From: Catenulispora sp. EB89
GTDB taxonomy: Bacteria; Actinomycetota; Actinomycetes; Streptomycetales; Catenulisporaceae
Direction of reading: 5' to 3'
Length of the DNA: 64,000 bases
Assembly: GCF_041261445.1 (NCBI RefSeq)
Contig: NZ_JBGCCU010000030.1
Coordinates: forward strand, 1-64,000
In this document: one piece after another, positions 1 to 64,000 of the stretch
How the letters are laid out: each line of letters begins with the position of its first letter
Numbering within the stretch: the stretch's first letter is position 1
Program-made: the position numbers and the translations under genes
The notes under the pieces: model-generated
What the model saw: the letters and a program-made list of their open reading frames with translations, nothing else
Told to the model about the DNA's origin: nothing
Database searches by the model: none

Positions 1-98
1 CGCGGGCATCAGCGCGCGGGCATCAGCGCGCGGGCATCAGCGCGCGGGCATCAGCGCGCGGGCATCAGCGCGCGGGCATCAGCGCGCGGGCATCAACG
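1..98. repeat. 14-bp tandem repeat, at least 7 copies
   Basis: The unit CGCGGGCATCAGCG is repeated head to tail from the first base. Six copies are identical and the seventh (85-98) has one change (AACG for AGCG). The array is cut by the window edge, so its true length is unknown. It lies just past the stop codon of the MMPL transporter gene. The copies are in perfect register, which suggests recent slippage expansion; no function is evident. Confidence 0.9.
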
Positions 99-118
99 CG
101 CCCGCGCGCGCGGCTCGT

Positions 119-2275
119 TCACACCTCCTGCAACCGCCCCGCGGCCGCGGTCCCGGCTTCCGTCGCGGGCTCGGGAGCCTCGGCGACCCCGAACCGCGCG
201 TGCACCCCGCGCAGCGCCCTCGGCGCCCACCAGGCGCCCTCCCCGAGCAGCGCCAGCACGGCCGGCACCAGCATCATCCGCACCAGCGTCGCGTCGATGA
301 GCACCGCGAGCGTCAGCCCGAACCCGAACTCCAGGATCGGCGCCGCCCCACCGGTCATGAAGCACGCGAAGACGATCATCAACAGCGCCGCCGCGCAGGT
401 CACCACCCGCCCCGTGTGCCGCACCCCGGTCACCACCGCGCTGCGCGCGTCCTCACCGGCGAGCCGGGCCTCCCGGATCCGGCCGAGGATGAAGATCTCG
501 TAGTCCATCGACAGCCCGAACGCGACCGCGATCAGCAGCGGCGGCACCGTCACGTCCAGCGCTCCCAGCCCGCCCTTCACCCCGGAGCCGAAGAGCCCGG
601 CGAAGTGCCCCTGCTGGAAGACCCACACCATCGCCCCCAACGCGGCCCCGATGCTCAGCAGGTTGGTCAGCACCGCCTTCAGCGGGATCAGCACCGAGCC
701 GGTGAACAGGAACAGCAACACGAACACCGACAGCAGGACCACGGCGGTGGCGTAGGGCAGCCGATCCACCAGCATCCGCCGGAAGTCCACCAGGTGCGCG
801 CTGTCGCCGGTGACCGAGGCCCCCTGACGCTCGTCCCGGATGGTCTGCACCAGCCCGGTCGCCACCTTCCCGTTGACCGTCCCGGCGGGCGTCAGCTCCA
901 GCACCGCGCTGCCGTCCGGAAGCGCCTTCTGCGCCGAGTCGACGACCCCTGGCAGAGCCCGCAGATGCGCCAGATAGTCGGGCCGCGCGGCGCCGTTCTG
1001 CACCAGCACGTAGAGCGGCGTCGCCGCGCTCCGCCCCGGGAAGTGCGCCACGCTCAGGTCGTACACCTGCCGCGACTCCGAGCTGGCCGGCAGCTCCCGT
1101 GCGTCGCCGGGGGTCAGCGTCAGCGCCGTCACCGGCGTCGCGACCGTCAGCAGGCCCACGGCGATCACGACCAGCACCGGCACCGGCCGCCGCACCACCC
1201 CCGCCGCGAACCGCCCGAACCAGCGCCCCTCCGACCGCCGCGCACTCGCCGGCTTGATCCGGTGCCCGAACTTGGCCAGCAGAGCCGGCAGCAGGGTCAC
1301 GGCCGCCAGCATGTCCACCGCGACCACGGCCGTCGCGGCGAGCCCCATGCTCCGCAGGAACGGCGCCGGGTACACCACGAGCCCGACCAGGCTGACCGCG
1401 ACCGTGAGCCCGGAGAAGAAGACCGTGCGGCCGGCGGCCGAGACCGTGCGCCGGACGCAGTCGGCGATGTCCGGTGTCGCCGCCCGCTCCTGCTTGAAGC
1501 GGGTCACCATCAGCAGCGCGTAGTCCACGCCGAGGCCGAGGCCCAGCATCGTCGTGATCTGTACGGAGTACACCGACAAGTCGGTCGCGAAGCTGAATCC
1601 GTACAGCACCAGCAGCGTGGACGCGACGCCGCACAGGGCCAGCACCAGCGGCAGCGACGCGGCCAGCAGCCCGCCGAACACCACCACCAGCAACAGCAGC
1701 ACGATCGGCAGCGAGATCATCTCGGCCTGGCCGGCGTCGGACTGCGCGGTCTGGTTCAGCGCGTCGCCGACCAGCGGCCCGCCGCCGACCCGCACTTGGA
1801 AGTCCGGTGTCGCGATGGCGTGCAGCCGGTCCTGGGCCGCCCGCGACGCGACGTCCTCGGCGTCCGAGCTGATCCCGCCGGCGAACGTCACCGGGATCGC
1901 GACCACCTGGCCGTCCCCGGTCGCGCCAGGGGTCTGATAGGGGTCCGGCACCTGCGCGACGCCCGGGATGGCGCGCAGATCGGCGACCGCAGCGGCGACG
2001 CGGCTCCGCAGCCCCGTGTCCGCGGTGATCACCCGCCCCGCGGTCGTCGAGGTGACCAGGCCGTCGATGGTGTCCGGATTCGGGTCCAGCTTGTTCAGGC
2101 GGTCGGCCGTCACCTGGGACTCGCTGCCCGGCACGTTCGCCCCGAGCCCCCCGAGTCTGCCGAACACCGCCCCGCCCAGGCCCAGGCCGACCACCAGCAC
2201 CAGGGCCCAGACCGTGATCACGGTCCGGGGTCGGCGGATGGCGAGTTCTGCCGCGTGTCTCAACATGCCTCCCAC
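119..2275 (-). CDS. MMPL/RND-family membrane transporter
   Basis: A 718-residue integral membrane protein with the two-half architecture of the MMPL branch of the RND superfamily. Each half has one transmembrane helix, a periplasm-type domain and a five-to-six-helix bundle. The paired Asp-Tyr proton-relay motifs are visible: GVDYALL near residue 250 and SMDYEIF near 590. MMPL proteins use the proton gradient to move lipids or hydrophobic drugs outward; the substrate here is not predictable. It is probably the last gene of a minus-strand operon with the histidine kinase and response regulator, 70 bp downstream of the latter. The start is uncertain: GTG at 2275 or ATG at 2266, and a GGGAGG box lies too close to the ATG to settle it. 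Confidence 0.9.
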   Translation of the reverse strand: MGGMLRHAAELAIRRPRTVITVWALVLVVGLGLGGAVFGRLGGLGANVPGSESQVTADRLNKLDPNPDTIDGLVTSTTAGRVITADTGLRSRVAAAVADLRAIPGVAQVPDPYQTPGATGDGQVVAIPVTFAGGISSDAEDVASRAAQDRLHAIATPDFQVRVGGGPLVGDALNQTAQSDAGQAEMISLPIVLLLLVVVFGGLLAASLPLVLALCGVASTLLVLYGFSFATDLSVYSVQITTMLGLGLGVDYALLMVTRFKQERAATPDIADCVRRTVSAAGRTVFFSGLTVAVSLVGLVVYPAPFLRSMGLAATAVVAVDMLAAVTLLPALLAKFGHRIKPASARRSEGRWFGRFAAGVVRRPVPVLVVIAVGLLTVATPVTALTLTPGDARELPASSESRQVYDLSVAHFPGRSAATPLYVLVQNGAARPDYLAHLRALPGVVDSAQKALPDGSAVLELTPAGTVNGKVATGLVQTIRDERQGASVTGDSAHLVDFRRMLVDRLPYATAVVLLSVFVLLFLFTGSVLIPLKAVLTNLLSIGAALGAMVWVFQQGHFAGLFGSGVKGGLGALDVTVPPLLIAVAFGLSMDYEIFILGRIREARLAGEDARSAVVTGVRHTGRVVTCAAALLMIVFACFMTGGAAPILEFGFGLTLAVLIDATLVRMMLVPAVLALLGEGAWWAPRALRGVHARFGVAEAPEPATEAGTAAAGRLQEV

Positions 2276-2345
2276 TGTCCGGGGGCAGGCAGGGTCCTGT
2301 GATCCCGCGCGGGAGGGGAGGGCCGGACTCGGTAGATCGGGGGAG

Positions 2346-3029
2346 TCATCCCTCCGAAGAGGGAGTCACCAGCCCGCTGTCGTAGGCGAAGATCACCGCG
2401 TGCACCCGGTCGCGCATGCCGAGCTTCATCAGGATGTTGCTGACGTGGGTCTTCACCGTGTGCTCGGTGACGAACAGCCGCGCGGCGATCTCGGCGTTCG
2501 AGGCGCCCTGCGCGATCAGCAGCAGCGTCTCGCGCTCGCGCGGGGTGAGGACGTCGAGCCGGGCCGAGGGCGCGGCGGCCGGGTCGGCGGCGCCGGATCG
2601 GGCCGGGCGCCGGGAGGTGACGTCGGCGATGAGGCGGCGGGTCACCGAGGGCGCCAGCAGCGAGTCGCCGGCCGCGACCACGCGGACCGCGTGCACCAGG
2701 TCGTCGCGGCGGACGTCCTTGAGCAGGAAGCCGGAGGCGCCGGCGTAGAGGGCGTCGTAGACGTACTCGTCGACGTCGAAGGTGGTGAGCATGAGGATGC
2801 GGCTGCCGCCCTCGGCGCTGACCCGGCGGGCCGCCTCGATGCCGTCCATCACCGGCATGCGCACGTCCAGCAGGACCACGTCGGGGTGCAGCGCGCGGGT
2901 CAGGGCCACCGCCTCGGCGCCGTCGCCGGCCTCGCCGACCACCTCGATGTCCGGTTGCGCGTCCAGGATCATCGCGAACCCGCTGCGCACCAGTTCCTGG
3001 TCGTCAGCCACCACTACCCGAATCGCCAC
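2346..3029 (-). CDS. NarL/LuxR-family response regulator
   Basis: A 227-residue two-component response regulator. The N-terminal receiver domain has the acidic pair D9/D10, phospho-acceptor D55 (VLLDVRMP) and conserved K104. The C-terminal LuxR-type HTH spans about residues 158-215 (LTPRERETLLLIAQG, then TVKTHVSNILMKLG). Phosphorylation by the kinase encoded immediately upstream should promote dimerisation and DNA binding. It starts with GTG. The gene lies between kinase and MMPL transporter on the same strand, so the transporter is the most likely regulated target. The physiological signal is not known. Confidence 0.95.
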   Translation of the reverse strand: MAIRVVVADDQELVRSGFAMILDAQPDIEVVGEAGDGAEAVALTRALHPDVVLLDVRMPVMDGIEAARRVSAEGGSRILMLTTFDVDEYVYDALYAGASGFLLKDVRRDDLVHAVRVVAAGDSLLAPSVTRRLIADVTSRRPARSGAADPAAAPSARLDVLTPRERETLLLIAQGASNAEIAARLFVTEHTVKTHVSNILMKLGMRDRVHAVIFAYDSGLVTPSSEG

Positions 3030-3114
3030 GTTGGCTTTCTACCAGGCGTAGGTGTCGGCTGTCCTTTAGCCGCGGTCCTCTATAGGGCTGATGCGTATAG
3101 GGCCGACACGGCGT

Positions 3115-4257
3115 TCACGCTGTCTGCGCGGACGGGATGACCGCGGTCAGCGCGAACCCGCCGGTGTCCGGCGGCGAGGTCCAGCTCAGCGCGCCGCCCA
3201 CCGGCGCCAGCCGCTCGCGCAGGCCGGACAGGCCGTGGCCGGGGCCGGCGTCCGCCGCACCGTCGGCCACGCCGCGGCCGTTGTCGGTCACCGTGATCTC
3301 CAGCGTGCTCGGCGACCAGGACAGACGGACCTCGGCGCGCGAGGCGCGGGCGTGTTTCAGGGTGTTGGTCAGGGCCTCCTGGACCACCCGGTAGGCGGCG
3401 GTCTCGGCGCCGGGGGACAGCGGCGCGGCGCTGCCGGTCTGTTCCATGCGGACCTGGAGCCCCGCCTTGCGGACCCGGTGCACCAGGTCGTCGAGGTCGG
3501 ACAGGGTGGGCAGCGGCTGCCGGCCGCCGCCTTCGTCCTTGTGGAGCGTGCCGAGCAGGCCGCGCAACTGTGCCATCGCGTCCCGGCCCGCGGCCGAGAT
3601 GGCCTCGAACGCCGCCTCGGCGCGCTCCGGCCTGGACCGCACCAGCAGCGGTCCGGCCTCGGCCTGCACCACCATCAGGGCCACGGCGTGGCCGACCACG
3701 TCGTGCATGTCGCGGGCGATCCGGGCACGCTCGGCGCGCAGCTCGCGGTCGGCGCGCACGGACAGCGAGTCGCGCTCGGACTGCATCAGCACGCCGAGGA
3801 ACAGCGAGGTCATGCTGAGGGTGAAGGTGACCAGGAAGTCCTCGGGGTTGTTCATCTGCCGGTGCAGGTACTCGGCCACGATGTTCCCGACCATGTAGAT
3901 GGCGATCATGACGATGCGGGTCCGGCCGCGCAGCACCGAGCCGATCGTGTACTCGACGACCAGGACCGCGTACGGGAAGGGCTGGGCCGGGTGCACCGTC
4001 GCGGTGATGACCAGCGTCAGCGCGCCGGTCACCAGGCCGGTCATGACGGGATAGGTCTCCCGCCAGAGCATCGACGCGATGGTCACCGATTCCAGCAGGT
4101 ACCGCCAGGGTCCCCAGGGCAGGATGCCGGGTACCAGGTAGGTGCCGCTGTTCAGCACCAGCACGATGACGACGGCGAGGACGTCGTTGCGTCGTGGCCG
4201 TCGCAGCCGGAATCCTCGGCGGGACAGCGCGCCCGGGGTCAGCACGTGATAGATCAT
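3115..4257 (-). CDS. NarL-type sensor histidine kinase
   Basis: A 380-residue membrane kinase. Several hydrophobic helices fill residues 25-155 and form the sensor. A HisKA_3 dimerisation domain follows, with phospho-acceptor H185 in ARDMHDVVGH. The C-terminal HATPase carries the N box and the GHGLSGLRERL ATP-lid motif. No large extracellular domain is visible, so it probably senses membrane state. I chose ATG 4257, preceded by GGTGGAG; an in-frame ATG at 4323 would add 22 residues but would run into the divergent promoter. It is first in the kinase/regulator/MMPL operon. Confidence 0.92.
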   Translation of the reverse strand: MIYHVLTPGALSRRGFRLRRPRRNDVLAVVIVLVLNSGTYLVPGILPWGPWRYLLESVTIASMLWRETYPVMTGLVTGALTLVITATVHPAQPFPYAVLVVEYTIGSVLRGRTRIVMIAIYMVGNIVAEYLHRQMNNPEDFLVTFTLSMTSLFLGVLMQSERDSLSVRADRELRAERARIARDMHDVVGHAVALMVVQAEAGPLLVRSRPERAEAAFEAISAAGRDAMAQLRGLLGTLHKDEGGGRQPLPTLSDLDDLVHRVRKAGLQVRMEQTGSAAPLSPGAETAAYRVVQEALTNTLKHARASRAEVRLSWSPSTLEITVTDNGRGVADGAADAGPGHGLSGLRERLAPVGGALSWTSPPDTGGFALTAVIPSAQTA

Positions 4258-4360
4258 GCTCCACCGGGAGTAGTCGCACCTCCCTCCCACGGGGGATCCC
4301 GGTGCGGGTAACCTGGGGTACATTCGAGATATGTCGCGAGTCAGTCAGGGAGTCACGGAG

Positions 4361-4987
4361 ATGACGACGCAGGGTGGGGCCTCGTTCGATCCCGATATGC
4401 GCGCCGGCGACGCCGACCGCGAACAGCTCGTCGAGCAACTGCGCGAGCACCACGCCGCCGGCCGGCTCACGCTCGACGAGTTCGACGAACGCATGACGAA
4501 GGCCTACGCGGCCAAAACCTACGGCGAGCTGCGCACCCTCACCCGGGACCTCCCGGTGGACCTGTCGCAGCTGAACATCGACCAGGCCCAGCAGCGCACC
4601 TTCCAGCAGCGTTCCCAGCAGCGCCCGGTGGAGGTCCGCCGCGACGAGTCCGGCCGCATGCAGATCAACATCGACAACCAGGCCATCCAGGACCGCATCA
4701 ACGAGCACCTGGAGCGCCACACCCAGCGCTGGCAGCGCCACCAGGAGCGGCACGAGCAGCGCTGGACCCAGCAGCAGGAGCGCTGGAAGGCTCAGGCCGC
4801 GCGGCGCGGCGGCGGTCGCGGCTGGGCGTCGTTCAGCTCGTGGCTGTCGCTGACGGTGCTGCTCACCGGGATCTGGCTGGTCAGCAACCTGGCCGGCGGG
4901 GACGACTGGGGGAACTTCTGGCCGGCCTGGCCGGTCGGGATCATGGGCGTGCTGATGCTGGCGCGGGGGATCAACAAGCGGAGCTGA
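4361..4987 (+). CDS. DUF1707 domain membrane protein
   Basis: About 208 residues. The N-terminal DUF1707 (SHOCT-like) segment is clear: DMRAGDADREQLVEQLREHH, then LTLDEFDERM and TYGELRTLTRDLP. A long Gln/Arg/His-rich, probably coiled middle follows (about residues 70-150), then two hydrophobic helices near the C terminus around WASFSSWLSLTVLLTGIWLV. DUF1707 occurs widely in actinobacterial membrane-associated proteins, but its role is unknown. ATG 4361 has an AGGGAG box about 9 nt upstream. An in-frame ATG at 4331 lies 7 nt after a TACATT -10-like box and could be a leaderless start. It is divergent from the sensor kinase. Confidence 0.85.
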   Translation: MTTQGGASFDPDMRAGDADREQLVEQLREHHAAGRLTLDEFDERMTKAYAAKTYGELRTLTRDLPVDLSQLNIDQAQQRTFQQRSQQRPVEVRRDESGRMQINIDNQAIQDRINEHLERHTQRWQRHQERHEQRWTQQQERWKAQAARRGGGRGWASFSSWLSLTVLLTGIWLVSNLAGGDDWGNFWPAWPVGIMGVLMLARGINKRS

Positions 4988-5032
4988 GCTGCCGGGCTGA
5001 GGGCCGGCCGTTGGTTGCCTGTGGTTGCCTGT

Positions 5033-5076
5033 GGGAGGCTGTGACCGGACATCCGGCCGCGGCCTCCCGGCTTTTT
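5033..5076 (+). terminator. Rho-independent terminator after the DUF1707 gene
   Basis: Stem GGGAGGC (5033-5039) pairs with GCCTCCC (5062-5068). A nested CCGGA/TCCGG hairpin lies between them and a run of five T follows at 5072-5076. It sits 46 bp past the DUF1707 stop codon. Confidence 0.8.
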
Positions 5077-5365
5077 GCGATGTCACCGCATCGGGTGACA
5101 TCGCTCCTCTGGTGTCGCTGAGGCGAACGGGGCGGGAATTTGCGCCACCCGCTGCCGGTTTCAAGACATGTGCGGCCGGGGTACAAAGCCTCGGTTTCGC
5201 GTTCTGCAAGTGTTCGGCGTACACTGGCGTGTCGGCTCCGTATGGAGTGGTTCACGTGCGCCTCCCGCGGCTGGGTCTACGAGCGCATATCGCTGGACCA
5301 CCACTTGCTCCTGTTGCCGGAACCGACGCGGCAGTAGACACCCTTCTGAAGGAGATTGAAGGAAC
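5077..5365 (+). promoter_or_regulatory. Gene-free leader and probable promoter of the infA operon
   Basis: This stretch has no credible coding sequence. A TACACT box at 5220-5225 is a good -10 candidate for the operon, giving a leader of about 130 nt. No convincing -35 hexamer stands at standard spacing. GAAGGAGATTGAAGGA (about 5348-5363) supplies the ribosome binding site for infA. Confidence 0.45.
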
Positions 5366-5587
5366 TTGGCCAAAAAAGAAGGCGCCATCGAGATCGAGGG
5401 CACCATCATCGAGTCCCTGCCCAACGCGATGTTCCGCGTTGAGCTGGCGAACGGCCACAAGGTCCTCGCGCACATCTCCGGCAAGATGCGGATGCACTAC
5501 ATCCGGATCCTCCCGGACGACCGGGTCGTCGTCGAGCTGAGCCCGTACGACCTGACCCGTGGGCGCATCGTCTACCGCTACAAGTGA
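5366..5587 (+). CDS. infA: Translation initiation factor IF-1
   Basis: A 73-residue protein, full length for IF-1: a single OB-fold (S1-like) domain with [20 protein letters not shown] at the start and RGRIVYRYK at the end. IF-1 occupies the ribosomal A site during 30S initiation with IF-2 and IF-3. The start codon is TTG at 5366, which is rare, chosen because the conserved AKKEGAIE N terminus begins there and a GGAGATTGAAGGA stretch lies just upstream. It is the first gene of the ribosomal/rpoA operon. Confidence 0.98.
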
Positions 5588-5719
5588 CCTGTAGGACTCC
5601 AGCCCTTCGCGGGCGGGGTCCTCGCCGGTCACGTCTTATCGAGGCTCACCACGCTCTAGGTGGTGGGCTGCCTTTCGGTGTTTCCACACCGGACGACCGA
5701 TACCAGTTAAGGAACCATC

Positions 5720-5833
5720 ATGAAGGTCAAGCCCAGCGTCAAGAAGATCTGTGACAAGTGCAAGGTGATCCGTCGCCACGGCCGCGTCATGGTCATTTGC
5801 GAGAACCTGCGCCACAAGCAGCGTCAGGGCTGA
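5720..5833 (+). CDS. rpmJ: 50S ribosomal protein L36 (zinc-binding form)
   Basis: A 37-residue protein starting [19 protein letters not shown] and ending [10 protein letters not shown]. The zinc ribbon C11-X2-C14-X12-C27-X4-H32 is intact, so this is the C+ form. L36 is a late-assembling protein of the large subunit. ATG 5720 follows AAGGAACC. It is second in the operon, between infA and rpsM, as in most bacteria. Many actinobacteria also carry a zinc-free paralogue elsewhere; none is visible here. Confidence 0.97.
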
Positions 5834-5843
5834 GCTAGCTCGA

Positions 5844-5916
5844 AGCCGGGTCGCAACACCCGGCTGAAGTAACCGCAGCGTCCCGACCCCGCGAGCTCCC
5901 GCCATAGAGCTCGCGG
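5844..5916 (+). promoter_or_regulatory. Two hairpins in the rpmJ-rpsM spacer (possible mRNA leader)
   Basis: Hairpin 1 pairs AGCCGGGT (5844-5851) with ACCCGGCT (5858-5865). Hairpin 2 pairs CCGCGAGCTC (5889-5898) with GAGCTCGCGG (5907-5916). Both stems are perfect and no T tract follows. The 180-nt spacer is long for this operon. In E. coli, S4 represses the alpha operon by binding mRNA upstream of rpsM; a comparable role here is inference. Confidence 0.5.
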
Positions 5917-6013
5917 ATGAAACCTTCGGCCCGGAGGCTGGAGACCTGGTCAGGCACCAGGAACGGCGCTGTACCGACACCTCCGGCAATTAACAGAAAC
6001 AGGAGCCTGCCTG

Positions 6014-6394
6014 ATGGCACGTCTCTCTGGTGTGGACATCCCGCGCGAAAAGCGTCTGGAGATCGCCCTCACCTACATCTACGGCATCGGCCGCACCCGC
6101 TCGCAGAAGACGTGCGCGGAGACCGGCATCAACCCCAACACGCGCGTGAAGGACCTGACGGAGGACGACCTCGTCAAGCTCCGCCAGTGGATCGACACGA
6201 ACTACCGCGTCGAGGGCGACCTGCGCCGTGAGGTCCAGGCGGACATCCGCCGCAAGATCGAGATCGGCTGCTACCAGGGTGTCCGGCACCGCAAGGGTCT
6301 GCCGGTCCATGGTCAGCGCACCCACACCAACGCGCGCACGCGCAAGGGCCCGCGCAAGGCCATCGCCGGCAAGAAGAAGGCCGGCCGGAAGTAG
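6014..6394 (+). CDS. rpsM: 30S ribosomal protein S13
   Basis: A 126-residue S13, normal length. The conserved N terminus [20 protein letters not shown] is followed by the helix-two-turn-helix region ([11 protein letters not shown]), the [19 protein letters not shown] segment, and a basic tail ([16 protein letters not shown]) that contacts tRNA in the P site. S13 sits in the 30S head and forms intersubunit bridges. ATG 6014 follows AGGAGCC. It is third in the operon, before rpsK. Confidence 0.98.
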
Positions 6395-6469
6395 TCCAGC
6401 CACGGACCGGACTCCATCTGGTTGTCAGTGGCCCCGGACCGATCACCTCATTCAGGAGAACCCAGCACA

Positions 6470-6880
6470 ATGCCTCCCCAGAGCCGTAAGGCCGGCGCCA
6501 AGGCTCCCAAGCTGCGCCGCAAGGAAAAGAAGAACGTCGCCCACGGGCACGCTCACATCAAGAGCACGTTCAACAACACCATCGTCTCGATCACCGACCC
6601 GCAGGGGAACGTGATCGCGTGGGCGAGTTCGGGTCAGGTGGGCTTCAAGGGCTCGCGCAAGTCGACCCCGTTCGCCGCTCAGATGACCGCCGAGGCCGCC
6701 GCGCGCCGCGCCATGGAGCACGGCATGAAGAAGGTCGACGTGTTCGTCAAGGGTCCCGGCTCCGGCCGTGAGACCGCCATCCGGTCGCTGCAGCAGACCG
6801 GCCTGGAGGTCGGATCCATCAACGACGTCACCCCTTCGCCGCACAACGGCTGCCGCCCGCCGAAGCGCCGGCGCGTCTGA
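6470..6880 (+). CDS. rpsK: 30S ribosomal protein S11
   Basis: A 136-residue S11 of normal length. The core [20 protein letters not shown] and the C-terminal [19 protein letters not shown] are near-universal. S11 lies on the 30S platform next to the Shine-Dalgarno helix. ATG 6470 is chosen because AGGAGA lies 10 nt upstream and the S11 basic N terminus ([17 protein letters not shown]) begins there; the reading frame is open further upstream to 6422. Confidence 0.98.
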
Positions 6881-6900
6881 GCTAGGAGAGAAGAACAAAC

Positions 6901-7527
6901 ATGGCCCGTTACACCGGCCCCGACTGCAAGCGCTGCCGCCGCGAGAAGACCAAGCTCTTCCTCAAGGGCAGCAAGTGCGATGGCCCGAAGTGCCCGATCG
7001 AGATCCGTCCCTACCCCCCGGGTGAGCACGGCCGCGGTCGCACCAAGGAGAACGAGTACCTGCTCCAGCTTCGCGAGAAGCAGAAGACCGCCCGCATCTA
7101 CGGCGTTCTGGAGAAGCAGTTCCGCGGTTACTACGAGGAGGCCAACCGCAAGGGCGGCAAGACGGGTGAGAACCTGCTCCGCATCCTCGAGTCCCGCCTG
7201 GACAACGTGGTCTACCGCGCCGGCTTCGCGAAGTCCCGCGACCACGCGCGCCAGCTGGTGCGCCACGGCCACATCCTGATCAACGGCCACAAGGCGAACA
7301 TCCCCTCGATGCGCGTCACCCCGAGTGACATCGTCGAGGTGCGCAAGGAGAGCCTGGAGCTCACCCCGTTCGTGGTGGCCCGTGCCGAGGCCGGCGAGCG
7401 TGCCGTCCCGGCGTGGATCGAGGTCATCCCGTCGAAGATGCGGATCCTCGTGCACTCGCTTCCGGAGCGTGCTGTCATTGACACGCAGGTCCAGGAGCAG
7501 CTGATCGTCGAGCTCTACTCCAAGTAG
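6901..7527 (+). CDS. rpsD: 30S ribosomal protein S4, zinc-binding (C+) form
   Basis: A 208-residue S4, which nucleates 30S assembly. The N-terminal zinc site is intact: C9-X2-C12 (DCKRCRREK) and C26-X4-C31 (SKCDGPKCP). The S4 RNA-binding domain follows at about residues 95-160 (ESRLDNVVYRAGFAKSRDHARQLVRHGH). RBS AGGAGAG precedes ATG 6901. The S4 genes I recall from Streptomyces and Mycobacterium lack these cysteines, so the C+ form inside the operon is a lineage marker. A zinc-free paralogue elsewhere would be expected if S4 takes part in Zur-controlled zinc sparing. Confidence 0.98.
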   Translation: MARYTGPDCKRCRREKTKLFLKGSKCDGPKCPIEIRPYPPGEHGRGRTKENEYLLQLREKQKTARIYGVLEKQFRGYYEEANRKGGKTGENLLRILESRLDNVVYRAGFAKSRDHARQLVRHGHILINGHKANIPSMRVTPSDIVEVRKESLELTPFVVARAEAGERAVPAWIEVIPSKMRILVHSLPERAVIDTQVQEQLIVELYSK

Positions 7528-7547
7528 TCCGGAGTACGTGTTCGAAA

Positions 7548-7582
7548 CCTATAGGGAGTCCCTGCGCGGGACTCCCTATAGG
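7548..7582 (+). terminator. Perfect 15-bp hairpin between rpsD and rpoA
   Basis: CCTATAGGGAGTCCC (7548-7562) pairs without mismatch to GGGACTCCCTATAGG (7568-7582) around a 5-nt loop, TGCGC. No T tract follows. It is 20 bp past the rpsD stop and 56 bp before rpoA. It may be an intercistronic attenuator, an RNase processing site or a terminator isolating rpoA; a TATATAG sequence at about 7602-7608 could be the -10 of a separate rpoA promoter. Confidence 0.6.
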
Positions 7583-7638
7583 AGCACTATCCCCGTGGTC
7601 GGTATATAGCGGCCGGCCCAGGCAATGGAGGTTCCACC

Positions 7639-8664
7639 GTGCTTATCGCACAGCGCCCCACCCTCACCGAGGAAATCATCGATGAGTACCGTTCGCGGTT
7701 CCTCATCGAGCCGCTGGAGCCCGGCTTCGGCTACACCCTCGGCAACTCGCTGCGCCGGACGCTCCTGTCGTCCATCCCCGGCGCCGCGGTGACGTCCATC
7801 CGGATCGACGGCGTGCTCCACGAGTTCACCACGATCCCGGGTGTGAAGGAGGACGTCACCGACCTCATCCTGAACATCAAGCAGCTGGTCGTCTCCTCGG
7901 AGATCGACGAGCCGGTGACCATGTACCTGCGCAAGCAGGGCCCGGGCACCGTCACCGCCGCCGACATCGCCCCGCCGGCCGGCGTCGAGGTCCACAACCC
8001 CGAGCTGATCATCGCCACGCTCAACGGCAAGGGCAAGCTCGAGATGGAGCTCACCGTCGAGCGCGGCCGCGGCTACGTCAGCGCGGTGCAGAACAAGCAG
8101 GCGGGCCAGGAGATCGGGCGCATCCCGATCGACTCGATCTACTCGCCGGTCCTCAAGGTCAAGTACGACGTCGAGGCCACCCGCGTCGAGCAGCGGACCG
8201 ACTTCGACCGCCTGGTGCTGGACGTGGAGACCAAGCAGTCGATGCGCCCGCGCGACGCCGTGGCGTCCGCCGGTAAGACCCTGGTGGAGCTGTTCGGCCT
8301 CGCCCGCGAGCTGAACATCGAGGCCGAGGGCATCGACATGGGCCCGTCCCCGACGGACGCCGCCCTGGCCGCCGACCTGGCGCTGCCGATCGAGGACCTG
8401 GAGCTGACCGTCCGCTCCTACAACTGCCTCAAGCGCGAGGGCATCCACACCGTGGGCGAGCTCGTCGCCCGCAGCGAGGCCGACCTGCTGGACATCCGCA
8501 ACTTCGGCGCGAAGTCCATCGACGAGGTCAAGGTCAAGCTGATGAGCATGGGCCTGGCGCTGAAGGACTCCCCGCCCGGATTCGACCCCTCGCTCGTGGT
8601 GGACAACCAGTACGACGAGGAAGAGGACCTGGACTCCGGCTACGCGGAGACCGAGGAGCTGTAA
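7639..8664 (+). CDS. rpoA: DNA-directed RNA polymerase subunit alpha
   Basis: A 341-residue alpha subunit. The N-terminal assembly domain (about 1-230) includes the conserved [21 protein letters not shown] linker leads to the C-terminal domain (about 255-320), with [20 protein letters not shown] and the helix-hairpin-helix [14 protein letters not shown] that binds UP elements and activators. GTG 7639 has a strong GGAGG 8-9 nt upstream. The acidic tail ([16 protein letters not shown]) is usual in actinobacteria. It lies between rpsD and rplQ. Confidence 0.98.
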
Positions 8665-8783
8665 GGCTCGACAGCCGGGCCGTCCCCACCGGGGCGGTCC
8701 GGCTTCCGGCGCCGGGCGTCCCGTCCGCCGCCATCAAGATCCCGGGTACCTGACACGGCCCGAGACACCAAGGAGAAGAAGCA

Positions 8784-9314
8784 ATGCCCCAGCCGAAGAA
8801 GGGCGCCCGCCTCGGCGGCTCCCCGGCCCACCAGAAGCTGATCCTGGCGAACCTCGCCAAGTCGCTGTTCGAGCACGACAAGATCACCACCACCGAGGCC
8901 AAGGCGCGCCTGCTGCGCCCCTACGCCGAGCGGCTGATCACCAAGGCCAAGAAGGGCGACCTGCACAACCGTCGCCAGGTCCTGGCCGTGCTGGGCGACA
9001 AGGACATCGTCTTCCGCCTGTTCGACGAGATCGCGCCGAACTACGAGAACCGCCCCGGCGGCTACACCCGCATCATCAAGGCCGGCAACCGCAAGGGCGA
9101 CAACGCCCCCATGGCCGTGATCGAGCTGGTCGAGGCCCTGACCGTGCAGCAGACCGCGGTCCGCGAGGCCGAGGCCGCCACCAAGCGCGCGAGCAAGAAG
9201 ACCGCCGCCCCGGCGCCGGCTCCGGCCGCCGAGGTCGTCGAGGAGGCTCCGGCTGCTGAGGCCGAGGCCGAGGCTGTCGAGGCCACCGAGGCTGAGGCTG
9301 CTGAGAAGGAGTAA
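8784..9314 (+). CDS. rplQ: 50S ribosomal protein L17
   Basis: A 176-residue L17. The first 118 residues are the conserved fold ([48 protein letters not shown]). The rest is an Ala/Glu/Pro-rich low-complexity tail, common in actinobacterial L17 and absent from the E. coli protein. L17 lies near the peptide exit tunnel. An AGGAGA box precedes ATG 8784. It is the last gene of the operon, ahead of a strong terminator. Confidence 0.97.
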
Positions 9315-9333
9315 GTCCTTCTGGTGTTCGTGG

Positions 9334-9366
9334 AGCCCGCCGTCTCTTCGGAGGCGGCGGGCTTTC
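9334..9366 (+). terminator. Terminator of the infA-rplQ operon
   Basis: AGCCCGCCGTCTC (9334-9346), a TTCG tetraloop and GAGGCGGCGGGCT (9351-9363) form a 13-bp stem with one G-U-type pair, followed by TTT. It lies 20 bp past the rplQ stop codon. Confidence 0.88.
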
Positions 9367-9457
9367 GCGTGGGCGGGGTCAGTCCCCGACGCGCGATCTC
9401 GTCGGACCGGCAGTGGTCGCCAACCCGACTGACAACCCCCTGCGCCACAATGGACCG

Positions 9458-10312
9458 ATGAGCACCGAGCCCGCCCCCGGACACGTCCGCGTCCGCCTCG
9501 ACCTGGCCTACGACGGCACCGCCTTCTCCGGGTGGGCCATCCAGCCCAAGCGGCGGACGGTGTGCGGGGAGCTGACCGGGGCCGTGTCGACCGTGCTGCG
9601 GCAGGATGTGACGCTGGTCGTGGCCGGTCGCACCGACGCGGGGGTGCACGCCAGCGGGCAGGTCGCGCATCTGGACGTCCCCGCCGAGCTCTGGGCCGAG
9701 CACGAGGAGCGCCTCCTGCGCCGGCTGGCGGCCGTCCTGCCGGGCGACGTGCGGGTCTGGTCGGCCGCGGCCGCGCCGGTCGGCTTCGACGCCCGCTTCG
9801 CCGCCATGGGCCGCCGCTACGCCTACCGCGTGACCGACGCCCCCTACGGTCCGCACCCGCTGCGGCGCAACGACGTCACATGGCATCCGCGCGCGCTGGA
9901 TCCCGCGCTCATGAACGAGGCGGCCGCCGCGCTGCTCGGCGAGCACGACTTCGCCGCCTTCTGCAAGAAGCGCGAGGGCGCCACGACCATCCGCTGCCTC
10001 ACGCGCCTGGAGTGGACGCGCGAAGCGCCGACCTCGCTGACCCCCGCCGGCCTCCTGGTCGCCGACGTCCGCGCCGACGCCTTCTGCCACTCCATGGTCC
10101 GCAGCCTGGTCGGCGCCCTGCTGGCGGTGGGGGAGGGGCGCCGGCCGGTCGGCGACCCGGAACGCATCCTCGCCGAGGTGGTGCGCTCGCCCGAGGTGAA
10201 GGTGGCGCCGCCGCAGGGGCTGACGCTGGAGGAGGTTGTCTATCCCGCCGACTCCGAGCTGGCCGGTCAGCAGCTGAAGACGCGGCGGATGAGGGTGCTG
10301 GGCGCCGACTGA
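9458..10312 (+). CDS. truA: tRNA pseudouridine(38-40) synthase
   Basis: A 284-residue TruA, which isomerises uridines 38-40 in the anticodon stem-loop of many tRNAs. The catalytic motif [19 protein letters not shown] contains nucleophile D60. [10 protein letters not shown] lies near the N terminus and [17 protein letters not shown] near the C terminus, as expected. ATG 9458 is the start because the conserved core begins about ten residues later; the frame stays open upstream to 9413. It follows the ribosomal operon terminator, as in many actinobacteria. Confidence 0.96.
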
Positions 10313-10325
10313 TCCCGAGGGCTGA

Positions 10326-10907
10326 CTACGCCGAAGCAGCCGAAGCAGCCGAAGCCGCTGGTGCAGGCGCTGGTACTGGTGCTGGCCGCGCGTTCCGCAG
10401 CCGGATCCCGCTGAACCCCAGCGTCGTGGTGATCACCTGGTCCCAGAACGGCAACAGCGTCGGCAGCACCCTGAGCTGGATGTCCGCCTCCTCGTAGAGC
10501 TCGAACAGATCTCCCACGCGTTCTGCGGGCCCTAGCGGACGTACCTCATGCTCGGCCACGTGCGCGTTGGGCGGCTCGCCGAAGGAACGGAAGTCCCGCG
10601 CGTCAAGGCGGTACGCGTAAAGCTCCACCGTCCGCATCCGCTCCAGCCAGCCGTACTCCACAGCGTGCACGCGCAGTCCACCCCCGGGGCCGATGATGCG
10701 CTCCCGGTCCTCCTCCGTCGTCTCCGGCGTCACCCACGCCATCGCGCGCGGGCACTGCCGAGGGAACCAGTAGTCAGGCGCGCGGTCGTAGTCGACGGCC
10801 CATACGTACGCCTCCGACTGCTGAGCCGTGGCGGCGACATGCGGTACGAAGCGGGTGATCGTCGGGTCTTCCGAGAAGTGCAGGACTTGCCCAGGTTCCG
10901 GTCGCAT
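10326..10907 (-). CDS. DUF6886-like conserved hypothetical protein
   Basis: A 193-residue soluble protein with no signal peptide or transmembrane segment. The N terminus MRPEPGQVLHFSEDPTITRF, followed by AYVWAVDYDRAPDYWFPRQCPRA, resembles the uncharacterised DUF6886 family, which I recall in bacilli and actinobacteria. No catalytic motif is recognisable. The last 25 residues are an Ala/Pro-rich tail with a repeated Ser-Ala-Ala pattern encoded by a short trinucleotide-like repeat (10331-10370). It is convergent with truA (13 bp between stops) and lies 9 bp downstream of the FMN reductase start-to-stop pair on the same strand. Confidence 0.75.
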   Translation of the reverse strand: MRPEPGQVLHFSEDPTITRFVPHVAATAQQSEAYVWAVDYDRAPDYWFPRQCPRAMAWVTPETTEEDRERIIGPGGGLRVHAVEYGWLERMRTVELYAYRLDARDFRSFGEPPNAHVAEHEVRPLGPAERVGDLFELYEEADIQLRVLPTLLPFWDQVITTTLGFSGIRLRNARPAPVPAPAPAASAASAASA

Positions 10908-10916
10908 CCGTCTTTT

Positions 10917-11423
10917 CTATCGCAGCGCTGTCAGGACGGCGCGAATACGTTCTCGAATATCCGCGTCCCCTATAGCGATCCGCACGCAGGCGTCCTCCAC
11001 GATCGCCGCACCGGTGTACTCCAACACCAACCGCAGCGTCACCACCGCACCCTCACCGCGCCCCGGATTCGCGGCGTTGATCCATCCCGTCGGCTTGTCG
11101 CAGATCTCGGTCCCGCCGACGGTCCAGTCCAGGAGGTTCTTGAAGGACCCCGGCAGAGTCCCCGCGTACTCCGGCGTGCAGACGAGCACCGCATCCGCGT
11201 CCGCTATAGCGCTGCGCAGCTCCGTGACGGCCTCAGGAAGCGGATCCGCGTCCAGATCCGGGTTGAAGTGGGGAAGCTCTCCCAGGCCCTCGTAGAAGAC
11301 CGCACTGTTCGCGCTCCCGGCTTCCCCCGCGACCTGCCCCGCGACCTCCTGCACGAGCCGTAACATGGCCTCGTTCGAGGATCCCTTGCGCACCGACCCG
11401 CAAAGCAGCAACACCTGAACCAT
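10917..11423 (-). CDS. NADPH-dependent FMN reductase family protein
   Basis: A 168-residue flavodoxin-like protein. The N-terminal phosphate loop LLCGSVRKGSSNEAML and the central CTPEYAGTLPGSFKNLLDW, with its PEY flavin-contact motif, identify the NADPH-dependent FMN reductase family. These enzymes reduce FMN or quinones; the substrate is not predictable. ATG 11423 is the start. A TTATAG box about 15 nt upstream, with no clear Shine-Dalgarno sequence, hints at a leaderless or nearly leaderless message. It is divergent from the ABC-F gene with 57 bp between starts. Confidence 0.9.
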   Translation of the reverse strand: MVQVLLLCGSVRKGSSNEAMLRLVQEVAGQVAGEAGSANSAVFYEGLGELPHFNPDLDADPLPEAVTELRSAIADADAVLVCTPEYAGTLPGSFKNLLDWTVGGTEICDKPTGWINAANPGRGEGAVVTLRLVLEYTGAAIVEDACVRIAIGDADIRERIRAVLTALR

Positions 11424-11480
11424 GCGCCCGACGCTATAACCACTCGCGCGACTAAGAAGCCCTGAGCGAGACTGCCACCT

Positions 11481-13142
11481 ATGGGCCATATCGACGTCAA
11501 CAGCCTCCAGTACCACCTCCCGGACGGCCGCGTCCTCCTCGACGACGTCTCCTTCCGGATCGGCGACGGCGACAAGGCGGCCCTGGTCGGTGCGAACGGC
11601 GCCGGCAAGACCACGCTGCTGCGCCTCATCGCCGGCGACATCGAGCCGACCGGCGGCGCCGTGGTGCGCTCCGGAGGACTCGGCGTGATGCGGCAGTTCG
11701 TCGACCGCAAGCCGCAGGACGGGGAGGAGCCCCCGACGGTCCGCACCCTCCTGCTGTCCGTCGCACAGCCCGCGCTCCAGAAAGCCGCTGTAGAGCTGGA
11801 GTCCGCAGAGCTCGCGATGATGGAAGACGACTCCGAGCCCACACAGATGCGCTACGCGCAGGCGCTCGTCGACTGGGGCGACGCAGGCGGCTATGAGGCG
11901 GAGACCCTGTGGGACACCTGTTGCACCATCGCTATAGGCATCCCCTATATCCAGGCCCAGTTCCGCCCCGCCTCCACGCTCTCCGGAGGCGAACAGAAAC
12001 GCCTCGTCCTGGAAGCCCTTCTGCGCGGCCCCGATCAGGTCCTCCTGCTCGACGAGCCGGACAACTTCCTGGACGTCCCCGGCAAGCGCTGGCTGGAAGA
12101 AGCGATCAACGAGACCGTCAAGACGGTCCTGTTCGTCACTCACGATCGGGAACTGCTGGCCCGCACCGCCAAGAAGATCGTGACCGTAGAGGTCGGCTCC
12201 GGCGGCGGCATCGGCGGCTCCGTCTGGATCCACGGCGGCGGCTTCGCGAACTACCACGAGGCCCGCAAGGCCCGCTTCGACCGCTTCGAAGAGGTCCTGC
12301 GCCGCTGGGAAGAGGAGCACCGCCGCCTCAAGGACCTCGTGAACACCCTGCGCCAACAGGCGAAGATCAGCCCCGACATGGCCTCCAAGTACCGCGCCAT
12401 GTGTACCCGCCTGGAGAAGTTCGAGCAGGCCGGTCCGCCTCCGGCGCCGCCGCGCGAGCAACAGGTGAAGATGCGCCTTAAGGGCGGCCGTACGGGAGTC
12501 CGCGCCTTTGAGTGCGTAGACCTTGAGCTCACCGGCCTCATGAAGCCGTTCTCTGCAGAAGTCTTCTATGGGGAACGCGTAGCGGTTCTCGGAGGGAACG
12601 GCTCAGGGAAGTCCCACTTCCTCCGCCTTCTAGCCGGCGAGGACATCACCCACACCGGCACCTTCAAGCTTGGCGCGCGGGTCGTCCCCGGCCACTTCCG
12701 TCAGACGCATCGCCAGCCGGCTCTGGAACAGAAGACACTTCTGGAGATCCTCTGGGAGGAGTTCTCCTTCCAGAGAGACAACGCGTCCCCGACGCTCGCG
12801 CGCTATGCGTTGAACGAGCAGGCGGAACAACGCTTCGGGAACCTCTCCGGCGGCCAACAGGCCCGGTTCCAGATCCTGCGTCTGGAGCTGACCGGTTCGA
12901 CGATGCTTCTGCTGGACGAGCCGACCGACAACCTGGACCTGATGTCGGCCGACGCTCTCGAGGCCGGTCTGGAGGCGTACCAGGGAACCGTGATCGCCGT
13001 CACGCACGACCGCTGGTTCGCCCGCGGCTTCGACCGCTACCTGGTCTTCGGCTCCGACGGCCGGGTCTACGAGGCGTCCGAACCGGTCTGGGACGAGCGC
13101 CGGCCGGACCGCAGGCCGGTCAAGTCCGGTGCGAAGTCATAA
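11481..13142 (+). CDS. ABC-F family ATPase (ribosome-associated)
   Basis: A 553-residue soluble protein with two ABC ATPase domains and no membrane segment, the ABC-F layout. Domain 1: Walker A GANGAGKTT, signature LSGGEQKR, Walker B VLLLDEPDNFLDV. A charged inter-domain linker follows (about residues 250-320, WEEEHRRLKDLVNTLRQQAK). Domain 2: Walker A GGNGSGKSH, signature LSGGQQAR, Walker B MLLLDEPTDNLDL. ABC-F proteins bind the ribosomal E site; some protect against ribosome-targeting antibiotics, others act as translation factors like EttA. Which applies here cannot be told. It is divergent from the FMN reductase. Confidence 0.92.
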   Translation: MGHIDVNSLQYHLPDGRVLLDDVSFRIGDGDKAALVGANGAGKTTLLRLIAGDIEPTGGAVVRSGGLGVMRQFVDRKPQDGEEPPTVRTLLLSVAQPALQKAAVELESAELAMMEDDSEPTQMRYAQALVDWGDAGGYEAETLWDTCCTIAIGIPYIQAQFRPASTLSGGEQKRLVLEALLRGPDQVLLLDEPDNFLDVPGKRWLEEAINETVKTVLFVTHDRELLARTAKKIVTVEVGSGGGIGGSVWIHGGGFANYHEARKARFDRFEEVLRRWEEEHRRLKDLVNTLRQQAKISPDMASKYRAMCTRLEKFEQAGPPPAPPREQQVKMRLKGGRTGVRAFECVDLELTGLMKPFSAEVFYGERVAVLGGNGSGKSHFLRLLAGEDITHTGTFKLGARVVPGHFRQTHRQPALEQKTLLEILWEEFSFQRDNASPTLARYALNEQAEQRFGNLSGGQQARFQILRLELTGSTMLLLDEPTDNLDLMSADALEAGLEAYQGTVIAVTHDRWFARGFDRYLVFGSDGRVYEASEPVWDERRPDRRPVKSGAKS

Positions 13143-13339
13143 GCACCTCCGGCCATCGGGTAAAGTGGTGCCTTGGTGCGTCCCATCCGCGCCCATACGA
13201 GACCGAGTCCTTGGCGTTGCATCCGGGGAAACGGGGAGTAGGGCGAGGCCACACGCGCCTTTAGGCATGCCTTGTACTCACGACGACGGCGTGCTTCTTC
13301 ATCGCGTAAACGTCTACGACACACGCCAGGAGCATTTCC
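13143..13339 (+). promoter_or_regulatory. Leader/promoter region of rplM-rpsI
   Basis: 197 bp with no supported gene between the ABC-F stop and rplM. A TAAAGT box at about 13159-13164 is a possible -10. Later motifs are ambiguous. CAGGAGC (13327-13333) is the rplM ribosome binding site. L13 operons in other phyla have structured autoregulatory leaders, but I cannot draw a clear one here. Confidence 0.4.
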
Positions 13340-13783
13340 GTGCGTACGTTCAGCCCCAAGCCCAGTGACGTGCAGCGTCAGTGGCACGTCATCGACGCCC
13401 GTGACATCGTTCTCGGCCGTCTCGCCTCGCAGACCGCGCAGCTGCTGCGCGGGAAGCACAAGGCGATCTTCGCCCCGCACGTCGACACGGGCGACTTCGT
13501 CATCATCATCAACGCCGAGAAGGTGCACCTGTCCGGCAACAAGCGCGAGGACAAGCTCGCGTACCGGCACTCCGGTTACCCGGGTGGTCTGCGTTCCATC
13601 AAGTACGGCGACCTGATCGACAAGGACCCGCGCAAGGCCATCGAGAAGGCCGTCCGCGGCATGCTGCCGAAGAACTCGCTCGGCCGCCAGCAGCTGTCCA
13701 AGCTGAAGGTGTACCGCGGCGAGGAGCACCCGCACGCCGCGCAGAAGCCGGAGCCGTTCGTCATCAACCAGGTCGCGCAGTAG
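13340..13783 (+). CDS. rplM: 50S ribosomal protein L13
   Basis: A 147-residue L13 of normal length. Characteristic segments are [61 protein letters not shown] and [15 protein letters not shown]13 is an early assembly protein of the large subunit. GTG 13340 follows AGGAGCAT. It is cotranscribed with rpsI, 43 bp downstream, the almost universal rplM-rpsI pair. Confidence 0.98.
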
Positions 13784-13826
13784 TCCCGGCCACTTCCACT
13801 CTTCTCAGTTTTTCCAGAAAGGAACT

Positions 13827-14354
13827 GTGGCTGTGACCGAGGTCGACACCACCACCGAGATCGTTGACGAGTTCGCCGGCGACGGCGCTGCCGAGGAGGA
13901 GCTCACCGAGTACACCTCGGAGTCCCCCGCGGCCGCCGCCGCTCCGGTCGTGCGTCGCACGGCCAGCACCTCCGGCCAGGGCCTGGGCCGCCGCAAGGAG
14001 GCCATCGCCCGCGTCCGCATCGTCCCGGGCACCGGCCTGTGGAAGATCAACGGCCGCACCCTGGACGGCTACTTCCCGAACAAGGTCCACCAGCAGCTGG
14101 TGAACGACCCGTTCAAGGTCCTGGAGCTGGACGGCGCCTACGACGTCGTCGCCCGCATCGACGGCGGCGGCATCTCCGGCCAGGCCGGCGCGCTGCGCCT
14201 GGGCGTGGCCCGCGCGCTGAACGCGGCGGACCAGGAGAACAACCGGGCGACGCTCAAGAAGGCCGGCTTCCTGACCCGGGACGCCCGCGCCACCGAGCGC
14301 AAGAAGGCCGGTCTGAAGAAGGCCCGTAAGGCCCCGCAGTACAGCAAGCGCTAA
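13827..14354 (+). CDS. rpsI: 30S ribosomal protein S9
   Basis: A 175-residue S9. The conserved core begins near residue 52 ([19 protein letters not shown]) and ends with the basic RKAPQYSKR tail that reaches the P-site tRNA. The first 50 residues are an acidic, low-complexity actinobacterial extension ([20 protein letters not shown]). GTG 13827 is preceded by AGAAAGGA. It is followed by a strong hairpin terminator and then glmM. Confidence 0.97.
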
Positions 14355-14396
14355 ACCGCCGTCTGTCCGCGGGGGACTGCGGGCGCCACGGTGTCT

Positions 14397-14435
14397 ACGA
14401 ACGCCCCGGGAGCATCCGCTTTCCGGGGCGTTCGT
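14397..14435 (+). terminator. Terminator of rplM-rpsI
   Basis: ACGAACGCCCCGG (14397-14409) pairs perfectly with CCGGGGCGTTCGT (14423-14435). The T-rich GTTTTCCC follows a few bases later (14441-14448). It lies 42 bp past the rpsI stop. Confidence 0.8.
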
Positions 14436-14503
14436 ACGATGTTTTCCCGGGAATACCGTCCCCTAGGGTTCCACCCTCCTGCCCTCTCTAGGAGCGCGCG
14501 CAT

Positions 14504-15847
14504 ATGACCAGGCTTTTCGGCACCGACGGCGTTCGCGGCATGGCCAACCGGGATCTGACAGCGGAACTGGCGTTGGACCTTTCGGTGGCCGCCGCGCACG
14601 TCCTCGGCGAAGTGGGGGCCTTCGAGGGCCACCGCCCCAAAGCGGTGGTCGGCCGCGACCCCCGCGCCTCGGGGGAGTTCCTGGAGGGCGCGGTCGTCGC
14701 CGGGCTGGCCTCGGCCGGCGTGGACGTCCTGCGCCTGGGCGTCCTGCCCACCCCCGCGGTCGCCTACCTGACCGAGATCCTGGGCGCCGACCTCGGCGTG
14801 GTCCTGTCGGCCTCGCACAACCCGGCCCCGGACAACGGCATCAAGTTCCTCGCCCGCGGCGGCGTGAAGCTCGACGACGTCCTCGAGGACGCCATCGAGG
14901 CCCGCATGAACGAGCAGTGGTCCCGGCCGGTGGGCGCCGCCGTGGGCCGCGTCGCGGACTACCCCCAGGGCGGCGAGCGCTACATCGAGCACCTCCTGGA
15001 CACCCTCCCCAACCGCCTCGACGGCCTGAAGGTCGTCGTCGACGAGGCCAACGGCGCCGCCTTCCGCGTCTCCCCGGAGGCCCTGCGCCGCGCCGGCGCC
15101 GAGGTGATCGCCACGCACGTCGAGCCCGACGGCCTGAACATCAACGAGGACTGCGGCTCCACGCACCTGGAGAAGCTGAAGGCCGCCGTCATCGAGCACG
15201 GCGCGCACGCCGGCATCGCCCACGACGGCGACGCCGACCGCTGCCTGGCCGTGGACGCCGCCGGCGAGGAGGTCGACGGCGACCAGATCCTCGCGGTCCT
15301 CGCGCTCTCCCTGCGCGACCAGGGCAAGCTCGCCGGCGACACCGTGGTCGGCACCGTGATGGCCAACTTCGGCTTCAAGCAGGCCATGCAGCGCGAAGGC
15401 CTGAACTTCATCGAGACCGCCGTCGGCGACCGCTACGTCCTGGAGGCGATGCGCAACGGCGGCTACGTCCTCGGCGGCGAGCAGTCCGGCCACCTCATCC
15501 TCACCGAGCACGCCACCACCGGCGACGGCACCCTCACCGCCCTGCACCTGCTGGCCCGCGTGGCGGCCACCGGCCGCACCCTGGCCGACCTCGCCGGCGT
15601 GATGCACAAGCTGCCGCAGGTGATGATCAACGTGAAGGACGTCGACAAGTCCCGCGCCGCGACCAGCGCCGAACTGGCCCAGGCGGTCAAGGAGGCCGAA
15701 GCGGAACTGGCCGAGACCGGCCGGGTGCTGCTGCGCCCGAGCGGGACCGAGCCGCTGGTGCGCGTCATGGTCGAGGCCGAGGACGCGGAGCAGGCGCGGC
15801 GGCTGGCGTCACACCTGGCGGATGTGGTGAAGACGGCGCTGGGCTGA
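14504..15847 (+). CDS. glmM: Phosphoglucosamine mutase
   Basis: A 447-residue alpha-D-phosphohexomutase that converts glucosamine-6-phosphate to glucosamine-1-phosphate for UDP-GlcNAc and peptidoglycan synthesis. The N terminus [15 protein letters not shown] is diagnostic. The phosphoserine loop [15 protein letters not shown] places the phospho-Ser at S104. The metal site DGDADRCL and the C-terminal phosphate-binding [12 protein letters not shown] are intact. AGGAG lies about 13 nt before ATG 14504. It acts just after GlmS, encoded at 26388. Confidence 0.98.
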
Positions 15848-15938
15848 GGCCGAGCTGCCGCCGGCAGCGCCCGGCTGCGGCCGGGCGCGGTCGGGCGCGG
15901 TCGGGGCGGGGAGTGCGGCGCCACCCTCGCACGAACGT

Positions 15939-16003
15939 GTCAGCGGCGCGCGCTATACGTATGTTCGGGGGCGAATCCCCCTAACAAAATAGGCGCCGCT
16001 GAC
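15939..16003. terminator. Large hairpin downstream of glmM
   Basis: GTCAGCGGCGC (15939-15949) and GCGCCGCTGAC (15993-16003) are perfect 11-bp arms. Inside is a second stem, GGGGG-CGAAT-CCCCC (about 15966-15980). It could terminate glmM, or be the outer boundary of element A, which begins 3 bp later. No T tract follows on either strand. Confidence 0.5.
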
Positions 16004-16005
16004 CT

Positions 16006-16231
16006 ATGTGTGGGTGCTGGTGGCGGGTGCGGTTTGTTTGTGGGTTGACAGTCAAGGGCTTTTTTGACGGCTTCGCAGGGTTTTAAGAAGGATCCGCTGG
16101 GTGGCGCAGTTCGGTGGTGTGCCTGGGGACGCATTGGCGGCCGGCGGTTGTGCGTGTGCACGACCGCGCACAGGTCCGAGTCACTGCGCACACGTCAAGT
16201 GGGCGGGCGGCGGCCGCGTGTGGTGGGCACC
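16006..16231 (+). repeat. Element A, left inverted arm
   Basis: It runs from ATGTGTGGGTG to GGTGGGCACC. Its reverse complement is found at 16700-16927. Shared blocks include GACGGCTTCGC/TACGGCTTCGC, GCAGTTCGGTGGTGTGCC, TGGCGGCCGGCGG and GGTCCGAGTCACTG. The same blocks occur on the plus strand of element B. Confidence 0.85.
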
Positions 16232-16327
16232 AACAGTCAAAAGCAGGCGCCTCCGGCGGGGGCACTCGAGACTCTGAGGGATCCCCAACCCCCCGCCTCG
16301 GCGGCGGTGCGAGTGTTGGTCGCCGAG

Positions 16328-16486
16328 TCCCGGATCCCTCGTCGCTGACGTCGCCCGGAGGGAACCATCCCGGCCTGGCGGTGTCCAGCCGCATCACACG
16401 CTGCTGTGGTCCGGTCTCGTCCGGCCGGACACCGCCAGTCCAGGCTGGTTGTGCAAGCACCGCCGACAGCGACGAGGGATCCGGGA
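16328..16486 (-). ncRNA. Element A nested hairpin (putative structured RNA)
   Basis: Outer stem: 20 perfect pairs, 16328-16347 with 16467-16486 (CGGATCCCTCGTCGCTG side). Inner stem: 17 positions, CTGGCGGTGTCCAGCCG (16375-16391) with CGGCCGGACACCGCCAG (16422-16438), with one A-C mismatch on this strand that reads as U-G on the minus strand. The 30-nt loop contains GCTGCTGTGGT. The counterpart in element B keeps the same shape with compensated base changes. The minus strand is chosen from the wobble pattern. No promoter is identified. Confidence 0.45.
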
Positions 16487-16699
16487 CAACCCCACCTGTG
16501 GGAAGGATTCCCGCGTCTTGGACGCGGCCACGTCACGGCCGGGCATGTGCGCACCCGAGTGGACCGTGTCCACAGCACAGGCCGGGGTTGTCCGGGGAAC
16601 CCGGGACACAGGCGACCACAAGCAACGACCGGCGCCCAACAGCGCGGCCTTCCTCCCCTGGAGCGAGGCCGCTCGCCGCGCAGGCGTCGCCGGAGGCCT

Positions 16700-16927
16700 G
16701 GTGCCCACCAAACGCGGCCGCCGGCCGCCCACGTGACGTGTGCACAGTGACTCGGACCGGTGCGCGGTCGTGGACACGAACACCGCCGGCCGCCAACGCG
16801 TCCCCAGGCACACCACCGAACTGCGTCACCCAGCGAGGTCACCAAACCTTAGGCGAAGCCGTAAAAAGCTCTTAAAACCCACCAACAAACCGCAACCACC
16901 ACACCACAGCCACCCACACCCACACAT
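16700..16927 (-). repeat. Element A, right inverted arm
   Basis: Reverse-complement partner of 16006-16231. Read on the minus strand it contains ACGGCTTCGCCTAAGGTTTG, which matches element B more closely than the left arm does (about 30 nearly identical bases). So the two arms are not simply a recent self-copy. It ends 28 bp from the phosphofructokinase stop codon. Confidence 0.85.
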
Positions 16928-16954
16928 CAAGCAGGGGCGCCACGAAATGCCGCC

Positions 16955-18274
16955 TCACACCATCCGCTTCGGCTGCCCCGTGGTCTCCAGCACGTTCATC
17001 CACAACTGCCCGTGCGGATCCACCACGTTCCGGCTCGCGGTCGCCAGCTCGATCGGCAGATGCACCATCCGCCCGCTCCACTGCCCGACCACCATCGCCG
17101 TGAACCCGGCCATCCCCGCGTGCGTCGCCGCCTGTGCCAGCCGCGTGCAGTAGACCGCGTCGAAGGCGTTCGCCGGCACCGACCGGATCTCGTACCCCGG
17201 GTCCACGTACCGCACCGACAGCGGCTCGTCGCCGAACGACTCGATGATCCGCTTCTTCAGCAGCGCCCCGATGTCGTTCAGCTTCGCGTTGCCCGAGGCG
17301 TCGGTCTGGTCCGAGGCCGGGAAGTGCTCCTGGCCCGCGCCCTCGGCGACCACGACCACCGCGTGCCCCTGCTGCTCGACCTTCTTCTTCAGCCGGGACA
17401 GGAAGACGTTCACGTCGAACGGGACCTCGGGGATCAGCGTGAAGTCCACGGCGTGGCTGGCCAGCGTCGAGTAGCAGGCGATGAACCCGCTGTGCCGCCC
17501 CATCAGCTTCACCAGGCCGACGCCGTTCTCCGTCGAGGAGGCCTCTATGTGCGCCGCGCGGATGGACTTCGAGGCCTGCTCGAACGCCGTGTGGAAGCCG
17601 AAGGAGCGGTCGATCCAGGGGATGTCGTTGTCGATGGTCTTCGGGATCCCGACCACCGCGATGCGCTCGCCCCGGGCCCGCGCCTCGTCGGCCAGCTTCT
17701 CCGCGCCGCGCAGCGTGCCGTCGCCGCCGATGACGAACAGGATGTTGACGCCGAGCCGCACCATCGTGTCCACCGCGACCACCGGGTCCTGGTTGCCGCG
17801 GGAGGTGCCCAGGATCGTGCCGCCGCGGTTCTGGATGTCGGCGACGGCCTGCTCGGTGAGCACCATCGGCTCCGAGCCGTCGGCGAGGCCCTTGAAGCCG
17901 TTGCGGAAGCCCAGGACGCGCTTGACGCCGTAGGCCCGCCCCAGGTGCAGCACCAGGCCGCGGATCACGTTGTTCAGCCCCGGGCACAGCCCGCCGCAGG
18001 TGACGATGGCGGCGGTGACCTCGGACGGCTCGAAGAACAGCTTCCGGCGCGGTCCGCCGGGGTTGAAGGCCGGCAGCCCGGCCACGTCCACGTCGCGCTT
18101 GTTCGCTATGCCCTGGACCACGTCGAGCAGGACCCGGTCGGTCTCGGTGACGTAGTGCCACGTCTCCTCGCGCTCGCCGAGCAGGTCGGCCAGCGGCGTG
18201 TCGACGGTGCGCTCACCCAGGCGCGTGATGGCCAGATCATCGGAGGTGATGGTGAGAAGATCGGCCGTGTTCAT
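16955..18274 (-). CDS. ATP-dependent 6-phosphofructokinase
   Basis: A 439-residue phosphofructokinase of the long, plant-like group, distinct from the 320-residue PfkA. It phosphorylates fructose-6-phosphate to fructose-1,6-bisphosphate. The nucleotide-binding motif GGDGT (residues 183-187) has Gly where pyrophosphate-dependent enzymes have Asp, favouring ATP as donor. CGGLCPGLNNVIRG (93-106) and the catalytic PKTIDNDIPW (211-220) are intact. MGRHSGF follows. ATG 18274 is the start. It is monocistronic by context and divergent from an ABC export operon; its 3' end meets element A. Confidence 0.93.
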   Translation of the reverse strand: MNTADLLTITSDDLAITRLGERTVDTPLADLLGEREETWHYVTETDRVLLDVVQGIANKRDVDVAGLPAFNPGGPRRKLFFEPSEVTAAIVTCGGLCPGLNNVIRGLVLHLGRAYGVKRVLGFRNGFKGLADGSEPMVLTEQAVADIQNRGGTILGTSRGNQDPVVAVDTMVRLGVNILFVIGGDGTLRGAEKLADEARARGERIAVVGIPKTIDNDIPWIDRSFGFHTAFEQASKSIRAAHIEASSTENGVGLVKLMGRHSGFIACYSTLASHAVDFTLIPEVPFDVNVFLSRLKKKVEQQGHAVVVVAEGAGQEHFPASDQTDASGNAKLNDIGALLKKRIIESFGDEPLSVRYVDPGYEIRSVPANAFDAVYCTRLAQAATHAGMAGFTAMVVGQWSGRMVHLPIELATASRNVVDPHGQLWMNVLETTGQPKRMV

Positions 18275-18482
18275 GGTTTCACGCTAACAAGATTCACTGG
18301 ATTCGCCGCGGCCGGTCCACCATCCGGCCCGGGCGTTACGCGCCGCCCCGCCGCCGCTCCCAGGAGTAGACGTCAGAGCCCGGGACTACTCCCGGCGGGC
18401 TACGCCGTCATCCTTGCGGGCTACGGGCAACGGCGACTTCAAGCTGAAGCGCTCGGCCCCCGTTCCTCTCTACCTTGGAACC

Positions 18483-19754
18483 ATGACCACAGCCACGAGA
18501 TCGACGGCCAGCCCGGCCGTCCCGGCAGCCTCCGCCGCCGTGATCGAGGCGTCCGGCCTCACCAAGCGCTACAACGGCGCGGCCCGGGGGGCGGTGACCG
18601 CGCTGGACGGGCTGACGCTGTCCGTCCCGGCCGGCGTCATCGGCCTGGTCGGGGCGAACGGGGCGGGCAAGTCGACACTGATCAAGATCCTCCTGGGCCT
18701 GCTGCACCCGTCCTCCGGCACCGCCGCGGTGCTCGGCTACGACGTGGTCGACCAGGCCGAGCGCATCAGGACCCTGGTCGGCTACATGCCCGAGCACGAC
18801 TGCCTGCCCCCGGACGTGACCGCCACCGAGTTCGTCACGCACATGGGCCGCATGGGCGGCCTGCCGCCGACCGCGGCCAAGGAGCGCGCCGCCGAGTCGC
18901 TGCGCCACGTGGGCCTGCACGAGGAGCGCTACCGCCTGATCGGCACCTATTCCACGGGCATGAAGCAGCGCGTGAAGCTGGCCCAGGCCCTGGTCGGCGA
19001 CCCGCGCCTGCTCCTGCTGGACGAGCCCACCAACGGCCTGGACCCGGCCGGCCGCGAGGCGATGCTGGACCTCATCGAGCGCATCGGCGCCGAGTTCGGC
19101 ATCTCCATCCTGGTCGCCTCGCACCTGCTCGGCGAGATCGAGCAGATCTGCGACTCGCTGGTCGCGATCGAGTCCGGCAAGCTCCTCCGAGCCGCCTCCA
19201 TGTCGGCCTTCACCAAGGCCAGCGCGGTCCTGGCGGTCGAGGTCGACGAGGGTGCGGCCCGCCTTGCTGCCGCCCTGAAGAGCGCCGGCCTGGCCCCCCG
19301 CCGCGACGGCCGCGCCCTGCTGGTCCGCCTCGGCGGCACCGAGGAGGAGTCCGACCAGGTCTACGACGCCATCCGCGACGCGGTGGCCGACCTCGGCCTG
19401 CCGCTGAACCGGCTGGAGCGGCGCCGGCACCGGGTCGAGGAGCTGTTCGCGGACGAGGACTTCGACGATCTCGAGGATCTGGACGACCTGGCCGACGACG
19501 ACAGTGCCGGCGCCGATTCCGCCGCTGGCACCGTGACCGCCACCAGCACCGCGACCTCGCCGGCAGCAGCCGAGCCCGATGCCGCAGTCCGCGAGCCGGC
19601 TGATTCTCCGGCGCCCGCCGCGCCCGCTGCCGGCATCTCGGCCCCGGCCGCCGAGCCGGCCGCCCCCGCCGCCCAAGCCCCCGCCCGAGCCGAAGCCGAA
19701 GCTCACGCCGAAGCCCCAGCCGAAGCCGCCGAGAGCGAGACCGACCATGAGTAG
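18483..19754 (+). CDS. ABC transporter ATP-binding protein with acidic/Ala-Pro tail
   Basis: A 423-residue ABC ATPase: Walker A GANGAGKST (57-65), signature YSTGMKQRVKLAQAL, Walker B LLLLDEPTNGLDP, H-loop VASHLL. The first 330 residues are a standard exporter-type ATPase. The last 90 are unusual: an acidic patch (ADEDFDDLEDLDDLADDD) and a long Ala/Pro/Glu low-complexity tail ending near ETDHE. The gene overlaps the following permease by 8 bp, so they are translationally coupled. With the next three genes it forms an ATPase-permease-ATPase-permease operon. Substrate unknown. ATG 18483 is chosen; the frame is open to 18414. Confidence 0.92.
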   Translation: MTTATRSTASPAVPAASAAVIEASGLTKRYNGAARGAVTALDGLTLSVPAGVIGLVGANGAGKSTLIKILLGLLHPSSGTAAVLGYDVVDQAERIRTLVGYMPEHDCLPPDVTATEFVTHMGRMGGLPPTAAKERAAESLRHVGLHEERYRLIGTYSTGMKQRVKLAQALVGDPRLLLLDEPTNGLDPAGREAMLDLIERIGAEFGISILVASHLLGEIEQICDSLVAIESGKLLRAASMSAFTKASAVLAVEVDEGAARLAAALKSAGLAPRRDGRALLVRLGGTEEESDQVYDAIRDAVADLGLPLNRLERRRHRVEELFADEDFDDLEDLDDLADDDSAGADSAAGTVTATSTATSPAAAEPDAAVREPADSPAPAAPAAGISAPAAEPAAPAAQAPARAEAEAHAEAPAEAAESETDHE

Positions 19755-20715
19755 CGACACCGCCACCGCAGGCGCCGTCTCACCCTCCGGCGTCATCCAC
19801 GACATCGGCTACCGCACCTACACCGGCGACCGTGTCGGCCGCCTGGGTATCGTCCGGGCCCTCTACTGGCACAGCCTCCGCAGCGCCTGGGGCCTGGGCC
19901 GCGGCCCGCGGGCCAAGGTCGTCCCCTTCCTGGCCCTGGCCATCATGTGCCTGCCGGCCATCGCGAACGCCTTCGCGGTCTCCCGCACCGGCGTCCACGC
20001 CATCGCCTACGACGAGTACATGTACAGCTTCCAGCTCGTCCTGGTCCTGTACCTGGCGGCGGTGACCCCGGAGCTGATCTCCCGCGACATCCGCAACCGC
20101 ACCCTGCCGCTGTACTTCTCCCGGCCGCTGCGCCGCACCGACTATCCGATCGCCAAGGTCAGCGCCCTGATCACCGCGATGCTGGTGCTCACCGCGGTCC
20201 CGGAGATCCTGCTCTACGTCGGCACCATCGGCTCGCTGCACGGCGGCTCGGCCGTCTGGCACGAGACCCGCGCCTTCATCCCCGGCCTGGAGCTGGCCCT
20301 GCTGTACTCCGTCGTGTTCAGCGTCCTGGCCGCGGTCCTGTCCTGCTACACCGGCCGCCGCGCCTTCGCCACCGGCGCCGTCGCGGTGTTCTTCTTCGGC
20401 ACCTACGTCATCTCCTCGGCGATGGTGCGGCTGACCGGCTACCGCCCGCACTATGTGCACGACGCCAGCACGGACGGCGGCGGCTACTTCGTGAAGCCGA
20501 CCTCGCCGGGCAGCGGCCCGAAGATCTCCGGGCTGCTCAACCCCGCGAACCTGTTGGAAGGCCTCAAGGAATGGGTGGTGGGCCGTTCTCCGAAGAACGC
20601 CGACGTGCCCTACCCGGGCAGTTTCGGAATCGTGTACCTGGCCGTGGTCGTGGTGCTGTGCGCGCTGGCCGCCCTCCTCCTGATTCGCCGCTACCAGAAG
20701 GCGAGCCTGCTGTGA
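19747..20715 (+). CDS. ABC transporter permease
   Basis: A 322-residue membrane protein of the ABC-2 type export permeases, with six or so hydrophobic helices (for example VVPFLALAIMCLPAIANAFA, LALLYSVVFSVLAAVLS, IVYLAVVVVLCALAALLL) and the cytoplasmic motif ISRDIRNRTLPLYFSRPLRR seen in permeases of this group. It overlaps the upstream ATPase by 8 bp and the downstream ATPase by 4 bp. It should form the channel for one or both ATPases of the operon. Confidence 0.88.
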   Translation: MSSDTATAGAVSPSGVIHDIGYRTYTGDRVGRLGIVRALYWHSLRSAWGLGRGPRAKVVPFLALAIMCLPAIANAFAVSRTGVHAIAYDEYMYSFQLVLVLYLAAVTPELISRDIRNRTLPLYFSRPLRRTDYPIAKVSALITAMLVLTAVPEILLYVGTIGSLHGGSAVWHETRAFIPGLELALLYSVVFSVLAAVLSCYTGRRAFATGAVAVFFFGTYVISSAMVRLTGYRPHYVHDASTDGGGYFVKPTSPGSGPKISGLLNPANLLEGLKEWVVGRSPKNADVPYPGSFGIVYLAVVVVLCALAALLLIRRYQKASLL

Positions 20716-21695
20716 CCATCGACGAGATCCCCGGGCAGCGCGAAGCCGCCGCCCCGGTCCCGACCCGCCCCGGCGGCCCGGCCGAGATCGTGCTGGACAA
20801 CGTGACCCACTGGTACGGCAACGTGGTCGCGGTCAACGACATCACGATGACCATCGGCCCCGGCGTCACCGGCCTGCTCGGCCCGAACGGCGCCGGCAAG
20901 TCCACGCTGCTGCACCTGGTCTCCGGCTTCCTGTCGCCCTCGCGCGGCACGGTCACCGTGGCCGGGCGGACCGCCTGGCACAACCCCGGCATCTACAAGG
21001 TGATCGGCCTGGTGCCCGAGCGCGACTCGGTCTACGCCTTCCTGACCGGCCGGCAGTTCGTCTCGGCGACCGCCAAGCTGCACAAGCTGAGCGACGTCGA
21101 GGGCGCCACGGCCCGCGCCCTGCGCATGGTCGAGATGGACACCGAGGCCGCCGACCGCCGCATCGACACCTACTCCAAGGGCATGCGGCAGCGCATCAAG
21201 GTCGCCGCCGCGCTGGTGCACGAGCCGGGAGTGCTGCTGCTGGACGAGCCGTTCAACGGCATGGACCCGCGCCAGCGCATGCACATGATGGACCTGCTGC
21301 ACCGTCTCGGCGACGCCGGCCACACCATCGTGTTCTCCTCGCACATCCTGGAGGAGGTCGAGCGGCTGTCCGGCACGGTCCAGGTGATCGTGGCCGGCCG
21401 GCTGGCCGCCTCCGGCGACTACCGCACCATCCGCAGGCTGATGACCAGCCGCCCGCACGTGTTCCAGGTCGCCTCCAGCGACGACCGGGCCCTGGCCGCG
21501 GCGCTGATCGGCCGGCAGTCCGTGAACGGCGTGGAGCTGAACCCCTCCGGGGGCCTGGAGGTGCGGGCCGGGGACTACGGCGCGTTCAGCCGGGAGCTGG
21601 CGGCGGTGGCGCGCGAGCACGGCGTGCGGCTGCGCACCGTACAGCCCACCGACGAGTCGCTGGAGTCCGTGTTCACCTATCTGGTGGCGTCGTAA
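20712..21695 (+). CDS. ABC transporter ATP-binding protein
   Basis: A 327-residue ABC ATPase. Motifs: GPNGAGKST (Walker A), YSKGMRQRIKVAAAL (signature), VLLLDEPFNGMDP (Walker B), FSSHILEEVE (H-loop). A C-terminal domain (about 240-327) ending PTDESLESVFTYLVAS is typical of exporter ATPases paired with ABC-2 permeases. It starts with GTG at 20712, which overlaps the TGA of the permease as GTGA. It lacks the long low-complexity tail of the first ATPase, so the two are not simple duplicates. Confidence 0.93.
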   Translation: MTIDEIPGQREAAAPVPTRPGGPAEIVLDNVTHWYGNVVAVNDITMTIGPGVTGLLGPNGAGKSTLLHLVSGFLSPSRGTVTVAGRTAWHNPGIYKVIGLVPERDSVYAFLTGRQFVSATAKLHKLSDVEGATARALRMVEMDTEAADRRIDTYSKGMRQRIKVAAALVHEPGVLLLDEPFNGMDPRQRMHMMDLLHRLGDAGHTIVFSSHILEEVERLSGTVQVIVAGRLAASGDYRTIRRLMTSRPHVFQVASSDDRALAAALIGRQSVNGVELNPSGGLEVRAGDYGAFSRELAAVAREHGVRLRTVQPTDESLESVFTYLVAS

Positions 21696-21708
21696 GGAGC
21701 TGGCACGG

Positions 21709-22503
21709 ATGTCAACCGTCTTCAACCCCACGATCGCCGCCATCACGCTGCGCGGCCTGCTGGGCCGGCGCCGCTCGCTGCTGATCGCGCTGCCCCCGGC
21801 GCTGCTGCTGGCCCTGACCATCGGGCTGCGCGCCGCCACCAACATCAACAGCTCGCACGACTTCGCCTGGCCCGGAGTGGTCCTCGGACAGATCGGCCTG
21901 GTCACGCTGCTGCCGCTGACCGCGATGATCATCGGCACCTCGGTGCTGGGCACCGAGGTCGACGACGCCTCGATCCTGCACCTGCTGGCCACCCCGGTCA
22001 GCCGGGCCACGGTGATGTTCACCAAGTGGATCGTGGCCTCCGGCGCGACCCTGGTGTTCGCCGTGGTGCCGATCGCCGCGGCCGCCTTCATCGGCACTTC
22101 CAGCTACGTCGACAACCCCGGCCCGCTGGACATGACGTTCACGCCGATCAAGGGCGACATCACCGAGGCGATCGGCGTGATCGTCGCCGCCGCCGTCGGG
22201 GCCGTCGTCTACAGCGCGTTCTTCCTGTTCCTGTCGGTGGTGACCAAGCGCTCGGTGGCCGTCACCCTGATCTACATCCTGGTCTGGGAGAACCTGCTCA
22301 CCCGCTTCGTCAGCGGTCTGCGCCTGCTGTCCATCGGGCAGTACGAACTGGGCCTGGCCGACAAGATCGGGCACCTGCCGAACCTCAGCGCCAACCTGTC
22401 GTTCGGCACCTCGGTGATCATGTCGGTGGTGTTCGTCGTCGTGGCCCTGGGCTACGGCACGCGCCGGCTGCAGTCGTTCCGGGTGTCCGGGGACGCGGCG
22501 TGA
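21709..22503 (+). CDS. ABC transporter permease
   Basis: A 264-residue ABC-2 type permease with about six transmembrane helices (RSLLIALPPALLLALTIGLR, VLGQIGLVTLLPLTAMIIGT, IGVIVAAAVGAVVYSAFFLF and others). The motif LGTEVDDASILHLLATPVSR matches the cytoplasmic coupling region of related permeases. It is 13 bp after the second ATPase, with AAGGAG upstream of ATG 21709. It is the last gene of the four-gene export operon. The substrate could be a lipid, peptide or antibiotic; nothing in the cluster decides. Confidence 0.88.
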   Translation: MSTVFNPTIAAITLRGLLGRRRSLLIALPPALLLALTIGLRAATNINSSHDFAWPGVVLGQIGLVTLLPLTAMIIGTSVLGTEVDDASILHLLATPVSRATVMFTKWIVASGATLVFAVVPIAAAAFIGTSSYVDNPGPLDMTFTPIKGDITEAIGVIVAAAVGAVVYSAFFLFLSVVTKRSVAVTLIYILVWENLLTRFVSGLRLLSIGQYELGLADKIGHLPNLSANLSFGTSVIMSVVFVVVALGYGTRRLQSFRVSGDAA

Positions 22504-22581
22504 TGACCGGGACTGTAAAGGGTTCTGCAAGGTTCTGACCGGCCGCATCGCAGAACATTCATCCGGGAATAGGCTCCGCGC

Positions 22582-23421
22582 ATGGAAAGCGTGCGTCGCG
22601 AGCCTGTTCCCGCTTTACGCGGCCTCGTGCACCACTACCACGGCTTCAATTTCCCCGACGTCGCCGACCGCGCGCGCCTGGAGATCCCCTCCGGAGCGGC
22701 GACGCTCGTCATCGCCTTCGCCGAACCGATTCGCATCGGCCTGGCCTCCGACGGCGAGTCCGAGGTCTTCCGCCGGGCCTCGTTCCTGTCCGCCGGCCGC
22801 GCGGTGGCGGCGATCGGCCGGCACCGCGGACACATCGCCGGCATCGAGGTGACCCTCAGCCATACCGCGGCGCACCACATCCTCGGCCTGCGCATGGCCG
22901 AGCTGGCGAGGGGCTTCCCGAGGCTCGGCGAAGTACTGGGCCGCGAGGGCGACCTGCTCGTGGAGCAGCTGGCCGGGCTGCCGACCTGGGCGGCGCGCTT
23001 CGCCCGGCTCGACGCGTACCTGACCCGGCGTGCGGCCGACTCCCGGATCCTGCCGGCCTGGCAGGTGACGCGCGCGACCCGGCTGGTGGCGGCCGGCTGG
23101 CCGCTGCGCGAGATCCAGCGCGACGTCGGCTGGGGCGACCGCCACCTGCGCTCGCGGTTCCTGGAACAGGTCGGGATGTCGCCGAAGGCGATGGCGCGGG
23201 TGCTGCGCTTACAGACCGCGCTGCGCGCGCACCTGGACGGCCGAAGCTGGTCGCAGGCCGCCGCGCTGGCCCGCTACCACGACCAGGCGCACCTCGGGCA
23301 CGACGTCAAAGCCATCACCGGGCTGACGCCGGGGCGGTTGGCGGAGCTGCGGCGCGGCGCCCCACCCGGCTCCGCGCTCGACCGGCTCCCCGGACGGGTG
23401 ACCAGCGTGCTGCTGGGCTGA
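22582..23421 (+). CDS. AraC-family transcriptional regulator
   Basis: A 279-residue regulator. The C-terminal half has the two-HTH AraC/XylS arrangement: WPLREIQRDVGWGDRHLRSRFLEQVGMSPKAMARVLRLQ, then LARYHDQAHLGHDVKAITGLTPGRLAELR. The N-terminal half (RGLVHHYHGFNFPDVADRAR, IPSGAATLVIAF) resembles the ligand-sensing domain of AraC proteins that start with a short hydrophobic sensor barrel. The effector is unknown. It stands 78 bp after the ABC operon on the same strand and may have its own promoter. Confidence 0.85.
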   Translation: MESVRREPVPALRGLVHHYHGFNFPDVADRARLEIPSGAATLVIAFAEPIRIGLASDGESEVFRRASFLSAGRAVAAIGRHRGHIAGIEVTLSHTAAHHILGLRMAELARGFPRLGEVLGREGDLLVEQLAGLPTWAARFARLDAYLTRRAADSRILPAWQVTRATRLVAAGWPLREIQRDVGWGDRHLRSRFLEQVGMSPKAMARVLRLQTALRAHLDGRSWSQAAALARYHDQAHLGHDVKAITGLTPGRLAELRRGAPPGSALDRLPGRVTSVLLG

Positions 23422-23749
23422 GCCGGCCGCAGCGCTTTCGCACCGGCCGTGTCCACCCCCGGCCGGCACCCTGCGGCCGTCGAGCACGCTGAACCGAACC
23501 GAACCCGTCGGGCGAGCCCCTCCGGCTCTTCCCACCGCCCCGGCGGCCCACGTCCCGGCGATACCGGGGCCGCCCAGCCCGGCCGGCCCCGCTACCGTCC
23601 CCCCGCTCCGGGAGGGCCGGGCGTGATCGTCAGAATGGCCTCCGCTCTCGCCCCGTGTCTTGTAGAAAACGGAGAACTCCAGCTCACCGGTTCCAACCGA
23701 TCGGCCCGACGCGGCATTGAGTACTGGTGAGTCGTCAACGGGAGGGTGG
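23422..23749 (+). promoter_or_regulatory. Gene-free spacer upstream of the sigma factor gene
   Basis: 328 bp with no supported gene. It is C-rich and holds short GC-rich inverted repeats such as GGCCGG/CCGGCC. The last 110 bp before ATG 23750 are less GC-rich (TTGTAGAAAACGGAGAAC at about 23660) and should hold the promoter of the sigma-factor operon, but I cannot fix the boxes. GGGAGGGTGG (23740-23749) is the ribosome binding site. Confidence 0.4.
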
Positions 23750-24253
23750 ATGAGTGACGAGGAGGACTTCCGGCAGTTCGCCGCGAGCCGCCAGAAGCAG
23801 CTGCTGCGCACCGCGTATCTGCTGTGCGGGGACTGGCACGGGGCCGAGGACCTGGTGCAGACCGCCTTCGGGCACCTGTACCGGTCCTGGCGCCGGATGG
23901 GACGCGTCGAGCATCCGGACGCCTACGCCAAACAGGTCCTGTACCGCTGCCACCTGTCGGCCAACCGCAAGAAGCGGTTCGCGACGGTGCCGATCGAATC
24001 GGTACCGGAGCCGGCCGCCTCCGGCGACGGCTTCGGCGACGGCAGCACCAGCGTCCTGATGGAGGCGCTCGCCGGGCTGCCGCCCAAGTCCCGGGCGGTG
24101 GTGGTGCTGCGGTTCTGGGAGGACTACTCGGTCGCGCAGACCGCCGACGCCCTCGGCATCTCGGAGGGGACGGTGAAGAGCCAGACCGCGCGCGCCCTGG
24201 CGACCCTGCGGACCCGGATCGGCGACTCGCTCAGCGACATCCGTCGAGACTGA
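23750..24253 (+). CDS. SigE-family ECF RNA polymerase sigma factor
   Basis: A 167-residue ECF sigma factor. Region 2 (about 10-80): FAASRQKQLLRTAYLLCGDWHGAEDLVQTAFGHLYRSW. Region 4 (about 110-160): LPPKSRAVVVLRFWEDYSVAQTADALGISEGTVKSQTARAL. The wording LLCGDWHGAEDLVQTAF and its short length fit the actinobacterial SigE-like (ECF41/SigE70 type) proteins. ATG 23750 follows a strong GGGAGGGTGG. The next gene, 14 bp downstream, encodes a membrane protein in the usual place of an anti-sigma factor. Confidence 0.92.
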   Translation: MSDEEDFRQFAASRQKQLLRTAYLLCGDWHGAEDLVQTAFGHLYRSWRRMGRVEHPDAYAKQVLYRCHLSANRKKRFATVPIESVPEPAASGDGFGDGSTSVLMEALAGLPPKSRAVVVLRFWEDYSVAQTADALGISEGTVKSQTARALATLRTRIGDSLSDIRRD

Positions 24254-24267
24254 CGAAGGAGGAACAC

Positions 24268-25215
24268 ATGACGGATCACGAAGCGGAGAACATCAGGACC
24301 CTGTTCCGCGAGGCCGACCTGGAGCACGTGCCAGCCTCGCGCGACCTGATCGGCCCCGCGGTCGCCTGGGGGGACGGCCGGCGCCGCCGCGACCGCTGGA
24401 CGGCGGCCGGCGTGACCGGTGCGGTGGCCGCGGTGGCGGTCGCCGGGGTCGTGGCGCTGCGTCCCGGCCACGGCGCCGGGTCCGACGCCGTCACGCCGGG
24501 CGTCTCGGCGTCGACACAGAGCACGGCGAAGCCGCACACGGCGCAGCCGACGGCGCCGCCGACCCCGACGCTGCCCAAGCTGACGGGGACCATCGTCCAG
24601 CAGGAACAGGAGGTGCTGGACGCGTTGAAGCCCTACCTCCCGACGGGAGACCACATCGCCTGCCAGACCGCCGACCAGCCGGCGGGGTTCTGCACCACGT
24701 TGACGTTCACGAGCTCGACCGGCGGCACCAGCATCGTTCAGGTGCTGCCCGGCGATCACTTCATCCAAGCGGCCCCGGTCGACACGAAGTACATCCACCA
24801 GCACCCGGCGACCGCGGCGATCCCCCTGGTCTCCGGGACGAAGGAGGTGTCGGGCGGAACCGTCCGGATCCAGTCGACCGACATCGAGGCGCGGGACAGC
24901 ATCCAGGACACGGCGGCGCTGACCGATCCCTCGGCGCTGTCCTTCCACTCGGCACAGTATGTGTTCGCCCCGCCGGGCTCGGGCACTTCGTGGACCATCG
25001 AGCTGGACGAGCTGGTCAGAGAGCTGCCCTGGAAGGGCAGCTCCGGGGTCACCGATGAGCACGGCGTCTTCGGCTTCAATCCGAGCGGTCCGGTGTTGAG
25101 CCCGGAGCAGTTCGCGGCTCTCGTGTCGGCGCCGATCTTCCCCGCTGTCATGCAGCAGTTGGGGAACCTGCGGACCCAGATGGAGCAGAACCAGACGCAG
25201 AGCCAGAGCAAGTAG
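24268..25215 (+). CDS. Single-pass membrane protein, putative sigma-factor partner
   Basis: A 315-residue protein with a cytoplasmic N terminus of about 50 residues (MTDHEAENIRTLFREADLEH), one transmembrane helix near residues 48-65 (TGAVAAVAVAGVVAL), a Thr/Pro-rich linker and a soluble extracytoplasmic domain of about 200 residues. There is no zinc-binding anti-sigma HXXXCXXC motif. Position and topology suggest an anti-sigma or regulatory partner for the sigma factor 14 bp upstream, which is inference. The C-terminal tail is Gln-rich. AAGGAGGAA precedes ATG 24268. Confidence 0.75.
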   Translation: MTDHEAENIRTLFREADLEHVPASRDLIGPAVAWGDGRRRRDRWTAAGVTGAVAAVAVAGVVALRPGHGAGSDAVTPGVSASTQSTAKPHTAQPTAPPTPTLPKLTGTIVQQEQEVLDALKPYLPTGDHIACQTADQPAGFCTTLTFTSSTGGTSIVQVLPGDHFIQAAPVDTKYIHQHPATAAIPLVSGTKEVSGGTVRIQSTDIEARDSIQDTAALTDPSALSFHSAQYVFAPPGSGTSWTIELDELVRELPWKGSSGVTDEHGVFGFNPSGPVLSPEQFAALVSAPIFPAVMQQLGNLRTQMEQNQTQSQSK

Positions 25216-25221
25216 CGGCAC

Positions 25222-25290
25222 CGAGAGCCGGGAGCGCGGGCCGGAATGCGACTTCGACCCGCGCTTCCCTTCTTCGCTCGGGCTCTCTTC
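25222..25290. terminator. Bidirectional hairpin between convergent genes
   Basis: GAGAGCC at the left and GGCTCTC at the right enclose GGGAGCGCGGG and CCCGCGCTTCCC, making a long imperfect stem with a bulge. It separates the sigma-partner gene from coaA (stop at 25306) and probably ends both transcripts. Confidence 0.55.
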
Positions 25291-25305
25291 TGAGTTCTCT
25301 TCGCC

Positions 25306-26292
25306 TCAGGGCTTGCGCAGCCGCACCCGCTCCACCCGGTGATCAGCACCCTTGCGCAGCACCAGCCGCGCCCGGCCCCGCGTCGGCAGGATGTTGTCCA
25401 TCAGGTTCCGCTCGTTGATCGACGTCCAGATCTCCAGCGCCAGCCCGCGCGCCGCCTCGTCGGACAGCGAGGCGAACTTGTGGAAATAGGACTGCGGGTC
25501 GCTGAACGCCGTCGAGCGCAGCGCCAGGAACCGGTCGGTGTACCAGCGCTTCAGGTCCGAGCGGCGCGCGTCGAGGTAGATCGAGAAGTCCAGGAAGTCC
25601 GAGACCGCCAGCGACGTCCGGCCGTCGGCGCGGGTGCGGGCCGGCTGCAACAGGTTCAGGCCCTCGACCAGCAGGATGTCCGGCCGCTTCACGTCGACGC
25701 ACTCGTCCGCGACGATGTCGTAGACCAGGTGCGAGTACACCGGTGCCTGCACGGTCTCCTGCCCGGACTTCACCGCCGTCAAGAAGCGCAGGAACGCGCG
25801 CTGGTCGTAGGACTCCGGGAAGCCCTTGCGGCCCATCAGCCCGCGCCGCTCCAGCTCCGCGTTCGGATACAGGAAGCCGTCGGTGGTGATGAGGCCCACT
25901 TCCGGGTGCTCCGGGCTGCGGGCGAGCAGATCGCGCAGGGTGCGGGAGAACGTGGACTTGCCGACCGACACCGAGCCGGCGATGCCGATCACGAACGGCG
26001 GCGCGGTCTCCGGCGTCCACTGCCCCTGCCGGTCCCCGCCGCCGGTGCCGGAGGCGAACGCGGCGATGGTGCCGCGCAGCTCGGAGGTGGCCCGGACGTA
26101 CATGCTCAGCAGCTGCGACAGCGGCAGGTAGACGTCGCGCACCTCGTCGATGTCGGTGACGTCCAGCAGACCGCGCAGCCGCTCGATCTCCGGCTCGGTC
26201 AGCGGCAGCGGAGTCCGGTCCCGCAGAGCGGCCCACTCTTCGCGGCTGAACTCCAGGAAGGGATTGGGAGCTGGTGGCGCGGCACTGGTCAC
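25306..26292 (-). CDS. coaA: Type I pantothenate kinase
   Basis: A 328-residue P-loop kinase that phosphorylates pantothenate, the first committed step of coenzyme A synthesis. Walker A GSVSVGKST is at residues 106-114. The downstream TTDGFLYPN, KGFPESYDQRAFLRF and YSHLVYDIVADE motifs, and the C-terminal FHKFASLSDEAARGLALEIW, match E. coli-type CoaA. ATG 26292 begins MTSAAPPAPNPFLEFSREEW. It is divergent from glmS with 95 bp between the starts. Confidence 0.96.
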   Translation of the reverse strand: MTSAAPPAPNPFLEFSREEWAALRDRTPLPLTEPEIERLRGLLDVTDIDEVRDVYLPLSQLLSMYVRATSELRGTIAAFASGTGGGDRQGQWTPETAPPFVIGIAGSVSVGKSTFSRTLRDLLARSPEHPEVGLITTDGFLYPNAELERRGLMGRKGFPESYDQRAFLRFLTAVKSGQETVQAPVYSHLVYDIVADECVDVKRPDILLVEGLNLLQPARTRADGRTSLAVSDFLDFSIYLDARRSDLKRWYTDRFLALRSTAFSDPQSYFHKFASLSDEAARGLALEIWTSINERNLMDNILPTRGRARLVLRKGADHRVERVRLRKP

Positions 26293-26387
26293 CCTGTCAC
26301 CCTACCGACACCCTACCGACTGGTAGCGATGCCCCGATTGGTCTGTACCAATCCAGGTCACCGGGCATACCACTATGCTCTGGACCC

Positions 26388-28277
26388 ATGTGCGGAATCG
26401 TGGGTTACGTGGGCTCCCAGCAAGCCCTGGGCATCGTCATAGAGGGTCTGCGCCGGATGGAGTACCGGGGCTACGACTCTGCGGGCATCGCCGTGGTCGA
26501 CCGGTCCGCGGGCGAAGCCCGCCTGGCCGGGGCCAAGAAGGCCGGCAAGCTGGCGAACCTGGAAAAGGAACTCGACGTCCGCCCCCTCCCGGCGTCGACG
26601 ACCGGCCTGGGCCACACCCGCTGGGCCACCCACGGCGGCCCCACCGACGGCAACGCCCACCCGCACTTCAGCGCACCCGGCGGCGCCTACACCGACACCA
26701 CCGGCAAGGTGGCGGTCATCCACAACGGCATCATCGAGAACTTCGCCCGGCTCAAGGCCGAACTGGCCGGCCAGGATGTGACATTCCTCTCGGAGACCGA
26801 CACCGAGGTCGTCGCGCACCTGCTGGCCCGCGACTTCGCCGAGGCCGGCGACGGCGACCTGGGCGCCGCGATGCGCCGCGTCGTGAACCGGCTGCAGGGC
26901 GCCTTCACGCTGGTCGCGGTGCACGCCGACGCCCCGGACGTGGTGGTCGGCGCGCGCCGCAACTCCCCGCTGGTGATCGGCGTCGGCGAGGGCGAGGCGT
27001 TCCTGGCCTCCGACGTCTCGGCGTTCATCGCGCACACCCGCGAGGCCATCGAGATGGGCCAGGACCAGGTCGCCGAGGTCTTCCGCGACGGTTCGGTGAA
27101 GATCACCACCTTCGACGGCGAGGTCGTGGAGGGCAAGCGGTTCCACGTGTCCTGGGACGCCTCGGCGGCGGAGAAGGGCGGCTACGACTGGTTCATGCAG
27201 AAGGAGATCGCCGAGCAGCCGCAGGCGGTCGCCGACACCCTGCTGGGCCGGGTCAACGGCGACGGCAAGCTGAAGCTGGACGAGATGCGGCTGTCCGAGG
27301 ACGAGCTGCGCGCCATCACCAAGATCGTCGTCGTCGCCTGCGGCACCGCCTACCACGCCGGCCTGATCGCCAAGTACGCCATCGAGCACTGGACCCGGGT
27401 CCCGGTCGAGGTCGAGCTGGCCAGCGAGTTCCGCTACCGCGACCCGATCCTGACCAGGGACACGCTGGTGATAGCGATCTCGCAGTCCGGCGAGACCATG
27501 GACACCCTGATGGCCATCCGGCACGCCCGCGAGCAGCACTCGCGCGTCCTGGCGATCTGCAACACCAACGGCTCGACCATCCCGCGCGAGTCCGACGCCG
27601 TGGTCTACACGCACGGCGGCCCGGAGATCGGCGTGGCCTCCACCAAGGCGTTCCTGACCCAGCTCACCGCCTGCTACCTGGTCGGCCTGTACCTGGCGCA
27701 GGTCCGCGGCGTGAAGTTCAACGACGAGGTGGAGGAGGTCCTGACGCAGCTGTCGGACTCCCCGGCCGCGATCGCCGAGACCCTGAACCGGATGGAGCCG
27801 ATCCGCAAGCTCGCCCGCTCCATGGTCGGCGCCCGCACGGTGCTGTTCCTGGGCCGGCACGTCGGCTACCCGATGGCCCTGGAAGGCGCGCTGAAGCTGA
27901 AGGAGCTCGCCTACATCCACGCCGAGGGCTTCGCCGCCGGCGAGCTCAAGCACGGGCCGATCGCGCTGATCGAGCAGGACCTGCCGGTCGTGGTCGTGGT
28001 GCCCTCGCCGAAGCGGCCGCTGCTGCACGACAAGATCGTCTCCAACATCCAGGAGATCCGTGCCCGCGGCGCCAAGACCATCGTCATCGCCGAGGACGGC
28101 GACGACGTGGTGGCCCCCTACGCGGACTTCCTGTTCCACGTCCCGGAGCTGCCGATCCTGCTGCAGCCCCTGGTGGCCACCGTCCCGCTCCAGGTCTTCG
28201 CCGCCGAACTGGCGGACGCCCTGGGCTACGACGTCGACCAGCCGCGTAACCTGGCGAAGTCGGTCACTGTGGAGTAA
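26388..28277 (+). CDS. glmS: Glutamine-fructose-6-phosphate aminotransferase (isomerizing)
   Basis: A 629-residue GlmS that makes glucosamine-6-phosphate from fructose-6-phosphate and glutamine. The N-terminal glutaminase begins with nucleophile C2 ([11 protein letters not shown]), so ATG 26388 is the start although the frame is open upstream. [18 protein letters not shown] is the glutaminase active-site region. Two SIS domains follow ([24 protein letters not shown]), and the protein ends [13 protein letters not shown] with the catalytic Lys. No glmS ribozyme is seen upstream. acpS follows 8 bp downstream. Confidence 0.98.
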
Positions 28278-28285
28278 GGACGCGC

Positions 28286-28636
28286 ATGATCCTGGGTGTG
28301 GGCATCGACGTGGTGGACGTCGAACGGTTCGCGACGTCGCTGTCCCGCACCCCGGCTCTGCGGGAGAAGCTGTTCACGCCCGGGGAGCGCGAGCGCGGGA
28401 CGGCGTCCCTGGCGGCCCGGTTCGCGGCCAAGGAGGCGCTGGCCAAGGCGCTCGGCGCCCCGCGCGGCCTGCGCTGGCACGACGCCGAGGTGGTGACGCT
28501 GCCGGACGGCCGCCCGGAGCTGCGGGTGACCGGGACCATCGCGGCGCTGGCCGAGGAGCGGGGGATCCGGGCTTTCCATGTGTCGCTGTCGCACGACGCC
28601 GGGATCGCTTCGGCGGTGGTGATCGCGGAGGGGTGA
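28286..28636 (+). CDS. acpS: Holo-[acyl-carrier-protein] synthase
   Basis: A 116-residue AcpS that transfers 4'-phosphopantetheine from CoA to acyl carrier protein. The Mg-binding N-terminal motif [14 protein letters not shown] and the central [19 protein letters not shown] are intact, as is [16 protein letters not shown] at the C terminus. It is the normal short length. It is 8 bp after glmS (AAGGACGCGC then ATG 28286) and so probably cotranscribed; the same order occurs in Streptomyces from memory. Confidence 0.95.
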
Positions 28637-28666
28637 TTCGGCGCGGCGGCCCGGGGTTCGCCTCGC

Positions 28667-28740
28667 TCTACCACCTCGCCCGACCGCCTCGCTCTACCGC
28701 CCGGCCCTACCGCCCGGCCCTACCGTCCCGCCCTACCGCC
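28667..28740. repeat. Degenerate 13-14-bp tandem repeat
   Basis: CTCTACC/CCCTACC followed by a C-rich 6-7-mer repeats about five times (CTACCGCCCGGCC, CTACCGCCCGGCC, CTACCGTCCCGCC and so on). It fills the convergent gap between acpS and the DUF1707 gene and enters the last codons of the latter. Confidence 0.7.
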
Positions 28741-29389
28741 CCAACTCCCGCCGCTCGCGCCGCCGCCCCAGCTCGCGCTCTCCCCGCCGCTCCCGCCGGC
28801 GCTCCGCGAACCGCGAAAGCCGCCGCACCCGCAGGTTCGTGTGCTCCGCCTGCCCGCTGATCGTCAGCCGGATCGCCTCCGGCCCGGCCGGCCCCAGATC
28901 CGGCTGCCCGACGTTCGCGTGCCGCGTCGCCAGCCCCGAGGTGTCCAGCGCCGTCCCCGGCGGCACGATGATCCGCAGGTTCGCGTGCCGCAGATCCAGC
29001 GCCAGCTCGACCTCCCGCGCACCGCTGAACACCGCCTGGGTGAAGTCCAGCAGGACGTTCCCGTGCCGCACCGCGACGTTCAGCCGCCGCGGCACCAGCC
29101 ACGCGCCCAGCTTGTGCGTGTTCCCGTGCGAGATGGTGATGTTCTGCGAAGCCTCCGCCTCGGTCCGCCGCGCCGGGCTCACCGGCTGCGCCGACGAAGG
29201 CAGATCCTTGATCAGCTTGTCCAGCTCGCCATAGGTCCGCGCGGTCATCGCCGCCTCGATCCGCTGGTCGAGCTCGTCCCCGTCGATCCGGCCGTCCCCG
29301 GCCGCCACCCGCAGCCGGTCCACGACGATGTCACGGTCCTCATGGGACGCGCGCATCTCGGCGCGCGACAGCGCTTCCTCCCCAGACAT
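28733..29389 (-). CDS. DUF1707 and cell-wall-response (LiaF-like) domain protein
   Basis: About 218 residues. The DUF1707 segment is at the N terminus: EMRASHEDRDIVVDRLRVAAGDGRIDGDELDQRI, then MTARTYGELDKLIKDLP. A beta-rich domain follows (NITISHGNTHKLGAWLVPRRLNV, then LRIIVPPGTALDTSGL), like the C-terminal domain of LiaF-type proteins that respond to cell-wall stress. No transmembrane helix is present. The C-terminal 30 residues are Arg/Glu-rich repeats. ATG 29389 is chosen; the frame is open to 29437, but that extension overlaps the divergent nnr start. It is the second DUF1707 protein in this window. Confidence 0.82.
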   Translation of the reverse strand: MSGEEALSRAEMRASHEDRDIVVDRLRVAAGDGRIDGDELDQRIEAAMTARTYGELDKLIKDLPSSAQPVSPARRTEAEASQNITISHGNTHKLGAWLVPRRLNVAVRHGNVLLDFTQAVFSGAREVELALDLRHANLRIIVPPGTALDTSGLATRHANVGQPDLGPAGPEAIRLTISGQAEHTNLRVRRLSRFAERRRERRGERELGRRRERRELGR

Positions 29390-29435
29390 GCCGAGGATCT
29401 TAGCGAGACACGCCGGGCCGTGACAGGGTGGAAGC

Positions 29436-30929
29436 ATGCTGACGGCGCATTCGGTGGACCAGGTCCGGCACGCGGAGGCGGCGTTGATGGCGCGCCTGCC
29501 CGACGGCGAGCTGATGCAGCGCGCGGTCGCCGGGCTGACGGCGGAGTGCGTGCGGCTCCTGGGAGGCGTCCGTAGAGGCGCCCACGGACGCGTGGGACGC
29601 GTCGGACGCGTCTACGGCGCGCGTGTCCTCGTCGTCGCAGGCAGCGGCGACAACGGCGGCGACGCCCTCTACGCCGCCGCCCGCCTGGTCCGCCGCGGCG
29701 CGAAGGTCGAGGCGGTCCTGCTCGACGAGGCGCGCGCCCACGCCGCCGGCCTGGCAGCCCTGCGCGCCGCCGGAGGCCTGGTCAGCACAGCGGGGGAGTG
29801 GCGCTACACCGCCTCCGACCTGGTGCTCGACGGCGTCGTCGGGATCGGCGGCCACGGCGGCCTGCGCCCTGCTGCGGCATCGGTGTTCGAACAGATCGAA
29901 GCGGCCGACCCGCGTCCCCTCGTCGTCGCCGTGGACCTCCCCAGCGGCGTCGACGCCGACACCGGCGAGGTCTCCGGCCCCGCGGTCAACGCCGACGTCA
30001 CCGTCACCTTCGGCACCTACAAGCCGGGCCTGTTCATCTCCCCGGCCGCCGAGCACGTCGGCGACCTCCGCTTCGTCGACATCGGCCTGGCACCTTACCT
30101 CGACGGCGCTCCGGTCCTGGAAGCCCTCGAACCCGCCGACGTCGAAGCCCTCCTGCCGACCCCCACCGCCGAGAGCAACAAGTATCGCCGCGGCGTCCTG
30201 GGCCTGGCCGCCGGATCCCCCCGCTACCCCGGCGCCGCCGTCCTCGCGACCGGCGCGGCCCTGCGCAGCGGCGTCGGCGCCGTCCGCTTCCTCGGTGAGC
30301 CCGAGGTCAACGCCGGCGTGTTGGCCCGCTACCCGGAGGTCCTGATCGGCGACGGCCGCGTCCAGGCCTGGGTCGTCGGCCCCGGCATCGGCGCGGACAG
30401 CGCCGACCGTGTCGCGAAAGCCCTGGCCACCGAGCTGCCGGTGCTCGTCGACGCCGATGGCCTGACCGCCCTCAAGCAGCTCGGCCAGTCCGACAAGCCT
30501 CTGGACCGCTCCCACCCGACGCTGCTCACGCCCCACTCCGGCGAAGCCGCGCGCCTCCTCGACGATGCCGCCTGGACCTCCGACCACATCGAGGCCCACC
30601 GCCTGGCCGCCGTCCGCGAACTGGCCGACCGCTTCGGCTGCACGGTCCTGCTGAAGGGCTCGACGACGCTCATCGCCGACCCGGGAACCGCCACCGTGCG
30701 CGTCAACCGCACCGGCACCCCGGCCCTGGCCACCGCAGGGTCTGGCGACGTCCTGTCGGGCCTCGCAGGCGGCCTGCTGGCCGCCGGGCTGCATCCTCTG
30801 GACGCCGCCAGCGTCGCGGCCCACCTGCACGGCCAGGCGGCGCTCGACGTCCAGCGCCGCCACCCCGGCCGGCAGCTCATCGCCGGGGACCTGGTCGAAG
30901 CCCTCACCGCGGCGCGGGCCCCTCACTGA
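29436..30929 (+). CDS. nnr: Bifunctional NAD(P)HX epimerase/dehydratase
   Basis: A 497-residue fusion that repairs hydrated NADH and NADPH. The N-terminal YjeF_N epimerase covers about residues 1-225 (VVAGSGDNGGDALYAAARL, VDLPSGVDADTGEV). The C-terminal ADP-dependent dehydratase covers about 235-495 (LTPHSGEAARL, LLKGSTTLIADP, the signature AGSGDVLSGLAGGLLAAGL). Near residue 52 a GRVGRVGRV run is encoded by three 9-bp DNA repeats (29586-29612), likely a recent expansion. It overlaps the convergent MFS gene by 7 bp. Confidence 0.95.
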   Translation: MLTAHSVDQVRHAEAALMARLPDGELMQRAVAGLTAECVRLLGGVRRGAHGRVGRVGRVYGARVLVVAGSGDNGGDALYAAARLVRRGAKVEAVLLDEARAHAAGLAALRAAGGLVSTAGEWRYTASDLVLDGVVGIGGHGGLRPAAASVFEQIEAADPRPLVVAVDLPSGVDADTGEVSGPAVNADVTVTFGTYKPGLFISPAAEHVGDLRFVDIGLAPYLDGAPVLEALEPADVEALLPTPTAESNKYRRGVLGLAAGSPRYPGAAVLATGAALRSGVGAVRFLGEPEVNAGVLARYPEVLIGDGRVQAWVVGPGIGADSADRVAKALATELPVLVDADGLTALKQLGQSDKPLDRSHPTLLTPHSGEAARLLDDAAWTSDHIEAHRLAAVRELADRFGCTVLLKGSTTLIADPGTATVRVNRTGTPALATAGSGDVLSGLAGGLLAAGLHPLDAASVAAHLHGQAALDVQRRHPGRQLIAGDLVEALTAARAPH

Positions 30930-32245
30930 GGCGCGCGGACACTCCGGAATCCTCGCGACAGCAGGCACAGCAGCCCCAGCACCTCCACCGCCCCGCTGAT
31001 CCCGAATGCCGCCGACAGCCCGAACGCCCCGACCATCAACCCCATCAGGCCCATGGTCAGCGGCACGATCCCCAACGTGATCAGCGTCGTGACACTCCCG
31101 ACCCGTCCTCGGAACGCGTCATCGCACTCGGCCTGCATCACGACCGTCGCCGGCACCCCCATGGCGCTCGACAGCATCCCGACCGCCGCTGCCGCCGCGA
31201 TCGCCCCGCCCAACGTCGGCACCAGGGCCATCGCCGCCCCAGCGACCCCCTGCAGCGCCCCGGCACCGGCCAGCCACACGCCGAGCCCGCCGCGGACCCG
31301 CACCTTCCCCATCCCCACGGCCCCCACCGCCGCGCCGATCCCGAACCCGGTCAGCAGCAGGCCGATGCCCGGCGCGCCCCAGCCCCGCCGCGTGGCCAGC
31401 AGGGCCGCGCCCACGTTCAGCGGGCCGACCATCCCGATGTTCGTCAGCGCCAGCCACACCACGAACGGCCCCAGCACCGCGTGCTGGCGCAGATAGCCGA
31501 GCCCTGCGACGAAGCTGCGCCCGAACGGCTCCTTGCGTGTCGCGGTTCGCGCTGCGGCCGTGGCGGCCGGCGTCCCCGAACGAGCCTCCGCACCCGCCCT
31601 CGCACCTGCCCCTGCGCCCGCCTTCGCGCTTACCTCCTTGCGAACCCGCAGCCCCACCAAGCTCACCAGCGACGCGACGAAGCTCACCGCGTCCACCACC
31701 AGCGCCGCCCCCAGCCCCGCCGAGGCCGCGACCACCCCGCCCAACGGTGCCCCGACCGTCAGCGCCAGCCGCCCCGACAGCGTCCACAGCACCGCCCCGC
31801 CCGAGTACTGATGCGGCTCCAGCAGCCGTGGCCGCAGCGCCACAGACGCGGGCATGAACAGCGCGTCCACGACCCCGAACACCACCGCGACGCCCGCCAA
31901 CAACCCCAACCCCGGCGAAGTCGCCGTAGCGACCAGCGCCGCCCCCAGGCACACCACCGCCCGCAGCGAGTCACTGCCGATCATCAGCTTCCGGGCATCG
32001 AACCGGTCGACGATCACCCCGCCGAACAGCACCAACAGCAGCCGGGGTATCGCAGAGACCGACAACACCACCCCGGCCGCGGCCGGCGACCCCGCGCGCA
32101 CCGCCGCGTACGACAGCGCGACGTACCAGACCTGGTCGCCCAGCGCGCTCAGCGTCGCACCCCCGAGCAGCCGCCGGTAGCTCGCATTCCGCAGCGCCGG
32201 AACGGGCCGCGAGGCGCCGACCGGGCCGGCCACGACAGCAGTCAT
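30923..32245 (-). CDS. MFS transporter, drug-efflux type
   Basis: A 440-residue major facilitator protein with about twelve transmembrane helices. The cytoplasmic loop GGVIVDRFDARKLMIGSDSLRA is the loop 2-3 motif of the MFS_3/EntS-like efflux group. A long Ala/Gly/Arg-rich central loop (about 195-235) separates the halves. ATG 32245 follows GAGGGGGGA. The ArsR-type regulator gene ends 13 bp upstream on the same strand, so repressor and exporter form one operon. Substrate unknown. Confidence 0.92.
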   Translation of the reverse strand: MTAVVAGPVGASRPVPALRNASYRRLLGGATLSALGDQVWYVALSYAAVRAGSPAAAGVVLSVSAIPRLLLVLFGGVIVDRFDARKLMIGSDSLRAVVCLGAALVATATSPGLGLLAGVAVVFGVVDALFMPASVALRPRLLEPHQYSGGAVLWTLSGRLALTVGAPLGGVVAASAGLGAALVVDAVSFVASLVSLVGLRVRKEVSAKAGAGAGARAGAEARSGTPAATAAARTATRKEPFGRSFVAGLGYLRQHAVLGPFVVWLALTNIGMVGPLNVGAALLATRRGWGAPGIGLLLTGFGIGAAVGAVGMGKVRVRGGLGVWLAGAGALQGVAGAAMALVPTLGGAIAAAAAVGMLSSAMGVPATVVMQAECDDAFRGRVGSVTTLITLGIVPLTMGLMGLMVGAFGLSAAFGISGAVEVLGLLCLLSRGFRSVRAPQ

Positions 32246-32258
32246 GAGCAATCCCCCC

Positions 32259-32852
32259 TCAAGGTTTCTCTGGGAACGCGTGCAGGAACAGGAACACCTG
32301 CTCCCGTCCGTCGACCGGCTGCTCATCAGGCCGCAGCGAAGGATCCCGCCGCCCCAGCGCGGCCCACTTCCGCAGCACCGCGTTCAGCTCCTCACTGAGC
32401 CCGCGCAACTCCTCCGGCGCCAACCGCAGGTGCGTGTTCGTGGTCGTCGCGGCCCCCTGCCACTCCGAAGACCACTCCGCCTTCCGAGCAACAAACGCCT
32501 CCAACCGCTCAACCTGGTCCTGCACGGTCTGCGCGAAAGCAGCGTCCGCCACCGCCCTCCCCTCCGGCGTCCGAAAGTCAGCCCCCGACCAGCTGAAAGA
32601 CCCCTCCGGCACCCGCCACCACCGCTCCCGCCGATCCCGCGCCAACTCCGGCGCCTCCTCAATGAACCCCCGCTTCCCCAACTCCCGCAGGTGGTAGCTG
32701 ACCCGCCCCGGATCCGCCCCGTCCAGGTGCCCGGCGAGGATCGTGGTCGTCGACGGCCCCAGCTGGGTGAGGAGGCGGTAGAGGCGCTGGCGCAGGGGGT
32801 GCGAGAGGCCTTTGAGGACTTCGGGGTCGGTGATGCGGCGTGGTTCGGGCAT
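32259..32852 (-). CDS. ArsR/HTH_20-type transcriptional regulator
   Basis: A 197-residue regulator with an N-terminal winged helix: ITDPEVLKGLSHPLRQRLYRLL, then GPSTTTILAGHLDGADPGRVSYHLRELGKRGFIEEA. The C-terminal 110 residues have no recognised metal site and probably form a ligand or dimer domain. ATG 32852 gives the standard HTH start (MPEPRRITDPE); the frame continues upstream to 33134 through element B but is not credible there. It sits upstream of the MFS gene and a 12-bp inverted repeat sits 14 bp before its start, fitting autorepression. Confidence 0.88.
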   Translation of the reverse strand: MPEPRRITDPEVLKGLSHPLRQRLYRLLTQLGPSTTTILAGHLDGADPGRVSYHLRELGKRGFIEEAPELARDRRERWWRVPEGSFSWSGADFRTPEGRAVADAAFAQTVQDQVERLEAFVARKAEWSSEWQGAATTTNTHLRLAPEELRGLSEELNAVLRKWAALGRRDPSLRPDEQPVDGREQVFLFLHAFPEKP

Positions 32853-32865
32853 GGCGCTACTGTAG

Positions 32866-32901
32866 TTACAGAAGGAATCTTCTGCAAGGTTCCTTCTGTA
32901 A
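32866..32901 (-). promoter_or_regulatory. Probable operator of the ArsR-MFS operon
   Basis: TTACAGAAGGAA (32866-32877) and TTCCTTCTGTAA (32890-32901) are perfect inverted arms separated by 12 bp. The spacer TCTTCTGCAAGG contains a further TTCTG half-site. The block is AT-rich against the surroundings and lies just upstream of the repressor start. Confidence 0.7.
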
Positions 32902-33035
32902 TTAGTCGGAGAGGGTGGGCGGGACCTCTGCTGGGGTGCGGTTGGGCCGTGGGTTGAAAGGCGATTTTTACGGCTTCGCCTAAGGTTTGGTGACCTCGCG
33001 GGGGGACGCAGTTCGGTTGAGCCCGGCTGGTTGCG

Positions 33036-33291
33036 CTGGCGGCCGCCGGTTTTCGTGGGCACGACCGCGCACTGGTTCAGGTCTGTGCGGCGGTGCGTTG
33101 GCGGCGGGCGGTTTTCGCGTCCACGACCCCGCACGGGTCCGAGTCACTGCGCACGCGTTTGGTCTGGCGGCCGCCGGTTTTCGCGTGCAAGACCGCGCAC
33201 TGGCTCAGGTCTCTGCTGTGGTGCGTTGGCGGCTGGCGGTTTTCGCGTCCACGACCCCGCACGGGTCCGAGTCACTGCGCACACGTCATGT
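33036..33291 (+). repeat. 128-bp tandem duplication inside element B
   Basis: Copy 1 (33036-33163) and copy 2 (33164-33291) are about 90% identical by eye. Each contains two related half-units of about 60 bp, one with GACCGCGCACTGG and one with CGACCCCGCACGGGTCCGAG. Element A has a single such unit per arm. Confidence 0.85.
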
Positions 33292-33464
33292 GGGCGGCTG
33301 CCTGCCGCGTTTGGTGGGCACCTCGAGGCCTCCGGCGGGCGCTCTACAGCGAGGGGGCGACCCGTGCGACCTGCTGTTTGGCGGCGGCCCGCGACTGTTT
33401 GGCTTGCCATCACGCTGTTGCCTGCGCCGCGCTGCCTGCCGGCGGTGCTGCTTGTGGTCGCCGA

Positions 33465-33624
33465 GGTTCTGGGTCCCTCACCGCGTCGTCGCCGTAAACG
33501 GAACCAGTCCGGTCCGGTGGTATCAAGCCGCACCCCTGCTGCTGTGGTGCTGTCGCGTCCGGCTTGACACCACCGGCCCGGCCAGGTTGGCTTCGCCCGC
33601 CGACGCGGCGAGGGACCCAGAACC
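33465..33624 (-). ncRNA. Element B nested hairpin (putative structured RNA)
   Basis: Outer stem: 33465-33488 pairs with 33601-33624 at 23 of 24 positions (GGTTCTGGGTCCCTC with GAGGGACCCAGAACC). Inner stem: CCGGTGGTATCAAGCCG (33514-33530) with CGGCTTGACACCACCGG (33560-33576). The one mismatch in each is A-C on the plus strand, i.e. U-G on the minus strand. The 29-nt loop shares GCTGCTGTGGT and GTCnCGTC with element A. On the minus strand it lies 85 nt past the GNAT stop codon. Confidence 0.45.
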
Positions 33625-33708
33625 AACACCCCCGCATGGTCCTTCGGACCCCCTAGCGACATGGCCGGTCACGCAGCCCCGTCGCCCCGCGCTTGCCCTG
33701 CAAGAACC

Positions 33709-34587
33709 TCAGGGCTTCCAGATGAACAGCATCTCCCCAAGACTCCGGTACCCGATCGACGCGTACAGCCGCTCCTGATCAGGCCCAGACGGCGAAAGCC
33801 ACACGCACTCCAGCCCCGCCACCTCCAGCAGATGTCGCGAAAGCGCCGCCGTCACCGCCGCCCCCGCCCCGCGCCGCCGGAAAGCCGGCCGGGTCGCGAT
33901 GCCGCCGATCTCCGTCGTCCCCGAGTTCGCCGACCCGCTGCCGCCGCCGGCCATCGGCACGCCGGCTGCGTCGCTGCCCGCGGCCCCCCGCGCCAGCACC
34001 AGGGACCTCCCCGCGTCCACCGCGCCGCGCAGTCCGATCACATCATCGGAGAAGTCCGCGTCATCCTGCGGCTCGTCCGACTCTCCGAACGCCTCCCGCT
34101 GCGCCAAAGCCACCCCGCGCAGCTCCGCGTCCGTCGCCGACTTGTCCAGCACCACCACCTCGACGCCGTCCACGGCACTCGGCCCGACCAGCTCCGCGGC
34201 CGTCGCCACCATGAACGGCAGCCGCTGCTGCACCTCGAACCCGGCCGCCAGCAGTGCCTCCTCCACCCCCGGCGCGCCGCCCGGCGCGAACTCCAGCCGC
34301 GGCGTGCGCTCCCGTCGGGCGAAAGCCGCGAGCAACGCCTCGATGTCCTCGGACGTCACAACAGCGCCGGCTTCGGGTACCGCGTAGTTCAGGAAGGGAT
34401 TGGCGTTGCCGGCGTCGAAGCCGATGTGGAACGGCCCACATGCCTCGTTCAGTGCCCGGGCGCGCGCGTTGCCGTGCAGGTAGCCGTTGACCTTCGCTTC
34501 GAGCGCTTCCAAAATCGAGAACCCCCACTGATGAGCAGGGCCGCGAAGGCCCGGCCCCGGCCGAAGGCGACCTGGTGTCACCATCAA
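33709..34587 (-). CDS. GNAT-family N-acetyltransferase
   Basis: A 292-residue protein. The C-terminal GNAT domain has the acetyl-CoA motif A, IGGIATRPAFRRRGAGAAVTAALSRHLLE, followed by CVWLSPSGPDQERLYASIGYRSLGEMLFIWK. The N-terminal 150 residues form a second, more diverged acetyltransferase-like half. A Gly/Ser loop (MAGGGSGSANSGT) precedes motif A. The substrate is unknown. Its start lies only 29 bp from the divergent alr start, so the true start may be further inside the gene. GCCCTG/CAGGGC at 33695-33715 spans the stop codon as a small hairpin. Confidence 0.85.
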   Translation of the reverse strand: MMVTPGRLRPGPGLRGPAHQWGFSILEALEAKVNGYLHGNARARALNEACGPFHIGFDAGNANPFLNYAVPEAGAVVTSEDIEALLAAFARRERTPRLEFAPGGAPGVEEALLAAGFEVQQRLPFMVATAAELVGPSAVDGVEVVVLDKSATDAELRGVALAQREAFGESDEPQDDADFSDDVIGLRGAVDAGRSLVLARGAAGSDAAGVPMAGGGSGSANSGTTEIGGIATRPAFRRRGAGAAVTAALSRHLLEVAGLECVWLSPSGPDQERLYASIGYRSLGEMLFIWKP

Positions 34588-34616
34588 GACCGCGACGGCC
34601 TGGCAGACTACCGTCG

Positions 34617-35795
34617 ATGACAGACCTGACCGCCACCGATTTTCCGCCCGGCCCGCTGCGTGCCGAGGCGCGGATCGACCTGGACGCGATCCGCGCGAAC
34701 ACCCGCCGCGTGGGTCAGATCGTCGCCGAGTCCGGGGCCGGGGTCATGGCCGTCGTGAAGGCCGACGCCTACGGCCACGGCGCCGTGCCGTGTGCCCGCG
34801 CCGCCAAGCAGGCCGGCGCCGCCTGGCTCGGCACCGCCCTGCCGGAGGAGGCGCTGCAGCTGCGCGCCGCCGGGCTGACCGGCCCGATCCTGGCCTGGCT
34901 GCATCCGGCCGGCGGGCCCTGGGACGAGCTGATCGCCCAGGAGATCGACGTCACCGCCTACGCCCCCTGGGTCCTGGAGGAGATCACCGCGGCCGCACAG
35001 CGCCTGGGGACCCCGGCGCGCGTGCAGCTCAAGGCCGACACCGGCCTCGGGCGCGGTGGCACCCAGCCGCACGACTGGCTGGAGCTGGTCGAGCTGGCCG
35101 CCAAGGCCGAGGCCGCCGGGCACATCCGGGTCACCGGCGTCTGGTCGCACTTCGCCTGCGCCGACGAGCCCGGGCACCCCTCGATCCGCTCCCAGCTGGA
35201 CCTTTTCCGCGCGGCCCTGGCCGTCGCCGACCACGCGGGCCTGCGCCCGGAGGTCCGCCACATCGCCAACAGCCCGGCCGCCCTGAGCCTGCCCGAGGCG
35301 CACTTCGACCTGGTCCGACCGGGCCTGGCGCTCTACGGCCTCTCGCCCCTGCCGGACACCACCCCCGCCGACTTCGGCCTGCGCCCGGCGATGACGCTGC
35401 GGGCGCGCGTCGCGCTGGTCAAGAACGCCCCGGCTGAGCACGGCGTCTCCTACGGGCACATCTACCACACCGCGGCGCCCACGACCCTGGCCCTGGTCCC
35501 GCTCGGCTACGCCGACGGTCTGCCGCGCAACTCCTCCAACGTCGGCGAGGTCCAGATCGGCGGCCGGCGCCACCGGATCGCCGGCCGGATGGCGATGGAC
35601 CAGTTCGTCGTCGACCTCGGCGACCCCGACGCCGTCCGCGACGTGCGGGTCGGCGACGAGGTCGTGATCTTCGGCCCGGGCGAGCACGGCGAGCCGACCG
35701 CCGACGACTGGGCCCGGGCGACCGGGACGTTGAATTACGAGATCGTCACGCGCATCGGTCCGCGTGTCCCGCGGGTCTACGTCGGGAACTCGTGA
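34617..35795 (+). CDS. alr: Alanine racemase
   Basis: A 392-residue PLP-dependent racemase that makes D-alanine for peptidoglycan. The PLP lysine is K48 in VVKADAYGHG. The second catalytic base is the Tyr in EHGVSYGHIYH. The C-terminal beta domain includes LVPLGYADGLPR, RIAGRMAMDQFVVDLG and the closing NYEIVTRIGPRVPRVYVG. ATG 34617 is chosen because homology starts about 15 residues later; the frame is open to 34575, which would overlap the divergent GNAT gene. Confidence 0.97.
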   Translation: MTDLTATDFPPGPLRAEARIDLDAIRANTRRVGQIVAESGAGVMAVVKADAYGHGAVPCARAAKQAGAAWLGTALPEEALQLRAAGLTGPILAWLHPAGGPWDELIAQEIDVTAYAPWVLEEITAAAQRLGTPARVQLKADTGLGRGGTQPHDWLELVELAAKAEAAGHIRVTGVWSHFACADEPGHPSIRSQLDLFRAALAVADHAGLRPEVRHIANSPAALSLPEAHFDLVRPGLALYGLSPLPDTTPADFGLRPAMTLRARVALVKNAPAEHGVSYGHIYHTAAPTTLALVPLGYADGLPRNSSNVGEVQIGGRRHRIAGRMAMDQFVVDLGDPDAVRDVRVGDEVVIFGPGEHGEPTADDWARATGTLNYEIVTRIGPRVPRVYVGNS

Positions 35796-35847
35796 CGTAA
35801 GGGGCCGACGGTGAACACCGCGAGGGCCGTCGAGCGGAAGGGGCGTC

Positions 35848-37077
35848 ATGGCAGTCAGCACCGCTAAGAAGGCGGGGATCGCCGGAGCCGCGGTCGGCGT
35901 GATCGCCGCCGGGGCGGCGGCCGGGTTCGCCATCGAGCGCGCCACCATCGGCCGCGCCGTCCGCCGGCTGGCCGAACCCCGCCGGCTGGCCGAGCCCTAC
36001 GGCACCCTGCGCGGCAAGCCTCTGACGGTCCGTGCCGACGACGGCGTCGGCCTGTACGTGGAGGTCGACGGCCCGCAGCTGTTCAGCGGCGGCGCCGGCT
36101 GGGCCCGCCGCCGCGGCCCGCGCGCCGCGGCCGGCCCGACCCTGGTGTTCTGCCACGGCTACGCCCTGCACCAGGACACCTGGCACTACCAGCGCGCGGA
36201 GTTCGCCGCGACCAACCGCTGCGTGTTCTGGGACCAGCGCGGCCACGGCCGCTCGCAGCGCGGCACCTCGGCCTCGCACACCATCGACCAGATAGGGCGC
36301 GACCTGTACACCGTCCTGGAGGCGGTGTGCCCGGACGGCGACGTGGTCCTGATCGGCCACTCCATGGGCGGTATGACGATCATGGCGCTGGCCGCCGAGC
36401 ACCCCGAGCTGTTCGGCGGCCCGGAGGGCGGCGAGCACGCACGGGTGCGCGGCGTGGTGCTGTGCTCGACCACCGACGGCCACTGGAACGAGATGACGCT
36501 GGGCCTGCCGGCCCGCGCCGCGCAGCTGTTCCAACGCACCGCCCCCGGCGTGTTCGCGCTGCTGGGCCGCGGCCACACCCTGGTGGACCGCACCCGCCGG
36601 GCCGGGACCGACCTGGCGCAGCTGCTGACCCGCCGCTACGCCTTCGCCTCCGACGTGCCCCCGGCGCTGGTCCGGTTCACCGACGAGATGCTGTCCAGCA
36701 CCCCGATGGACGTCATCGCCGACTTCTTCCCGACCTTCTCCGCGCACAACAAGGCCACCGCGCTGCCCACGCTCGGCCGGGTGCCGGTGGAGATCATCGT
36801 CGGCGACCACGACCTGCTGACTCCGGCGTTCCACAGCGAGCGGATGGCCGCCGAGATCGACGCCGCCGCGCCCGACGACGCCCACCACACCGGCGTGGAG
36901 ATCGTCCCGGCCGGCGGGCACGTGCTGCCGCTGGAGCACCCGGACGCCGTGGACGGGGCGATCCGGCGCGTGCTGGCCCGCCTCGACACGGCGAGCCCGG
37001 ATGCGGCAGGCACGGACGTGGCTGGCCCGGACGCCCCGGGCCCGGACGTGGCTGGCCCGGGCACATCAAGCCATTAG
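35848..37077 (+). CDS. Alpha/beta-fold hydrolase
   Basis: A 409-residue hydrolase. A hydrophobic helix near the N terminus (IAGAAVGVIAAGAAAGFAIE) should act as membrane anchor or uncleaved signal. The core has the oxyanion motif VFCHGYALHQDTW, the nucleophile elbow IGHSMGGM, an acid in VGDHDLLTP and the catalytic His in PAGGHVLPLEHP. The last 30 residues are a Gly/Pro/Asp repeat (DVAGPDAPGPDVAGPG) encoded by a duplicated DNA block (about 37017-37061). It follows alr by 52 bp, as in Streptomyces where an alpha/beta hydrolase sits between alr and tsaE. The substrate is unknown. Confidence 0.9.
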   Translation: MAVSTAKKAGIAGAAVGVIAAGAAAGFAIERATIGRAVRRLAEPRRLAEPYGTLRGKPLTVRADDGVGLYVEVDGPQLFSGGAGWARRRGPRAAAGPTLVFCHGYALHQDTWHYQRAEFAATNRCVFWDQRGHGRSQRGTSASHTIDQIGRDLYTVLEAVCPDGDVVLIGHSMGGMTIMALAAEHPELFGGPEGGEHARVRGVVLCSTTDGHWNEMTLGLPARAAQLFQRTAPGVFALLGRGHTLVDRTRRAGTDLAQLLTRRYAFASDVPPALVRFTDEMLSSTPMDVIADFFPTFSAHNKATALPTLGRVPVEIIVGDHDLLTPAFHSERMAAEIDAAAPDDAHHTGVEIVPAGGHVLPLEHPDAVDGAIRRVLARLDTASPDAAGTDVAGPDAPGPDVAGPGTSSH

Positions 37078-37124
37078 GCCTAATCACGGTGCGCATCGTG
37101 CGATGACCGCACAATCTGGGAGCT

Positions 37125-37847
37125 GTGCAGACAGCGGAGGCTCCCGGTTCGGCTGGGACTTCGGAGTTCGACGACGTCTGGGTCGTCATCCCCGTATACA
37201 ACGAGGGCTCGGTGATCGCCGAGGTCGTCGCAGGCGTCCTGCCCACGTTCCCGAACGTGGTGTGCGTGGACGACGGCTCGCGCGACGACTCCGCCGACCA
37301 CATCTTCCGCACGGCCGCGCACCTGGTCAGCCACCCGGTGAACCTGGGCCAGGGCGCCGCGCTCCAGACCGGCCTGGAGTACGCCCTGCTGCAGGAGGGC
37401 TCGGAGTACTTCGTCACCTTCGACGCCGACGGCCAGCACCGCGTGGAGGACGCCGCCGAACTGGTGCGCGCGGTCCGCGACGGCGGCGCCGACGTGGCCC
37501 TCGGCTCGCGCTTCCTGAGCGGGACCGTGCACGTGCCGTGGGTCAAGCGCGCGCTGCTGAAGACGGTCGCCGCGCTCAGCCCCGCGGCCCGCCGCCTGGA
37601 GCTCACCGACGCGCACAACGGCCTGCGGGTCCTGAACCGGGCCGCCGCCTCCCAGCTCAAGATCACCATGAACGGCATGGCGCACGCCTCGGAGATCGTG
37701 GACTACCTGGCGCGCTCGGAGCTGGAGGTCACCGAGGTCCCGGTGACCGTGCTCTACACGGACTACTCCAAGGCCAAGGGCCAGTCGCTGATCAACGGCG
37801 TCAACATCCTGTTCGACCTCTCCCTGCGGTCGCGGAGGACGCCATGA
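37125..37847 (+). CDS. Family 2 glycosyltransferase
   Basis: A 240-residue GT-A fold enzyme with no membrane helix: VVIPVYNEGSVIAEVV, the nucleotide-binding VCVDDGSRDDS, the metal-binding FDADGQH (DXD type) and the acceptor-side AHNGLRVLNR. It resembles polyprenyl-phosphate glycosyltransferases of the DPM1/DPG synthase kind, which would supply lipid-linked sugar. It starts with GTG at 37125. Its stop overlaps the next gene (ATGA), and the DUF2304 and DUF2142 genes follow with 4-bp overlaps, so the three are translationally coupled. Confidence 0.92.
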   Translation: MQTAEAPGSAGTSEFDDVWVVIPVYNEGSVIAEVVAGVLPTFPNVVCVDDGSRDDSADHIFRTAAHLVSHPVNLGQGAALQTGLEYALLQEGSEYFVTFDADGQHRVEDAAELVRAVRDGGADVALGSRFLSGTVHVPWVKRALLKTVAALSPAARRLELTDAHNGLRVLNRAAASQLKITMNGMAHASEIVDYLARSELEVTEVPVTVLYTDYSKAKGQSLINGVNILFDLSLRSRRTP

Positions 37848-38296
37848 TCATCCAGGCCATCCTGCTGGTCATCGCGGCCGGCTTCCTGCTGCTGTTCATC
37901 CGGCACTGGTACTCGGTGCAGACCAGAGCCCTGAAGCGGCTGGCGTTCCTGGTCTTCATCGCCCTGATGGTGGTCGCGATCCTGCGGCCCAACTGGGTGA
38001 ACTCGCTGGCCCACAAGGTCGGCGTGGGCCGCGGCACCGACCTCGTGCTCTACGCGCTGACCGTGGCGTTCGTCTTCGTGTCGGTGAACACCTACTTCCG
38101 GCTCAAGACCCAGGAAGCGCGGTTCACCGAGCTGGCCCGGGTCATCGCGGTGCGCGACGCGACCACGCTGAACGCGCAGCGGCTGGGGCGTCCGGTGCGG
38201 GAGCCGGCGGCGCTGACCGACGCTTCCGGGCCGACCGGTCTCGCGACACCGCTGCCCCCGCTCACCGGCGAATCGGCCGGGGGAGCGGCCCGGTGA
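37844..38296 (+). CDS. DUF2304 membrane protein
   Basis: A 150-residue protein with three transmembrane helices (IIQAILLVIAAGFLLLFIRHW, RLAFLVFIALMVVAIL, DLVLYALTVAFVFVSVNTYF) and a conserved cytoplasmic TQEARFTELARVIAVRDA helix. DUF2304 proteins accompany GT2 enzymes in many bacteria and probably anchor or flip the lipid-linked sugar, but this is not proven. It overlaps both neighbours by 4 bp. The C-terminal 35 residues are disordered. Confidence 0.9.
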   Translation: MIIQAILLVIAAGFLLLFIRHWYSVQTRALKRLAFLVFIALMVVAILRPNWVNSLAHKVGVGRGTDLVLYALTVAFVFVSVNTYFRLKTQEARFTELARVIAVRDATTLNAQRLGRPVREPAALTDASGPTGLATPLPPLTGESAGGAAR

Positions 38297-39960
38297 GCGG
38301 ATCCGGCGCGCTCGAACCGCCGCCGCAGCCCCTTCCGGAACCCGAATCGGAACCGGAACCCGGCCGGGAACCAGAGCCCAAAGCGGTATCCGCGCCATTC
38401 CTCCCCACCAAACCCCGCCGCCCATCCTGGCCGCGCCGCAGCACCACCAAAGTCCTCAGGGTCCTCAACCGCCCCTGGCTGCTGGCCCTGGTCGGCTTCT
38501 TCCTGGTCTCCACCGGCTGGGCCTTCGCTTCCCCGATGTCCACATCCCCGGACGAGCCCTCGCACATGGTGAAAGCCGCCGCGACAGCCCGCGGCGAGTT
38601 CGTGAACTCGACCTCCCGCCACGAGATCAGCGGCGGCTTCGAGAAGACCTGGCTCGGCTATCCACTGCCCGCCAAGTACGGGACTCTCGACGCGATGTCC
38701 GCGTGCTTCCGCAATACGTTCCTCTCCGCGGCATGCGGTAAGAAGTTCGGCACCGACAACTCCACAGCGATCGTCGAGACCTCCGCAGGGAACTACAACC
38801 CCGCCTACTACTTCCCTGTAGGGCTCCCCAGCCTGGTGCTCCCTGGAGTCGGCGCGCTATACGGAATGCGCTTAGCGTCCGCACTACTCAACTCAGGGCT
38901 CCTCGCAGCAGCGGTCGGCATAGCCGCCGGCTGGCGCCGTCCCGGCTGGCCGCTCCTCGGCGTGATCGCCGCCGGAACTCCCATGGCGCTCTTCCTCAGC
39001 GGCACCGTGAACTCCAACGGGATGGAAGCCACAGCTGCGGTACTCGCCTGGACTGCGGCCATGTCCCTGGCGCTCGACGACGACCCGAAACCCGGCCAGG
39101 TAACGCGGCGCGCTATAGGGCTCGCCATTGGGGGAGCGCTCCTGGCGAACACCAGAAGCCTCGGCATCGCTTTCGTCGCGTCGATCCTGGTCGCGCTGGT
39201 GATCATCGCCGGCCCGCGTAAGCTCGCGTGGCTGGCTCGGTTCCGCGCCGTGCAGATCATGGCGGGCGTGCTGATCCTCGGCGGTGTCGCGGCGTTCCTA
39301 TGGAGCCGCTACGCAGACGGCCTCACCACGTCGAACCTGTCGTTCCCCACCCTTACGCCGGCCGTCGTGTTCAACGAGGTGTTCTGGAGCTCCGGCACCT
39401 ACGTCATGCAGATCGTCGGCGAACTCGGGTGGCTCGACGTAGCCCTGCCGCCGGGCAGCATCATCGCCTGGTACGCGGTCGCCGGCCTGCTCATCCTCTG
39501 CGCGTTCGGCGTAGCGCGATGGCGAGAGGTGGTCGTCGTGGCGGGCCTGACCGTCGGCACGGCCGCCATCCCGATCATCGCGCAACTGCTGGAGGCCAAG
39601 CGCTTCGGCATCGGCTGGCAGGGGCGCTACATCCTGGCCTGGGCGCTCGGCCTGCCGGTACTCGCCGGGCTGCTGATGGCCCGCCGCGTCGGCGCGGACC
39701 TGCCCGGCGCGCTGGAGCGACGCGTGCCGACGGCGTCAGCCGTCGTGCTCGCTCTGGCCGGGCTCGGGGCCTTCTACTGGTCGATGACGCGCTATGCGCA
39801 CGGCGGCTGGAGGAAGTACGGCATCACCCCGATCCAGTGGAGCCCGCCGGGCGGCTGGATCATGTGGTGGATCGTCTACGCGATCGGGCTGGTGATTCTG
39901 GTCGTAGCCGTCGCGGTACGGCGCCGGGACGCTCTGTGGCATCCGCCGCCAGCGTCCTGA
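38293..39960 (+). CDS. DUF2142 polytopic membrane protein
   Basis: A 555-residue protein, about eleven to twelve transmembrane helices, of the DUF2142 family. The periplasmic loop after helix 1 has ASPMSTSPDEPSHMVKAAATARGEF, the typical DEP-H motif with the acidic residue placed as in GT-C glycosyltransferases. The first 60 residues are Pro/Glu-rich (PEPESEPEPGREPEPK). It starts with GTG overlapping the DUF2304 stop. With its two upstream partners it probably transfers a lipid-linked sugar to a surface glycan; the acceptor is unknown. Confidence 0.88.
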   Translation: MSGSGALEPPPQPLPEPESEPEPGREPEPKAVSAPFLPTKPRRPSWPRRSTTKVLRVLNRPWLLALVGFFLVSTGWAFASPMSTSPDEPSHMVKAAATARGEFVNSTSRHEISGGFEKTWLGYPLPAKYGTLDAMSACFRNTFLSAACGKKFGTDNSTAIVETSAGNYNPAYYFPVGLPSLVLPGVGALYGMRLASALLNSGLLAAAVGIAAGWRRPGWPLLGVIAAGTPMALFLSGTVNSNGMEATAAVLAWTAAMSLALDDDPKPGQVTRRAIGLAIGGALLANTRSLGIAFVASILVALVIIAGPRKLAWLARFRAVQIMAGVLILGGVAAFLWSRYADGLTTSNLSFPTLTPAVVFNEVFWSSGTYVMQIVGELGWLDVALPPGSIIAWYAVAGLLILCAFGVARWREVVVVAGLTVGTAAIPIIAQLLEAKRFGIGWQGRYILAWALGLPVLAGLLMARRVGADLPGALERRVPTASAVVLALAGLGAFYWSMTRYAHGGWRKYGITPIQWSPPGGWIMWWIVYAIGLVILVVAVAVRRRDALWHPPPAS

Positions 39961-40002
39961 GCAAGCCTCCTTAGGAGCCGGCCGCACAGCCCAGCCGGGC
40001 GC

Positions 40003-43000
40003 TCAGTGGTTCCGCGGCCCCGCGAAGTTGTTCATCCAAGACTGGTCGCCGGTCGCCGAGCACTCGTGGTTCGGCGCGTACTTGGGGCAGGTCCCATCCG
40101 GCTTGCGCATGGTCTGCGACACATAGGCGAGGATCTTGTAGCTGTTTGTCTTAGCGGGCATCCAGTAGTCGGAAACCGAAGACGCCGCACTACCCAGCAC
40201 CATGAGCACCGCGGCCAGCACCCCGACGTGTGCCCCGAGCCGCGAGGGCAGCGGCGGCCAGGACCCCAGCCGCGAAGCGCCATAGGCCGTCGCCGCAGCA
40301 CCTAACACGAGGATGCAGTACAGGAGTTGGTTGTCGGTGCGCGGCCACAGCTGCACCGTGCCGGTAGCCCACATCCGAGAGGCGATCTCCATCCGCCACA
40401 GCCAGGTCCCGGCGAACACACACGCCACGGTCACCGCCAACGGCCGCCGCCACCCCAGCCACAGCGCCACGCCGAGCCCGGCGAACGTCAGAACGCTGAA
40501 CAGCCCCAACCCCGCCAACTCGCCCGGCGGCGGCCACTGCCCCACATCGCCGGGCATGTCCGTGCGCCACATGGAGAAGAACGCAGGGTCGGTATAGGCG
40601 TCGAACCCATAGGCGCGATCCACGTTCCCGGGCCCGATGAGGTCGTTGACGTACCAGCCGCACAACACCCCGAACACCCCGACCGTCACCCCGATGAACG
40701 CGAGCAGCCGCCCGACCCGCGCCTTCGACCACGGGAACAGCAACAGCACCGCCGCCACCAATCCCGGCGCGCTCCACAGCGACGACCCGGGATACGTCAG
40801 GAACAGGACCGAATACAGAAGCCCGAACAACAGCGCACTGACCAACACCCGCCGCCACGCCATGCCCCCGACCCGCGTCGTGTGCCGCACCGAGACCACG
40901 AACACCGGCAGCAGAACGATCATCACAACAGCGCCGTACGGCTTGTACGGGTCGATGATCGAGTACGCCGGCACCACCCCCACCACCAGTGCCCACAGCG
41001 GGCTCAGCACGAACCGCCACGCCAGATACGCAGCCGGTCCGGTGATCGCGGCCCCGCCGATCTCCATGTCCCGGAACGCCGACGCGGTGTCTCCGTGGTG
41101 GAACAGCTGCGCCCACCACGCCAAGGCGTGCAGCGTCAGCGGCGGATACGTCGGATTCGGATTGCCGTGCCCGTGCACGATCGACTCCGACCACTGCACC
41201 AGCCGCCCGGTGTCCCCGGACAGGCCGAACAGCGGCCACGGCGTCCCCCGCAGCGCCACCACGATCCCGCCGGCGAGGAACCCCGACGCCAGCCCCGCGA
41301 GAGCGGCGCAGACCAGGTGCTTCGCCACGACGTAGTGCCGACCGCCGCGCCACCTGTGCGCGCCGATGAGCAGCGCGAGCAGCACGATCCCCAGCGCCGT
41401 GAACCGCACCTGCAACGCCGCCAGCGCACTGACCTGCCCCGTCCGGTCCAGCGGATCCACGTCGACGTACCGCGCCGCGACCGGCATCGCGAACGCCCCG
41501 ACCAGCGCCGCGGCCACCTCACCGGCCGGCCTCGCGACCCGCCGCAGGCTGAACCCGCCTCCCGGCCACCGCCCCGGAGTCCCGCTGGTCATCGCGCCCT
41601 GCCTCTCCGGACCCGATCGGCCCTGCCGCCGAGGGAACGACCGAGATCGCCCCCGGTCACGCGGCGCGCGTCCGCTGACAGCGCCGACCGCGGCACCAAC
41701 GGCTTCGCCCGCTACCGCCTCTGCCCGTGTCTCTGCTCGCGCCCGTGTCTGTAGCCCTGCCTCCGCCCCTGCCTCCGCCCCACCCCGCACTCCTCGCAGC
41801 GCCCCCACGAGCCCGATCACCATCACCACGACCACCGTCGCCGGCCCGCCCAGGCCCCCGGCCGCCGCCGCATGCAGCGGATCCACCGGCAACTCCACCA
41901 ACACCGCCAGAACCACCGCCCCGGCACCCCAGGCGATCGGCACCAGCCGATGCCGATCCAGCGCCACCAGCGTCGGCTGCAGAATCGCCGCCGCCATCAG
42001 AAAGACCGTCCCGACCCCCAACACCGCCAACAACTCGTGCGACAACTCCGCCTTCGTCCCGAAGAAGACCCGCAGCACCCAGGGGCCGGCCACGGCCAAC
42101 ACTCCGGTGCCCACCACCCCCAGCGCCGCGACCGCCGCCAGCGCCACGCGCACCCGCCCCCGCAGCGCCGCATGGTCCCCTCGCGCGGCCGAACGGGTGA
42201 GATCAGGAAGCAGCATCGCCTGGATCGGCGAGATCAGCAGCAGCGGAATCCGCACCAGGACGAACGCCTGCCCGAACGCCGCCGCCACCGCATCAGAGTG
42301 CGTGAGCCGCGTACTGGCGACCAGCGGCGGCAGGTTCGCCACCAACTGCGTCAGCAAACTGCCGGCGACCAACAACGCCAGCCCTCCGGCCGCCGACCGC
42401 TCCCCGGTCTCGAACGCCGAGACCTCGACATCCAGACAGTCCCGCCCCGCGTCCTCGAACCCCTCCCGCAGCCACCACAGCCCCGCCAGCGTCGCCAACC
42501 CCTGCGCCGCAGCGAACGCCAGCGCATAGCCCCAGGCCGCCCCGCCCCGGCCAGTAGCCACGAACACCGCTACGCACGGGATCAGTCGGCCCAACCCCTC
42601 CGTGGCCAGCGTCGCGGCGTACCCGTGGAACTCCTGCCGCCCGCCGAGAATCCCGCGCACCCAATAACAGACCGCCCCCACCCCAGCGGCCAGAACCAGC
42701 GCCCCGAACAGGTCCCACTGCCCCCGCAGCGGGCCCGACACCAACACCGGCGAGAGCGCCGCCAGGACGACGACAGTGATCCCGAGCAAGAACGCGGCAT
42801 GCCGCCGAGCCCTATGCGCCACCGGCGCCAGAGCCCGCCCCTCGGCCACCGCCCGGCTCGTGGCCCGACTGGTCTCCTGCTCCAAACCGACGAACACGCC
42901 GAGCGTCACCAGCCCCGCCAGGAAGTACAGCGAAGACAGCGCGGCGGCGTCCGAGGGCGTGGAGGAGTGCCCGGTGACCGCCAGGAACACATACCCTGAC

Positions 43001-43047
43001 AAGCCCACCAGGAGCAGCCCCGCCGCCATCCCGACGGAGGCCCTCAT
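40003..43047 (-). CDS. Fused polysaccharide flippase-like / GT-C-like membrane protein
   Basis: A 1014-residue polytopic protein. Residues 1-430 look like a Wzx/MOP-type flippase with about twelve helices. A disordered Ala/Glu/Arg-rich linker (about 430-490) follows, with repeated AEAGAEAG and RARAETRAEA. Residues 490-1014 resemble GT-C transferases (NPNPTYPPLTLHALAWW after helix 2, about twelve helices, and a Cys-containing periplasmic C-terminal end). An internal in-frame ATG at 41592 has a GGAGAGG box 9 nt upstream, so the second half may also be made alone. ATG 43047 has GGAGG at ideal spacing. It is convergent with the DUF2142 gene. Confidence 0.82.
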   Translation of the reverse strand: MRASVGMAAGLLLVGLSGYVFLAVTGHSSTPSDAAALSSLYFLAGLVTLGVFVGLEQETSRATSRAVAEGRALAPVAHRARRHAAFLLGITVVVLAALSPVLVSGPLRGQWDLFGALVLAAGVGAVCYWVRGILGGRQEFHGYAATLATEGLGRLIPCVAVFVATGRGGAAWGYALAFAAAQGLATLAGLWWLREGFEDAGRDCLDVEVSAFETGERSAAGGLALLVAGSLLTQLVANLPPLVASTRLTHSDAVAAAFGQAFVLVRIPLLLISPIQAMLLPDLTRSAARGDHAALRGRVRVALAAVAALGVVGTGVLAVAGPWVLRVFFGTKAELSHELLAVLGVGTVFLMAAAILQPTLVALDRHRLVPIAWGAGAVVLAVLVELPVDPLHAAAAGGLGGPATVVVVMVIGLVGALRGVRGGAEAGAEAGLQTRARAETRAEAVAGEAVGAAVGAVSGRAPRDRGRSRSFPRRQGRSGPERQGAMTSGTPGRWPGGGFSLRRVARPAGEVAAALVGAFAMPVAARYVDVDPLDRTGQVSALAALQVRFTALGIVLLALLIGAHRWRGGRHYVVAKHLVCAALAGLASGFLAGGIVVALRGTPWPLFGLSGDTGRLVQWSESIVHGHGNPNPTYPPLTLHALAWWAQLFHHGDTASAFRDMEIGGAAITGPAAYLAWRFVLSPLWALVVGVVPAYSIIDPYKPYGAVVMIVLLPVFVVSVRHTTRVGGMAWRRVLVSALLFGLLYSVLFLTYPGSSLWSAPGLVAAVLLLFPWSKARVGRLLAFIGVTVGVFGVLCGWYVNDLIGPGNVDRAYGFDAYTDPAFFSMWRTDMPGDVGQWPPPGELAGLGLFSVLTFAGLGVALWLGWRRPLAVTVACVFAGTWLWRMEIASRMWATGTVQLWPRTDNQLLYCILVLGAAATAYGASRLGSWPPLPSRLGAHVGVLAAVLMVLGSAASSVSDYWMPAKTNSYKILAYVSQTMRKPDGTCPKYAPNHECSATGDQSWMNNFAGPRNH

Positions 43048-43125
43048 GCTCACCTCCGGTGCGGGAGTCCTCGGCGCCGATCATGCCCTGGGCGGAACGC
43101 GGGTAATCAGTCTCAAAAGCGGTAT

Positions 43126-44865
43126 ATGCCCCTCATGCGACGAGCCGCCGGCCTCTGGCGTCACGATGTGCTGGGGGTCCGCCTCGGCGCGCTCGTCATC
43201 GTCCTGGCCCCGCTCGCACTGACGATCGCCTACACCCTGGCCACCCGCGGGCTGTGGCTGCACCCTCCCGACAGCCGCTACTACCTGACCATGACCGCCC
43301 GCGACATGGGCCACCCGATCAGCGACGCCATCGCTCGCGCCCGGGCCGTCGCCAGCTGGCGCCTCGCGCCCTGGTACTTCGCCGGGAACGAACCCACCTG
43401 GCAGATGGTCAAGACGCGCGCGCTGTATCCGTTCCTGTCCATCCCATTCGTCTGGCTGACCGGCCTGAAGAACGGCACCATGTACGTCCCCTGCGCATCA
43501 GTCCTCGCGTTCTGCTGGATTACTGCGCGGGTTCTGCAACGCCTCTACGGCCCCGCGGTAGCAGCGCTCATCGCCGGGGCGTTCGGCCTGAGCACGACCG
43601 TGACCGGCCTCGTCTGGGCCACCACCGACGCACTCGCCTTAGCGCTGTCCGCAGTGCTCGTCGCCAACCTGCCCATCGAACGCCGCGTGAGCCGCGCGAA
43701 CCTGGTCTGGCTCGGCGCGGCCTGCGTCGCCCTGGCCCTGACCCGGCAGGTCGGCGTACTGGCGCCCGCGATGGGCGTCGCGGGCTGGGCCTGGGCACTG
43801 GTGCGGGAACGGACCTGGCGCAACCCCTGGCTTGGGGCGATGGCCGTCACGGTCGTCGTCACCGGGGGAATGCAGCTGACCCTGGGAATGGTCGCCCACG
43901 TCGACACCCAGGGCATCGTGACGCGCGATCAGTCCACCTTCGGCGGCGTCGTCAGCCAACTCCTGAGGAACGTACGTACGGTCACCACAGGCGACCTGAG
44001 CTATATGTGGAACGAAGACCGGCTCCTCTATGTGCTGCTCGGCACAGCCCTTCTCATGGCCCTGGTCCGCTTCACCAAAGACCTCGCAGCCACCTTCTGG
44101 GGAGCGCTGGCCGCCACATACGTCCTCACCGCAGGAGTCGGATACAGCGCGGGCATGCGCTACGAGATCATCATGTTCCCCGCCGCCGCAGTCGCCGCCG
44201 GCGGATTCGCCGCCTGGGCACTCGGCCAAATGGGCTCGCCATTCCCCTCCGTACGGGAACCCGAAGTAGAACCCGACCTGCGGCGCTCGCTATGGATTCC
44301 CCAACTGGTCGGGTGCGCAGTGCTGCTCGGCCTCTGCATCGGCGTCACCGCGGTCGGCGGATCCCGCTCCACGATCCCAACCCCTGCGTCGCCCTCCTTC
44401 CCCGCTGCGCAGGGCAGCCAGAAGTACGCAGTACGGCCCCTGGCCGAGCCCGGTGCGGAGGTAACGCTTAAAGCCGCGCTCACGCAGGCGCTCGCCATCC
44501 TGAGCAAGAAGGACACCACGCTCGAAGGTGCCTTCGACTGGGTCCACGACCTGAAGTACCGCGTATCCGGTCCCGGAGATCCGAACTACGCGCGCCGCGC
44601 GAAGGACGGAACCACCATCACCCGCGTCAACGCCATGAGCGGACCGGAACAGACCGCCTTCTCGCAGACGATCACCTTCCAGGGGACCGCGCAGCCGAGC
44701 ACCCTGGAGATCGACTCGCGCCAGACCACGACCTTCGGAGAAGACGTGGACTTCTCCGTCGAGGACAGCGCAGGGGTCCGGCACCAGGGCACGGCGACCA
44801 CGCTCTACCCGATCTGGTCCGCCACCGACCCGGGCTTGGTGACGGCGATCGTCTACGCTCCGTGA
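43126..44865 (+). CDS. Polytopic membrane protein, GT-C-like
   Basis: A 579-residue membrane protein with about ten helices in the first 400 residues and a soluble extracytoplasmic domain in the last 170. The first loop (LWLHPPDSRYYLTMTARDMG) has an Asp placed like the catalytic Asp of GT-C transferases. WATTDALALALSAVLVANL resembles the DUF6541/GT39-like core. It probably acts in surface-glycan assembly with its neighbours. It is divergent from the flippase fusion (78 bp between starts), and tsaE follows 28 bp downstream. Rare codons (ATA, GTA, CTA) are somewhat more frequent than in the housekeeping genes. Confidence 0.8.
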   Translation: MPLMRRAAGLWRHDVLGVRLGALVIVLAPLALTIAYTLATRGLWLHPPDSRYYLTMTARDMGHPISDAIARARAVASWRLAPWYFAGNEPTWQMVKTRALYPFLSIPFVWLTGLKNGTMYVPCASVLAFCWITARVLQRLYGPAVAALIAGAFGLSTTVTGLVWATTDALALALSAVLVANLPIERRVSRANLVWLGAACVALALTRQVGVLAPAMGVAGWAWALVRERTWRNPWLGAMAVTVVVTGGMQLTLGMVAHVDTQGIVTRDQSTFGGVVSQLLRNVRTVTTGDLSYMWNEDRLLYVLLGTALLMALVRFTKDLAATFWGALAATYVLTAGVGYSAGMRYEIIMFPAAAVAAGGFAAWALGQMGSPFPSVREPEVEPDLRRSLWIPQLVGCAVLLGLCIGVTAVGGSRSTIPTPASPSFPAAQGSQKYAVRPLAEPGAEVTLKAALTQALAILSKKDTTLEGAFDWVHDLKYRVSGPGDPNYARRAKDGTTITRVNAMSGPEQTAFSQTITFQGTAQPSTLEIDSRQTTTFGEDVDFSVEDSAGVRHQGTATTLYPIWSATDPGLVTAIVYAP

Positions 44866-44893
44866 CCTCCCCGGGGCCCGGTACGGTGGACCC

Positions 44894-45442
44894 ATGTCGG
44901 TGATCCCTGACCAAACCGGCCCCGGGCTGCCCGGGCCCGTCCTGGAGACCCCTGTCGCGACCGCAGGGGCCATGCAAGACCTCGGCCGGCGCCTCGGCGC
45001 GCGGCTGCGCCGCGGCGACCTCGTGGTGCTGACCGGCGACCTCGGCGCGGGCAAGACGACCTTCACCCAGGGCCTCGGGGACGGGCTCGGCGTGCGCGGC
45101 CCGATCACCTCGCCGACGTTCGTCATCGCGCACGTGCACCCCTCGCTCGCCGAGGGCGGGATCCCGCTGGTCCACGTCGACGCCTACCGGCTGGGGTCCC
45201 TGGACGAGCTCGACGACCTGGACCTGGACGCCGACGTCGAGCAGTCCGTGACGGTCGTCGAATGGGGCGAGGGGAAGGCCGAGGTCCTGGCCGACGACCG
45301 GCTGGACATCGTCATCTCGCGGGAGTTCGCCGAGGAGCTCGACGAGCCCGGCGACTCCGACGTGCGCTGGGTGGTGCTGCGCGGGATCGGCGAGCGGTGG
45401 ACCGACGCCGACCTGGCCGGGCTTGAGGACCGGGAGCAGTAG
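44894..45442 (+). CDS. tsaE: tRNA t6A biosynthesis ATPase TsaE
   Basis: A 182-residue P-loop ATPase. The Walker A GDLGAGKTTFTQGL and the following ITSPTFVIAH and HVDAYRLGSLDEL are diagnostic. The Walker B-like VTVVEWGE is present. TsaE works with TsaB and TsaD to install threonylcarbamoyl at A37 of ANN-decoding tRNAs; it resets the TsaBD complex by ATP hydrolysis. The related genes tsaB, rimI and tsaD start 776 bp further on, interrupted by a gene on the opposite strand. Confidence 0.95.
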   Translation: MSVIPDQTGPGLPGPVLETPVATAGAMQDLGRRLGARLRRGDLVVLTGDLGAGKTTFTQGLGDGLGVRGPITSPTFVIAHVHPSLAEGGIPLVHVDAYRLGSLDELDDLDLDADVEQSVTVVEWGEGKAEVLADDRLDIVISREFAEELDEPGDSDVRWVVLRGIGERWTDADLAGLEDREQ

Positions 45443-45548
45443 CAGGCAGGCTGACCGCGCGGTCGGCGTGGCGCAGTGCCGTGCGGTGTGGTCGCTGTGG
45501 TCGGTGCCGTGAGGTGCGATGCAGCGCCTCAGGCTCTTCGCCCGGCGC

Positions 45549-46190
45549 CTACGGCACCACGACGACCGCAGTCCCCTTCACCGTCGCGAACTGCCACACC
45601 GCCTGCGCGTCGTTCTGCGTCAGCCGCACGCCGCCGGTCTTCGTCCCCGAGGCCGGCTTGGACGGCAACTGGTCGCCCGGCAGCGAGGCGATCGCGTCGA
45701 AGGCGAACTCGTTCTCCCCGCTCTTCTTCGAACCCCACAGCACCTCGTACTGCACGGCGGCGCCGTCAGCGCCCTGGTGCGTGGCGTACCACTTCGAGAC
45801 CTCGTAGTTGCCCGCGTCCGGCGTCACCGTGCCCGGGACGGCCTGCGCGCTCAGCTGCACCTTCTCGTCGGCGCCGACCAGCCAGATGCGCGACTTGGAC
45901 AGGCTGTAGACCACACGCTTGCCCTTGCCGCTGGACGCCGGCAGCGCCAGCGCCGGGTCCGGAGCCGGCGCGACCGTCTGGCCGGACTGGTTCGTGGAGA
46001 CCACCGGCTGCTTGGCGGCGACCACCGCGGCCGGCGCCTTGTCCGGGGCCGAACCGTTCGCCTGCACGGCCAGCACGCCCACGCCGACCAGGGCCGCGGC
46101 TGTGATCACGGCGACCGATGCCATCGGGTTGACGCGGCTGCGCCGCGCCCGCGCGCTGGCGCGCGGGGCGTTCTGCTGCTGGCTGGTCAT
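45549..46190 (-). CDS. Degenerate L,D-transpeptidase-like exported protein
   Basis: A 213-residue protein with a basic N terminus (ARARRSRVNP) and one hydrophobic helix (MASVAVITAAALVGVGVLAV), so it is exported or membrane-anchored. The C-terminal domain follows the YkuD fold pattern (KSRIWLVGADEKVQL ... NYEVSKWYA ... GVRLTQNDAQAVWQF ... GTAVVVV). The catalytic HGC is replaced by TGG (GTKTGGVRLT), and no active-site His or Cys remains, so it cannot be an active transpeptidase of the known type. It might bind peptidoglycan. It sits antisense between tsaE and tsaB. Confidence 0.8.
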   Translation of the reverse strand: MTSQQQNAPRASARARRSRVNPMASVAVITAAALVGVGVLAVQANGSAPDKAPAAVVAAKQPVVSTNQSGQTVAPAPDPALALPASSGKGKRVVYSLSKSRIWLVGADEKVQLSAQAVPGTVTPDAGNYEVSKWYATHQGADGAAVQYEVLWGSKKSGENEFAFDAIASLPGDQLPSKPASGTKTGGVRLTQNDAQAVWQFATVKGTAVVVVP

Positions 46191-46218
46191 GGGTCGTATG
46201 GTGCCAGAAAGATAGGCT

Positions 46219-46881
46219 GTGCGGGTGCTCCTGCTCGCGTTCGACACCGCCACCCCGGCCATCACCGTCGCCCTGCACGACGGCGCGCACGTCCTCGCCG
46301 AGTCCACCACCGTGGACGCCCGGCGCACCGGGGAACTCCTCGCACCCGGCATCACCGCGGTCCTGACCGCCGCCGGACGTAAACCGGAGGAGCTCACAGG
46401 AGTCGCCGTCGGAGTCGGGCCCGGCCCCTTCACCGGACTGCGCGTGGGATTGGTCACGGCGCGCGCCCTGGGCGACGCCCTCGGCATCCCGGTGCACGGC
46501 GTGTGCACCCTCGACGTGGTCGCTTATCAGACCGAGAGTGCAGAGCCCTTCGCAGTCGCCACGGACGCGCGCCGCAAAGAGGTCTACTGGGCGCAGTACA
46601 CGGACTACCTCACCCGCTCGTCCGAACCGGACGTGGCGCACCCCGCTCTCATCGCCGAGCGCCTCGCCGGACTTCAGATCGCGGGGGAGGGCGCGCTCCT
46701 CTACCCGGAGGCGTTCCCTAAGGCGATCGCGCCCCGCCACCCCTCCGCTGCGGCTCTGGCGGAACTCACTATCAAGCGTCTGCAGAGCGACCCCGACGCC
46801 CTCCTGTTCCCGGAGCCGCTGTACCTGCGCCGCCCGGACGCCGTGGAGCCGGGCACCCGCAAGCGTGTCTCCACAAGCTGA
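46219..46881 (+). CDS. tsaB: tRNA t6A biosynthesis protein TsaB
   Basis: A 220-residue ASKHA-fold protein: MRVLLLAFDTATPAITVALH at the N terminus, then GVAVGVGPGPFTGLRVGL and FAVATDARRKEVYWAQY. TsaB lacks its own catalytic metal site and forms a heterodimer with TsaD. It starts with GTG at 46219. The rimI gene follows 16 bp downstream and tsaD overlaps rimI, giving a tight operon. Confidence 0.95.
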   Translation: MRVLLLAFDTATPAITVALHDGAHVLAESTTVDARRTGELLAPGITAVLTAAGRKPEELTGVAVGVGPGPFTGLRVGLVTARALGDALGIPVHGVCTLDVVAYQTESAEPFAVATDARRKEVYWAQYTDYLTRSSEPDVAHPALIAERLAGLQIAGEGALLYPEAFPKAIAPRHPSAAALAELTIKRLQSDPDALLFPEPLYLRRPDAVEPGTRKRVSTS

Positions 46882-46897
46882 CGGCGTGGAGACCGTC

Positions 46898-47368
46898 ATG
46901 GCCCCGACGTTGCGCCCGTTCCGCTGGTGGGACATCGAGCCGGCGCGCCGGATAGAGCTGGACCTGTTCCCCGAGGACCCCTGGTCCGTGGAGATGTTCT
47001 GGTCCGAGCTCGCCGACGTCCCGCACTCGCGCTACTACGTCATCGCCGAGCAGGAAGGTGAGATCGCCGGATACGCGGGCCTGATGGCCCAGCCCGGCGC
47101 CGCCCCCGGCACGCTCGAGGGCTGGGTCCAGAACATCGCGGTGGCCCGCGCGCACCAGGGCCGGGGACTCGGGGCGGTCCTCCTCCAAGCGCTTCTGGAC
47201 GAGGCTCTCCGCAGGAAGTGCGTAGAGGTCTGGCTGGAGGTGCGGACAGACAACGACTCCGCGCAGCGCCTCTACGTCCGCCACGGCTTCGAGCCGGCGG
47301 GCATCCGCCGCGGCTACTACCAGCCCGGCAACCACGACGCGCTGATCATGAGGAAGGCAATGGCGTGA
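46898..47368 (+). CDS. rimI: Ribosomal-protein-S18-alanine N-acetyltransferase
   Basis: A 156-residue GNAT. Motif A is [28 protein letters not shown], followed by [33 protein letters not shown]. Size and context between tsaB and tsaD fit RimI, which acetylates the N terminus of ribosomal protein S18 and in some bacteria other proteins. ATG 46898 has GGAG 8 nt upstream. Its last codon overlaps the GTG start of tsaD (GTGA). Confidence 0.92.
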
Positions 47369-48414
47369 CGGCACTGAACGACGGACCTCTGGTCCTCGGC
47401 TTCGAGACCTCCTGCGACGAGACCGGCGTCGGCATCGTGCGGGGCAACACCCTGCTGGCCGACGCCGTGGCCTCCAGCGTGGACGAGCACGCGCGCTTCG
47501 GCGGCGTCGTCCCCGAGGTCGCCAGCCGCGCGCACCTGGAAGCGATGGTCCCGACGGTGCAGCGGGCCCTGAGCGACGCCGGCGTGGCGCTGTCCGACAT
47601 CGACGCGATCGCCGTCACCGCCGGCCCCGGCCTGGCCGGAGCGCTCCTGGTCGGCACCGCCGCGGCGAAGGCCTACGCCCTGGCCCTGAACAAGCCGATC
47701 TACGGCGTCAACCACCTGGCCGCACACATCTGCGTGGACCAGCTCGAACACGGCCCACTCCCCGAAGGCTGCGTCGCCATGCTGGTCTCCGGCGGCCACT
47801 CCTCCCTGCTGTTCGTCCCCGACGTCACCGGCGACGTCCGGCCCCTGGGCCAGACCATCGACGACGCCGCCGGCGAGGCCTTCGACAAGGTGGCCCGCGT
47901 CCTAGGCCTGGGCTTCCCCGGCGGCCCCCTGATCGACAAGGCGGCCCGCGAAGGCGACCCCGAAGCAATCGCCTTCCCCCGCGGCCTCACCGGCCCCCGC
48001 GACGCACCCCTGGACTTCTCCTTCTCCGGCCTCAAAACAGCCGTGGCGCGCTGGGTCGAACGCCGCGAACGCGCCGGCGAGAAGGTCCCCCTGGCCGACG
48101 TCGCCGCCTCCTTCCAGGAAGCCGTCGTGGACGTCCTCACCCGCAAAGCCATCCTCGCCTGCAAAGAGAACGGCGCAGAGTACCTCCTCATCGGCGGCGG
48201 CGTAGCAGCCAACTCCCGCCTCCGCATCCTGGCCGAGGAACGCGCAGCCAAGGCCGGCATCCAAGTCCGCGTCCCCCGCCCCGGCCTCTGCACAGACAAC
48301 GGCGCCATGGTCGCCGCCCTCGGCTCGGAACTAGTACGCCGCGGCCGCACCCCCTCCACCCTCGACTTCCCAGCCGATTCCTCCCAGCCGGTCGTAGAGG
48401 TGGTCGTCCGATGA
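47365..48414 (+). CDS. tsaD: tRNA N6-adenosine threonylcarbamoyltransferase
   Basis: A 349-residue TsaD/Kae1. Motifs: [32 protein letters not shown], the metal-binding HxxxH in [41 protein letters not shown] and the final [11 protein letters not shown] and CTDNGAMVA. It transfers the threonylcarbamoyl group to A37 with TsaB and TsaE. GTG 47365 overlaps the rimI stop. A small gene overlaps its own stop by 4 bp. Confidence 0.98.
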
Positions 48415-48695
48415 GCACCAACAAGAACCAGTCCCTCATGTGGGAAGTCCGCTGCGAACCCGGCAAAGCAGCGGCCGTGGAGGAATGGGTCCGAGCGATC
48501 ATCGTCCCGCCCCTATGGGAGGACGAAGAGGTCGCCTCCTACAACGCCTACAGCTCCGTAGGCCAAGACGGCGAACGCGTAGTAGTGGTCATCGACTACC
48601 TAAGCGCCGCCCCCGCAACCCTCTCCGCAGAGCCCCCGCAGCACCTGATCGCCAGACCACCCCATGCCTGGGTCTTCCAACGCCTTGACGTGTGA
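48411..48695 (+). CDS. Small conserved hypothetical protein coupled to tsaD
   Basis: A 94-residue soluble protein starting [23 protein letters not shown] 48411 overlaps the tsaD stop as ATGA, so it is translationally coupled. The pattern ([17 protein letters not shown], then [10 protein letters not shown] and [10 protein letters not shown]) suggests a ferredoxin-like alpha-beta fold such as the dimeric alpha/beta barrels, but I do not recognise the family. Small genes sit at this spot in Streptomyces from memory. Codon use includes GTA, CTA and TAC more than neighbours. Confidence 0.8.
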
Positions 48696-48766
48696 ATGTC
48701 CTCGAATTACCCGTCTTAAGCAACTCTTAAGGTTCCCCAGACGTCCTCCCTCAGTAGTGAAACCAG

Positions 48767-49993
48767 GTGGGCTCCCCAGAGCCCACCGGACCGAACTGGG
48801 GCAGAGGCGTGACGTACGAGGACCAAGAGCAACTCATAGGCTGCGGCTGCGAAGACCACGGCGCGATACCCACCGCACCGTCCATCAAGACACCCGCCGC
48901 CATCCCCAGCGTGCCTGCCGCCGCGACACCTAGCGCTTCCCCCGCTGCGACGCCCGGCGCCATCCCCGACGCGACTGCCGCTGCGACGTCCGGCGCTATC
49001 CGCGGCGCGATCCTCAGCGCGGTGCCCAGCGCAGTGCCCGGCGCGATGCCCGGTGCAGCCTCCGGGAACGGCTCCCGCCGCCGCTTCCTACGCACCGCCG
49101 CCGGCCTCGCCATAGCAGCGCCCACCCTCCTGGCCGCAGCCTGCAGCTCCTCATCCTCATCCCCGAAGCAGAACACCGCCGCCGGCACCACCCCCACCAC
49201 AGGCGCCCCGTCCACAGGCGGCACCCCCTCCCAGCCCCCCACCTCGCCCTCCAGCGCCACCACCGGCACCGGCGCCCTCCCCGGCCCCGAGACCGCCGAC
49301 GCGGCCCTCCTGGCGTCCCGCTACGACGGCCTGAAGCCCTTCGCCCCCGCCCCGCCGCCCCCCGCGACCAAGCCGGTGAACACGAACGTCGACCTCCCCC
49401 CAGTCATAAGCCACGTCCCCACCGACCAGAAGATCTGCTTCCTGACCATCGACGACGGAGCCGAGAAGGACCCCGCCTTCCTCCAGATGGTGAAGGACTT
49501 CCGCATACCCATAACGATGTTCCTGGCCGACTGCTTCATCCAGGACGACTACGCATACTTCACGCAGCTCCGCGACACCGGCTACTGCACCATCCAGAAC
49601 CACACCCTCCACCACCCCGACATGGTGACCCTCAACGCCCAACGCCAACTAGCGGAGGTCACAGGCCAACAGCAGAAGCTGGTGAAGAACTACAACACCC
49701 ACCCATACCTGTTCCGAGCACCCTTCGGAAACTCCAACAAAGCAACCCAAGAAGCCTGCAAGCAAAACGGCCTAAAAGCCATCTGCTACTGGCGAGCCTC
49801 GTTCCAAAAGCAAGGCTTCCAATGGCAAGCCGCCGACAAAAAGCTCCGCCCCGGCGACATCCTCCTAGCCCACTTCCGAGGCCCCAAAGCCAACGGCAAG
49901 GGCTGGCCCGAGATGCACGAACTGATGACCAACCTCTTCCGCATCGTCCAAGACCAGGGCTACACCTTCGCCCGCCTGGAGGACTACGTCTAG
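48767..49993 (+). CDS. Polysaccharide deacetylase-like lipoprotein
   Basis: About 408 residues. A twin-arginine signal, RRRFLRTAAGLAIAAPTLLAAAC, spans residues 104-126, with lipobox Cys 126. A Ser/Thr/Pro linker leads to a NodB-type domain (about 210-405): the TIDDG motif for the catalytic Asp and metal Asp, HTLHHPD for the metal His pair, FRAPFGNSN and GDILLAHF. It probably deacetylates or hydrolyses a surface glycan. The first 100 residues are an Ala/Pro repeat region rare in this family. ATG at 49046 would give a normal Tat signal and may be the real start; GTG 48767 and GTG 48809 are alternatives. Confidence 0.82.
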   Translation: MGSPEPTGPNWGRGVTYEDQEQLIGCGCEDHGAIPTAPSIKTPAAIPSVPAAATPSASPAATPGAIPDATAAATSGAIRGAILSAVPSAVPGAMPGAASGNGSRRRFLRTAAGLAIAAPTLLAAACSSSSSSPKQNTAAGTTPTTGAPSTGGTPSQPPTSPSSATTGTGALPGPETADAALLASRYDGLKPFAPAPPPPATKPVNTNVDLPPVISHVPTDQKICFLTIDDGAEKDPAFLQMVKDFRIPITMFLADCFIQDDYAYFTQLRDTGYCTIQNHTLHHPDMVTLNAQRQLAEVTGQQQKLVKNYNTHPYLFRAPFGNSNKATQEACKQNGLKAICYWRASFQKQGFQWQAADKKLRPGDILLAHFRGPKANGKGWPEMHELMTNLFRIVQDQGYTFARLEDYV

Positions 49994-51218
49994 GCCCCGC
50001 GCCCCTACCGAGGCTGCCGCCCCGTCTCCGCCGCCCGAGGCTGCCGCCCCGTCTCCGCCGCCCGAGGCTGCCGCTCCGCCCCCACCGCTCCACCGAAGCC
50101 GCGCCCCCACCGAAGGCCGCCGCCCCGCTCTCGCCGCCCGAGGCCGCCGCCCCGCCTCCGCCGCTCCGCCGAAGCCGCTGCCCACGGCTGACGCACCGCC
50201 GAAGCTGCCCCGGGTCGGTCGCCTCCACTTCCGTCGCCCCGCCGCCGCACTGGCCTGAAGCCGCCTCCCGCCGCCCGAAGGCCCGCCCACCGAGGCTGCC
50301 TCCGCCGCTCCGCCGCCTACTCCCGCCGCCCGAAGGCCCGCCCACCGAGGCTGCCTCCGCCGCTCCGCCGCCTACTCTCGCCGCCCGAAGGCGCTCCCGC
50401 CCGCCGACGCCTTCGCCCACCGCTCGCCCGAAACTGCTTCTAACGCCCGAAGCCGCCGCCCACCTGCCGCCGCCCATTCGCCGAGCCCGCGCACGCACCG
50501 ACCCACTTGCCGATGCCGCCCTCCTCCCGCGCAAGCGTCGCTCCGCCTACCGAAGCCGCCCGGCAAGCAGCGCGGCCCGCCACCGCCCCGTTCGCTGAGC
50601 CCCAGCCTTCCGTCACTGGAGCAACGCCACCCCTCTTGCGGCCGACCGACCCACTCCGACCCGCCGCACCACACCCACGAGCCGGCCATGTTCGTTCATG
50701 CTCTGCGCCGCGCCGCAACTCGGCATCGCGGCACCCACCCAGCACCGCGCTCCTCATCTGGCCCGTGCCTGGTTCCCCCCCCGGTACCGCAGCTCCCGCT
50801 CTTCCCAACGATCCGGTCCCGCACTGCGCCTGATCGCCGCCCTGCTCTGCCCCGCCAGGCCGCGTCCTCGCCGCGAGGCGTCGCCCCTCGCGCAACGCCA
50901 TTCCTGCCGACCTCGCCCGCCAGCCGCGTACCCAAACTCACCCAACGTGCCGAAGCCCCCGAGCCATCCGGCATCATCCATTCGGCCTCGTCGATTCCGC
51001 GTAGCCCTTATACGCACAACATCAGATGTCCAACTTGCCCGAATCGCGAAGTATGGACATGTCCCCGGCGGCAGTGTCACGGCGCATAGCCGCTGGGAAC
51101 CGACGGCCGACAACGCTCGTCAGCGCGGACAGAGCTCACCGCGCGGGCGGGCGCCATCGGACGTCGTGCCCTCGGGCGGTCCCAGACCGCCCGTCTGCTC
51201 GGTGGAAGGGGAGAAAAT
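49994..51218. other. 1.2-kb gene-free, purine-poor low-complexity region
   Basis: The plus strand from 49994 to about 50950 is strongly C-rich and poor in G and A (repeats of CCGCCGC, CCGAAGCC, CCCGAGGCTGCCGC). Open frames on both strands here encode only simple Arg/Pro/Ala or Gly/Ser/Arg sequence, with no ribosome binding sites or known folds, so I treat it as non-coding. The last 200 bp are more even in composition. It separates the deacetylase-like gene from the groES control region. Confidence 0.7.
50266..50393. repeat. 55-bp tandem repeat, 2.3 copies
   Basis: Copies start at 50266, 50321 and 50376; the first two are identical over 55 bp and the third diverges after about 17 bp. Shorter 27-28-bp direct repeats (ACCGAGGCTGCCGCCCCGTC) lie at 50008-50075. 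They mark recent slippage or recombination in this region. Confidence 0.9.
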
Positions 51219-51330
51219 GCCCTGGACACTGGTCAGTGTCCAGGGCGGGGGAGCTCCCCCACCATCGAGCAGTCCCGGGGCCGGCGCGCCGGCCCCGGGA
51301 GGGCAACCCACCGTCCGGCCCCGCGGACGG
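51219..51330. promoter_or_regulatory. Four consecutive palindromes upstream of groES
   Basis: (1) 51219-51246: GCCCTGGACACTG and its complement around GT. (2) 51247-51260: GGGGGAGCTCCCCC. (3) 51273-51300: a perfect 28-bp palindrome whose left half is TCCCGGGGCCGGCG. (4) 51311-51330: CCGTCCG-6 nt-CGGACGG. There is no T tract. They lie 70-180 bp upstream of the CIRCE box. Function unknown; they could be protein-binding sites, cruciforms or RNA hairpins. Confidence 0.8.
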
Positions 51331-51398
51331 CCAACGGGGGTGCTTGCGCCGCCCGGTATGTCGGCGTGCCATAGTGGAGTCGCTTTTGCGACCCGCCC

Positions 51399-51440
51399 CT
51401 GGCACTCCACTTGACCGAGTGCTAAAGGCCCGCCTAGTCT
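51399..51440 (+). promoter_or_regulatory. groES promoter with overlapping CIRCE operator
   Basis: CIRCE: CTGGCACTC (51399-51407), 9 bp, GAGTGCTAA (51417-51425), matching the HrcA consensus in 16 of 18 positions. The -35 TTGACC (51411-51416) lies in its spacer and the -10 TAGTCT is at 51435-51440, 18 bp apart. HrcA binding would block RNA polymerase; heat relieves it. This gives a leader of about 120 nt. Confidence 0.9.
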
Positions 51441-51444
51441 CGCT

Positions 51445-51471
51445 TTGGCACCCTCGCACCGAGAGTGCCAG
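51445..51471 (+). promoter_or_regulatory. Second, weaker CIRCE element
   Basis: TTGGCACCC (51445-51453), 9 bp, GAGTGCCAG (51463-51471): 7 of 9 matches to consensus in each half and correct spacing. It lies around the expected transcription start, so HrcA could bind both sites. Tandem CIRCE boxes are known upstream of some actinobacterial groES genes. Confidence 0.75.
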
Positions 51472-51562
51472 CGCGATACGGCCGGACCCTGGCACCCGCG
51501 ACGACAGGTTCCGCAACCAGTTCCCATCGCCGATCCGTCACGCGAACGAAAGGTCACACATC

Positions 51563-51859
51563 GTGGCTACCGTTGCCATCAAGCCGCTCGAGGACCGCGT
51601 CGTCGTCAAGCCGCTCGACGCCGAGCAGACCACCGCCTCCGGCCTCGTCATCCCGGACACCGCCAAGGAGAAGCCGCAGGAGGGCGTCGTCCTGGCCGTG
51701 GGCCCGGGCCGCTGGGAGGACGGCAAGCGCGTCGAGCTCGACGTCAAGGAGGGCGACATCGTCCTCTACAGCAAGTACGGCGGCACCGAGGTCAAGTACA
51801 ACAACGAGGAGTACCTCGTTCTGTCGGCGCGCGACCTGCTCGCGATCGTCAACAAGTAG
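51563..51859 (+). CDS. groES: Co-chaperonin GroES
   Basis: A 98-residue GroES. It begins [20 protein letters not shown], has the mobile loop around [19 protein letters not shown], and ends [16 protein letters not shown]. It caps the GroEL ring. GTG 51563 is the start, supported by the conserved N terminus and by AAAGGTCA upstream; the frame is open further back but not conserved. It is cotranscribed with groEL, 151 bp downstream, under CIRCE control. Confidence 0.98.
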
Positions 51860-51928
51860 CACCCGCCCGTCGCCCGGCCACCGCCCCAGGTGGAGCGCGA
51901 CGCGCCGCAGTACTTGATGAGCTGCATT

Positions 51929-51978
51929 TCCGCCCCGGGCGGCCGGGGACCCGGCCTTGAGCGCCGGGGCGGATTTTT
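51929..51978 (+). terminator. Terminator-like hairpin between groES and groEL
   Basis: TCCGCCCCGG (51929-51938) pairs perfectly with CCGGGGCGGA (51964-51973), with an internal GGCCGG/CCGGCC stem, then TTTTT (51974-51978). It has every mark of an intrinsic terminator yet lies inside the operon, 38 bp before groEL. It could attenuate transcription or stabilise a short groES mRNA. Confidence 0.75.
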
Positions 51979-51989
51979 CTTCTTCTTAA

Positions 51990-53633
<1,644 letters not shown>

Positions 53634-53641
53634 GAGCTGGC

Positions 53642-53740
53642 GACGCTAAAGGCACGCGGCGCTAAAGGGCTCGCAGCGCTAAAGGCTTCGCGACGCCTAG
53701 GGCCCGCGAAGCTAAGCGCCCGCGACGCCAAGAGCTTGCT
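53642..53740. repeat. Degenerate 17-bp tandem repeat, about 6 copies
   Basis: Units such as GACGCTAAAGGCACGCG, GCGCTAAAGGGCTCGCA and GCGCTAAAGGCTTCGCG follow one another, then decay (ACGCCTAGGGCCCGCGA, AGCTAAGCGCCCGCG). They begin 9 bp after the groEL stop and end 20 bp before the terminator. Each has a GCTAAAGG-like core. Function unknown. Confidence 0.8.
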
Positions 53741-53761
53741 GGCTTCATAGCGAGCGCTGAG

Positions 53762-53797
53762 GGCGGCTCTATACGGAGAACTCCGTATAGAGCCGCC
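53762..53797. terminator. Terminator between groEL and the WhiB gene
   Basis: GGCGGCTCTATACGGAG (53762-53778) and its exact complement (53781-53797) form a 17-bp stem around AA, followed by TTT. The genes on either side are convergent, and the palindrome could act in both directions. Confidence 0.9.
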
Positions 53798-53922
53798 TTT
53801 CCACTGCTCGCCGTGCAGCCGAACCGACTACCCGAGCTGTGCGCGTTCCGCAGTCCCTGCGGACGTCGGGAGCCTGCAGAAACCACAGGATCCACAACCC
53901 GCGCGGCGCGAGCTATAGCCAG

Positions 53923-54405
53923 CTACTGCTTAGTCTTCGCCTTAGCCCGCACCGCAGCCGAAACCGTATTGGCCGGCCGAGTCATGGTCATCCCATTGCT
54001 CGGTGCAGTAGCCGGCGCACCAGAAGGCTTCGCCTGCAGCTTCACCGGCACCTTCGTCGAAGGCTTCCGCGTCGGCTTCGAGTTCTTCGCCGAGGCCAGC
54101 GCCGCGAGCTTCGCAGCCCGCGCCACCGCCTTCTCGCGTGCGTAGTGCTCGTCGCGCTCTTCCTCGGTCATGCCGCCCCACACTCCATAGGGCTCATGTA
54201 CTTGTAGCGCGTGCTCCCGGCATGGTTTGCATACCGGGCAGTGCAGACACACTTCCTTCGCGGCCTCCTCCCGCGAGGTCCGCGCCTGGCCGCGCTCGCC
54301 TTCCGGGTGGAAGAACAGGTCGCTGTCGGTACCGCGGCACGAGCCGCGCAACTGCCAGTCCCAGAAGTCCGCGTTCGGGCCCGGGAGACGGGACACGTCG
54401 GCCAT
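53923..54405 (-). CDS. WhiB-family Fe-S transcriptional regulator
   Basis: A 160-residue WhiB-like protein. The four cluster ligands are C23, C53, C56 and C62 (C-X29-C-X2-C-X5-C), followed by the beta-turn YGVWGGMTEEERDEHYAREKA. An extra C59 lies between C56 and C62. The C-terminal 70 residues (KNSKPTRKPSTKVPVKLQAK) are a basic, disordered tail longer than in most WhiB proteins. WhiB proteins bind a [4Fe-4S] cluster and act with sigma factors at promoters. A WhiB gene also lies between groEL and bldM in Streptomyces from memory. ATG 54405 follows GGAAGGAAGG. Confidence 0.93.
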   Translation of the reverse strand: MADVSRLPGPNADFWDWQLRGSCRGTDSDLFFHPEGERGQARTSREEAAKEVCLHCPVCKPCREHALQVHEPYGVWGGMTEEERDEHYAREKAVARAAKLAALASAKNSKPTRKPSTKVPVKLQAKPSGAPATAPSNGMTMTRPANTVSAAVRAKAKTKQ

Positions 54406-54761
54406 GGCAAGCCCTTCCTTCCGTTGGCCACCCCGCCGGCGAATCCGCAGGTCAGTCGTCCTGTTGTCGGACGACCGACGGCGAGTCGCTGGATGGAGTG
54501 GTCTTCGGCTGCATCGTGTTGGCCGCAGCCGCGGCGGGTGCATGATCCCGGTGAGAGTGAGTCGGGAAATGCATCGGCGCCGCGGCGGCGGCCCTACCTC
54601 GTGGTGAACCAGGTGTCGGTTGTCCAATACCTGATCCGGCGAGCGGTCATTCCGATCATGCCCCGACCGTGCTCGATTGTCACTGAGTTGTCGCAATCGA
54701 CTACGGACTGTGAGCAACGGCACGGCGGTGGACCGTCGGTCGGAAGGAGAGGCACGGCGAA
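54406..54761. promoter_or_regulatory. Divergent control region between WhiB and the 54762 gene
   Basis: 356 bp with no supported gene. Near the WhiB start there is TCGTCC-7 nt-GGACGA, a small hairpin in its leader. Toward 54762, TTGTCA (about 54677) and TTGTCG (about 54688) are possible -35 boxes. I cannot fix the promoters. Longer frames crossing this region in either direction have no family resemblance. Confidence 0.4.
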
Positions 54762-55076
54762 GTGATCGGGCTCCGCGAGGACGACGGCTGGGCGGAAGAA
54801 ACGTGGGGGCGGGCCTTGGACGCCGGCCGGCCCCCCGAGAGCGGTGGCGGAGGCGGGCGTGGCGGCCGGGGCTCCCGGGGCTCACGGGACGAAGGCAACA
54901 GCAGAGGCGGCCGGGGCGGCAGAGACGGCAGAGGCGACCGCGACGAGCCGGAAGCCGACCCGTCGGCACGCCCGGAGGACCGGCCCTGGACCCCGATCCC
55001 ACGTCAGGCGAAGGCAGCCGACCCGAGTCTGATCCCGCCCCAGCGCCGTCTGAAAAAAACATCGCGGAGCGCGTAA
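54762..55076 (+). CDS. Putative small RG/G-rich disordered protein upstream of bldM
   Basis: A 104-residue frame beginning GTG (MIGLREDDGWAEETWGRALD). The middle (about residues 28-60) is almost entirely Gly, Arg, Ser and Asp (SGGGGGRGGRGSRGSRDEG), then an acidic/Pro part and a basic end (QRRLKKTSRSA). GGAAGGAGAGG lies upstream, about 9 nt from the GTG. I do not recognise it. RG-rich low-complexity segments often bind RNA. Codon third positions are GC-rich in this frame, which supports coding, but composition alone could cause that. Confidence 0.45.
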   Translation: MIGLREDDGWAEETWGRALDAGRPPESGGGGGRGGRGSRGSRDEGNSRGGRGGRDGRGDRDEPEADPSARPEDRPWTPIPRQAKAADPSLIPPQRRLKKTSRSA

Positions 55077-55279
55077 CGCTTTCGGGTGAAGCTCGTTTTC
55101 CATCTCGGAGTAACGATGGCCCGCGCCCCCGCCCGCCGCCCGTCCGCCTCTCAGGAGGCGCTTCGCGCAGCGGTCTGCAAAAGGGTGGGTGGCGAAGCGG
55201 CGCGAACCATCGACTACGGGGACCTGTCCGCCATAAGCTCAATAGGTGTCACAACCTCACGAATGTGGAGGCTTGACCA

Positions 55280-55891
55280 ATGACGTCCATCCTAGTCTGC
55301 GACGACTCCCCGCTGGCCCGGGAGACGCTGCGACGCGCCGTGGCGACCGTGCCCGGTGTCGACAAGGTCACCACCGCCAACAGCGGCGAGGAAGTGCTGC
55401 GCCGGTGGACTGCCGACCGCTCCGACCTGGTCCTGATGGACGTGCGGATGCCGGGCCTGGGCGGTGTGGAGACCGTGCGCCGGCTGCTGTCCAACGACCC
55501 CAACGCCCGGGTGATCATGCTGACCATGGCCGAGGACCTGGACGGCGTGGCGCTCGCGGTGGCCACCGGTGCCCGCGGCTACCTGCACAAGGACGCCTCC
55601 CGCGCCGAGCTGCGCGCCACCGTCAGCCAGGCGCTGGCCGACCCGACCTGGCGGCTGGCCCCGCGCCGGCTGCGCCCGGCCGAGATCGGCGCCGTCCCGA
55701 CCCTGACCGCGCGCGAGATCCAGGTGCTGGAGGGCATGAGCCACGGCCGCTCCAACGCCGAGATCGGCCGCGACCTGTTCCTCTCGGAAGACACGGTGAA
55801 GACCCATGCGCGCAGGCTGTTCAAGAAGCTCGGCGCCTCGGACCGCGCGCACGCCGTGGCGCTCGGGTTCCGCTGGGGCCTGGTCCGCTGA
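55280..55891 (+). CDS. bldM: Response regulator BldM
   Basis: A 203-residue NarL/FixJ-type regulator. The N terminus MTSILVCDDSPLARETLRRA, the acceptor-site region LVLMDVRMPGLGG and the HTH LTAREIQVLEGMSHGRSNAEIGRDLFLSEDTVKTHARRLFKKL match Streptomyces BldM closely from memory. BldM is an orphan regulator needed for aerial hyphae and sporulation; it acts as homodimer or with WhiI. No kinase is adjacent. ATG 55280 follows GTGGAGG. Finding it implies a developmental programme in this organism. Confidence 0.93.
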   Translation: MTSILVCDDSPLARETLRRAVATVPGVDKVTTANSGEEVLRRWTADRSDLVLMDVRMPGLGGVETVRRLLSNDPNARVIMLTMAEDLDGVALAVATGARGYLHKDASRAELRATVSQALADPTWRLAPRRLRPAEIGAVPTLTAREIQVLEGMSHGRSNAEIGRDLFLSEDTVKTHARRLFKKLGASDRAHAVALGFRWGLVR

Positions 55892-56043
55892 GGCCGGACC
55901 GGCCGGTACCGCGGCCGCCGTCCCCGGCGGGGGGTACGGCGCCTGGTGCCGGTGTGATTCCGAGCACGCCGGAGGCGATCATCCGTTGATCGGTTTGGTC
56001 GGGCCGGATTCCTGGGGGAAGATTGCTTATCGGTCCCCCTTGA

Positions 56044-57555
<1,512 letters not shown>

Positions 57556-57571
57556 CCACATAGAGCACTCC

Positions 57572-57599
57572 ACGGCCCGACGCTGTAGCGTCGGGCCGT
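57572..57599 (+). terminator. Terminator between guaB and guaB3
   Basis: ACGGCCCGACGCT (57572-57584) and AGCGTCGGGCCGT (57587-57599) form a perfect 13-bp stem with GT between. No long T tract follows. It is 17 bp past the guaB stop. Confidence 0.7.
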
Positions 57600-57633
57600 A
57601 AGTACGTCCGGAGAAAGAGTTGAGGTATTCCAG

Positions 57634-58743
57634 GTGACCGAGGTCGAGATCGGCCGGGCCAAGCGTGGCCGCCGCGCCTACGGGTTCGACGATGTGGCGG
57701 TTGTGCCTTCGCGCCGCACCCGGGACCCCGAAGAGGTCTCCATCGCCTGGCAGATCGACGCCTACCGGTTCGACACTCCGTTCATGGCCGCGCCGATGGA
57801 CAGCGTCGTCTCCCCGGCGACCGCGATCCAGATCGGCAAGCTCGGCGGCGTGGGCGTCCTCAACCTCGAAGGCCTGTGGACCCGCTACGAGAGCCCTGAG
57901 CCGCTTCTCCAGGAGATCGCGGACCTCCCTGCAGAGAGCTCCACGAAGCGTCTGCAGGAGATCTACAGCGCGCCGGTCCAGCCCGAGCTGATCTCCGCAC
58001 GCATCAAGGAGATCCGCGCCGCAGGGGTCACCGTGGCGGGTGCGTTGTCGCCGCAACTCACAGCTGAGTTCCACTCCGTAGCGGTCTCCGCAGGGCTGGA
58101 CATGTTGGTCATCCGCGGCACCACGGTGTCCGCCGAGCACGTGTCGGCCAACGCCGAGCCGCTGAACCTCAAGCAGTTCATCTACGAGCTCGACATCCCG
58201 GTCGTCGTCGGCGGCTGCGCGACCTACCAGGCTGCGTTGCACTTGATGCGCGCCGGCGCAGCGGGCATCCTGGTCGGCTTCGGTGGCGGCTCCACCCAGA
58301 CCACCCGCGACGTCCTGGGCATCGCGGTGCCGATGGCCTCCGCGGTCTCCGACGTGGCCGCAGCGCGCCGCGACTACCTGGACGAGTCCGGTGGCCGCTA
58401 TGTGCACGTCGTCGCGGACGGCGCCATGGGCGTCTCCGGCGACATCACCAAGGCGATCGCCTGCGGCGCCGACGCCGTGATGATCGGCTCGCCGCTGGCC
58501 CGGGCTGCCGAGGCTCCGGGGCGCGGCTTCCACTGGGGCGCGGAGGCGCACCACGCGTCCGTCCCGCGCGGGCACCGTACGGCGGTCGGCACTGTGGGGA
58601 CTCTGGAGGAGATCCTGGTCGGCCCCTCCTCGTCTCCGGACGGCACCATGAACCTCGCCGGGGCGCTGCGCCGTGCGATGGGGACCTGCGGCTACACCGA
58701 GCTCAAGGGATTCCAGCGCGTCGAGGTCACTATCGCGACCTGA
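57634..58743 (+). CDS. guaB3: GuaB3-family IMP dehydrogenase-related protein
   Basis: A 369-residue protein of the IMPDH/GMPR fold without CBS domains. It starts TEVEIGRAKRGRRAYGFDDV and has FMAAPMDSVVSPATAIQIGKLGG, then AAGILVGFGGGSTQTTRDVLG. Where true IMPDH has the catalytic Cys loop (SICTTR) it has GGGSTQTTR, so it is probably not an IMPDH of the usual mechanism. GuaB3 proteins are found beside guaB throughout actinobacteria, and their activity is debated. GTG 57634 starts the gene, 78 bp after guaB. Confidence 0.92.
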   Translation: MTEVEIGRAKRGRRAYGFDDVAVVPSRRTRDPEEVSIAWQIDAYRFDTPFMAAPMDSVVSPATAIQIGKLGGVGVLNLEGLWTRYESPEPLLQEIADLPAESSTKRLQEIYSAPVQPELISARIKEIRAAGVTVAGALSPQLTAEFHSVAVSAGLDMLVIRGTTVSAEHVSANAEPLNLKQFIYELDIPVVVGGCATYQAALHLMRAGAAGILVGFGGGSTQTTRDVLGIAVPMASAVSDVAAARRDYLDESGGRYVHVVADGAMGVSGDITKAIACGADAVMIGSPLARAAEAPGRGFHWGAEAHHASVPRGHRTAVGTVGTLEEILVGPSSSPDGTMNLAGALRRAMGTCGYTELKGFQRVEVTIAT

Positions 58744-58872
58744 GTAGCCCCTGCTCCCGCCCCTGGAGAGCGAACGTTTAAGCGAGCCCCTCGCGGAGCT
58801 TGTGATCGGCTTCACGGGTGACGTGCCACATGTGGTCGCGTGCAGTGCCCACTATTAGGGCAGGCTTATAGC

Positions 58873-60582
58873 GTGCGTAGTCTGCGGTTGGGTCCAGTAG
58901 AGCGGGAGGCGGCACTGTCCGCCATGGCCGAGCGCGAGCTCGATGTCGTGGTCGTGGGCGGTGGCGTCGTGGGAACCGGGACGGCGTTGGACGCCGCGAC
59001 CCGGGGTCTGAGCGTGGGGTTGCTGGAGGCGCGGGACTGGGCGTCAGGGACGTCCTCCCGCTCCTCCAAACTCATCCACGGCGGTCTCCGCTATCTGGAG
59101 ATGCTCGATTTCGGGTTGGTCCGCGAGGCGCTGAAGGAGCGCGGCCTGCTGCTGGAGCGGCTGGCCCCGCACCTGGTGCGTCCCGTGCCGTTCCTGTACC
59201 CGCTGACGGGCCGAGCGTGGGAACGCGTATACGCGGGTTCCGGCGTGGCGCTCTACGACGGGATGGCCACGTCGTCGAGCCACGGCAGAGGTCTGCCTCT
59301 GCACCGCCAGCTGTCGCGCCGTGCTGCGCTGCGCATCGCGCCGGCGCTTAAGCGTTCCTCGCTTGTCGGTGCGATCCAGTACTACGACGCACAGGTGGAC
59401 GACGCGCGCTACGTCACCTTCCTCGCGCGCACTGCGGCGAGCTACGGAGCGCACGTGGCCTCCCGGGCCCGAGTCACCGGCTTCCTGCGCGAAGGGGAGC
59501 GTGTCACCGGCGTCATCGTCAAGGACCTGGAGACCGGCAACACGCAGGAGATCCGCGCCAAGCAGGTGGTGAACGCGACCGGCGTGTGGACCGATGAGAC
59601 ACAGGCCCTGGTGGGGGAGCGCGGGCGCTTCCACGTGCGTGCCTCCAAGGGCATCCACCTGGTCGTTCCCAAGGACCGCATCCAGTCCGCGACCGGACTC
59701 ATCCTGCGCACCGAGAAGTCCGTGCTCTTCGTCATCCCGTGGGGACGGCACTGGATCATCGGCACGACCGACACCGACTGGACGCTCGACAAGGCGCACC
59801 CCGCTGCCTCGCAGACGGACATCCAGTACTTGCTGGACCATGTGAACTCGGTCCTTAACGTTCCCCTGTCGCGAGCCGACGTAGAGGGCGTCTACGCAGG
59901 ACTCCGTCCGCTGCTGGCCGGAGAGTCCGACGAGACCTCGAAGCTGTCCCGGGAGCACGTCGTCGCGCACGTCGTCCCCGGCCTCGTCGTGGTCGCCGGC
60001 GGCAAGTACACGACCTATCGGGTGATGGCCGAGGACGCCGTGAACGCGGCCGTGCACGGCCTCGGAGGGGGAGTCCCCGCCTCGGTCACCGAGGACGTGC
60101 CGCTGCTCGGTGCAGACGGCTACAAGGCCCTCTGGAACAACCGCGGACGCATCGCCGAGCGCAGCGGACTGCACGTCGCGCGTGTGGAGCACCTGCTGCG
60201 CCGCTACGGCTCGCTCATCGACGAGGTCCTGGACCTCACCGCAGAGACGCCGGAGTTGGCCGAGCCCCTGCCCGGCGCGGAGGACTACCTCAAGGCGGAG
60301 GTCGTATACGCGGCCGCCGCAGAGGGTGCGCTGCACTTGGACGACGTCCTGGCCCGCCGCCTGCGCGTCTCCATCGAGACCTTCGACCGCGGTGTCAGCG
60401 CGGCCGAACCCACCGCGCGCCTCATCGCTCCCGTCCTGGGCTGGACCGAGGAGCAGATCAAGCGTGAGGTCGAGCACTACGTGGCGCGCGTCGCCGCGGA
60501 GCGGGAGTCCCAGGAACAGCCGGACGACGCCACCGCGGACGCCGCGCGGCTCGGCGCGCCGGACATCGTCCCGGTGATGTAG
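58873..60582 (+). CDS. glpD: Aerobic glycerol-3-phosphate dehydrogenase
   Basis: About 569 residues. The FAD-binding Rossmann motif is VVVVGGGVVGTGTALDAATRGL; the GlpD signature SSRSSKLIHGGLRYLE follows. IPWGRHWIIGTTDTDW and AGLRPLLAGE are conserved, as is the C-terminal cap domain ending DAARLGAPDIVPVM. It oxidises glycerol-3-phosphate to DHAP and passes electrons to quinone at the membrane. GTG 58873 (VRSLRLGPVEREAAL) is chosen because streptomycete GlpD has a similar N terminus from memory. TTATAG ends 2 nt before it and no Shine-Dalgarno sequence is visible, so start and leader are uncertain. Confidence 0.94.
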   Translation: MRSLRLGPVEREAALSAMAERELDVVVVGGGVVGTGTALDAATRGLSVGLLEARDWASGTSSRSSKLIHGGLRYLEMLDFGLVREALKERGLLLERLAPHLVRPVPFLYPLTGRAWERVYAGSGVALYDGMATSSSHGRGLPLHRQLSRRAALRIAPALKRSSLVGAIQYYDAQVDDARYVTFLARTAASYGAHVASRARVTGFLREGERVTGVIVKDLETGNTQEIRAKQVVNATGVWTDETQALVGERGRFHVRASKGIHLVVPKDRIQSATGLILRTEKSVLFVIPWGRHWIIGTTDTDWTLDKAHPAASQTDIQYLLDHVNSVLNVPLSRADVEGVYAGLRPLLAGESDETSKLSREHVVAHVVPGLVVVAGGKYTTYRVMAEDAVNAAVHGLGGGVPASVTEDVPLLGADGYKALWNNRGRIAERSGLHVARVEHLLRRYGSLIDEVLDLTAETPELAEPLPGAEDYLKAEVVYAAAAEGALHLDDVLARRLRVSIETFDRGVSAAEPTARLIAPVLGWTEEQIKREVEHYVARVAAERESQEQPDDATADAARLGAPDIVPVM

Positions 60583-60606
60583 CTCGGGTTGTAGAGATTC
60601 TCAAGA

Positions 60607-60638
60607 GATTCCCGGGCAGATGGAGCCGCCCGGGAATC
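60607..60638 (+). terminator. Terminator of glpD
   Basis: GATTCCCGGGC (60607-60617) and GCCCGGGAATC (60628-60638) form a perfect 11-bp stem with a 10-nt loop. It lies 24 bp past the glpD stop. No T tract. Confidence 0.7.
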
Positions 60639-60667
60639 CGTCGAAGCCCGCGTGCTTTGATACCGAC

Positions 60668-61156
60668 ATGAGCCTCTACGACATCCCGATCAACACCCTC
60701 GACGGCAAGCCGGCCTCCCTGAAGGACTACCAGGGCAAGGCCGTCCTCCTCGTCAACGTCGCCTCCCGCTGTGGCCTCACGCCTCAGTACGAGGGCCTGG
60801 AGCGCCTCCACGAGCGCTACGCGGACCGCGGTTTCACCGTCCTCGGCGTCCCCTGCAACCAGTTCGGGGGCCAGGAGCCCGGCACCTCTGAGGAGATTCA
60901 GGAGTTCTGCTCCGCGACGTACGGAGTGACCTTCCCGCTCACGGAGAAGATCGAAGTCAACGGCGACGACCGTCACGCCCTTTACACGGAACTCACGAAG
61001 ACCACCGACGCAGAGGGCAGCAACGGCGACATCCAGTGGAACTTTGAAAAGTTCCTGATCAGCTCTGACGGCTCCGTCCTCAAGCGGTTCCGTCCGCGCA
61101 CCGAGCCGGAGGCCCCGGAAGTGGTCGAAGCGATCGAAGCGGCGCTCCCGGCCTAG
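60668..61156 (+). CDS. Glutathione peroxidase-family (thioredoxin-type) peroxidase
   Basis: A 162-residue thioredoxin-fold peroxidase. Peroxidatic C35 is in NVASRCGLTPQY, Q69 in PCNQFGGQEPG, and the WNF motif follows. C81 in EEIQEFC matches the resolving Cys of thioredoxin-dependent GPx enzymes, and actinobacteria usually lack glutathione, so thioredoxin is the likely reductant. It lacks selenocysteine. ATG 60668 is the start. It is likely monocistronic after the glpD terminator. Confidence 0.93.
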   Translation: MSLYDIPINTLDGKPASLKDYQGKAVLLVNVASRCGLTPQYEGLERLHERYADRGFTVLGVPCNQFGGQEPGTSEEIQEFCSATYGVTFPLTEKIEVNGDDRHALYTELTKTTDAEGSNGDIQWNFEKFLISSDGSVLKRFRPRTEPEAPEVVEAIEAALPA

Positions 61157-61200
61157 TGACGGGTAGTGACATGCGCCGCTGATCACGCCAGGATGGCGCT

Positions 61201-62175
61201 ATGCCGCATTGGACTCCGGAGGAAATGCCGGATCTGACGGGGCGAGTCGCCATGGTCACGGGGGCCAGTAGCGGTATCGGGTTCCAAACTGCGTTGGAAC
61301 TCGCGCGTCACGGAGCCCGGACCCTGCTCGCCGTCCGTGATCCGGAAAAAGGAGAGTCCGCGCGGGAGCGGATCGCCACGGTGATCCCCTCCGCGCGTGG
61401 ACTCGTCGAAGTCGTCCACGTCGACCTGGCGAGTCTGGACTCGATCGAGGACGCCGCCGCCGACCTGGCCGACCGCACGGCGGCGGTGGACATCCTGGTG
61501 AACAACGCGGGCGTGATGGTGCCGGACGGCAGCACCACCGCCGACGGGTTCGAGCTCCAGTTCGGGACCAACCACCTGGGCCACTTCGCGCTCACCGGCC
61601 GCCTGCTGCCGTTGCTGCTGGCCGCCGAGTCCGCGCGGGTCGTCACGGTCTCCAGCCTCACGCACCGCAGAGCGCGCCCGATATGGGACTTCGAGCCGGC
61701 GACGGATAACGCCAAGGAGTTCTATACGGAGGCCGAGTGGCACCGTCACCGCGTCTCTGCGTACGGCCGCTCCAAGCTCGCCAACCTGCTCTTCACGCGG
61801 GAGTTGGACCGTAAGGCGAAGCACGCGCGGGTCTCCTTAGCCAGCGTCGCCGCGCACCCCGGCTATGCGGCAACCGGCCTGTTCGTGAAGACGTCTTTCA
61901 GTCGCCACCATCGAGTCGTCTCCGGACTTTCGAACCTGGTGACCAGAGCGACTGGCCAGAGTGCCGCAACTGGTGCCTGGCCCTCTCTATACGCCGCTAC
62001 GCACGTAGACCTCTTTGGCGGCGAGTACATCGGACCGCGCGGACCCGGAGAGATGCGTGGCGCACCGGCGCTCGCCGCCATGAGCCTGATCGCCCAGGAC
62101 GAGTCCGTCGCCGCCGTCCTGTGGGACCAGTCTGTAGCCGCCACTGGAGTGGGGTACGAGGAGCTGTCCCGCTGA
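61201..62175 (+). CDS. Short-chain dehydrogenase/reductase
   Basis: A 324-residue SDR similar to the retinol dehydrogenase/WW-domain oxidoreductase-like group. The cofactor motif is TGASSGIG (about 21-28), then LVNNAGVM and the catalytic YGRSK (Tyr and Lys) preceded by a Ser in VSSLTH. It reduces or oxidises a carbonyl/alcohol substrate with NAD(P); the substrate is unknown. ATG 61201 has weak Shine-Dalgarno support. It lies 44 bp after the peroxidase gene on the same strand. Confidence 0.9.
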   Translation: MPHWTPEEMPDLTGRVAMVTGASSGIGFQTALELARHGARTLLAVRDPEKGESARERIATVIPSARGLVEVVHVDLASLDSIEDAAADLADRTAAVDILVNNAGVMVPDGSTTADGFELQFGTNHLGHFALTGRLLPLLLAAESARVVTVSSLTHRRARPIWDFEPATDNAKEFYTEAEWHRHRVSAYGRSKLANLLFTRELDRKAKHARVSLASVAAHPGYAATGLFVKTSFSRHHRVVSGLSNLVTRATGQSAATGAWPSLYAATHVDLFGGEYIGPRGPGEMRGAPALAAMSLIAQDESVAAVLWDQSVAATGVGYEELSR

Positions 62176-62298
62176 CCGGTCTGATGATCCGGTCATGGTC
62201 CGGCGGTGGCTCAAAAGATCCGCGAAAAAGATGGGAACCGTCGTGCGAGTCGCTGCGTCCAAATGCCAGTGACAGTGTCGGCTAGGAGATGGAGCACA

Positions 62299-62811
62299 AT
62301 GAAGCCCCTGGTGAAGACCGTGGCGACCACCGCCGTCGTGCTGGCGGGGCTCGCCGGGTGTGCCTCCCGTAGCTCGGGAGGCTCCAGCACGTCGGCAGCC
62401 GGCGCGGGGAGCGGAGGCTCTTCGTCGTCGTCCTCCTCGTCGTCCGCGGGCCAGACGCCGAGCACGCCCCCTTCGAGCACCGGCCAGACCGGCACGCCGA
62501 ACCCCTCGAACCCTTCGGACCCCGGCACGGTGAAGTACGTCGCGCTGCAGGGCCTGTCGCTGCAGAAGGACGGCGTCACCCTGGTCACCGAGGTGAACTG
62601 GGGCGGATGCTACGACCAGCCCACGCTCGTGATCAAGAGCCAGGATGCCTCCAAGGTCGTAATCGAGGAGAAGACCGTCTCGCACTACCGCGTCGGGATG
62701 ATGTGCCCCGACTTCTCCCGCAACGGCGAGGCCACCGTGAAGCTCGACGCCCCGCTGGGCTCGCGCCAGGTGATCGACGGCGTCAAGAACGTGGCCATCA
62801 GCGTCAGCTGA
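62299..62811 (+). CDS. Small secreted lipoprotein
   Basis: A 170-residue protein with a lipoprotein signal: basic MKPLVKT, a hydrophobic core and lipobox LAGLAGC with Cys 21. A Ser/Gly/Thr/Pro-rich linker of about 60 residues (with a run of Ser) follows, then a C-terminal domain of 95 residues (VKYVALQGLSLQKDGVTLVTEVNWGGC) with two Cys (in WGGCYDQ and MMCPDF) that may form a disulfide. I do not recognise the family. AGGAGATGGAG precedes ATG 62299; the frame is open upstream but less likely. Confidence 0.8.
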   Translation: MKPLVKTVATTAVVLAGLAGCASRSSGGSSTSAAGAGSGGSSSSSSSSSAGQTPSTPPSSTGQTGTPNPSNPSDPGTVKYVALQGLSLQKDGVTLVTEVNWGGCYDQPTLVIKSQDASKVVIEEKTVSHYRVGMMCPDFSRNGEATVKLDAPLGSRQVIDGVKNVAISVS

Positions 62812-62826
62812 GGTCCGGCCCCCGAG

Positions 62827-62873
62827 CGTCGGGCCCCTTCCGTAGTGCCTGGGACAACGGAAGGGGCCCGACG
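62827..62873 (+). terminator. Terminator of the lipoprotein gene
   Basis: CGTCGGGCCCCTTCCG (62827-62842) and CGGAAGGGGCCCGACG (62858-62873) pair perfectly over 16 bp with a 15-nt loop. No T tract. It is 16 bp past the stop. Confidence 0.75.
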
Positions 62874-63026
62874 TGCTTCCCGGAGCACGAACACCTATAG
62901 CGGACAACGCTATGTGTCCCTGCGTAGGCCTCCCGTATGTCTCCCGTGTAGGACCCGCGCCAAGCAGTCTCCACATGTTGCTATGCATGGCTGACACCGG
63001 CGGGTTTTTCTGGGAGGCTCATCGCC

Positions 63027-64000
63027 ATGACCGCCGACACCATCGACCCCGGCAACGGCATATCCGAGGACGCTCAGGACGTTCCGGCCGGCGCCGGTCC
63101 CCAGCAGGCCACCCGCCTCGACAGCATCCACTCCCGACTGTCCGCCGACCTGGTCGAGCGGCTCATCGGAAAGGTGGCCATCCACGGGGCGGTGGGCGGT
63201 CGGACGCAGTCCTACAGTCCGCTCACCGGTGAGCTCATCGCCGACTACCCCGCCAGCGCCCCGCAGGACGTGCGCGCCGCCTTCGCCAAGGCCCGCGCCG
63301 CGCAGCAGGAGTGGGGACGCACACACCTCTCGCACCGGACCGCAGTAGCTCGCCGCCTCCACGACTTGCTCCTGGAGCGCTCCGACCAGCTGCTCGACCT
63401 GGTGCAGATCGAGACGGGTAAGGCGCGCAAGCACGCCCTGGACGAGGTTCTGTCGGCGGCCGCGGCGACCCGGCACTATGCGTACGCCTCCCGCGGATAC
63501 ATACGCAGCAAGCGTCGGCGTGGAGTCCTGCCGGTCCTGACGAAGGTCACCGAGAACCGCATCCCCAAGGGCGTCGTCGGCGTCATCACGCCGTGGAACT
63601 ATCCGCTGGCGCTCGCTGTCTCCGACGTCATACCGGCGCTTATCGCGGGCAACGCAGTGGTGCACAAGCCGGACACGCAGACTGCGCTGACTGGACTGCG
63701 CCTGCGCGAGTTGGCCGTGCAGGCAGGGCTGCCGGAGGACTTGTGGCAGGTGGTCGTCGGCGACGGTCCGGTGGTCGGTCCTGCGGTCATCGCGGATGCC
63801 GACTACGTGGCGTTCACCGGTTCCACCGCCACCGGCCGCACAGTGGCGCAAGCGGCGGCCTCTCGGTTGATCGGTTGCTCGCTGGAGCTCGGCGGCAAGA
63901 ACGCCATGCTCGTGCTCGATGACGCCGACATCGACAAGGCGGTGTCCGGCGCGGTGCGCGGCTGCTTCTCCTCTGCAGGACAGCTCTGCATATCTATAGA
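63027..64000 (+). CDS. gabD2: Succinate-semialdehyde dehydrogenase-like aldehyde dehydrogenase (3' truncated by window)
   Basis: The first 324 codons of an aldehyde dehydrogenase. GVITPWNYPLALAVSDVIPA, the NAD-binding VAFTGSTATGRTVAQAA, the catalytic-Glu region SLELGGKNAMLVLDDADIDK and the catalytic Cys in SSAGQLCIS are present. Similarity to mycobacterial GabD2, from memory, is strong through KGVVGVI and GQLCIS. It should oxidise succinate semialdehyde to succinate with NADP. ATG 63027 follows TGGGAGG. The first 30 residues are variable. The gene continues past the window end. Confidence 0.9.
   Translation, partial: MTADTIDPGNGISEDAQDVPAGAGPQQATRLDSIHSRLSADLVERLIGKVAIHGAVGGRTQSYSPLTGELIADYPASAPQDVRAAFAKARAAQQEWGRTHLSHRTAVARRLHDLLLERSDQLLDLVQIETGKARKHALDEVLSAAAATRHYAYASRGYIRSKRRRGVLPVLTKVTENRIPKGVVGVITPWNYPLALAVSDVIPALIAGNAVVHKPDTQTALTGLRLRELAVQAGLPEDLWQVVVGDGPVVGPAVIADADYVAFTGSTATGRTVAQAAASRLIGCSLELGGKNAMLVLDDADIDKAVSGAVRGCFSSAGQLCISI

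Follow-up and report, generated by a model that had tools for sequence, protein, structure and literature searches.

Comparison of copies across genomes shows that Catenulispora has a family of transposable elements with hairpins of about 160 nt as modules, and that the minus strand of each hairpin tolerates G-U wobble pairs where the plus strand has A-C. Our data suggest, with a probability of roughly 0.6, that these transposon-borne hairpins act as RNA in the 3' regions of genes. Two of them, A and B, lie in the 64,000-nt stretch of Catenulispora sp. EB89 DNA analysed here (the window; contig NZ_JBGCCU010000030.1, positions 1 to 64,000), which belongs to a genome of 11.9 Mb in 70 contigs. 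The original prediction for this DNA, that the two hairpins differ by compensatory changes with wobble on the minus strand, is partly confirmed: the observation is real and larger than first described, with both patterns far above controls.

Architecture and transposition of the elements

Hairpin A sits in a transposable element between the convergent glmM and 6-phosphofructokinase genes. Hairpin B belongs to a second type of element, which has a single hairpin and, on one side of it, repeats related to the inverted ends. Both hairpins are present as predicted, and the features of the two loci are as follows.

14504-15847, plus strand: glmM, left neighbour, pointing at the element (TIGR01455, E 1.1e-173)
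15937-15991, plus strand: a second, unrelated repeat, into the end of which the element is inserted
15984-15991, no strand: left target duplication ACAAAATA, diverged, matching the right copy at 6 of 8 bases
15992-16941 (950 bp), no strand: transposable element of the A-b type, second hairpin collapsed
15992-16240, no strand: left terminal inverted repeat, inner limit approximate
16327-16487, minus strand: hairpin A; minus is the strand under putative structural selection
16488-16583, no strand: middle region separating the two hairpin sites
16584-16608, plus strand: remnant of the partner hairpin b, joined pieces of its two outer arms as read against intact copies
16690-16941, no strand: right terminal inverted repeat, inner limit approximate
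16942-16949, no strand: right target duplication ACGAAATG, diverged, as compared with the left copy
16955-18274, minus strand: 6-phosphofructokinase gene, right neighbour, pointing at the element (NF005301, E 9.6e-183)
32927-33464, no strand: left part of the B element, containing repeats akin to the terminal ones, limits approximate
33465-33624, minus strand: hairpin B of the single-hairpin element
33625-33700, no strand: right flank of the B element, about 75 bp alike among copies (14 right flanks), on the 5' side of the predicted RNA

On both sides, the element carrying hairpin A has inverted ends of the GGCGC..CTG..TGTGTGGGTG type, and genome G001 has an empty orthologous site in the same intergenic gap. 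Intact A-b copies measure about 1.0-1.1 kb and hold hairpins A and b, of about 160 nt each and in opposite orientation (head to head), separated by a middle of about 100 bp and bounded by long inverted ends of about 250 bp. We tried 29 elements for 8-bp target duplications and scored 24, both ends not having been found in the other five: at least 6 of the 8 bases are identical in 18 elements and all 8 in 11, against a mean of 1.7 and a maximum of 6 of 8 with shuffled partners. Terminal inverted repeats and target site duplications, which characterize bacterial MITEs, are both present, and the elements, at about 0.95-1.1 kb, are larger than the approximately 100-200 bp given for bacterial MITEs in one account (PMC2229807).

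No transposase-like gene was seen on reading the list of open reading frames of the window copy, and an end-pattern search of four genomes, with end pairs judged by eye, gave no clear copy of an autonomous relative with the same ends. A 2.5-kb copy (L154, G009:C9:279390-281930) has perfect outer 8-bp duplications and carries an IS256-family transposase gene between its hairpins. The ends and the weak 8-bp match of this gene suggest a secondary insertion; we do not claim the copy as an autonomous partner, and the gene is probably a later arrival. Another copy (L156, G009:C28:103288-104582) has its middle region interrupted, where L154 has the IS256 gene, by an insert of roughly 200 bp that has TTACACCAC-type ends.

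Other mobile sequences also enter the hairpins themselves. The inner stem has one site, on either arm, where both a MITE of about 180 bp and its parental IS have inserted, with about 10 duplicated bases; the transposase of this IS has a below-cutoff IS4-family match. All 14 distinct end junctions of the two fall at that site among the loci searched; these had been fetched for their hairpins, so that insertions elsewhere would go unseen. The copies in the inner stem are listed here.

G000 C8:148950-149130
G000 C4:182402-182580
G000 C21:139540-139720 and 139989-140167
G000, contig-end copies
L138, in G001

In the loop of a B hairpin lies an IS3-family element (G000 C5:276957-278322; NF033516, E 3.4e-92), a parallel to IS1397, which inserts into REP sequences.

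The second repeat next to the window element (GTGTCAGCGGCGCGCGCTATACGTATGTTC..CCCTAACAAAA), noticed also at L148, is a recurrent target, and its CTAACAAAAT end stands at the border of five elements of the own genome. C. acidiphila has two inverted copies of this repeat in the same glmM-pfk gap. In the flank of the C1 element (L019), TGTTTCACGCGAAACA, which we take to be a near-parS sequence, directly precedes the target site CTAACAAAATG.

Copies and range of the hairpins

The own genome of the window yielded 43 full-length hairpins for alignment (22 A, 13 b and 8 B; 41 distinct), split and contig-cut copies being left out. Adding the loci of six other genomes of the genus gave 155 matched places, some counted twice under two loci, of which 121 are full length and represent 99 distinct sequences. 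A covariance model built from 25 representative hairpins matches all 10 Catenulispora genomes, one of four other genomes of the family (G012, with two matches of 76-77 bits) and none of 133 further genomes; the best 20 candidates per genome were scored with stricter filters, and weak or further copies can be missed. A DNA search of 60 genomes, 10 of them of the genus, matched 7 of these 10, including the own genome, and returned weak matches (E 2.9e-4 to 9.2e-4) in four genomes of another genus of the order. A contig search for the pattern returned Catenulispora rubra only; it says little on the range because it missed C. acidiphila, where 5 of 12 loci (G004) hold the pattern.

Rfam, searched over window positions 15000-36000 at E<=1, gave no match on the hairpins; its sole match in that interval is mir-6579 at 21576-21641 (E 0.31, below the gathering score). 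The top-ranking results of a literature search contained no account of such an element in Catenulispora.

Paired changes in the stems

Hairpin A is built of outer arms at 16327-16353 and 16461-16487 and inner arms at 16363-16391 and 16422-16450. It folds with a z score of -8.1 on the minus strand and -7.2 on the plus strand, and on neither strand did any of 200 shuffles fold as well. Over 57 pairs, A and B differ at seven that are Watson-Crick in both, four outer and three inner. The three inner whole-pair changes from A to B are those predicted: T-A to C-G at 16376/16437, C-G to T-A at 16379/16434 and C-G to A-T at 16386/16427. In the outer stem, for which three paired changes had been announced, there are four (16329/16485, 16331/16483, 16334/16480 and 16342/16472). 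The mismatches had been described as exclusively A-C on the plus strand; this is true of all four wobble-type pairs, none being G-T (hairpin A, 16371/16442 and 16387/16426; hairpin B, 33480/33609 and 33522/33568), but the non-Watson-Crick pairs number 12, and the other 8 are A-A, T-C or C-T. The two loops do share a sequence, GCTGCTGTGGT, as had been noted.

The same pattern extends to further copies. RNAalifold places 50 pairs in the 25 representatives, 24 of which are changed on both sides in some sequence, and the cells changed on both sides number 136, where shuffles give 40 +/- 6.5 and slid partners 15 at most. For the 99 distinct hairpins, we used a null similar to that of R-scape rather than R-scape itself, in which Fitch substitutions were re-placed on a FastTree tree in 60 simulations. 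Of 13,203 column pairs, five are significant at E<=0.05, each of them one of the 60 stem pairs, so that covariation rises above the phylogenetic background as anticipated; 22 stem pairs have at least two changes on both columns. The tree of hairpins is approximate because of gene conversion between copies. The inferred changes include 76 from one Watson-Crick pair to another with both sides altered.

Matched changes of this kind might also arise in palindromes that matter as DNA only, if template switching in replication or gene conversion among copies keeps the arms alike, with no RNA function. According to one study, which also discusses a correction of G-U pairs that depends on direction, template switching can give compensatory changes without selection (PMC8794818); in our alignments, inner-stem alleles recur among copies as blocks. 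The mismatches, presented below, bear on this explanation.

Wobble pairs are tolerated on one strand

Read on the plus strand, the stems of the own-genome hairpins have 40 A-C cells (11 positions), 2 G-T cells (2 positions) and 156 cells with other mismatches; the 99 hairpins have 151, 10 and 404, respectively, and the preponderance of non-wobble mismatches over A-C speaks against an RNA reading. Among the inferred changes away from Watson-Crick on that strand, 51 lead to A-C, which is G-U on the minus strand, as against 9 that lead to G-T (p 3e-8 on the assumption of independent events). A-C outnumbers G-T in each of seven genomes, two of which have one hairpin each, and the A, b and B types of the own genome each lean the same way. 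On their better-matching (RNA) strand, 26 hairpins from G002, G003, G005, G006, G008 and G012, which played no part in building the model, have 69 G-U, 2 A-C and 75 other cells, and 23 more from G001 and G009 have 34, 0 and 62; these two sets were aligned to a model that itself leans to its own strand, and only the better strand per place was kept, the weaker opposite match being dropped (10 of 36 and 23 of 46 rows, respectively).

The inverted ends of the same elements serve as a control. In 15 own-genome elements, one of which aligned over 26 columns only, they have 117 A-C and 102 G-T cells, with no asymmetry; inverted ends need not fold as RNA. An explanation by DNA-only palindromes predicts no excess of A-C over G-T, and template switching offers no reason why hairpins of both orientations within an element should be asymmetric and its inverted ends symmetric. 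We consider it improbable on these grounds.

Mutation could contribute to the asymmetry. A-C pairs derive from G-C in 21 cases and from A-T in 24, and G-T pairs in 6 and 3, respectively. In unpaired columns, G>A (37) and C>T (40) are balanced, and we judged a transition bias at G/C insufficient as the sole cause. T>C (61) exceeds A>G (16) in the same columns, and part of the A-C excess derived from A-T may therefore be mutational.

The folded strand might instead work as single-stranded DNA, such as a site recognized during transposition or replication. The minus strand is the more stable in 87 of the 99 hairpins with RNA parameters and in all 99 with DNA parameters, and single-stranded DNA too would prefer G-T to A-C; because both parameter sets favour the minus strand, energy alone cannot tell RNA from single-stranded DNA. 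The repeated entry of other insertion sequences at one stem site is also in keeping with such a role. The 8-bp duplications and inverted ends, by contrast, suggest a transposase acting on duplex ends, and a single-stranded DNA site makes no prediction about orientation to upstream genes, for which we find a marked sense bias (see below). We regard this explanation as unlikely.

Gene context and proposed role

For 46 single hairpins, with genes called by G+C at the third codon position, the upstream gene points in the same direction in 33, in the opposite direction in 7 and is uncalled in 6 (33 vs 7, p 4e-5); some of these insertions may be common to close species, and some singles close to contig ends may be cut pairs. 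In the own genome, 15 of 18 B places were used, several of them split or cut, after three contig-end fragments had been left out: relative to the favoured strand, the closest called upstream gene has the same direction at 12 and the opposite direction at 2, and none was called at 1. Among the 12 same-way cases, the distance from the upstream stop codon to the hairpin is 56-172 nt in eight and 290-775 nt in the others. The 31 further single hairpins divide into 21 same-way, 5 opposite and 5 uncalled.

A-b elements are mostly found between convergent genes: 13 of the 18 own-genome elements for which both neighbours were called (out of 20 examined, none of them divergent) and 13 of 20 called in other genomes (30 examined, 2 divergent), where several element limits are approximate. 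Purging of upstream insertions would lead to the same placement, but it accounts less readily for the sense orientation of single hairpins than for the convergent bias. A point against an RNA role is that a transcript entering an A-b element from a neighbouring gene reaches first the hairpin that is favoured on its other strand.

That single hairpins mostly lie in sense after a gene and A-b elements mostly between convergent genes makes a structured 3' region of the neighbouring mRNA the likeliest role. The minus strand of each hairpin would be transcribed, and its fold would matter, the matched changes having kept the stems paired. Neither A nor B has a T run after the favoured strand, as a U-tract following the stem of an intrinsic terminator would require, and a canonical terminator was accordingly lowered among the candidates. 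The structure might terminate transcription without a U-tract, expose the long duplex to cleavage (e.g. by RNase III) or protect the 3' end; the ERIC and NEMIS repeats, described below, offer precedents. An A-b element could serve both convergent genes, since one hairpin is in the favoured sense on each of its strands. Taken together, covariation, the excess of A-C over G-T, the symmetric inverted ends and the sense orientation support the predicted origin of the pattern in an RNA copied from the minus strand.

The hairpins may also be structured RNA that is spread by the transposon and has a role of its own, as an outward regulatory RNA pair or an RNA of transposition, and is not merely an mRNA tail, although we give this little credence. 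One form of it would be two divergent small RNAs starting in the A-b middle and acting independently, in trans or on the element. The favoured strands do point outward from the middle in own-genome A-b pairs, and in intact copies both RNAs would start near GGGGTTGTCCC; single hairpins track the upstream gene instead, so that we think a pair of this kind rather unlikely.

Significance and relation to known systems

The family offers a clean case in which sequence alone indicates selection on one strand of a mobile-element hairpin, with unbiased inverted ends as an internal control, and this wobble-asymmetry test with its control is applicable to other palindromic repeats. Should the RNA prove real, the spread of the family supplies Catenulispora genomes with ready-made 3'-region structures and provides a test bed for transposons turning into regulatory RNA.

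Several bacterial repeats are comparable. The REP sequences are likewise palindromic targets of insertion sequences, specific ones according to PMC1525189; they measure 20-40 bp (PMC3733652), whereas the hairpins described here have 160 nt and internal loops. The Caulobacter CIR repeat also joins two inverted-repeat arms by a linker within one repeat and, as described in PMC2229807, has no terminal inverted repeat, unlike the present elements with their long inverted ends and 8-bp duplications. ERIC sequences of enterobacteria are hairpin repeats of another host group; the same source gives them 127 bp and 7-bp ends and reports that they are co-transcribed with neighbours and that their effect on mRNA stability depends on orientation. 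The Neisseria NEMIS/Correia repeats, too, have inverted ends and lie near genes, and stem-loops in their transcripts are proposed to act through RNase III (PMC2229807, PMC2649163). They comprise 107 or 155 bp with 24-bp ends in the former account, and these descriptions set them apart from our elements, which measure about 1 kb, have inverted ends of some 250 bp and carry two hairpins head to head. By this comparison, the Catenulispora element resembles the NEMIS and ERIC repeats, yet it has a two-hairpin architecture of its own and is larger than their size criterion allows.
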